Source of the DNA: a virus
IMG/VR virus record: IMGVR_UViG_3300031933_000067
Span: 1-23,083 of that record
Strand: one strand, 5' to 3'
Length of the DNA: 23,083 bases
The notes below the pieces were generated by a model that saw only the letters and a list, made by a program, of their open reading frames with translations, ran no database searches and had not been told where the DNA came from. The translations under genes and the position numbers were made by a program. Shown one piece after another: positions 1 to 23,083 of the stretch (the first letter of the stretch is position 1; every line of letters begins with the position of its first letter).

Positions 1-181
1 TAAATGTGCCATCTGCATTGCTTAATCCGCTGTGTATAACCTCACCACTTAAGCGGTCTATAATCATAAACCGCTTTTGTGCTGGCGCGTTTTCCACATA
101 CAAAGTACCCCCAATTAAAGCAAAGGGCTGTTCAACAACCCCTAACTCAAATATTGCAGGGCCAATTAATTCATAGGCCAT
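1..181 (-). CDS. Partial tail-tip/fibre protein, N-terminal 60 residues, cut by window edge
   Basis: This reading frame starts with ATG at 181-179 and stays open to the left edge, so only about 60 residues are visible. The start overlaps the stop of the preceding gene in a TAATG junction, as at many other junctions here. The peptide begins MAYELIGPAIFELG and later reads MIIDRLSGEVIHSGLSNADG. A short beta strand followed by SGEV and a NADGTF turn resembles the start of a carboxypeptidase-regulatory-like (transthyretin-type) beta-sandwich, a fold common in phage tail tip and fibre proteins. A similar element is predicted in the 349-residue protein two genes upstream. Its place at the end of the tail block fits a tip or fibre component. 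The role is inferred, and the C-terminal part that would decide it lies outside the window. Confidence 0.7.
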   Translation of the reverse strand, partial: MAYELIGPAIFELGVVEQPFALIGGTLYVENAPAQKRFMIIDRLSGEVIHSGLSNADGTF

Positions 182-1089
182 TATAAAACATCCCAATCGT
201 TAAGAAGTATTACGCCTTTGTTGTAAGCTGTATCAGCTACACAAGGCAAAGCAGCGCACTGAAACCCATTGATAGCTTCTATACCATCCATATGTAACTC
301 CATTAGATTTTTATTCCATGAGGCAAAATAAAACAAACCAGGTAGCTTCCCGTAATCAACATTAAAACCTGTTGTTCCATCGGCTTCTTGAGAAACAATA
401 TACCCCTCAGATAATATTAATGGATTTTCGTTATTAATATTAACGTCTGTGAATGTGTAACCTATTGCACCTGGGCTTAATATCGTGCATTTTACCCCTT
501 GCTGATTGTAAATTTTTAAATTAGAAGTTCTATTGTTATACCCTTGGGAGTTTCTTATATCCGCATCTATAAGGGTTCCTCTGTAACTTGAAGATTTATT
601 TGAGCTAAATTGATTTGCATTTATTTCTGATGGGGTCAAATAAAAAACGTTAGGATCGTTTTCGGTAAATGGTATTATATCTCCACAAAAAAAAGCGTAG
701 TTAAAATTTATAATTTCATTGCTTTGTGAGATTATAAAATAAAATCTTTTACTATCTCCTATTAAGTTAAAATAATCACCAGCAAAATTAATAAAATAAT
801 AACAACTCTGAATGGTGTTAACCGGTGTGTCTATATCACTATAAGATTGTGCTGCTTCAAATTTTAGGTAGGTTGTATCGCCGTCCTCTTTTGTTATTTT
901 TAAACAGCTTTGAGATCCTGTGTTGGCTACTACAAATGACTTGTTTGGGCTGGCTAAATCTTCAAATAGCAGTGTCCAGCCAAATTTATCCACCAGCGCA
1001 TCCTTTAACACTTCAAAAGTGCCTTGTGCTTTATCGGTAAAATCTACACCGGCGTAGTCGGTTTGTCTTAGTAGTGTTGGTATAGCCAT
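181..1089 (-). CDS. Putative tail-tip/fibre-associated protein, 302 aa, family not recognised
   Basis: The 302-residue protein starts at an ATG preceded by a purine-rich AAGGGGAAG leader. It follows the upstream gene by 11 bases and shares a TAATG overlap with the next one. It has no signal peptide or membrane segment. The N-terminal part (about residues 1-75) begins MAIPTLLRQTDYAG and looks compact and mixed alpha/beta. The middle (about 85-200) is rich in Asn, Ser, Tyr and Phe, with many short strands. The end contains the segment GKLPGLFYFASWNKNLMELH. Asn/Ser/aromatic-rich beta proteins at this position are usually receptor-facing tail parts, so a tip or fibre role is likely but inferred. 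The middle of the gene is clearly AT-richer than its surroundings (about 27% G+C over 601-840 by hand count), as is common in variable host-range segments. Confidence 0.75.
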   Translation of the reverse strand: MAIPTLLRQTDYAGVDFTDKAQGTFEVLKDALVDKFGWTLLFEDLASPNKSFVVANTGSQSCLKITKEDGDTTYLKFEAAQSYSDIDTPVNTIQSCYYFINFAGDYFNLIGDSKRFYFIISQSNEIINFNYAFFCGDIIPFTENDPNVFYLTPSEINANQFSSNKSSSYRGTLIDADIRNSQGYNNRTSNLKIYNQQGVKCTILSPGAIGYTFTDVNINNENPLILSEGYIVSQEADGTTGFNVDYGKLPGLFYFASWNKNLMELHMDGIEAINGFQCAALPCVADTAYNKGVILLNDWDVL

Positions 1090-1100
1090 TATGCTTCCCC

Positions 1101-2150
1101 TTATGCTATTGGTGTTGGTGTTACGTAACCTTCAATTTCAGGTTTTAGTAATCTTTCTGATTGATAAATAACTGAGCCGTCATTAATACTTACATTTTGC
1201 TCGGCTGTCCATATTGGTTCTGCTTGGCCTGTGTTACCGGCTTGGGTTGCTTTGTAAATATACCCGTTAGGTGTGGTTGGGTGTACTACATCGCCAATAA
1301 CTTTAGCTGTGCTTGCGCTCCATGGTAAACCATAGTCTTGCATGGTATGTATTAGTACAGGCCCGTTGTATTCACCAACGTTAACAGAGTAATCGCCGCT
1401 AATATCGCTTTGCCCATAACCTAACACTGCTGGCGTTTCATTCGCGCTAGTGACAACCACTTTTGATGTGTGAGGCTGATCTTCTAGCGTTACTTTTCCT
1501 GAAACAATTAAACCCACCGGTTCTTCTGAAATAGCCAGTGTTATTAATTTTTTTATTATGTATTTTCCAAAATCAGTAAATGTGGTTCTGCCATAAAAAG
1601 CGCCATAGGCTATATGCTTGGCATTACCAACTTCATTTATCATTAATACCTGCCTCAAGCCATCTAGCGTCCATGCTTCTGAATAATTAATATTGCCGTA
1701 TGAATATTGGAAAGCTGCACCGCTAACAATAATATCAGTGTTTTCTTTTCCTGCATTACTACCATTAGGAAAGTTAAAGCTTATTGGTAAGTTAATTGAA
1801 GTCCCGTAACCTTCATTTGCTTTTATTGTGCTTGTAAGGCCAAGCGCTGTCTCAAGTACGTTGTCATTATAAATAGACTCCATGTATCCATCTACTGGAA
1901 CGTCTGAGTAAGTTCCACTTATTACAGGTGTTCCTGAATTTAATTTCGCCAACAACATTGAGGCTGAATTTTGTGTGCAAGTTAACCGAGGGCATACAAT
2001 TAAATCATAACCATTTAAAAGCGAGTTATCAGCCAGTGCATCAGATTGAGATATAATTGTTACTGTATGCCCAAAACTAACAATTACATCATAAACATCT
2101 AAAGCAGCTCTATCGCTAACATCAAAGGTGATCATTAGTATATTCGCCAT
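1101..2150 (-). CDS. Putative tail protein: Rossmann-like N-terminus, beta-sandwich, carbohydrate-binding-like C-terminus
   Basis: The protein has 349 residues. Residues 1-205 alternate hydrophobic strands and helices (ILMITFD near the start, YDLIVCPR near 48, TPVISGTYSD near 74) and resemble a Rossmannoid or glutamine-amidotransferase-like fold. I see no complete catalytic triad. Residues 213-270 (GLIVSGKVTLEDQ, then DISGDYSVNV) look like a carboxypeptidase-regulatory-like beta-sandwich. Residues 277-331 carry WSASTAKVIGDVV, NGYIYKATQAGNTG, EPIW and DGSVIYQ. This matches a small aromatic module frequent in phage tail proteins and related in style to chitin/carbohydrate-binding modules. The start overlaps the previous stop as TAATG. 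The architecture suggests a surface-exposed tail tip or fibre part that touches host glycans. The domain calls come from reading the sequence by eye. Confidence 0.75.
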   Translation of the reverse strand: MANILMITFDVSDRAALDVYDVIVSFGHTVTIISQSDALADNSLLNGYDLIVCPRLTCTQNSASMLLAKLNSGTPVISGTYSDVPVDGYMESIYNDNVLETALGLTSTIKANEGYGTSINLPISFNFPNGSNAGKENTDIIVSGAAFQYSYGNINYSEAWTLDGLRQVLMINEVGNAKHIAYGAFYGRTTFTDFGKYIIKKLITLAISEEPVGLIVSGKVTLEDQPHTSKVVVTSANETPAVLGYGQSDISGDYSVNVGEYNGPVLIHTMQDYGLPWSASTAKVIGDVVHPTTPNGYIYKATQAGNTGQAEPIWTAEQNVSINDGSVIYQSERLLKPEIEGYVTPTPIA

Positions 2151-5100
2151 TAGTTCGCATCCCCTCTTATTTCTACATCAATGCTGTCTACCACTTCTGT
2201 TAGCTGGCCGCTTTGCACTGTGCGTATTATCCACATGTTTTCTTCGCCTGAGTCGGTGTTAAAGCGAATTATATTACCTGTTACCCAGCCTGAGCCAAAA
2301 CCGTTAAAGTCCATTACCCAATAAGGATTGCTTGTTGCTGGGTTTATTGGTGCTACGTTGGTTGAGTTTATGTTTATGTTTTGCAGCACTACACCTAGTG
2401 TTTCTTCAATTACTTCTACGGTTGAAAAGCTGGTAAATCTAATCATCCAGCGCCCAGCTACCGAATCTTTATTGTTAATTTGAATAGGGTAGTTAACATC
2501 ATCGTATTGAGCGGTAATAGGATCGGCGTCTGGTTCGTCTTTCCAATCATTAAATGTTTGCTGGCTAAATAGGTTGTAATAACGTGCACCTACATCACCC
2601 CACACTAATGCACTTGCAATGCGGGTTTCGTTTGCTGGATAGTCGCGGGTTAATGGCGCTGATAAGCTTAGTAAGCCGGTTACTTGTGCGTCAGTACATA
2701 AAACCATATCTTCTACACGATCAACCACCTGATACGGCCCTGTCATTGCATCGCCGTTTCTATCAATTAACGATAGCGGATCTGCAAAGGTAATGGTTCC
2801 TGCTTCTTTATCGGCTGTGTATTGATTAAAAGCAAGTCTTTCACCGTTTACGTCTATTACTTCTACGTAAGATTGTTTTTCTCTTGATAGAGTAATTGTT
2901 TGCCCTGCTGCTGGGGTGCCTATTATGTCGGTTGTTTCTTCATGAAAAATAACCAAGTGACGGCCTGAGTCAAAAACAGGAACCTTACCATTAGGCGGTA
3001 ATCTTACAGGGTTTAATCCAAGTAGTTTAGGATCAAGTGGTAATGTGGTTTCTGCTACTGCATCGTATTTAATGGTTGTGGGGTTTACTACAGTTGTAAA
3101 TTCAACATACACGGCACCGGTTTCGGTATCTACAAAACTAGTAGCTGTGTTTATGTCGGTACCGGTAAATTCACCGTTAGCATTTGTGGTGGCTAAAAAA
3201 GTACCGTTAACGGTTGTGTAGCGTAAAATTAATGACGATGTTGTTAAATCGGTTGCTGAGGTTCTAAACGCCACCGCTGTTACGCCTGTATCGCCGCCGG
3301 TGTAATCTGCAAAAATAGATTTAAAAAATACATTTAACTCACCTAGCGTATTTGCATAAGGCTGCATTTCTATTTGGCCTAGTTTGTAATTAATAGTGCC
3401 TACCTGTGTGCCATTAAAGTTTAAAATGTTACCGCTTTGCGATTTAAATTGCTTTAGGTTATCGGTGATGGTTTTGTAATCTACAGAAAACAGCACTTCA
3501 CCCACAATGCTAGGTAGGGTATTTATTTTTAAAGTAGAAATATCAGCGGCAATTTTTGTTTCGTTGTAAGCGTTAGGGTATGGCCCAGGTGCGCCGGTTG
3601 AATAATCAATACTATTAAAAGTATCAGGAACAAACTTAGGGCGCGCTACTAATTGAAATTTACCAAGCCCAATATGTTCATTTACCATTATTGTAGGTAT
3701 GTTTAATGTAATAATCCCTTGCGCGGTTACTGTGCCATAAATTTTAGCGTCTACCGCTCTTGAGGTTACAAGTGTGCCTTGCTTGGTGCCATATAAAACC
3801 CATGTTGTAGGTGCTTCATATAGTTTTTTACCGCTAGTTGCTGTAAATGTAATTGCTATACTTTCTGGTACTACAGTAAAGCCTAAATCACATGTGTAGG
3901 TATAGAAAAACCCTTCTAACTCGCCACCAGCAACAAAAGTAGGGTTAGTTAGGGTTTCTGTGTAGCTGCTGTCGCCTGGTACAGGTTCATCAGCATAGTT
4001 ATAAGTAATATTAAAAGTGTTTTTAGTTGCGCTATCAAAATTTGGTAAATAAGGATTATGTGAGCCAAATTGCTTTATAAACATTTTACCATTTAGTAAG
4101 TCAACATTAGCTTTAAGACCCATTGTAGCGCTTTCAAATTCATTGTTTGCGTCTAGTGTTATTGTTTGTATTTCACCGGAACCTACGGTTTCATAAGTAA
4201 CCTCAAAGCCTGCATTGGCTATGTATTTATTGCCTAAGTCAACTTCAAGATAGTAATCGGTTTGCGTAGCCGATTGCTCTATAAAGTCTGTAATGTAGTC
4301 TTTAGAACCCCAGCTAAATATAACAAGGGAGCCTAGGTCGGGGTTTGCGCCAAGCGTTACACTTATAGTTGCGGTGCCATCGCCGTTATCGCTAATTAAT
4401 CCAGCGCCTATTGTGGCGTCTTGCCCCATTGTGCCATCGTTATTTGCAGCTATGCGATACCATCGACCACCTGAGCGGTAATCTATGTAAGCGCCTGGCG
4501 CTGTAGGAACTGGTGCAACATTTTGAATAAAAACTACCCCTTGGTTTTCTTGGGTTATTTTTACTTGTTTGGTAAATTGTATTTCAGAATTAACAACAAC
4601 CGCTGGTTGGTAGTATGGTAATGCGCCATCTACATAATTTTGTGTGTATGTTCCTGCTTTGTAGTCTATAAAACCTCTAAACTCCCCATTAGATAAAACT
4701 ATGTTTCCATTGCCATCGTCATTTAACTGTCCAAGCCTAAACGTGTTAGGCACTACTGGAGTTGGTAGTGTGTTTATAGTGGTGGCTGAGGTTGCCAATC
4801 CTCTTATCTCCCCAGCATCAGGGCTTGGTATTAATATTTCACCTTGTGCCAGCGCATCAACATTAATTATTGGTGTTTGCTTTGTTGAGGCGGGTACTAT
4901 TTGTTCATAAATACTGTCTACGGTAACGGTTAAGTCTCCGGCGCTTGCGGCTGTTTTTAGGTTTTTGGTACCGTAAAATTTAGCGGCGTCAGCTACTTGA
5001 GTTGCAAATGTTTGAGCTGTGTCGGGTAGGGCCCCATCAGGGTTAAAGGTGCTGCCTTTAAAGTTATGAATTAATGGTTGTTCTATTTCAGCAATAATGC

Positions 5101-5647
5101 GGCGGCGTGTGTAGTCTACCCGTAAATAACTTAGGGTTACTATTTGGTGCTCAATATTGGCTATTCTAACGTACTGCTCTATAGCGCCTTCTTTAATAAG
5201 GTATACACCGCCTACGTCTGGTATTTGCTCGGTTTCTCTTTGTAGCCACGTTACCGCTTTTGAACCCTCAATGTTATTACCGTATAGATAGAATGGGGCT
5301 TCGTAGCTTGCAATAACATACGACTCAATATCGTTTTGAGCGCCTATACGTTTATCGTTAGGGTCATTAGTAAAAAATAGCAACGCGCTTACCTTGGGAT
5401 CATCCGGTATTTTTCTGAGCATGGCATGTGCACCATAGTAAATATCGCGGTTATCCGTATTAATAACGGGAAATACTTTACGCAAAGCAACGTCACCACT
5501 TACAGTATCAATACGTGAAATGTCAGGGAATAAGTTATTAACCGCTCCGTCTACCACTCGGTTACTTGTTCTGCGTCCGCCGCCACTGTCGTTATCGGTG
5601 TTGTCTTGCGCTTGAAATAAAACTATGTCGTTGTTAGTAATTGCCAT
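2150..5647 (-). CDS. Large virion tail-tip/baseplate-hub protein, 1165 aa
   Basis: This is the second-largest gene and follows the tape measure gene with one small gene between, where long-tailed phages encode the tail tip or central fibre. The 1165-residue product is soluble, has no signal peptide, and is rich in beta strands, Thr, Asn and Gly. An N-terminal segment includes RTSNRVVDGAVNNLFPDISR (residues 26-45) and DNRDIYYGAHAMLRK. The centre holds repeated beta-sandwich-like stretches, for example VTYETVGSGEIQTITLDA and FNITYNYADEPVPG. The last 190 residues contain WGDVGARYYNLFSQQTFNDW and end in an acidic tail. I see no protease or peptidoglycan-hydrolase signature and no resemblance to lambda gpJ. 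Both ends use TAATG overlaps, implying coupled translation. Virion tip function is inferred from size, composition and position. Confidence 0.8.
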   Translation of the reverse strand: MAITNNDIVLFQAQDNTDNDSGGGRRTSNRVVDGAVNNLFPDISRIDTVSGDVALRKVFPVINTDNRDIYYGAHAMLRKIPDDPKVSALLFFTNDPNDKRIGAQNDIESYVIASYEAPFYLYGNNIEGSKAVTWLQRETEQIPDVGGVYLIKEGAIEQYVRIANIEHQIVTLSYLRVDYTRRRIIAEIEQPLIHNFKGSTFNPDGALPDTAQTFATQVADAAKFYGTKNLKTAASAGDLTVTVDSIYEQIVPASTKQTPIINVDALAQGEILIPSPDAGEIRGLATSATTINTLPTPVVPNTFRLGQLNDDGNGNIVLSNGEFRGFIDYKAGTYTQNYVDGALPYYQPAVVVNSEIQFTKQVKITQENQGVVFIQNVAPVPTAPGAYIDYRSGGRWYRIAANNDGTMGQDATIGAGLISDNGDGTATISVTLGANPDLGSLVIFSWGSKDYITDFIEQSATQTDYYLEVDLGNKYIANAGFEVTYETVGSGEIQTITLDANNEFESATMGLKANVDLLNGKMFIKQFGSHNPYLPNFDSATKNTFNITYNYADEPVPGDSSYTETLTNPTFVAGGELEGFFYTYTCDLGFTVVPESIAITFTATSGKKLYEAPTTWVLYGTKQGTLVTSRAVDAKIYGTVTAQGIITLNIPTIMVNEHIGLGKFQLVARPKFVPDTFNSIDYSTGAPGPYPNAYNETKIAADISTLKINTLPSIVGEVLFSVDYKTITDNLKQFKSQSGNILNFNGTQVGTINYKLGQIEMQPYANTLGELNVFFKSIFADYTGGDTGVTAVAFRTSATDLTTSSLILRYTTVNGTFLATTNANGEFTGTDINTATSFVDTETGAVYVEFTTVVNPTTIKYDAVAETTLPLDPKLLGLNPVRLPPNGKVPVFDSGRHLVIFHEETTDIIGTPAAGQTITLSREKQSYVEVIDVNGERLAFNQYTADKEAGTITFADPLSLIDRNGDAMTGPYQVVDRVEDMVLCTDAQVTGLLSLSAPLTRDYPANETRIASALVWGDVGARYYNLFSQQTFNDWKDEPDADPITAQYDDVNYPIQINNKDSVAGRWMIRFTSFSTVEVIEETLGVVLQNININSTNVAPINPATSNPYWVMDFNGFGSGWVTGNIIRFNTDSGEENMWIIRTVQSGQLTEVVDSIDVEIRGDAN

Positions 5648-6051
5648 TATATGTTGCTCTCTACTTCGTAAAATCTAAGGGTTATATTTGCCATGTAAGC
5701 AGTGTCGGGCGCTGCATATTGCCGCCTAAGTAGTTTACCCTCTATGGGGCTGGCTTTGTCTCTGGCAAACACTACGCTGTAAATTGTACCGTCTGCCATG
5801 GTTAGTTGGTATTTTTTACCTGGTACTGAGGCTTTAGCATGAAGCGCCTTAAATTCGCCCTTGGTAATCCAAACATCAGCGCCGCCTTGCAAGGTAATTG
5901 GCATACCCTTTATTAAAGTAGACTCACTTATAATAAGCGAGCCTCCCAGCGTTCTTTTAACGTCTTGCGTTACCGGTGTAAAGTCAAATTCATCTACCCA
6001 CTCAAGCGAGTCCGGTATGTTTATTGACTCTGTTTCGTCTGTTAAAATCAT
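5647..6051 (-). CDS. Small tail protein directly after tape measure (candidate distal-tail component)
   Basis: The 134-residue protein is joined to both neighbours by TAATG overlaps. It is predominantly beta. Recognisable stretches are INIPDSLEWVDEFDFTPV (residues 10-27), a central GMPITLQGGADVWITKGEF and a final MANITLRFYEV. The LEWVDEFDFTPVTQDVKRTLGGSLII pattern looks like a small barrel that could sit on the tail tube end. The position immediately downstream of the tape measure gene is where siphoviruses encode distal tail (Dit-type) or lambda gpM-type proteins. I do not recognise the family with certainty. The tail-component call rests on synteny and fold style, and it could be a different tip adaptor. 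Confidence 0.75.
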   Translation of the reverse strand: MILTDETESINIPDSLEWVDEFDFTPVTQDVKRTLGGSLIISESTLIKGMPITLQGGADVWITKGEFKALHAKASVPGKKYQLTMADGTIYSVVFARDKASPIEGKLLRRQYAAPDTAYMANITLRFYEVESNI

Positions 6052-9000
6052 TAATTATCGCCTTGGTTTGATACTTGGCCCATACTTTCAAAAACATCAA
6101 GCAGTGCGTTTACGTCTTTTTGTCCTTGCAAGCCAATTTCAGTAGTAAAGCCGGTTGTTCTAATTTCAACAATATATCTTATTTCTTGCGGTTGTCCTAT
6201 TTGTGGTGTTGGTTGTGTTTGCGTTAGTGTTGGTGTGTACTCAACCACTGGTTGCCTTGTAGGTGCTTGATTTTGCTTAGCTTTTTGCTGAGCCTTTTCT
6301 TTTTCAAGCTCTTGTTTTTCTTGCTTAATTTCGTTTAATTCAGAGTCGCGCAATACTTTTAATTGACTCATGGCGCGCTTTAAGTCTTTTTGTGCTTGCT
6401 CGTTACCAGCGGCAACACTTTGATCGTATAACGACTGTAGGTTATTTAACTCATTTTGGTATTTACGCTTAACTATATCTGCGCTATTACCTAATAATTC
6501 ATCGTAACGGTCTTGAACGCTACTTGCTACGTCTTGTGCGGCATCGCCCAGCTCTAAAAACGAACGTCTTAGGCCGTCTATTTGCGAGCGAATACCAGAT
6601 AGTTGCGATTCATCAAGCGTTCTTAGGTTGTACTGCACTAAGCCAGCAACACGATTTACATCACCCAGCGTTACTGAGCTGTCACTTAACTGTTTTGTGT
6701 AGTTTCTTAGCGCTAATGTTTCGTCAATTATTTGTTTTTCACGCTTAAACCCTTCGTTATAAGCCTGGGCTAAACCTTTCCACCAAGTGCTACTTACCTT
6801 GTTGTTTTGGTAAATCATATCACCCAATTCACCAAGGCGATCTTTTAGTTTTTCGGTAGAATCATTAGTAAAGTCAAACTGTTGATCTAGCTTTTGATAA
6901 GCATCGGCCATTAAGTTTACAGCTTGGGTAGCGCCTTTAACCGCTCTTGTTTGGTCAATAGCGGCTTGGTTTACGTCACGCAGTGAATTACCGGTTGCTC
7001 TGGCTACTGCCGCCAAATCGCCATGCTCTTTTTGTAACTGGCGTATATTCTCTGCGGTTACTTTAACTTGCTTACCGGCTTCTTTTTGTTGCTGCACAAA
7101 ATTAGTGGTGGCAACACCAGCCCCGTCTATTGCCGTGGCTAGGCCAAGTGAGGCTTTTTCTTCCTCGGTAAGTAGCGGTATTATCTCTCGCAACATAGAC
7201 GCGGTAAGCGCTTTTTTAGTGTTGTACTCTGCAAGGTTAATGGTGTTGTTTTTTAGCTGGCGATCTAACTCGTCTAGGCGGTCTTTGTATTCACGCGCTT
7301 TAATAGCCGCATTAGCCATAGTAACGGTTGAAAGTTCCTGCTGCTGCGTAGATTCCTTTTGAGCTCGTGTAAGCTTATTTAACGAGTCCACCAGCGATAG
7401 TTGTGCTTTCTGCTCTTCACTAAGTAAAGGTAGCACACGGTTAATTACAGCCTCTAATTTAGCCTTTTCCGATTCGTACTCACCAACTTTTAATTTTCCG
7501 CTTGCGTAGTCTGCGTTTAACTGGTTTAGTTTTTCGCTGTACTTTTGCGCTGTGTTTATAATTGTTTCTGAGGTTTGGTTGTCAACTTCCTTTTTGGCCG
7601 TTAAATCAGCTTGTGCTTGCGCTTGGTCTTTATAAAGACTAGTTAGGTTATTTTGTATTTGCTCGTAACCCTGCCCTGTGTTTATAGCAATGCGTAAGTT
7701 TGTTTCTTGGGCTTCAATTTCCTTGTTAATATTTTTAAGGGCTATTTCATATTCACCCTGCCCCTGCGCTGCTTGCTTTGCAGCCTCAATAACACTTTGC
7801 AATACATCGTAAGTGCTTTGCTGGCTTTCCTTATTTAACTTAACAGCCTCAGTTTGATCAGTTACCGCTTTTGTTTGGGCCTTGGTTGCCTCGGTTACTT
7901 TTTTTACCTCAACGCCATTATCAGTTAAAAACTTAGTTAAGGCGCTTACCTCTTGCCCTGCTTCTTTGTTTCGTTGGTTTAATACTTTTTGCTCTCGGTG
8001 GTTTCTAAGTATTGAAGCGGTTAGTTGTGCATATAACTCGTCTTGCCCTTCCTGGTAGCCTACTTTTTTAATAATTAAATCAATAGCGGCCTTTTCATCT
8101 TTAGATAGCGCCTTTACACCATCAGTATATTTTACTATTGCCGTATCTAAATCAGCATACGCGGCTGACATTTCGCCGGCTGCTATTTTTTGTGCGTTCT
8201 CAAGCTCTTTAATGTTTTTAGCCATTGAAGAAACAGACTTTTCAACACGCCCTTCAAGCTTTGCTATTTCTTCATCAGTAGCACCAAAAAATGTTTGAAT
8301 TTCTAAATTTAAAACAGATAAGCCGGTTGCCATGGTATCAATTAAAATCTCAATACCATTAAATGCCTTAGAAACATTACCTATTGCAGTGTCTATTAAA
8401 CTAAAACCACCGGTTAAGTCACTTACAGCCCCACCCAAATTAATTAGGGATCCAACACCTTCAGCGGCTCCTACGCTAAAATCAACTAACGCATTTGCGG
8501 CTTTTGTTATTGCAGCTTCATTATCTTGAAAAGCTTTTACAAACCCATCTAATACAACTTGCGTTTCATCGGTAAGGGTTTCACCTATTCTCGCTTTAAA
8601 AGCTGTTAGCGCCGCTGTAGCTCGGTTTATTTCAGAGTTTTGATTAGCCCAAAACTTTGCAGCCTCTTTTAAGTGGTAGTTTCCATCTTCAAACGCCTTG
8701 TTAGATATTTCAAGGGCGCGGTTAATGTTACCTATTTGCCCTGTCATTGTTCCTAGCGTTTGCACTGTTTCAATACTGGTAACACCAAAATTAGCTAAAA
8801 CATCAGTTACCGATCCACCTTTCTTTTCTATCGAGTCTAAACCCTTTAAAAAATCAACAAATATCTTTTCTGAATTAGTACCAAAGTTTTTTTGTAGCTC
8901 TTCAGCGGTTTGACCGGTTACTTTTTGCAACTCGATCATTGCATCGCCGCCCTTTTTAACAGACGACTCTATAATTTGGAATGTTCTAGCAAAGGTTGAT

Positions 9001-11078
9001 CGTGTACGTTCTTGCGGTAAACCAATTTCTTTAAGTGCTGCCGCTAAGCCAAAAACAGATTTTGCAGCAAGGTTTGCGTTTGTGGTACCGGTTGCCAAGT
9101 CTCTAGCAAATTCAACTATTTCCGATTCGCTAGCGGCAAACTCATTACCCAAAGCAACGGCTGAAGAGGCAACGCCTTTAATTCCGCCCTCTGCTTCACC
9201 GGTTATTTTAACAATACGTTGTAGAGCGGTTATGGCTTTATCACCCGCTAAGTCGGTAGAGACACCAAGCGCATCAGCGGTAAACGCCATTTCCTTTAAC
9301 GCTTCAGTACCCTTAACACCCATTTGACCGGCGGTTTCTGCGTACTTAAGTAAATCGTTAGTGGCGGTACCCGATATGAACTGAGATATTTCTTGCAGTT
9401 CATCCGCTAAGCCAATCATTTCTAAGCGAGCGCTATTTGTGGTTTTTTCTACACCAGTGATCGACTCTTCCAGTGAGCCAAACTCTTTAATTGTACTTAC
9501 AATGCCCTGCACTGCAGATTGAGCGGCAATAAGCACCGTGTAAGCTTGTGCTAGGCGGCGGGTTGATTGCGTTAATAAATCGGTATTTTTAGCACCATCA
9601 AGCTTAACTTTTGAGTCTGCCTCAATAGCTCTACGCGCTGTTGAAACCTTACCTTCGGTTAAATTAAGCTCTTTACGTAGTCTTGCTTCAGCTTCAATGT
9701 ATTGGCCGTTAGTTATATTCCCTTCACGTTTTTCAGCGTTTAGTTTGTCTAACTCTTCGCGGTATTCTTTAAGGGCCTTTTCTATTCGCTCGGCTTCTTT
9801 GCGCTCTTCCTCTATGGCATCGGCGGTTTTTTTAGCGGCATTAGCTAATTTAACCTCTTCGGCAACCACCTTTTCAATTTCACTGCGAATAGATTTATAT
9901 TCTTTAGAACTAACACCAAGCTGTGTTACTAGCTCTTTTTCACGCTTGTTTAGTTCGCGTAATGAAATTTCTTCTTCTTTATGTTGACGAACAAGCTTTT
10001 CTATTTCTGCTCTGTACTCAGTGATCGCAGCGGCGGTTTTTTCTGCTGCCTCTTCTTTTTGTTTTAGTGCATCGGCTGTTTTTTTAGATTCGGTTGCTAA
10101 GCGCTCTTCCTCTCTTGCTATTGCGGCGGTTTCTGAGCGGGTTTTTTTAATTGCCGATTCGGTAAGCTCAAGCTTATTAATAAGCTCTTGCTCTGCCGCT
10201 ATCATTTGCTTTAACGATACTTCACCACGTTCACGCGATCTAACTAGGGCGTCATACTCTACAGCATATTGTTTCAAGGCGTTTTCTGTTTTTTTACGGG
10301 CCTTGGTTTCTTCTTCAATTTTATCTATTTCATCGTTTATGTTTTCAATTACTTTTTTACGGCTCGCAGCCTCTTTACTTATTGCAGAGTCAATAGCTTT
10401 ACGTGAGGCGGTTTCTTTTTCTAATTCATTGGCAACAAGGCGTAACGCTGCTTGCTGGCGTTCTATACCATCAACGGTTGCTTTACGTGCTGAGTCCTCA
10501 ACTTTTAATTGATTTAGGTTTTCGCGGCGGGTTTGGGTTTCTTTTTGTAAATTATTAACCTGCTCTTTAGATTGCTGCTGCGCTGTTTCGTAAGCGGCAT
10601 TTAAACCATTTAATTTTTTATTTGTTTCGGTTATTTGGTTTGCAAGGCGCGACTGCTCCTGATCAAGATCCTTTGTAGAAATACCCGCTTTCTTAATTGC
10701 CTTTTCAGTGCTCGATAACGCACTATTATTTTTAGTTAGCTGCTTATTTAATTCAGAAACTTCAACCTTGGCGCGTTCAAAACCTTCTCTTAACCCTTTA
10801 TCGGCTTCATCGCCAGCCTCTTTTAACGCGGCGCCAGTTTCAGACAATCTAACTCTTGCCTGTATTAACTCCTCTTTAGTTTGCTTTACAGACGAATTAA
10901 GGCGCTTAAACGAATCAACTAACGCTTGGTTTTTTTCAAGCTCTTTAAGATCCGACTTGGCTTCTTTGGCTTCTTTAGATAGTTTATCTAACTGGCCTAT
11001 TGCCTCGTTTAAATCGTCAGTTAAAAGGTTTTCACCTTCCAACACTAGTTTTACTAATTCTTCGCGGTTGTTAGCCAT
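6051..11078 (-). CDS. Tape measure protein, 1675 aa
   Basis: Tape measure proteins fill the tail tube and fix its length. This one starts at ATG 11078 behind AGGATAAACTAAC. Residues 20-500 are almost continuous Glu/Lys/Ala coiled coil. Residues 535-780 form the TP901-type tape measure core, with KYAETAGQMGVKGTEALKEM near 578, GLAAALKEIGLPQERTRSTF near 677 and NFGVTSIETVQTLGTMTGQI near 763. Residues 860-925 hold the weakly hydrophobic stretch usual in these proteins. Further helical repeats occupy 1090-1320, a QDRYDELLG helix follows near 1522, and a Gln/Pro linker (1600-1632) leads to a short C-terminal beta/helix element. Two repeat blocks with a period of about 80-84 residues are described in the findings. 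Using the usual rule of about 0.15 nm per residue, the tail would be roughly 250 nm long. That value is an inference. Confidence 0.96.
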   Translation of the reverse strand: MANNREELVKLVLEGENLLTDDLNEAIGQLDKLSKEAKEAKSDLKELEKNQALVDSFKRLNSSVKQTKEELIQARVRLSETGAALKEAGDEADKGLREGFERAKVEVSELNKQLTKNNSALSSTEKAIKKAGISTKDLDQEQSRLANQITETNKKLNGLNAAYETAQQQSKEQVNNLQKETQTRRENLNQLKVEDSARKATVDGIERQQAALRLVANELEKETASRKAIDSAISKEAASRKKVIENINDEIDKIEEETKARKKTENALKQYAVEYDALVRSRERGEVSLKQMIAAEQELINKLELTESAIKKTRSETAAIAREEERLATESKKTADALKQKEEAAEKTAAAITEYRAEIEKLVRQHKEEEISLRELNKREKELVTQLGVSSKEYKSIRSEIEKVVAEEVKLANAAKKTADAIEEERKEAERIEKALKEYREELDKLNAEKREGNITNGQYIEAEARLRKELNLTEGKVSTARRAIEADSKVKLDGAKNTDLLTQSTRRLAQAYTVLIAAQSAVQGIVSTIKEFGSLEESITGVEKTTNSARLEMIGLADELQEISQFISGTATNDLLKYAETAGQMGVKGTEALKEMAFTADALGVSTDLAGDKAITALQRIVKITGEAEGGIKGVASSAVALGNEFAASESEIVEFARDLATGTTNANLAAKSVFGLAAALKEIGLPQERTRSTFARTFQIIESSVKKGGDAMIELQKVTGQTAEELQKNFGTNSEKIFVDFLKGLDSIEKKGGSVTDVLANFGVTSIETVQTLGTMTGQIGNINRALEISNKAFEDGNYHLKEAAKFWANQNSEINRATAALTAFKARIGETLTDETQVVLDGFVKAFQDNEAAITKAANALVDFSVGAAEGVGSLINLGGAVSDLTGGFSLIDTAIGNVSKAFNGIEILIDTMATGLSVLNLEIQTFFGATDEEIAKLEGRVEKSVSSMAKNIKELENAQKIAAGEMSAAYADLDTAIVKYTDGVKALSKDEKAAIDLIIKKVGYQEGQDELYAQLTASILRNHREQKVLNQRNKEAGQEVSALTKFLTDNGVEVKKVTEATKAQTKAVTDQTEAVKLNKESQQSTYDVLQSVIEAAKQAAQGQGEYEIALKNINKEIEAQETNLRIAINTGQGYEQIQNNLTSLYKDQAQAQADLTAKKEVDNQTSETIINTAQKYSEKLNQLNADYASGKLKVGEYESEKAKLEAVINRVLPLLSEEQKAQLSLVDSLNKLTRAQKESTQQQELSTVTMANAAIKAREYKDRLDELDRQLKNNTINLAEYNTKKALTASMLREIIPLLTEEEKASLGLATAIDGAGVATTNFVQQQKEAGKQVKVTAENIRQLQKEHGDLAAVARATGNSLRDVNQAAIDQTRAVKGATQAVNLMADAYQKLDQQFDFTNDSTEKLKDRLGELGDMIYQNNKVSSTWWKGLAQAYNEGFKREKQIIDETLALRNYTKQLSDSSVTLGDVNRVAGLVQYNLRTLDESQLSGIRSQIDGLRRSFLELGDAAQDVASSVQDRYDELLGNSADIVKRKYQNELNNLQSLYDQSVAAGNEQAQKDLKRAMSQLKVLRDSELNEIKQEKQELEKEKAQQKAKQNQAPTRQPVVEYTPTLTQTQPTPQIGQPQEIRYIVEIRTTGFTTEIGLQGQKDVNALLDVFESMGQVSNQGDN

Positions 11079-11097
11079 GTTAGTTTATCCTGTGCAT

Positions 11098-11126
11098 AAA
11101 AAAAGGCGCAACAAAGCGCCCTTTTT
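11098..11126 (-). terminator. Rho-independent terminator/attenuator between tail tube and tape measure genes
   Basis: Read on the minus strand, the gap holds GGCGC, a six-base TTTGTT loop, GCGCC and then seven T residues. This is a classic intrinsic terminator layout. The plus strand gives a similar but bulged structure. It lies in the 69-base gap after the tail tube stop, too close to the tape measure start for an obvious new promoter, so it probably acts as a partial attenuator. Confidence 0.75.
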
Positions 11127-11134
11127 AAATTTAA

Positions 11135-11150
11135 TAAGGGCTTACCCTTA
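11135..11150 (-). other. Small hairpin at the tail tube stop codon
   Basis: TAAGGG, a four-base loop and CCCTTA form a perfect six-pair stem whose first bases include the TAA stop of the tail tube gene. It stands just before the terminator-like hairpin at 11098-11126. It may protect the 3' end of the tail tube message or assist termination. The function is inferred. Confidence 0.5.
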
Positions 11151-11906
11151 GTCAATCTGACTAATTTTAAGGAACTTAGATTTAGACGCGCTTGTAATAG
11201 AGTCGTCTTTAAGAATATCAAACGTCATTGGTAATGAACCAAAGTCGTCTGAAATAATCGCTAGTGCTTGCGTGTAGTTAAACTTAACTTTGTGCATAAC
11301 AATAGAAACCGCTTTACCGCTTTCAGCTTCGTTAAGGCCATCAAAGTAAACTTCATAGTCTTTAGTTGCTTCCATTAAGCCTTCAATGGTAGTTGAGTTG
11401 GCTTTAGTGTAAGACAGTTTAATAGCTGTGTTAGGCGTTGTAAGCGTTGCGCCGCTGCCTGATAAAATTAAAATACCCGCATTTTTAAGCTCGTAATCAC
11501 GGCCCTCAACATACGTAGTAGAACCAGTTTGATCGGTAACTACTGGCGGTACAGATTTATCATAAAGCGAATCAAACGCAATGTAACCATCAGGGTATGC
11601 AACCGCCGGTTCGTCAGTTACCGCACCTGAAGCATTAACCGCAAGCACACCACGTAACGCAAGTTTTACGTTATCGGGGTGAAGCGATAGCGCTGTTACA
11701 GTAGCAACAACCGACTCAACGTTGGCAACCGTGTTAATAGTTGCACCACCGGCGTCCTGGTAATCTTTTTGCTCTAACTTGTTTTCATTAAAAGCAAGAT
11801 CTAGCTGGCTACAGTTACCTAAAGAAATCGCGCCCGTTAAGCTTTGGCCTTTTTCTTTTACGTAAATTGTACCTTTACCCATGTAGGATTTATTAATTTG
11901 TGCCAT
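11148..11906 (-). CDS. Major tail tube protein, 252 aa (lambda gpV position)
   Basis: The 252-residue protein begins MAQINKSYMGKGTIYVKEKG and continues GNCSQLDLAFNENKLEQKDY (residues 31-50), then ATINTVANVESVVATVTALSL (54-74). The pattern of an early strand, a LDLAFNENK loop and a TVxxxVTALSL strand is typical of the hexameric beta-barrel tail tube proteins of long-tailed phages. Its length fits that family. It lies between the tail terminator/GroES pair and the tape measure, the expected place for the tube gene. No tail sheath gene accompanies it, which argues for a non-contractile tail. It would be among the most abundant virion proteins after the capsid protein, consistent with the terminator that follows it. 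Confidence 0.85.
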   Translation of the reverse strand: MAQINKSYMGKGTIYVKEKGQSLTGAISLGNCSQLDLAFNENKLEQKDYQDAGGATINTVANVESVVATVTALSLHPDNVKLALRGVLAVNASGAVTDEPAVAYPDGYIAFDSLYDKSVPPVVTDQTGSTTYVEGRDYELKNAGILILSGSGATLTTPNTAIKLSYTKANSTTIEGLMEATKDYEVYFDGLNEAESGKAVSIVMHKVKFNYTQALAIISDDFGSLPMTFDILKDDSITSASKSKFLKISQID

Positions 11907-11911
11907 GTTTA

Positions 11912-12082
11912 CTAACCTTCAAAATATTCAGGGCCAAATTGCTCTTGTAAGCGAGTAATTTGAACTTGGGTTAATTTAATTTCATCACCAGCTTTTAGCT
12001 CTGCACCGGCGTGAACGTGCGATTTAACAATTTTACCTAGCTTTTTAGTAATAAGCTGAGGTGCATTTTTTTCACTAGCCAC
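11912..12082 (-). CDS. Small 56-aa tail-region protein (DUF7210-like), GTG start
   Basis: I place the start at GTG 12082-12080. AAGGAG lies seven bases upstream, and the start is one base after the GroES stop. An upstream in-frame ATG at 12115 would overlap GroES and has no comparable ribosome binding site. The 56-residue product reads (V/M)ASEKNAPQLITKKLGKIVKS, then HVHAGAELKAGDEIKLTQVQ and ends GPEYFEG. The HxHAG...GDEI...L pattern resembles small uncharacterised phage proteins annotated as DUF7210, which often sit in head or tail gene clusters. Here it lies between GroES and the tail tube. A virion-assembly role is inferred from position alone, and the family match is from memory. Confidence 0.75.
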   Translation of the reverse strand: MASEKNAPQLITKKLGKIVKSHVHAGAELKAGDEIKLTQVQITRLQEQFGPEYFEG

Positions 12083-12083
12083 T

Positions 12084-12374
12084 TTATGACTCCTTAATTT
12101 TACAAAGTACATCATCCTCTCGGATAATTAACATTTTTTCGCCGTCATGCTTTACCTCTGTGCCAACGTGCTTACCAAACATAACAACGTCACCCGAATG
12201 AATGCCGCTATCTCTGATTGTGCCGTCTGGCAACGTGCCGTACTCTGGCGCAACAATAACAGTACCGGTTGTTGGTGGCTCTAATTCGCCCTGTAAAACA
12301 ATACCACCGGCTGATTTGTTTTCTACTTCAATGGGTTTTACTAAAATTCGGTCTTTGTGCGGATAAATTAACAT
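12084..12374 (-). CDS. groES: GroES-type co-chaperonin (Cpn10)
   Basis: The 96-residue product has the full length and layout of bacterial GroES. YPHKDRILVKPIEVENKSAG at the N-terminus matches the PLxDRVxVK...E..KSAGG signature. The mobile loop SAGGIVLQG (residues 21-29) keeps the IVL tripeptide that docks on GroEL. A roof-hairpin-like GTLPDGTIRDSG (46-57) is present, then GDVVMFGKHVGTEVKHDGEK and the final strand MLIIREDDVLCKI. It would cap the host GroEL and adapt it to phage proteins, as T4 gp31 does for the capsid protein. Unlike gp31, which is very divergent, this copy is close to the bacterial form. It starts at a TAATG overlap with the gpU-like gene and ends one base before the next gene, so it is an integral part of the tail-assembly operon. 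Confidence 0.93.
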   Translation of the reverse strand: MLIYPHKDRILVKPIEVENKSAGGIVLQGELEPPTTGTVIVAPEYGTLPDGTIRDSGIHSGDVVMFGKHVGTEVKHDGEKMLIIREDDVLCKIKES

Positions 12375-12841
12375 TACTTTAAGCTCTCTATAAATTTCAT
12401 TGTTATTGGCATTTCAAAAAATGCGTATTCATCGCCGCGCTCTGGCAAATCAAAAACAGCTTCACCTAACACATAGTCAACGGCTGGCGCTCCACCCTTG
12501 TAAGGGTCAAAGCTAAGTGAACGTTTTACATCATAAAGTAAGGTGTCTAGGTTGTCTGTAACTTGCTCGGGATTTTGTACGCTAACAGCGCCAACCAATA
12601 TCCAATCGCGCTCCGTTTTAGATTGTAAATTAGAGCTTGCTTTACTTGTGCGATCACGTGATGGCTGAATAGCAACACACGGAAAATTTAACGGCTCGTC
12701 AGTTTCGCTAAACTTTCTAACGTAATGCACCATATACCCGTTAAGTATGGTGGCGTTGTTAATAAAGCCATTTTCTATTTTAATTTTACCAAGATCATTA
12801 TTAAGCTGCTGTTTTATTGCTTTTACTGGCGCGTCTGTCAT
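12374..12841 (-). CDS. Tail terminator / minor tail protein U-like, 155 aa
   Basis: The 155-residue soluble protein has the layout of phage tail terminators: an N-terminal helix (APVKAIKQQLNNDL), a strand-rich middle with LNFPCVAIQPSRDR (residues 51-64) and RDWILVGAVSV, a helix NPEQVTDNLDTLLYDVKRSL (90-109), and a final FFEMPITMKFIES strand. It lies after the gpZ-like gene with an ATGA overlap and before the tail tube region, the same order as lambda Z-U-V. Such proteins form a ring that stops tail tube polymerisation and prepares the tail for head joining. The call rests on order and secondary-structure pattern, because this family diverges quickly. Confidence 0.7.
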   Translation of the reverse strand: MTDAPVKAIKQQLNNDLGKIKIENGFINNATILNGYMVHYVRKFSETDEPLNFPCVAIQPSRDRTSKASSNLQSKTERDWILVGAVSVQNPEQVTDNLDTLLYDVKRSLSFDPYKGGAPAVDYVLGEAVFDLPERGDEYAFFEMPITMKFIESLK

Positions 12842-13467
12842 ATAGATAACCTGTCAAAATCTGCTAAAAACTCATTAATCATAAACGCGGTTATTTGTGG
12901 CTGTATTCTCGTTCTTGAGCTTGTAAATAATTGGTTTATAGAGCGCGAGTGTAAAACCTCTATTCCACGCGGTTTAGATTTAGCTTTAGATCTAAGTTTA
13001 GCTAATTTAGCTTGCTTACCTGGGGTTGACTGGCCCTTGCTAAATCGCTTTTCAAATAAAGCTAACGCCTCTTTGTTGCTAAGTGCAACGCCGGTAGTTT
13101 CCGAACCTTTTAAACCTCTAACAATAAATGCCCTTGGTATTTCTCTGTAGCCTGTAACGCCCACCGATACCGCAACGCCTTTGGCGGTTTTTCTGTAAGG
13201 GTAGCGGGTTAATAGCGTTTCTCTGGCGTTTGCCGCCACTACTGCGCGTAAGTTTTTAGATGAGGCCCGTGAAACTGTTTTAATATTTTTAGAAATATAC
13301 CCTTGCTGTAAATTTGCCTCTTCCTGAATGTCAGAAATCGCCTCTTTAATAGCAAAGGTGGTGGTTTTATTTATAGCAAGCGCGGCGGCTTTGTTTGCCT
13401 CTTCTCCACGTGCTTTAATTCTGGCTTTAAGATCGGTAACATCAAAAATGCTTGTGCTATAGGCCAT
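12838..13467 (-). CDS. Tail completion / minor tail protein Z-like, 209 aa
   Basis: The 209-residue basic protein starts with helices DLKARIKARGEEANKAAALA and INKTTTFAIKEAISDIQEEA. It continues with GYISKNIKTVSRASSKNLRA, RYPYRKTAKGVAVSVG and IPRAFIVRGLKGSETTGVAL. This order of an ALNKT-like helix, a YI...I strand, an RY...GV.V.V segment and an AFI motif is characteristic of prophage minor tail protein Z (GpZ). The basic C-terminal stretch (about 148-175) is Lys/Arg-rich. GpZ-like proteins complete the tail end so that it can join the filled head. The gene overlaps the connector gene by 11 bases and the tail terminator gene by four, in the lambda FII-Z-U order. Confidence 0.78.
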   Translation of the reverse strand: MAYSTSIFDVTDLKARIKARGEEANKAAALAINKTTTFAIKEAISDIQEEANLQQGYISKNIKTVSRASSKNLRAVVAANARETLLTRYPYRKTAKGVAVSVGVTGYREIPRAFIVRGLKGSETTGVALSNKEALALFEKRFSKGQSTPGKQAKLAKLRSKAKSKPRGIEVLHSRSINQLFTSSRTRIQPQITAFMINEFLADFDRLSI

Positions 13468-13765
13468 TTATCACCACCAAGTTTACATAGTAACTAACGT
13501 AAGTTTCTTTTAGTACATTGGTTACACGGTAGTTAACACCTTCATCGTCAGTGAATGTGTCGTGTATTCTTAAATCTGGTACATCGGCTTTATCAATTTT
13601 ACCTGTAATATCGTAACCGGCTAATATGCCGTGAGTGTCGCGTATTTCATGGTTTTTATTAATAAATATATTAACTGGTTCAGCCTTGCCCGTATAAACG
13701 CAAGGAACTCCAAGCACTGCGTTAGCAGTACCTAGAGTTTCTTTTAAAAGCGCTCTAATACTCAT
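13457..13765 (-). CDS. Head-tail connector, FII-like, 102 aa
   Basis: The 102-residue protein begins MSIRALLKETLGTANAVLGV, followed by a strand-rich core (IFINKNHEIRDTHG, AGYDITGKIDKADVPDLRIH, DDEGVNYRVTNVLKET) and a final strand YYVNLVVING. An N-terminal helix followed by a small beta barrel resembles the phage head-tail attachment proteins of the lambda gpFII type (some related entries carry the misleading name ATP-binding sugar transporter-like). It lies between the DUF2190 gene and the gpZ-like gene, as FII does between the capsid and Z genes in lambda. TAATG joins it to the upstream gene. Its role would be to form the interface between portal/joiner and tail. Confidence 0.7.
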   Translation of the reverse strand: MSIRALLKETLGTANAVLGVPCVYTGKAEPVNIFINKNHEIRDTHGILAGYDITGKIDKADVPDLRIHDTFTDDEGVNYRVTNVLKETYVSYYVNLVVINGL

Positions 13766-14103
13766 TAAGCTACAGAAACACCATCTAAACGCACTTGCGC
13801 CACTTCGGTACCCGCTTCATAAGCAAAGGCAAAAGAGCCAATCTTCTTGTTAGCTGTGGCGGTAGTGGTTACGTTTTTAGCGGTGTTATCCCAATAAGCT
13901 GGCACAAATTGCGCTGGCGTATCTGCTGCTTTTTTTGGTAGCTCAAAAACACCTACCGTTGCACCTTCGCATTCTTCACCTTCTGCAGCATCATAAGCAG
14001 GAATAATCAGCATTGCAGCAATAAGCAAAGGAACGCCCGACACAGCACCACCGGTAGGCGCTGTAAAAGTCATTACATGACCTTGTTTAACAAAATTTTT
14101 CAT
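13765..14103 (-). CDS. DUF2190 family capsid-associated (cement/decoration-type) protein, 112 aa
   Basis: The 112-residue protein reads MKNFVKQGHVMTFTAPTGGA, VSGVPLLIAAMLIIPAYDAA, GATVGVFELPKKAADTPAQF, then WDNTAKNVTTTATANKKIGS and EVAQVRLDGV. The combination of QG..MTFTAP, SG..LLI..MLIIP.YDA, GxFELPK and DN..K.VT is the signature of the DUF2190 family. In other phages this family is encoded next to the major capsid gene, and some members stabilise or decorate the shell. The start is preceded by AGGA. The gene follows the capsid fusion across a 68-base gap holding a hairpin and is coupled to the next gene by TAATG. A trimeric cement-like role is inferred from the family. Confidence 0.88.
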   Translation of the reverse strand: MKNFVKQGHVMTFTAPTGGAVSGVPLLIAAMLIIPAYDAAEGEECEGATVGVFELPKKAADTPAQFVPAYWDNTAKNVTTTATANKKIGSFAFAYEAGTEVAQVRLDGVSVA

Positions 14104-14133
14104 AACGTTATTTCCTAAATAATTTTCACAATG

Positions 14134-14157
14134 GGTGCCGCCATATTTAGCGGCACC
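14134..14157 (-). other. Hairpin between capsid fusion and DUF2190 genes
   Basis: GGTGCCGC and its reverse complement GCGGCACC form a perfect eight-pair, GC-rich stem around an eight-base loop. The stem is strong, but no T tract follows on the minus strand, so it is more likely an RNA-stabilising or pausing structure at the end of the capsid message than a full terminator. Confidence 0.6.
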
Positions 14158-14171
14158 GTTAATGCGCTAAA

Positions 14172-16178
14172 TTAAGATCCGCTTGCTTTATACATGCCGC
14201 GTGAGTCAACAATACCAGCACCAAAGTCGGTACGGGCGCGTATTTCAAAGCCGTCAACTTCAAAACCTGTGCGGGTTTCAATGTTTAGCTCTTCTTCACC
14301 TGCTAAAAACGCATATTCAAACGTATCAACCATCGCGTTATTAGCAAACGCTAACCAAGCGTTTTCGCTTACATCGTCTAAACGCGGCTCAACAATAACG
14401 CCGTACTTGCCTTTAAAGCTGTTTGTTTCTTGGTCGTTAGTTGGGTTAATAGCATTAAACAAAAGCTCTTCTGCTGTTGTTTCTAGCGTTGTAGGTACCA
14501 CAATATTTTGTAGCATTACATTCATGCGCTTATTATCTATAGTTGTTTGCTTACGCGCTAACTGGCGAACTTTTGATAATGCACCCTTAGATAAAGCAGA
14601 CGTAGCACCAGTAATAAGGTTTTTATGTTCAGCATGAAACAGGTTTTTACCATCAGCCATTAATGTTGCCTTGGCTGCCATGGCTTCAAAATCCCAACCT
14701 AATAACATACCCCATACTAAATCGCTTTGTAAACGTGAAGCAGACGCACCCCACATACCAGGTAAGCGAGTAAACGCATCCATATCATCGTTAATAAGCG
14801 TTTGGCGCGTAATAGAAAAAATACGGCCATATGTATGTAAGCGGTACTCTTCGCCTGTTTCGCTCATTGTTCCGCGTGTGTATTCACCGTGTTCATTCAG
14901 CTTTTTAAGATCTGGCGCATCACCTAAACCAAGAATGCGTTTTGATTTAAAATCGTTAAGCGTAGAACGGCGGCCAAGTGCCTCAAACGTTTTAGGAATT
15001 TCAGCATACTGAGCGCGCATAGTTTTATTTGCAACGTCTGCTAAAATTTTCGGAAAGTCTGAAGTTGAGTGCATGGCACGTTCTGCAACTTGCATTGGGG
15101 ACATACCGCGTACACTTTCACCGCTATCAATTAAAAACTGGCGCGCTGTTTCCATTAACGTTAAGCCGGTAAAGTCGCGGCCAGCTTCAGTAAGCTTAAT
15201 CGCACCAGGGTTAGCACGATACTCAAGCGCATTACCTAAACCAGCGCGGGTTGTTTCGGCTTGGTCGCGGCGTTTGTCAGACTCAAGACTAGGATCTTGA
15301 GTGCGTGTTTCTTTGCTTTGCTGGTTAGCTGCCATAACTGCCTTTGCGTGTGCTCTAAATTGAGTCGGTGTTTCGTTATCCAAAAACGCGCGTGACGCCT
15401 CAGATTCAGGTAAACCAGCGGCGCGAGCAATATCCATCATTTCAGATAAACTGGCGCGCGTGTTACCTTCTGGCTTTTCGCTGCGTTGTTCTTGGGTTTC
15501 TTTTTCGCCCTGTTCTTCAGTGCGTGTTTTACCTTCTGGTTTTTCACCTTCAGGCGTGTTGGCGCGCTTTTCGTTTGGCGCTTCGTTATTTGCTTGTGGC
15601 ATTTGTCGTTCCTCAGAAATAATATTTACTGGATATTTTTTGCTATCGCCGCCATCAAGGTTGCGAACGCCGTTTTGGGTTTCAAAAGAAACCGGAACAA
15701 TCGACAACTCTGTGGGTTCCCAATCGGTGGCCCGCATAATGGTCATTGCGTTTTCTTCTGCTGGTTTTTTCTCTGTGTATTCCCAAACGCGATAACCCAA
15801 AGAAAAATGGCGCAAAATTTTATCTTTAACGTCCTGAAAAACTTCATCAGCTTCAGGGCGCTTACTAAATCTAACCTTTCCTCGTAACTCGTTGTTTTTA
15901 ATGGTGTAATCTTCTGTTATACCAAAAACACCTTTAATGCCACCATACGATCTGTGGCTGTCAATTACAGATAAACCCTTTTGCAAACGGGCCTCTCTAA
16001 TTGAGTTTGTTGTTACGTCTAACTCTTCAATATATGGTTCAGACCAAAAACCACCGCGAACCCCGCCCTCACCGGTGGTAAAAACCACCTCAACGGTGCG
16101 ATCGTCCTCGTTAATTGATTCGGGATCAATCTCCGCTCGCATTTCGAGTTGTGGCAACTCTCTATTTTCAAATGGCAT
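14172..16178 (-). CDS. Prohead protease / scaffold-linker / major capsid protein fusion, 668 aa
   Basis: I take ATG 16178 as the start because AAGGG lies seven bases upstream. An in-frame ATG at 16205 lacks this. Residues 1-175 are a HK97/U35-type prohead protease, with GLSVIDSHRSYGGIKGVFG containing catalytic His75, HFSLGYRVWEY containing Ser126, and WEPTELSIVPVSFE. Residues 185-330 are a charged, low-complexity Glu/Gln/Lys/Arg linker with a duplicated EKPEG(K/N)TR element, resembling the HK97 delta (scaffold) region. Residues 340-668 resemble the Mu gpT-type major capsid family, with TLNDFKSKRILGLGDAPDLK, RIFSITRQTLINDDMDAFTR, GKNLFHAEHKN and IEARxD-like strands at the end. Fused protease/capsid proteins of this kind are known in other phages. 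Autocleavage would release the shell subunit. An internal start is listed separately. Confidence 0.9.
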   Translation of the reverse strand: MPFENRELPQLEMRAEIDPESINEDDRTVEVVFTTGEGGVRGGFWSEPYIEELDVTTNSIREARLQKGLSVIDSHRSYGGIKGVFGITEDYTIKNNELRGKVRFSKRPEADEVFQDVKDKILRHFSLGYRVWEYTEKKPAEENAMTIMRATDWEPTELSIVPVSFETQNGVRNLDGGDSKKYPVNIISEERQMPQANNEAPNEKRANTPEGEKPEGKTRTEEQGEKETQEQRSEKPEGNTRASLSEMMDIARAAGLPESEASRAFLDNETPTQFRAHAKAVMAANQQSKETRTQDPSLESDKRRDQAETTRAGLGNALEYRANPGAIKLTEAGRDFTGLTLMETARQFLIDSGESVRGMSPMQVAERAMHSTSDFPKILADVANKTMRAQYAEIPKTFEALGRRSTLNDFKSKRILGLGDAPDLKKLNEHGEYTRGTMSETGEEYRLHTYGRIFSITRQTLINDDMDAFTRLPGMWGASASRLQSDLVWGMLLGWDFEAMAAKATLMADGKNLFHAEHKNLITGATSALSKGALSKVRQLARKQTTIDNKRMNVMLQNIVVPTTLETTAEELLFNAINPTNDQETNSFKGKYGVIVEPRLDDVSENAWLAFANNAMVDTFEYAFLAGEEELNIETRTGFEVDGFEIRARTDFGAGIVDSRGMYKASGS
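15600..15616 (-). promoter_or_regulatory. Candidate internal ribosome binding site and ATG inside the protease-capsid fusion
   Basis: Inside the fusion gene the minus strand reads GAGGA, seven bases, then ATG at 15602-15600 (Met193, peptide MPQANNEAPNEKR). This falls exactly at the protease/linker border. Initiation here would make a 476-residue scaffold-linker plus capsid protein without the protease. The spacing and strength are as good as those of accepted starts in this window. Use of the site is inferred. Confidence 0.6.
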
Positions 16179-16201
16179 AAAATAACCCTTCTGTTTTAAA
16201 T

Positions 16202-16224
16202 ACACTGTACGTTTTAATCAGTGT
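16202..16224 (-). other. Inverted repeat in the leader of the capsid fusion gene
   Basis: ACACTG and CAGTGT form a perfect six-pair stem around an 11-base loop. It lies between the SGNH hydrolase stop and the fusion gene start. It could form a 5' hairpin in the capsid message. No T tract follows on the minus strand, so it is not a convincing terminator. Confidence 0.35.
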
Positions 16225-16231
16225 CGTGCAA

Positions 16232-17470
16232 CTATTTTTTTATCTTAATAAGCTCTAAATCATGTAGTTTTATTTCAACGTCCTGATTACCCATAGACTT
16301 TAATGTTACTGAAACTTCTACATTTGTTGCACTTGGATCTAGTGTTGTTGGTATAGATCTCATAATAAAGTTGTTGTAATCTTCTTGGAATATAGCAGTC
16401 GTAGCCTCGCCATTAAGCAAGAAATTATATTGCCTCCCAACGTTAGGTTTCAATGTAACCGACATCGATGAAATTTCAGCGAGAACTTCTTTAGCAATAC
16501 TTACAGTCGCTTTAGCTATAAATTGATCTGTTGGTGCTGGATTGCTAACTGAAACATTTTGAAATAACTTAGCGTCATCTCTACCACCTGTTGAGCCATC
16601 ACCAGCCCTAAGAATAAGTGAATCTCCGACATACTCAACACCAACCCCCGATATAGGCTGTGCGTAGAAAACAGTGAAAGAGTCTGGTGCTTGACCTGTA
16701 GCCCCCATACCTATACTTCCTGATGTACCAGTCAGCTCACTATTTACAACTAACTGTGTGGCTGTTGATGGGTAAGCACTCTCCAAGTTATCATTTAATG
16801 CTTTAGATATTACTTTGCCCATCAGGTATCCACCAGAAGAGTTCGGATGTAGTCTGTCAATGGTTACCTCATCCCATCTAATAGCATCTATTGCTAATGC
16901 GTTAAACTCATCGAAAGTTTCAGATATAGCGACGTTTGTATTATTGGCTGCAATATTCGCATAAGCCGTATTGATTATGTCAATCTTGGTTGTGTAATTG
17001 GGATGATTATCTCCGCGATAAGTGATTGGCGTTAATATCACTTTCATACCGGCAGCTACCAGTTGGTCAACAATACTCTGCATGTTGGCTATTATTACTG
17101 ACTCCGCTATTTGAGCATGAACGTCATTAGTGCCTAGCATAATTACAGCGACCTGAGCGCCTGTATCAATTACATCGGTCTGCAACCTATCTAATAACAT
17201 TTGTGTTGTATTACCAGCAATCCCAGAATCAGGCAGCATTTCAAAAAGCTGATTTGACTGTGCAAATGAGTTAGCTGGCCATCCTTTAGTATTTATTGAG
17301 TATAAAAATTGATTCTCAGAACTGCCAAGATCTGCTATTGAATCGCCAGTACATATGACACTTAGGTACTCACCGGATAATAGCTTTTTTTCTAGTGGCG
17401 GCAATTCCTGCTTATAAAAAACCGGTCTTAATACAGGTTTTAAAACATGGGTTAATACTGGCCTAAGCAT
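16232..17470 (-). CDS. SGNH/GDSL-type hydrolase with C-terminal beta-sandwich, 412 aa
   Basis: I choose ATG 17470, which overlaps the preceding stop (ATGCTTAG) behind GGTGG. A longer start at 17500 is possible. Residues 2-17 are four LxxV tetrapeptides (LRPV LTHV LKPV LRPV). The hydrolase domain spans about 33-225 with all SGNH blocks: GDSIADLG with nucleophile Ser44, Gly83 with Asn87 in SGIAGNTTQML, GTND at 113-116, and DRLHPN giving Asp205 and His208. Residues 240-412 form a strand-rich domain, perhaps carbohydrate-binding or structural. The family cleaves ester bonds, often acetyl groups on glycans, so a virion-borne enzyme that de-acetylates host surface polysaccharide is plausible. I see no signal peptide or membrane segment. 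Location between portal and capsid genes is unusual for such an enzyme. The substrate is unknown. Confidence 0.88.
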   Translation of the reverse strand: MLRPVLTHVLKPVLRPVFYKQELPPLEKKLLSGEYLSVICTGDSIADLGSSENQFLYSINTKGWPANSFAQSNQLFEMLPDSGIAGNTTQMLLDRLQTDVIDTGAQVAVIMLGTNDVHAQIAESVIIANMQSIVDQLVAAGMKVILTPITYRGDNHPNYTTKIDIINTAYANIAANNTNVAISETFDEFNALAIDAIRWDEVTIDRLHPNSSGGYLMGKVISKALNDNLESAYPSTATQLVVNSELTGTSGSIGMGATGQAPDSFTVFYAQPISGVGVEYVGDSLILRAGDGSTGGRDDAKLFQNVSVSNPAPTDQFIAKATVSIAKEVLAEISSMSVTLKPNVGRQYNFLLNGEATTAIFQEDYNNFIMRSIPTTLDPSATNVEVSVTLKSMGNQDVEIKLHDLELIKIKK

Positions 17471-17708
17471 AAAATCCACCATAAATAACCAGCTTTGCAT
17501 CGCCGGTTATTTCAAATTTTAATACAGCGTCTTTAAAGTCGGCGTAATTTGAAAAGTCGGCGGTTTTAGATTCTTCAAGCGGTATAAATACGCCATCATC
17601 TACTTTAATTTGCATTTGTAGTGCGCCAGTGTTGGCTTTAAATGCTAAAAGGTGCTCACCTTGCATTTGTATTTCATCAGTGCTGTTTTGTGCTGTTAAT
17701 AGCTTCAT
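17463..17708 (-). CDS. 81-aa protein of unknown function, first gene of the head unit
   Basis: The 81-residue protein begins MKLLTAQNSTDEIQMQGEHL and ends KFEITGDAKLVIYGGFYA. It is mostly short strands with no Cys, signal peptide or membrane segment, and looks like a small beta barrel or sandwich. The start is well supported by AAGGG shortly upstream and by a candidate promoter about 30 bases before the ATG. Its last eight bases overlap the SGNH hydrolase start, so the two are probably translated together. That makes it a possible partner or adaptor of the hydrolase, or a minor head decoration protein. I do not recognise the family. Confidence 0.75.
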   Translation of the reverse strand: MKLLTAQNSTDEIQMQGEHLLAFKANTGALQMQIKVDDGVFIPLEESKTADFSNYADFKDAVLKFEITGDAKLVIYGGFYA

Positions 17709-17735
17709 GTTAAACCCTTAGAGTTAAATATAGTT

Positions 17736-17766
17736 ATTATAAAGCATAAAACTTGGTGGTTGTCTT
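17736..17766 (-). promoter_or_regulatory. Candidate sigma70-type promoter for the head/tail unit
   Basis: On the minus strand a perfect TATAAT (17741-17736) lies about 28 bases before the ATG of the 81-aa gene, downstream of two hairpins. The best -35-like hexamer is AAGACA (17766-17761) at a long 19-base spacing, so the -35 match is poor. Position after a strong terminator supports a promoter. A phage activator may compensate for the weak -35. Confidence 0.5.
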
Positions 17767-17779
17767 TATGTATGAAAAT

Positions 17780-17800
17780 AAAGCCACCAATGGCGGCTTT
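17780..17800. terminator. Second hairpin in the portal-head gap, terminator-like in both directions
   Basis: AAAGCCACC, a three-base loop and GGCGGCTTT form a nine-pair stem with one A/C mismatch. The plus strand has five T residues at its 3' side. The minus strand continues TTTATTTTC. It follows the stronger hairpin at 17869-17905 and may serve as a back-up terminator. Confidence 0.5.
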
Positions 17801-17868
17801 TTAATTTACATTTTTGTTGTTTTGGTTTTACGTTTATTTTACTTGGTGTGGAACTAGGCGATCTAGAA

Positions 17869-17905
17869 AAAAGCAACTATTAGGCAACCCCTAATAGTTG
17901 CTTTT
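17869..17905 (-). terminator. Strong intrinsic terminator after the portal gene
   Basis: AAAAGCAACTATTAGG and its exact reverse complement form a 16-pair stem around a five-base loop. On the minus strand it begins six bases after the portal stop and ends in a run of six T residues. The A-rich left arm makes it symmetrical, but only minus-strand genes are present. It marks the end of the packaging unit. Confidence 0.85.
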
Positions 17906-17910
17906 ACTTT

Positions 17911-19419
17911 TTAATTTTGTTTTTCTTTTTTTAACTCTGACTTTTCGATATTTTGTGTTGCTGCATCATTTTCGTCTAACTGGTTACCTGTTCGTGCAAA
18001 ATAACGTGGGTCGCAGTCAAATTTAAGACCAAGACTATCAAATAGCTCCTGATCCTTTTTCCATTGCTGTAGTGTTGGCTCAAACTCTTTACCCATTGAC
18101 TGTACTAGCTCACTTGGTGTCATTGCGCCAGATCTAACTTTTTGGAATAGTATTTCAAACTCTTCACGCGGGTTAACTGCTTGCCTTGGCGGAAATACCC
18201 ATTGCCACGTTAAGTCGCTTGGTAGAGGGCCTTTTTCTAGCACGTAAATATCACCAAACCAGTTTTGAACTTTATTTAGCGCGGGTTTCATCATTATATT
18301 TTGACAATAATCAAGCTGTGTAAAAAAGTCGGTTTTACCCATTCTGCCTGAAGCAAAGTTAACTTTTGAATAGTCACCGGTTAACTGTTCGTAAGTTAGG
18401 TTTACGCCTACAGCTACATTACGCTTTAACCCAACATCAAACTCGGTTGCGTTATCGGCTTTTGGTGGGGTTAGTTGGTGAACTTCTGCCCCATCAGGCA
18501 TGTATTCGATCATACCTGGCTCTATGGCATCTATATCGTTATGCTCTGTTTGAACACCTATTTGATTTTCTGCCTTAGTAACAATAGCACCAAAACAGGC
18601 CGCTATTGATTGTTGCATTAGCTTTGCGTCTTGATACCGATCAAAGTTTGCAAGCGTTGTGGCTACCGGTGCAAACCAGCTAATTCCTACCGGCTGGCCT
18701 GCGCGGTCTTTTTTAAATATGTGGGTTACTTCGTCTGTTGTAAAAAAGTTAGACTCTTGCTTTATGCTTAATGGCATACCGGTGGTGTTTATGTAATTTT
18801 TTAGGTAATAACCAAGCAACTTGCCTTCTTTACTGTATTTTATGCCGCTTATAACTTGGCTACCATCTTTGTATAGCTCTTGGTATGCGCTATCTAGGTA
18901 ACTTTGCTCTAAAGTTTGCAGCCTAAGCGGAAAAGATACACCGGCTGTATTATCGTAAATTTTACGTATAAATACACCGCCTGTTTCAACTACGGTTGCC
19001 GCCCAAAGCCATTGTAAGCCAGCTAGGTTATAGTGGCCCTCATAATCACATGCGGTTGAACCAGCCCATTGCTTATAAATAGATTCGTATTTTTTAAGCT
19101 TTAATTTAGTGCTTGACTGTAGCTGTGGCGTAATGCCGTTACCTACTATGTTAGACGCCCAAACATTTTTTATACGTGTGGCTAGCGGATTATTTCTTAC
19201 TAGTTCAGATCCTGCGGCTGCAAGCGCCATGTATGCGGCTTTTGTTTCTTCTGCGCCGGTTGAGTTTGTTTTTTTCCAGCCGTCATTTCTTCGGCCTTTT
19301 CCTGAAGCTTCATAGGCTCTTTGGTTTGCTTCAATTATGTTTCTGGCTTGTAGTTTTTTCACAACGCCAATAGGGTTAAAAACCGCCTGAACTCTATCTA
19401 ATATATTTAGCTTTGCCAT
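17911..19419 (-). CDS. Lambda-type portal protein (gpB-like), 502 aa
   Basis: The 502-residue protein shows the lambda portal family pattern throughout. These include YEASGKGRRNDGWKKTNSTG near 36, LAAAGSELVRNNPLATRIKN, an NIVGNGITPQ element, a LQWLWAATVVETGGVFIRK segment, LQTLEQSYLDSAYQ, GYYLKN, TDEVTHIFKKDRAGQPVGIS, and YEQLTGDYSKVNFASGRMGK near 350. Length fits the family (lambda gpB 533). The portal forms the dodecameric channel at one capsid vertex, through which terminase pumps DNA and to which the connector binds. It starts in a TAATG overlap with gpW behind AAGGG. A strong terminator follows. The Lys/Glu-rich tail (residues 480-502) is typical and disordered. Unlike lambda, the protease is not encoded directly after it but two genes later. 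Confidence 0.93.
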   Translation of the reverse strand: MAKLNILDRVQAVFNPIGVVKKLQARNIIEANQRAYEASGKGRRNDGWKKTNSTGAEETKAAYMALAAAGSELVRNNPLATRIKNVWASNIVGNGITPQLQSSTKLKLKKYESIYKQWAGSTACDYEGHYNLAGLQWLWAATVVETGGVFIRKIYDNTAGVSFPLRLQTLEQSYLDSAYQELYKDGSQVISGIKYSKEGKLLGYYLKNYINTTGMPLSIKQESNFFTTDEVTHIFKKDRAGQPVGISWFAPVATTLANFDRYQDAKLMQQSIAACFGAIVTKAENQIGVQTEHNDIDAIEPGMIEYMPDGAEVHQLTPPKADNATEFDVGLKRNVAVGVNLTYEQLTGDYSKVNFASGRMGKTDFFTQLDYCQNIMMKPALNKVQNWFGDIYVLEKGPLPSDLTWQWVFPPRQAVNPREEFEILFQKVRSGAMTPSELVQSMGKEFEPTLQQWKKDQELFDSLGLKFDCDPRYFARTGNQLDENDAATQNIEKSELKKEKQN

Positions 19420-19619
19420 TAGTAATAACCCTTGTTTGTAAATTTAACAAAGCGGGTGCCTTTTGGCACTGTATTTGAAAGCCTTGCTCTTAAATCGTCT
19501 ATTGCTGTTTTCATTTGTGTGGCGGTTTGATACTCAACCCATGTATCTCCTTCTCTAACTTTTAAAACACCGCTGTAATAGGCGGCTTCTAATTTCTGTA
19601 ATTGGGTTTGATTAGACAT
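19419..19619 (-). CDS. gpW-like head-tail joining protein, 66 aa
   Basis: The 66-residue protein lies between large terminase and portal genes, exactly where lambda encodes W. It starts behind AGGTGA. The sequence MSNQTQLQKLEAAYYSGVLK has the helix and YxxGVL turn. WVEYQTATQMKTAIDDLRAR then gives the beta hairpin and second helix characteristic of the gpW fold (helix, hairpin, helix). GpW-type proteins bind the portal after packaging, retain the DNA and create the site for the FII-type connector. The length equals that of lambda gpW within a few residues. Confidence 0.85.
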   Translation of the reverse strand: MSNQTQLQKLEAAYYSGVLKVREGDTWVEYQTATQMKTAIDDLRARLSNTVPKGTRFVKFTNKGYY

Positions 19620-19623
19620 TTTG

Positions 19624-21618
19624 TCACCTATTTAACCAGTTTCCCCTTGCTTTGGCTTTTCGCCTTGCTGGTTTAACTTCTTGATTATTATTAACATTTT
19701 CCATACTTCCGCCTTGCTCAAGTGCTTTTTGCGTGGTATGCTCGTTTTTAGCTTGCTCCACCTTTTTAATGTTTGGGTAAAACATTTTTTCTCTTGCTAG
19801 CCAATCTTTTTCATCAAACCTATCTATTTGGGCCATTGCTGCGCCAGCACGTGCGTAAACACGACAATCTAAGTAGTGGTTATCGCGCCTTGTCTTTTCC
19901 CAAATATAAGTTATATAGCCGCGGTTGTCTTTCTTGGTTACTAGCTGCTCTGCTGTTAGTTGTTTAAAAAACTCTTCTTCGTATTGTGGAAAGTGACAAT
20001 AACCGGCTGGATACTGATCACCATCTACCGGTTTATCTAAATTAAACCATCGGTAAAGCTGCGTTTTAATAACGTCAACACCAACCCCCCAAAGCATAAT
20101 GCCTCGGGCTATTCGCTCGCCTCTAATATTTACATCAACCGGCCTTGGCGTTGAAAAGTTTTGTTTTAGTTTTTCATCGCCTTTTACGGGTATTACTCGG
20201 CGCGGATCGCCATAGCGCCTACAAAATGCGTAAACGTCTTGGGTGTCGTAACCTGAGTCAATACATACTTTTTCAGGTATTACTTCTATTCCCGCTGAGT
20301 TTTTGTATTTTCTATCTAAAAATTCGGTTAGTTTTTCTTGGGTTTCTTCTTCGCCTATTTTACCTGTAATTACACCGGCATCTATTGACCATGTTACTTT
20401 ATTTCTTCCCCAACCAACCACTTCATAAACTAAGTAATCTTTTTGTACGTCAAACCCTATGGTTATAAGTAAAACACCATCAGGCACACTGCATTTATCG
20501 TAAGTTTCACGCATATCATACAGGCGCTTCCAATCTGGCTGTTCGCCTTTTTCTCGCCACGTTCTGGCTAATATTGTGTTGTAAAAAACTTTCAAGGCTT
20601 CTGGCTCCTCTGCACAATCAACATATTTACGGGCCATACCTCTAACATCAATAAAAGGTGATGCAAAAGCACTACACTTATAGCCGTGGTGATGGGTTAC
20701 TTTTGGGTTTTGCGCTTCCCAATAGCCATTTTTAATAGAGTAACGGCGGTCTTTTTCTGACCATTCAGCACCGCATTCAGGGCAACCGTAAATCGCTTTT
20801 TCTGGTACTTTGTCGCCGTCACTGTCTATGGGTATTATTACGTTTTCCCACTGCAGTTCCTCTGCGTGATCACAGTGAGGGCAAGGCTGTTTAAAAACTC
20901 GCATATCTGAAAGTAAATATTCAACCTCTATTCGGCTTGCACCCTCAACCGTGGGTGAACATGCAACAAATAGCTTTGCCCTTTCTCCAAATGTTCTTGA
21001 GCGCTCCCATACAATTTTTATGGGATCACCCTCTACGCCTGAAACATACTTATCAACTTCGTCACAACAAACAATTCTACAGGCCCTTGATGCTAGGTCT
21101 GTTGGGTTTCTGGCTGAAACCATGGCTATTTGTCCGCCAGGGAACTGTTTATTCAAAATTGTGTTGCCGTTACCTCGCCGGTTATCACTAAATAAATCTT
21201 TTAAAACTGGCGTTGAGCTTATCATTTTAGAAAAACGCTCTTTACTCCACGCCTCGGCCATTTCCTTTTTAGGGTTAACAAAAATAATGGGTGATGGTTC
21301 AAGATGTATATAGTAACCAACTATATTATTAAGCAATTCTGTTTTTAATAGCTGTACGCAAGCCATAATAGAAACTTGGCTAACATTAGGATCGGTTGCA
21401 GAAAGCATGGGCCCTCTTGCAACCTCAACCCTTGACGTTCTCCATTGCCCCGGCTCTGCGCTGTTATCTGGTAGGTGTCGGTATGTGTCGGCCCATTCAA
21501 CCAAGTCCATTTTTGGCATTGGCTTCATGTTTTTTCTAAATGCTTCAGCTATACCTTTTTTTAGCGCTTCTATTGCTACCGGTGATGCCTTTAAGACATC
21601 AAATTCATCAAGGTTCAT
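19624..21618 (-). CDS. Large terminase subunit, GpA family, 664 aa
   Basis: This is the packaging motor and nuclease. N-terminal elements WADTYRHLP, EPGQWRTSRVEVARGPM and a Walker A region ACVQLLKTELLNN (Lys92, Thr93) are present. The usual Gly before Lys is Leu here, a variant I recall from other GpA proteins. Walker B is RIVCCDEVDKY (Asp186, Glu187), and FVACSPTVEGASRIE is the coupling segment. Four Cys (246, 249, 279, 282) form a zinc-ribbon-like insert. The nuclease half shows acidic residues at ITIGFDVQKD (Asp390), VCIDSGYDTQ (Asp454) and NHYLDCRVYA (Asp584). Length and order match lambda gpA (641). It overlaps the small subunit gene by 11 bases without a clear Shine-Dalgarno, which suggests coupled translation. 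GpA enzymes usually cut at cos sites, but I cannot locate a cos site here. Confidence 0.95.
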   Translation of the reverse strand: MNLDEFDVLKASPVAIEALKKGIAEAFRKNMKPMPKMDLVEWADTYRHLPDNSAEPGQWRTSRVEVARGPMLSATDPNVSQVSIMACVQLLKTELLNNIVGYYIHLEPSPIIFVNPKKEMAEAWSKERFSKMISSTPVLKDLFSDNRRGNGNTILNKQFPGGQIAMVSARNPTDLASRACRIVCCDEVDKYVSGVEGDPIKIVWERSRTFGERAKLFVACSPTVEGASRIEVEYLLSDMRVFKQPCPHCDHAEELQWENVIIPIDSDGDKVPEKAIYGCPECGAEWSEKDRRYSIKNGYWEAQNPKVTHHHGYKCSAFASPFIDVRGMARKYVDCAEEPEALKVFYNTILARTWREKGEQPDWKRLYDMRETYDKCSVPDGVLLITIGFDVQKDYLVYEVVGWGRNKVTWSIDAGVITGKIGEEETQEKLTEFLDRKYKNSAGIEVIPEKVCIDSGYDTQDVYAFCRRYGDPRRVIPVKGDEKLKQNFSTPRPVDVNIRGERIARGIMLWGVGVDVIKTQLYRWFNLDKPVDGDQYPAGYCHFPQYEEEFFKQLTAEQLVTKKDNRGYITYIWEKTRRDNHYLDCRVYARAGAAMAQIDRFDEKDWLAREKMFYPNIKKVEQAKNEHTTQKALEQGGSMENVNNNQEVKPARRKAKARGNWLNR

Positions 21619-22141
21619 ATTCTGAGAACTGCGTTAGCATTTGGTTTATTTCTGTGTCGAGTATTGTTCTTATTTCTTTTTGGTCTTGAAACTCAAGCGA
21701 GCCAGCTATTCTATTCGGCATAGATACTAGCTGCGCTCTAACATCAGAAAGTGATGCGGCAAATATTTCAATCTGTTCTTTAATTGGCATTAACAGCCCC
21801 ATTTTTTCGTTAAGCTCTATTTCAGCTTGCAGGGCTTGTGCTACTTCTCGGCGGCGGCGCGCATCTTCAATACTTATTCTTGATGTTGAGTCTATACCTT
21901 TGGCTTTATCAACTTCTTGTTGCATTTTCCAATGGATAAACTCTGCAGTATCAATTAAGTAAGATCCATTTGGCTGAACTTCGTGTGGTGCGCCCTCTCT
22001 GCAGTATTTTTTCAATGAGGTTATATTGGTACCGGTAATTCGTGACAATTCTGCCATTGTGACCTTTTCACCGGTGCCGGTGGCAAACTTTATAGTTGAG
22101 CTAGTGCCTTTCTTGTTACCACTGTTGTTATTTCCTGCCAT
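21608..22141 (-). CDS. Small terminase subunit, Nu1-like, 177 aa
   Basis: I use ATG 22141, one base after the response regulator stop and preceded by GGAAG. An in-frame ATG at 22174 would overlap the regulator by 32 bases without a ribosome binding site. After a basic, Asn/Gly-rich leader, residues 27-51 (VTMAELSRITGTNITSLKKYCREG) form a winged helix-turn-helix like lambda Nu1. NGSYLIDTAEFIHWKMQQEV is the wing and following helix. The segment SRISIEDARRRREVAQALQA with a long helix and KMGLLMPIKEQIEIFAASLS corresponds to the Nu1/phage DNA-packaging family. The C-terminal end overlaps the large subunit start, fitting the tight interaction of the two. Its role is recognition of packaging sites and stimulation of the motor. 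Confidence 0.9.
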   Translation of the reverse strand: MAGNNNSGNKKGTSSTIKFATGTGEKVTMAELSRITGTNITSLKKYCREGAPHEVQPNGSYLIDTAEFIHWKMQQEVDKAKGIDSTSRISIEDARRRREVAQALQAEIELNEKMGLLMPIKEQIEIFAASLSDVRAQLVSMPNRIAGSLEFQDQKEIRTILDTEINQMLTQFSEYEP

Positions 22142-22142
22142 G

Positions 22143-22595
22143 TTAAACTTCCCATTTTTCACCGTATTTTTCATTAAATCGGTTCATTTCTTCTAGCATT
22201 GGTTGGTAAGCTTTTTTTATGTTTTTAACTAAATTATGCTTTATAACCTGGTCAACAAGGTTGCAAATTGATACCGGCTTATGAATGTAATCTATCACCC
22301 CCATATGTATTGACTCTATCGCATCATCTAAAGAGTCGCTTGCCGTTACAAAAAGTATGGGTATATCTGTGGTTCTTTGATCTAATTTTAAATCTCTACA
22401 TAGCTCAAAACCGTTTTTTTCAGGCATGTATAAATCCAAAATTATATAATCTGGCTGTTCTTTTGCCGCTATCTCTAAAGCTGCCATAGGATCGCTAGTT
22501 GTTACAGCTTCAATACCATAACTTTCAAATGCGGCGGCAAACGCCATTAATTCAAGCTTGCTATCGTCAATAATAAAAACTTTGTTTTTAACCAT
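22143..22595 (-). CDS. Stand-alone CheY-like response regulator receiver protein, 150 aa
   Basis: This is a complete receiver domain with no output domain. Acidic pair Asp10-Asp11 lies in VFIIDDSKLE, phospho-acceptor Asp54 in YIILDLYMPEKNGFEL, Thr84 in ILFVTASDS, and Lys106 in DYIHKPVS. Residues 1-120 make the usual five alpha/beta units, and residues 121-150 add a charged helix ending GEKWEV. All residues for phosphorylation and Mg2+ binding are present, so it should accept phosphate from a histidine kinase. None is encoded here. The gene overlaps the upstream membrane coiled-coil gene by eight bases (ATGGTTAA) and ends one base before the small terminase start, so it is built into the packaging operon rather than a loose insertion. 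Function in the phage is unknown. A link to host signalling, motility or late timing is speculation. Confidence 0.95.
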   Translation of the reverse strand: MVKNKVFIIDDSKLELMAFAAAFESYGIEAVTTSDPMAALEIAAKEQPDYIILDLYMPEKNGFELCRDLKLDQRTTDIPILFVTASDSLDDAIESIHMGVIDYIHKPVSICNLVDQVIKHNLVKNIKKAYQPMLEEMNRFNEKYGEKWEV

Positions 22596-22914
22596 GGTTG
22601 TTTTTCCCGCTTTGAGACTTAGCCGATTCTAACGCAATTTTATATATTTTTTCGTCAAATTCACGCATGGCTTTATTAATTGTCTCTGTTAAAGCTTTAA
22701 TATCACCACTAACCGGCCCAATCTCTTCTTTCAATATTTCTCTAACGCGCTGCTCTGTTATTGCATTTTCAGCTTTGCTTTTAGCTGCGTTCGCTTTTTC
22801 ATTCGCTGCGTTTAAATCATTACGCAAGTTGTTAATCATTATAAACAGCCAACCAATAGGCAAGGCCATAACAACCCACAAAAAACGAACCACACTAAAA
22901 TCTATATTTTCCAT
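22588..22914 (-). CDS. Single-TM coiled-coil protein at the head of the packaging operon (DUF2730-like?), 108 aa
   Basis: The start at 22914 has AAGGCG six bases upstream. Residues 8-28 (VRFLWVVMALPIGWLFIMIN) form one membrane helix near the N-terminus. Residues 31-100 are a charged heptad-like coiled coil (LNAANEKANAAKSKAENAIT and LTETINKAMREFDEKI), and the C-terminus ends GKNNHG. The layout resembles the DUF2730-type proteins that precede terminase genes in Mu-like phages. It also superficially resembles an inner-membrane spanin or a signal-anchor lysis accessory. No paired outer spanin is visible. It overlaps the response regulator gene by eight bases, so the two are probably made together. 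Whether it anchors or partners the regulator is unknown. Confidence 0.75.
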   Translation of the reverse strand: MENIDFSVVRFLWVVMALPIGWLFIMINNLRNDLNAANEKANAAKSKAENAITEQRVREILKEEIGPVSGDIKALTETINKAMREFDEKIYKIALESAKSQSGKNNHG

Positions 22915-23083
22915 GAAAGCGCCTTGAATTTGTTTTTAAAGTTTATTTAGCAGTAACCATGATAATTCATGCCGTCTAAATTGTTTAGCCTAAGTGTCGC
23001 ACAAAAGTAAAAATATAAATCTCACTTTAAAATATTTTTTAATTTTATTTCAAAATCTAGCTGTAGATTTTTTTGAAAAAAAG
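22915..23083. other. AT-rich leader region at right edge; no gene seen
   Basis: This 169-base region holds no convincing reading frame and probably contains the leader or promoter of the packaging operon. No clear sigma70 pair was found. It has a 14-base inverted repeat CATGATAATTCATG (22958-22971), which could be an operator. It also has an AT-rich hairpin AAAATCTA/TAGATTTT (23052-23071) followed on the plus strand by T residues. The upstream gene, if any, lies outside the window. Confidence 0.5.
22958..22971. promoter_or_regulatory. Inverted repeat CATGA-TAAT-TCATG, candidate operator
   Basis: A perfect five-base inverted repeat with a four-base centre lies 44 bases before the first gene of the packaging operon. 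Size and position fit a dimeric regulator site, but such short repeats arise often in AT-rich DNA and no cognate regulator is visible. Confidence 0.25.

Follow-up and report, generated by a model that had tools for sequence, protein, structure and literature searches.

How lytic phages sense the state of their host in choosing the time of lysis is largely open. In phages of the Alphaproteobacteria, a CtrA-dependent 'lytic deferment' has been proposed, which its authors call speculative (PMC9437464). In PBSX, XhlA is required together with the holin and endolysin for holin-endolysin activity (PMC5589764). Phage receivers have themselves been described: the CheY-like and PhoB-like genes of R8W, H4/4, V22, A5 and PB15 encode receivers that are homologous to the one considered here or share its architecture, and a small membrane/coiled-coil gene lies upstream. 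In the available portions of those reports, the authors drew no link to lysis or to a membrane partner. Within the open full-text literature, with subscription papers and preprints outside the scope, no paper was found that joins phage CheY-like genes to lysis cassettes.

The window, by which we mean the whole stretch of DNA analyzed, is a 23,083-base fragment of a marine phage carrying late genes for the terminase, portal, capsid/protease and tail. A gene for a GroES-like co-chaperonin lies between the tail genes (12084-12374, minus strand; Cpn10 E=2.5e-17, phrog_3188), and a GDSL lipase/acylhydrolase gene lies between the portal and the capsid (16232-17500, minus strand; Pfam Lipase_GDSL_2 E=2.9e-19). 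The capsid looks fused to the maturation protease (14172-16205, minus strand; phrog_4523 over residues 13-676).

A Receiver without an Output Domain

The receiver gene and its predicted site of phosphorylation are located as follows.

22143..22595, minus strand: single-domain receiver (response regulator) gene, 150 aa; ORF with an ATG start and a Pfam Response_reg match
22434..22436, minus strand: codon of the predicted phosphoacceptor Asp54; from alignments, with the position computed from the ORF start

The product matches Response_reg (PF00072) over residues 6-117 with E=1.5e-24, and Pfam finds no second domain in its 150 residues, which leaves it without an output domain. In the alignment, D10, D11, D54, T84 and K106 are all kept. 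The first-pass annotation had described a complete receiver lacking an output domain, and this description is borne out. The AlphaFold model, built with an alignment of 12 phage receivers, is a canonical beta/alpha receiver (pLDDT 88) with a long C-terminal helix at residues 110-148; the 44 residues beyond Lys106 are predicted to be helical. The nearest solved chain is the N-terminal receiver of PleD. DivK and Spo0F are also among the PDB matches, and CheY is absent from the 17 matches at E<=1e-12. A PhoB/OmpR-type identity is ruled out by the absence of a C-terminal DNA-binding domain from both the Pfam results and the model.

Distribution, Selection, and Origin

A scan of IMG/VR with the window receiver as a single sequence gave no matches; relatives in that collection were recovered with a receiver profile, a single sequence being insufficient. 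Receivers 40-47% identical to that of the window occur in the Alteromonas podoviruses H4/4 and R8W, in the siphoviruses R9Y1-3 and in the IMG/VR contig L009. A further contig, L022, was found by a partner-based search, and its receiver is 80% identical to that of L009. More distant single-domain receivers are present in the myovirus V22, the schitovirus A5, the podovirus PT11-V19, phages PB15 and XX1924, and contig L157. Each phage receiver is directly preceded by a protein of ~93-125 aa that contains a coiled coil and a single stretch predicted to lie in the membrane. This pair is found in podo-, sipho- and myoviruses, and the recorded hosts are all Alteromonas.

Most of the remaining 'phage' receiver matches were records of bacterial appearance in the phage collection. 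In several records named as Listeria, Staphylococcus, Enterococcus and Acinetobacter phages, the receivers are response regulators of the usual bacterial kind, and the DNA looks to be that of a host. In addition, two contigs binned in MAGs of Neomarinimicrobiota (L025, PBFM01000045.1) and Muricauda (L026, NHBR02000063.1) have phage receiver loci like those of R9Y and Foturvirus and look like mis-binned phage contigs.

All five catalytic positions are kept in 18 of 19 receivers, among them that of L157, with Glu in place of the first Asp. The exception is the receiver of PT11-V19 (L006, 3998-4450), a phage pseudo-receiver that has lost Asp54, Thr84 and Lys106 and kept its membrane partner. Judged from these residues, the pair can persist in one lineage without phosphorylation. 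The dN/dS ratio was ~0.06-0.16 in the five homologue pairs with finite dS, showing at the codon level that the receiver genes are under purifying selection. Together with homologues of 40-47% identity in unrelated phages, this ratio indicates that the window ORF is not a chance one.

On their own profile, the window-type phage receivers score 220-257 bits, and the top-scoring receivers from cells, multidomain proteins, reach ~114-116 bits; among 369 Gammaproteobacteria the best match was 114 bits. In 84,980 species genomes, scanned by a method that requires short peptide patterns and can therefore miss distant host receivers, phage-like contigs in MAGs took the first two places (40-41% identity, E ~1e-36), and all remaining matches had E values of 1e-21 or worse. 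For the V22-type receiver, no close cellular relatives were found in 229 Gammaproteobacteria at a strict cut-off, an uninformative result given that the search had no positive control. In an 83-row tree the window-type receivers form one side of a branch with support 76/92. The phage copies group together, except that one long-branch cellular row lies inside the group, where support is weak (71/72). The tree is compatible with a single origin of all phage receivers.

Receivers are abundant in hosts and the V19 lineage has a degenerate copy, as might be expected if the window gene were a recent chance capture of a non-functional host receiver. This reading is barely credible given the low dN/dS, the conserved catalytic residues, the wide occurrence and the large score gap to cellular receivers, and for the family as a whole these comparisons refute it. 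A recent host-derived capture was also rejected, since the top genome-scan matches are phage-like and Gammaproteobacteria reach at most 114 bits. The earlier view that the phage maintains this gene, as opposed to having picked it up recently as cargo, agrees with the selection, residue and score data.

The Membrane Partner

The gene upstream of the receiver and its features are as follows.

22588..22914, minus strand: membrane-anchored coiled-coil partner, 108 aa, without a database family; ORF with homologues in L009 and L022
22588..22595, no strand given: 8-nt overlap ATGGTTAA of the partner stop and the receiver start; from ORF coordinates
22834..22890, minus strand: residues 9-27 of the partner, predicted to span the membrane; positive charges lie C-terminal to the span (C-in)

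The two ORFs share the eight bases listed, exactly the overlap between a TM/coiled-coil gene and the receiver that had been reported. The description of the upstream gene as DUF2730-like did not survive, because Pfam gives no significant match in the window partner and its relative in L009 reaches E=0.086, which is below the cut-off. The window partner is 26-29% identical to the partners in L009 and L022, with which it has a MREFDEK motif in common; tblastn found no homologues of it in phages. Its AlphaFold model is a single long helix over residues 6-104, of low confidence (pTM 0.30). A promoter scan upstream of the gene found no excess of motifs over shuffles. When partner types were compared by hhalign, the fotur and R9Y types were linked with E 9e-7 and the V22 and A5 types with 3.5e-12, and the window type gave nothing significant against the others. 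Beyond the fotur/R9Y and V22/A5 groups, homology of the partners across lineages is weak.

Topology was predicted from the distribution of charges. All 12 of the partners measured with an N-terminal transmembrane segment are predicted to be C-in, and all four XhlA-type partners measured are predicted to be N-in with an N-terminal coiled coil, which would place the coiled coil in the cytosol in both types. Some V22-type partner segments are weakly hydrophobic (1.2-1.3), and membrane insertion is less sure there. The Rz proteins of four V22/A5-type phages have a predicted topology opposite to that of the partners. The window partner was rejected as an Rz inner-membrane spanin, a type with N-in/C-out topology and a periplasmic coiled coil, because its charges predict C-in and those of the true Rz proteins of related phages predict N-in. 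It was also rejected as an XhlA, in which a C-terminal transmembrane segment comes after the coiled coil, given its N-terminal transmembrane segment and lack of an XhlA match; phrog_937 is matched by PB15-type partners only. Since the receiver travels with a membrane/coiled-coil gene across phages, the suggestion of a membrane-tethered pair made in the first-pass annotation is plausible.

Terminase Neighbors

Downstream of the receiver are the terminase genes.

21608..22141, minus strand: terminase small subunit (TerS); phrog_57 E=1.6e-25, likely start one base past the receiver stop
22148..22153, minus strand: GGGAAG, likely TerS ribosome-binding site in the receiver 3' end; from its position before the ATG at 22141
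19624..21618, minus strand: terminase large subunit (TerL), GpA type, ATPase and nuclease; profile matches

The longest TerS ORF starts at 22174. A start at 22141, where an ATG is preceded by GGGAAG, is likelier, and with this start the receiver ends one base before TerS, as had been stated. The position before TerS and TerL, together with a receiver within two genes ahead of the terminase in H4/4 and R8W, could mean that the gene links the packaging of DNA to a signal from the host, a coupling that the earlier annotation had listed among several possible roles. TerL was used as the query for finding phages related to the window, and the terminase relatives in named phages have ~50% identity. 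No receiver is annotated before TerS in Shewanella phage 1/44, Vibrio phages 1.055.O and 1.083.O or Pseudoalteromonas phage B8b, and an HMM scan of 27 terminase-related IMG/VR loci found a receiver ORF in none (0/27). Moreover, the receivers of R9Y, V22, A5, PB15, L009 and L157 adjoin lysis or tail genes, not the terminase. Because its terminase relatives lack it, the receiver is not supported as a regular member of window-type packaging operons, and a packaging role is very improbable. Upstream of TerS in the Shewanella and Vibrio relatives, no lysis-family match was found either.

Absence from this place in related phages had been coupled with nesting among the receivers of one host species as the signature of a chance capture. 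The absence at TerS was found, but the copy is not nested within one host species' receivers.

Lysis Genes beside the Pair

The pair stands among the genes for bursting the host in seven or more phages that otherwise differ from one another. By profile match, the pair is adjoined by an Amidase_3 endolysin in L009, a layout assigned to L022 by its similarity to L009, and by a GH108 endolysin with a 4-nt overlap in R9Y2. In H4/4 a phrog holin precedes the pair and a two-TM protein follows it, and R8W has the same layout. An Rz-like spanin, identified by profile match, overlaps the V22 receiver by 32 nt. In A5 an annotated endolysin lies three genes downstream of the receiver. The PB15 locus has an XhlA-family partner (phrog_937), an M15 endolysin and a 3TM holin, and L015 is arranged similarly, with a holin match. 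A multi-TM protein, an endolysin, Rz and Rz1 lie by the pair in L157. In PT11-V19 the product of the convergent gene has hydrophobic stretches, and that of the following gene resembles DUF5675 by eye. As to annotation, the V22 Rz (L016, 3916-4326) is recorded as hypothetical, and the V22 relative L018 has an Rz-like o-spanin match with an embedded Rz1-like lipoprotein (5744-6034).

In 12 of the 12 loci measured, the end of the receiver and the start of the following gene overlap by 4-35 nt, which suggests translational coupling of the two. The enzymes beside the pair come from differing, non-homologous families (amidase, GH108, lysozyme-like and M15), so the pair appears to have kept its place as the lysis genes changed. 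Synteny thereby establishes an association of the pair with lysis genes in most lineages. In the window no lysis gene is visible, the 1675-aa tape-measure candidate having been scanned by Pfam only. Upstream of the partner gene the contig stops short of any lysis gene, so the lysis link of the window phage rests on its homologues.

The junction of tail fibre and lysis genes is a common site of accessory genes, and the synteny may reflect such a hotspot together with late expression. The cassettes may also have moved between phages as modules. For both reasons, the lineages can be counted only in part as independent tests. The receiver could accordingly be a moron or auxiliary gene of this hotspot with an unrelated benefit, such as superinfection exclusion, motility or, as a PhoB, the phosphate response. 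Several copies do directly follow tail fibre genes, and the R8W copy was named PhoB by its authors (PMC8228385) and the V22 and A5 copies a CheY-like class II AMG in the host-recognition module (PMC7289586, PMC10579305). However, PhoB is excluded by the missing DNA-binding domain, the R8W protein having 153 aa. At every phage locus that was inspected closely, a membrane/coiled-coil gene comes before the receiver, and the receivers of H4/4 and V22 are within the lysis cluster rather than at its margin. An unrelated benefit is thus rather improbable.

A Possible Role in Lysis Timing

Based on the gene neighborhoods, the receiver may be the soluble half of a membrane-tethered, two-gene module of lysis cassettes that sets the timing of lysis from a host phosphorelay. 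We hold this reading tentatively, at a little short of an even chance. The module would belong to the lysis cassette of Alteromonas phages, and probably of related ones. The partner would be anchored in the inner membrane, where its cytosolic coiled coil would hold the receiver. Late in infection, host histidine kinases or small phosphodonors would phosphorylate Asp54, as the conserved site suggests, and the phosphorylated receiver would alter its contact with the partner. The changed contact would in turn hasten or delay the triggering of the holin or the release of the endolysin, and the phage would thereby tune its lysis time to the state of the host, for example to nutrient or envelope stress. 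The role in timing is favored by the anatomy, which is consistent with a lysis-module partner that keeps the receiver at the inner membrane, and by XhlA, which is the PB15-group partner and is needed with the holin and endolysin in PBSX. Against it stand the V19 pair, kept despite a degenerate receiver, the weak homology of partners between most lineages, the hotspot at the tail-fibre junction and the lack of a visible lysis gene in the window.

The intact phosphorylation site, the absent output domain and the predicted cytosolic tether to the membrane would also suit a decoy of host signaling. Late in infection, a tethered receiver would then be a sink for the phosphoryl groups of host kinases, for instance those of envelope-stress or motility phosphorelays, with adjacency to lysis genes reflecting shared late expression. 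Such a function is possible in any lineage, irrespective of its lysis enzymes, but leaves unexplained both the repeated adjacency, in overlapping frames, of lysis genes from different families and the use of XhlA, a lysis protein, as the PB15-group partner. We consider a decoy unlikely, if still deserving of attention.

The lysis-timing reading has a broader form, in which phages of different morphotypes share a phosphorylation-controlled lysis switch, with receiver and partner wiring two-component signaling to the holin and endolysin by protein contact and without transcription. This generalization is conceivable, if doubtful on balance. Intact receivers in the lysis cassettes of the cultured marine phages R9Y1-3, H4/4, R8W, V22, A5, PB15 and XX1924 make these proposals testable. 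The analysis also corrects the annotation of phage receivers as PhoB and as CheY-like auxiliary metabolic genes.

Comparison with Known Systems

The window receiver has in common with the single-domain regulators CheY, DivK and Spo0F the receiver fold, the Asp phosphoacceptor and the lack of an output domain. Unlike them, it is phage-borne, has an extended C-terminal helix and is probably coupled in translation to a membrane protein, as its relatives probably are to lysis genes. The window partner resembles XhlA of the PBSX-type cassettes, a lysis-cassette protein and the PB15-group partner, in being a small membrane coiled-coil protein, but it differs in its N-terminal transmembrane segment and in having no XhlA match. 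The described XhlA systems are not known to include a receiver.

The CtrA-dependent lytic deferment has in common with the timing role suggested here the idea that lysis is timed by a two-component signal which the phage takes from its host (PMC9437464). There, however, a host DNA-binding regulator acts on phage promoters, whereas here the receiver is encoded by the phage, has no DNA-binding domain and is tied to a membrane protein. No homology was seen between the window pair and the antiholins or lysis-inhibition proteins such as T4 RI. The likeness to these proteins is in the function proposed, the adjustment of the lysis clock from a signal, and the input here would be phosphorylation.
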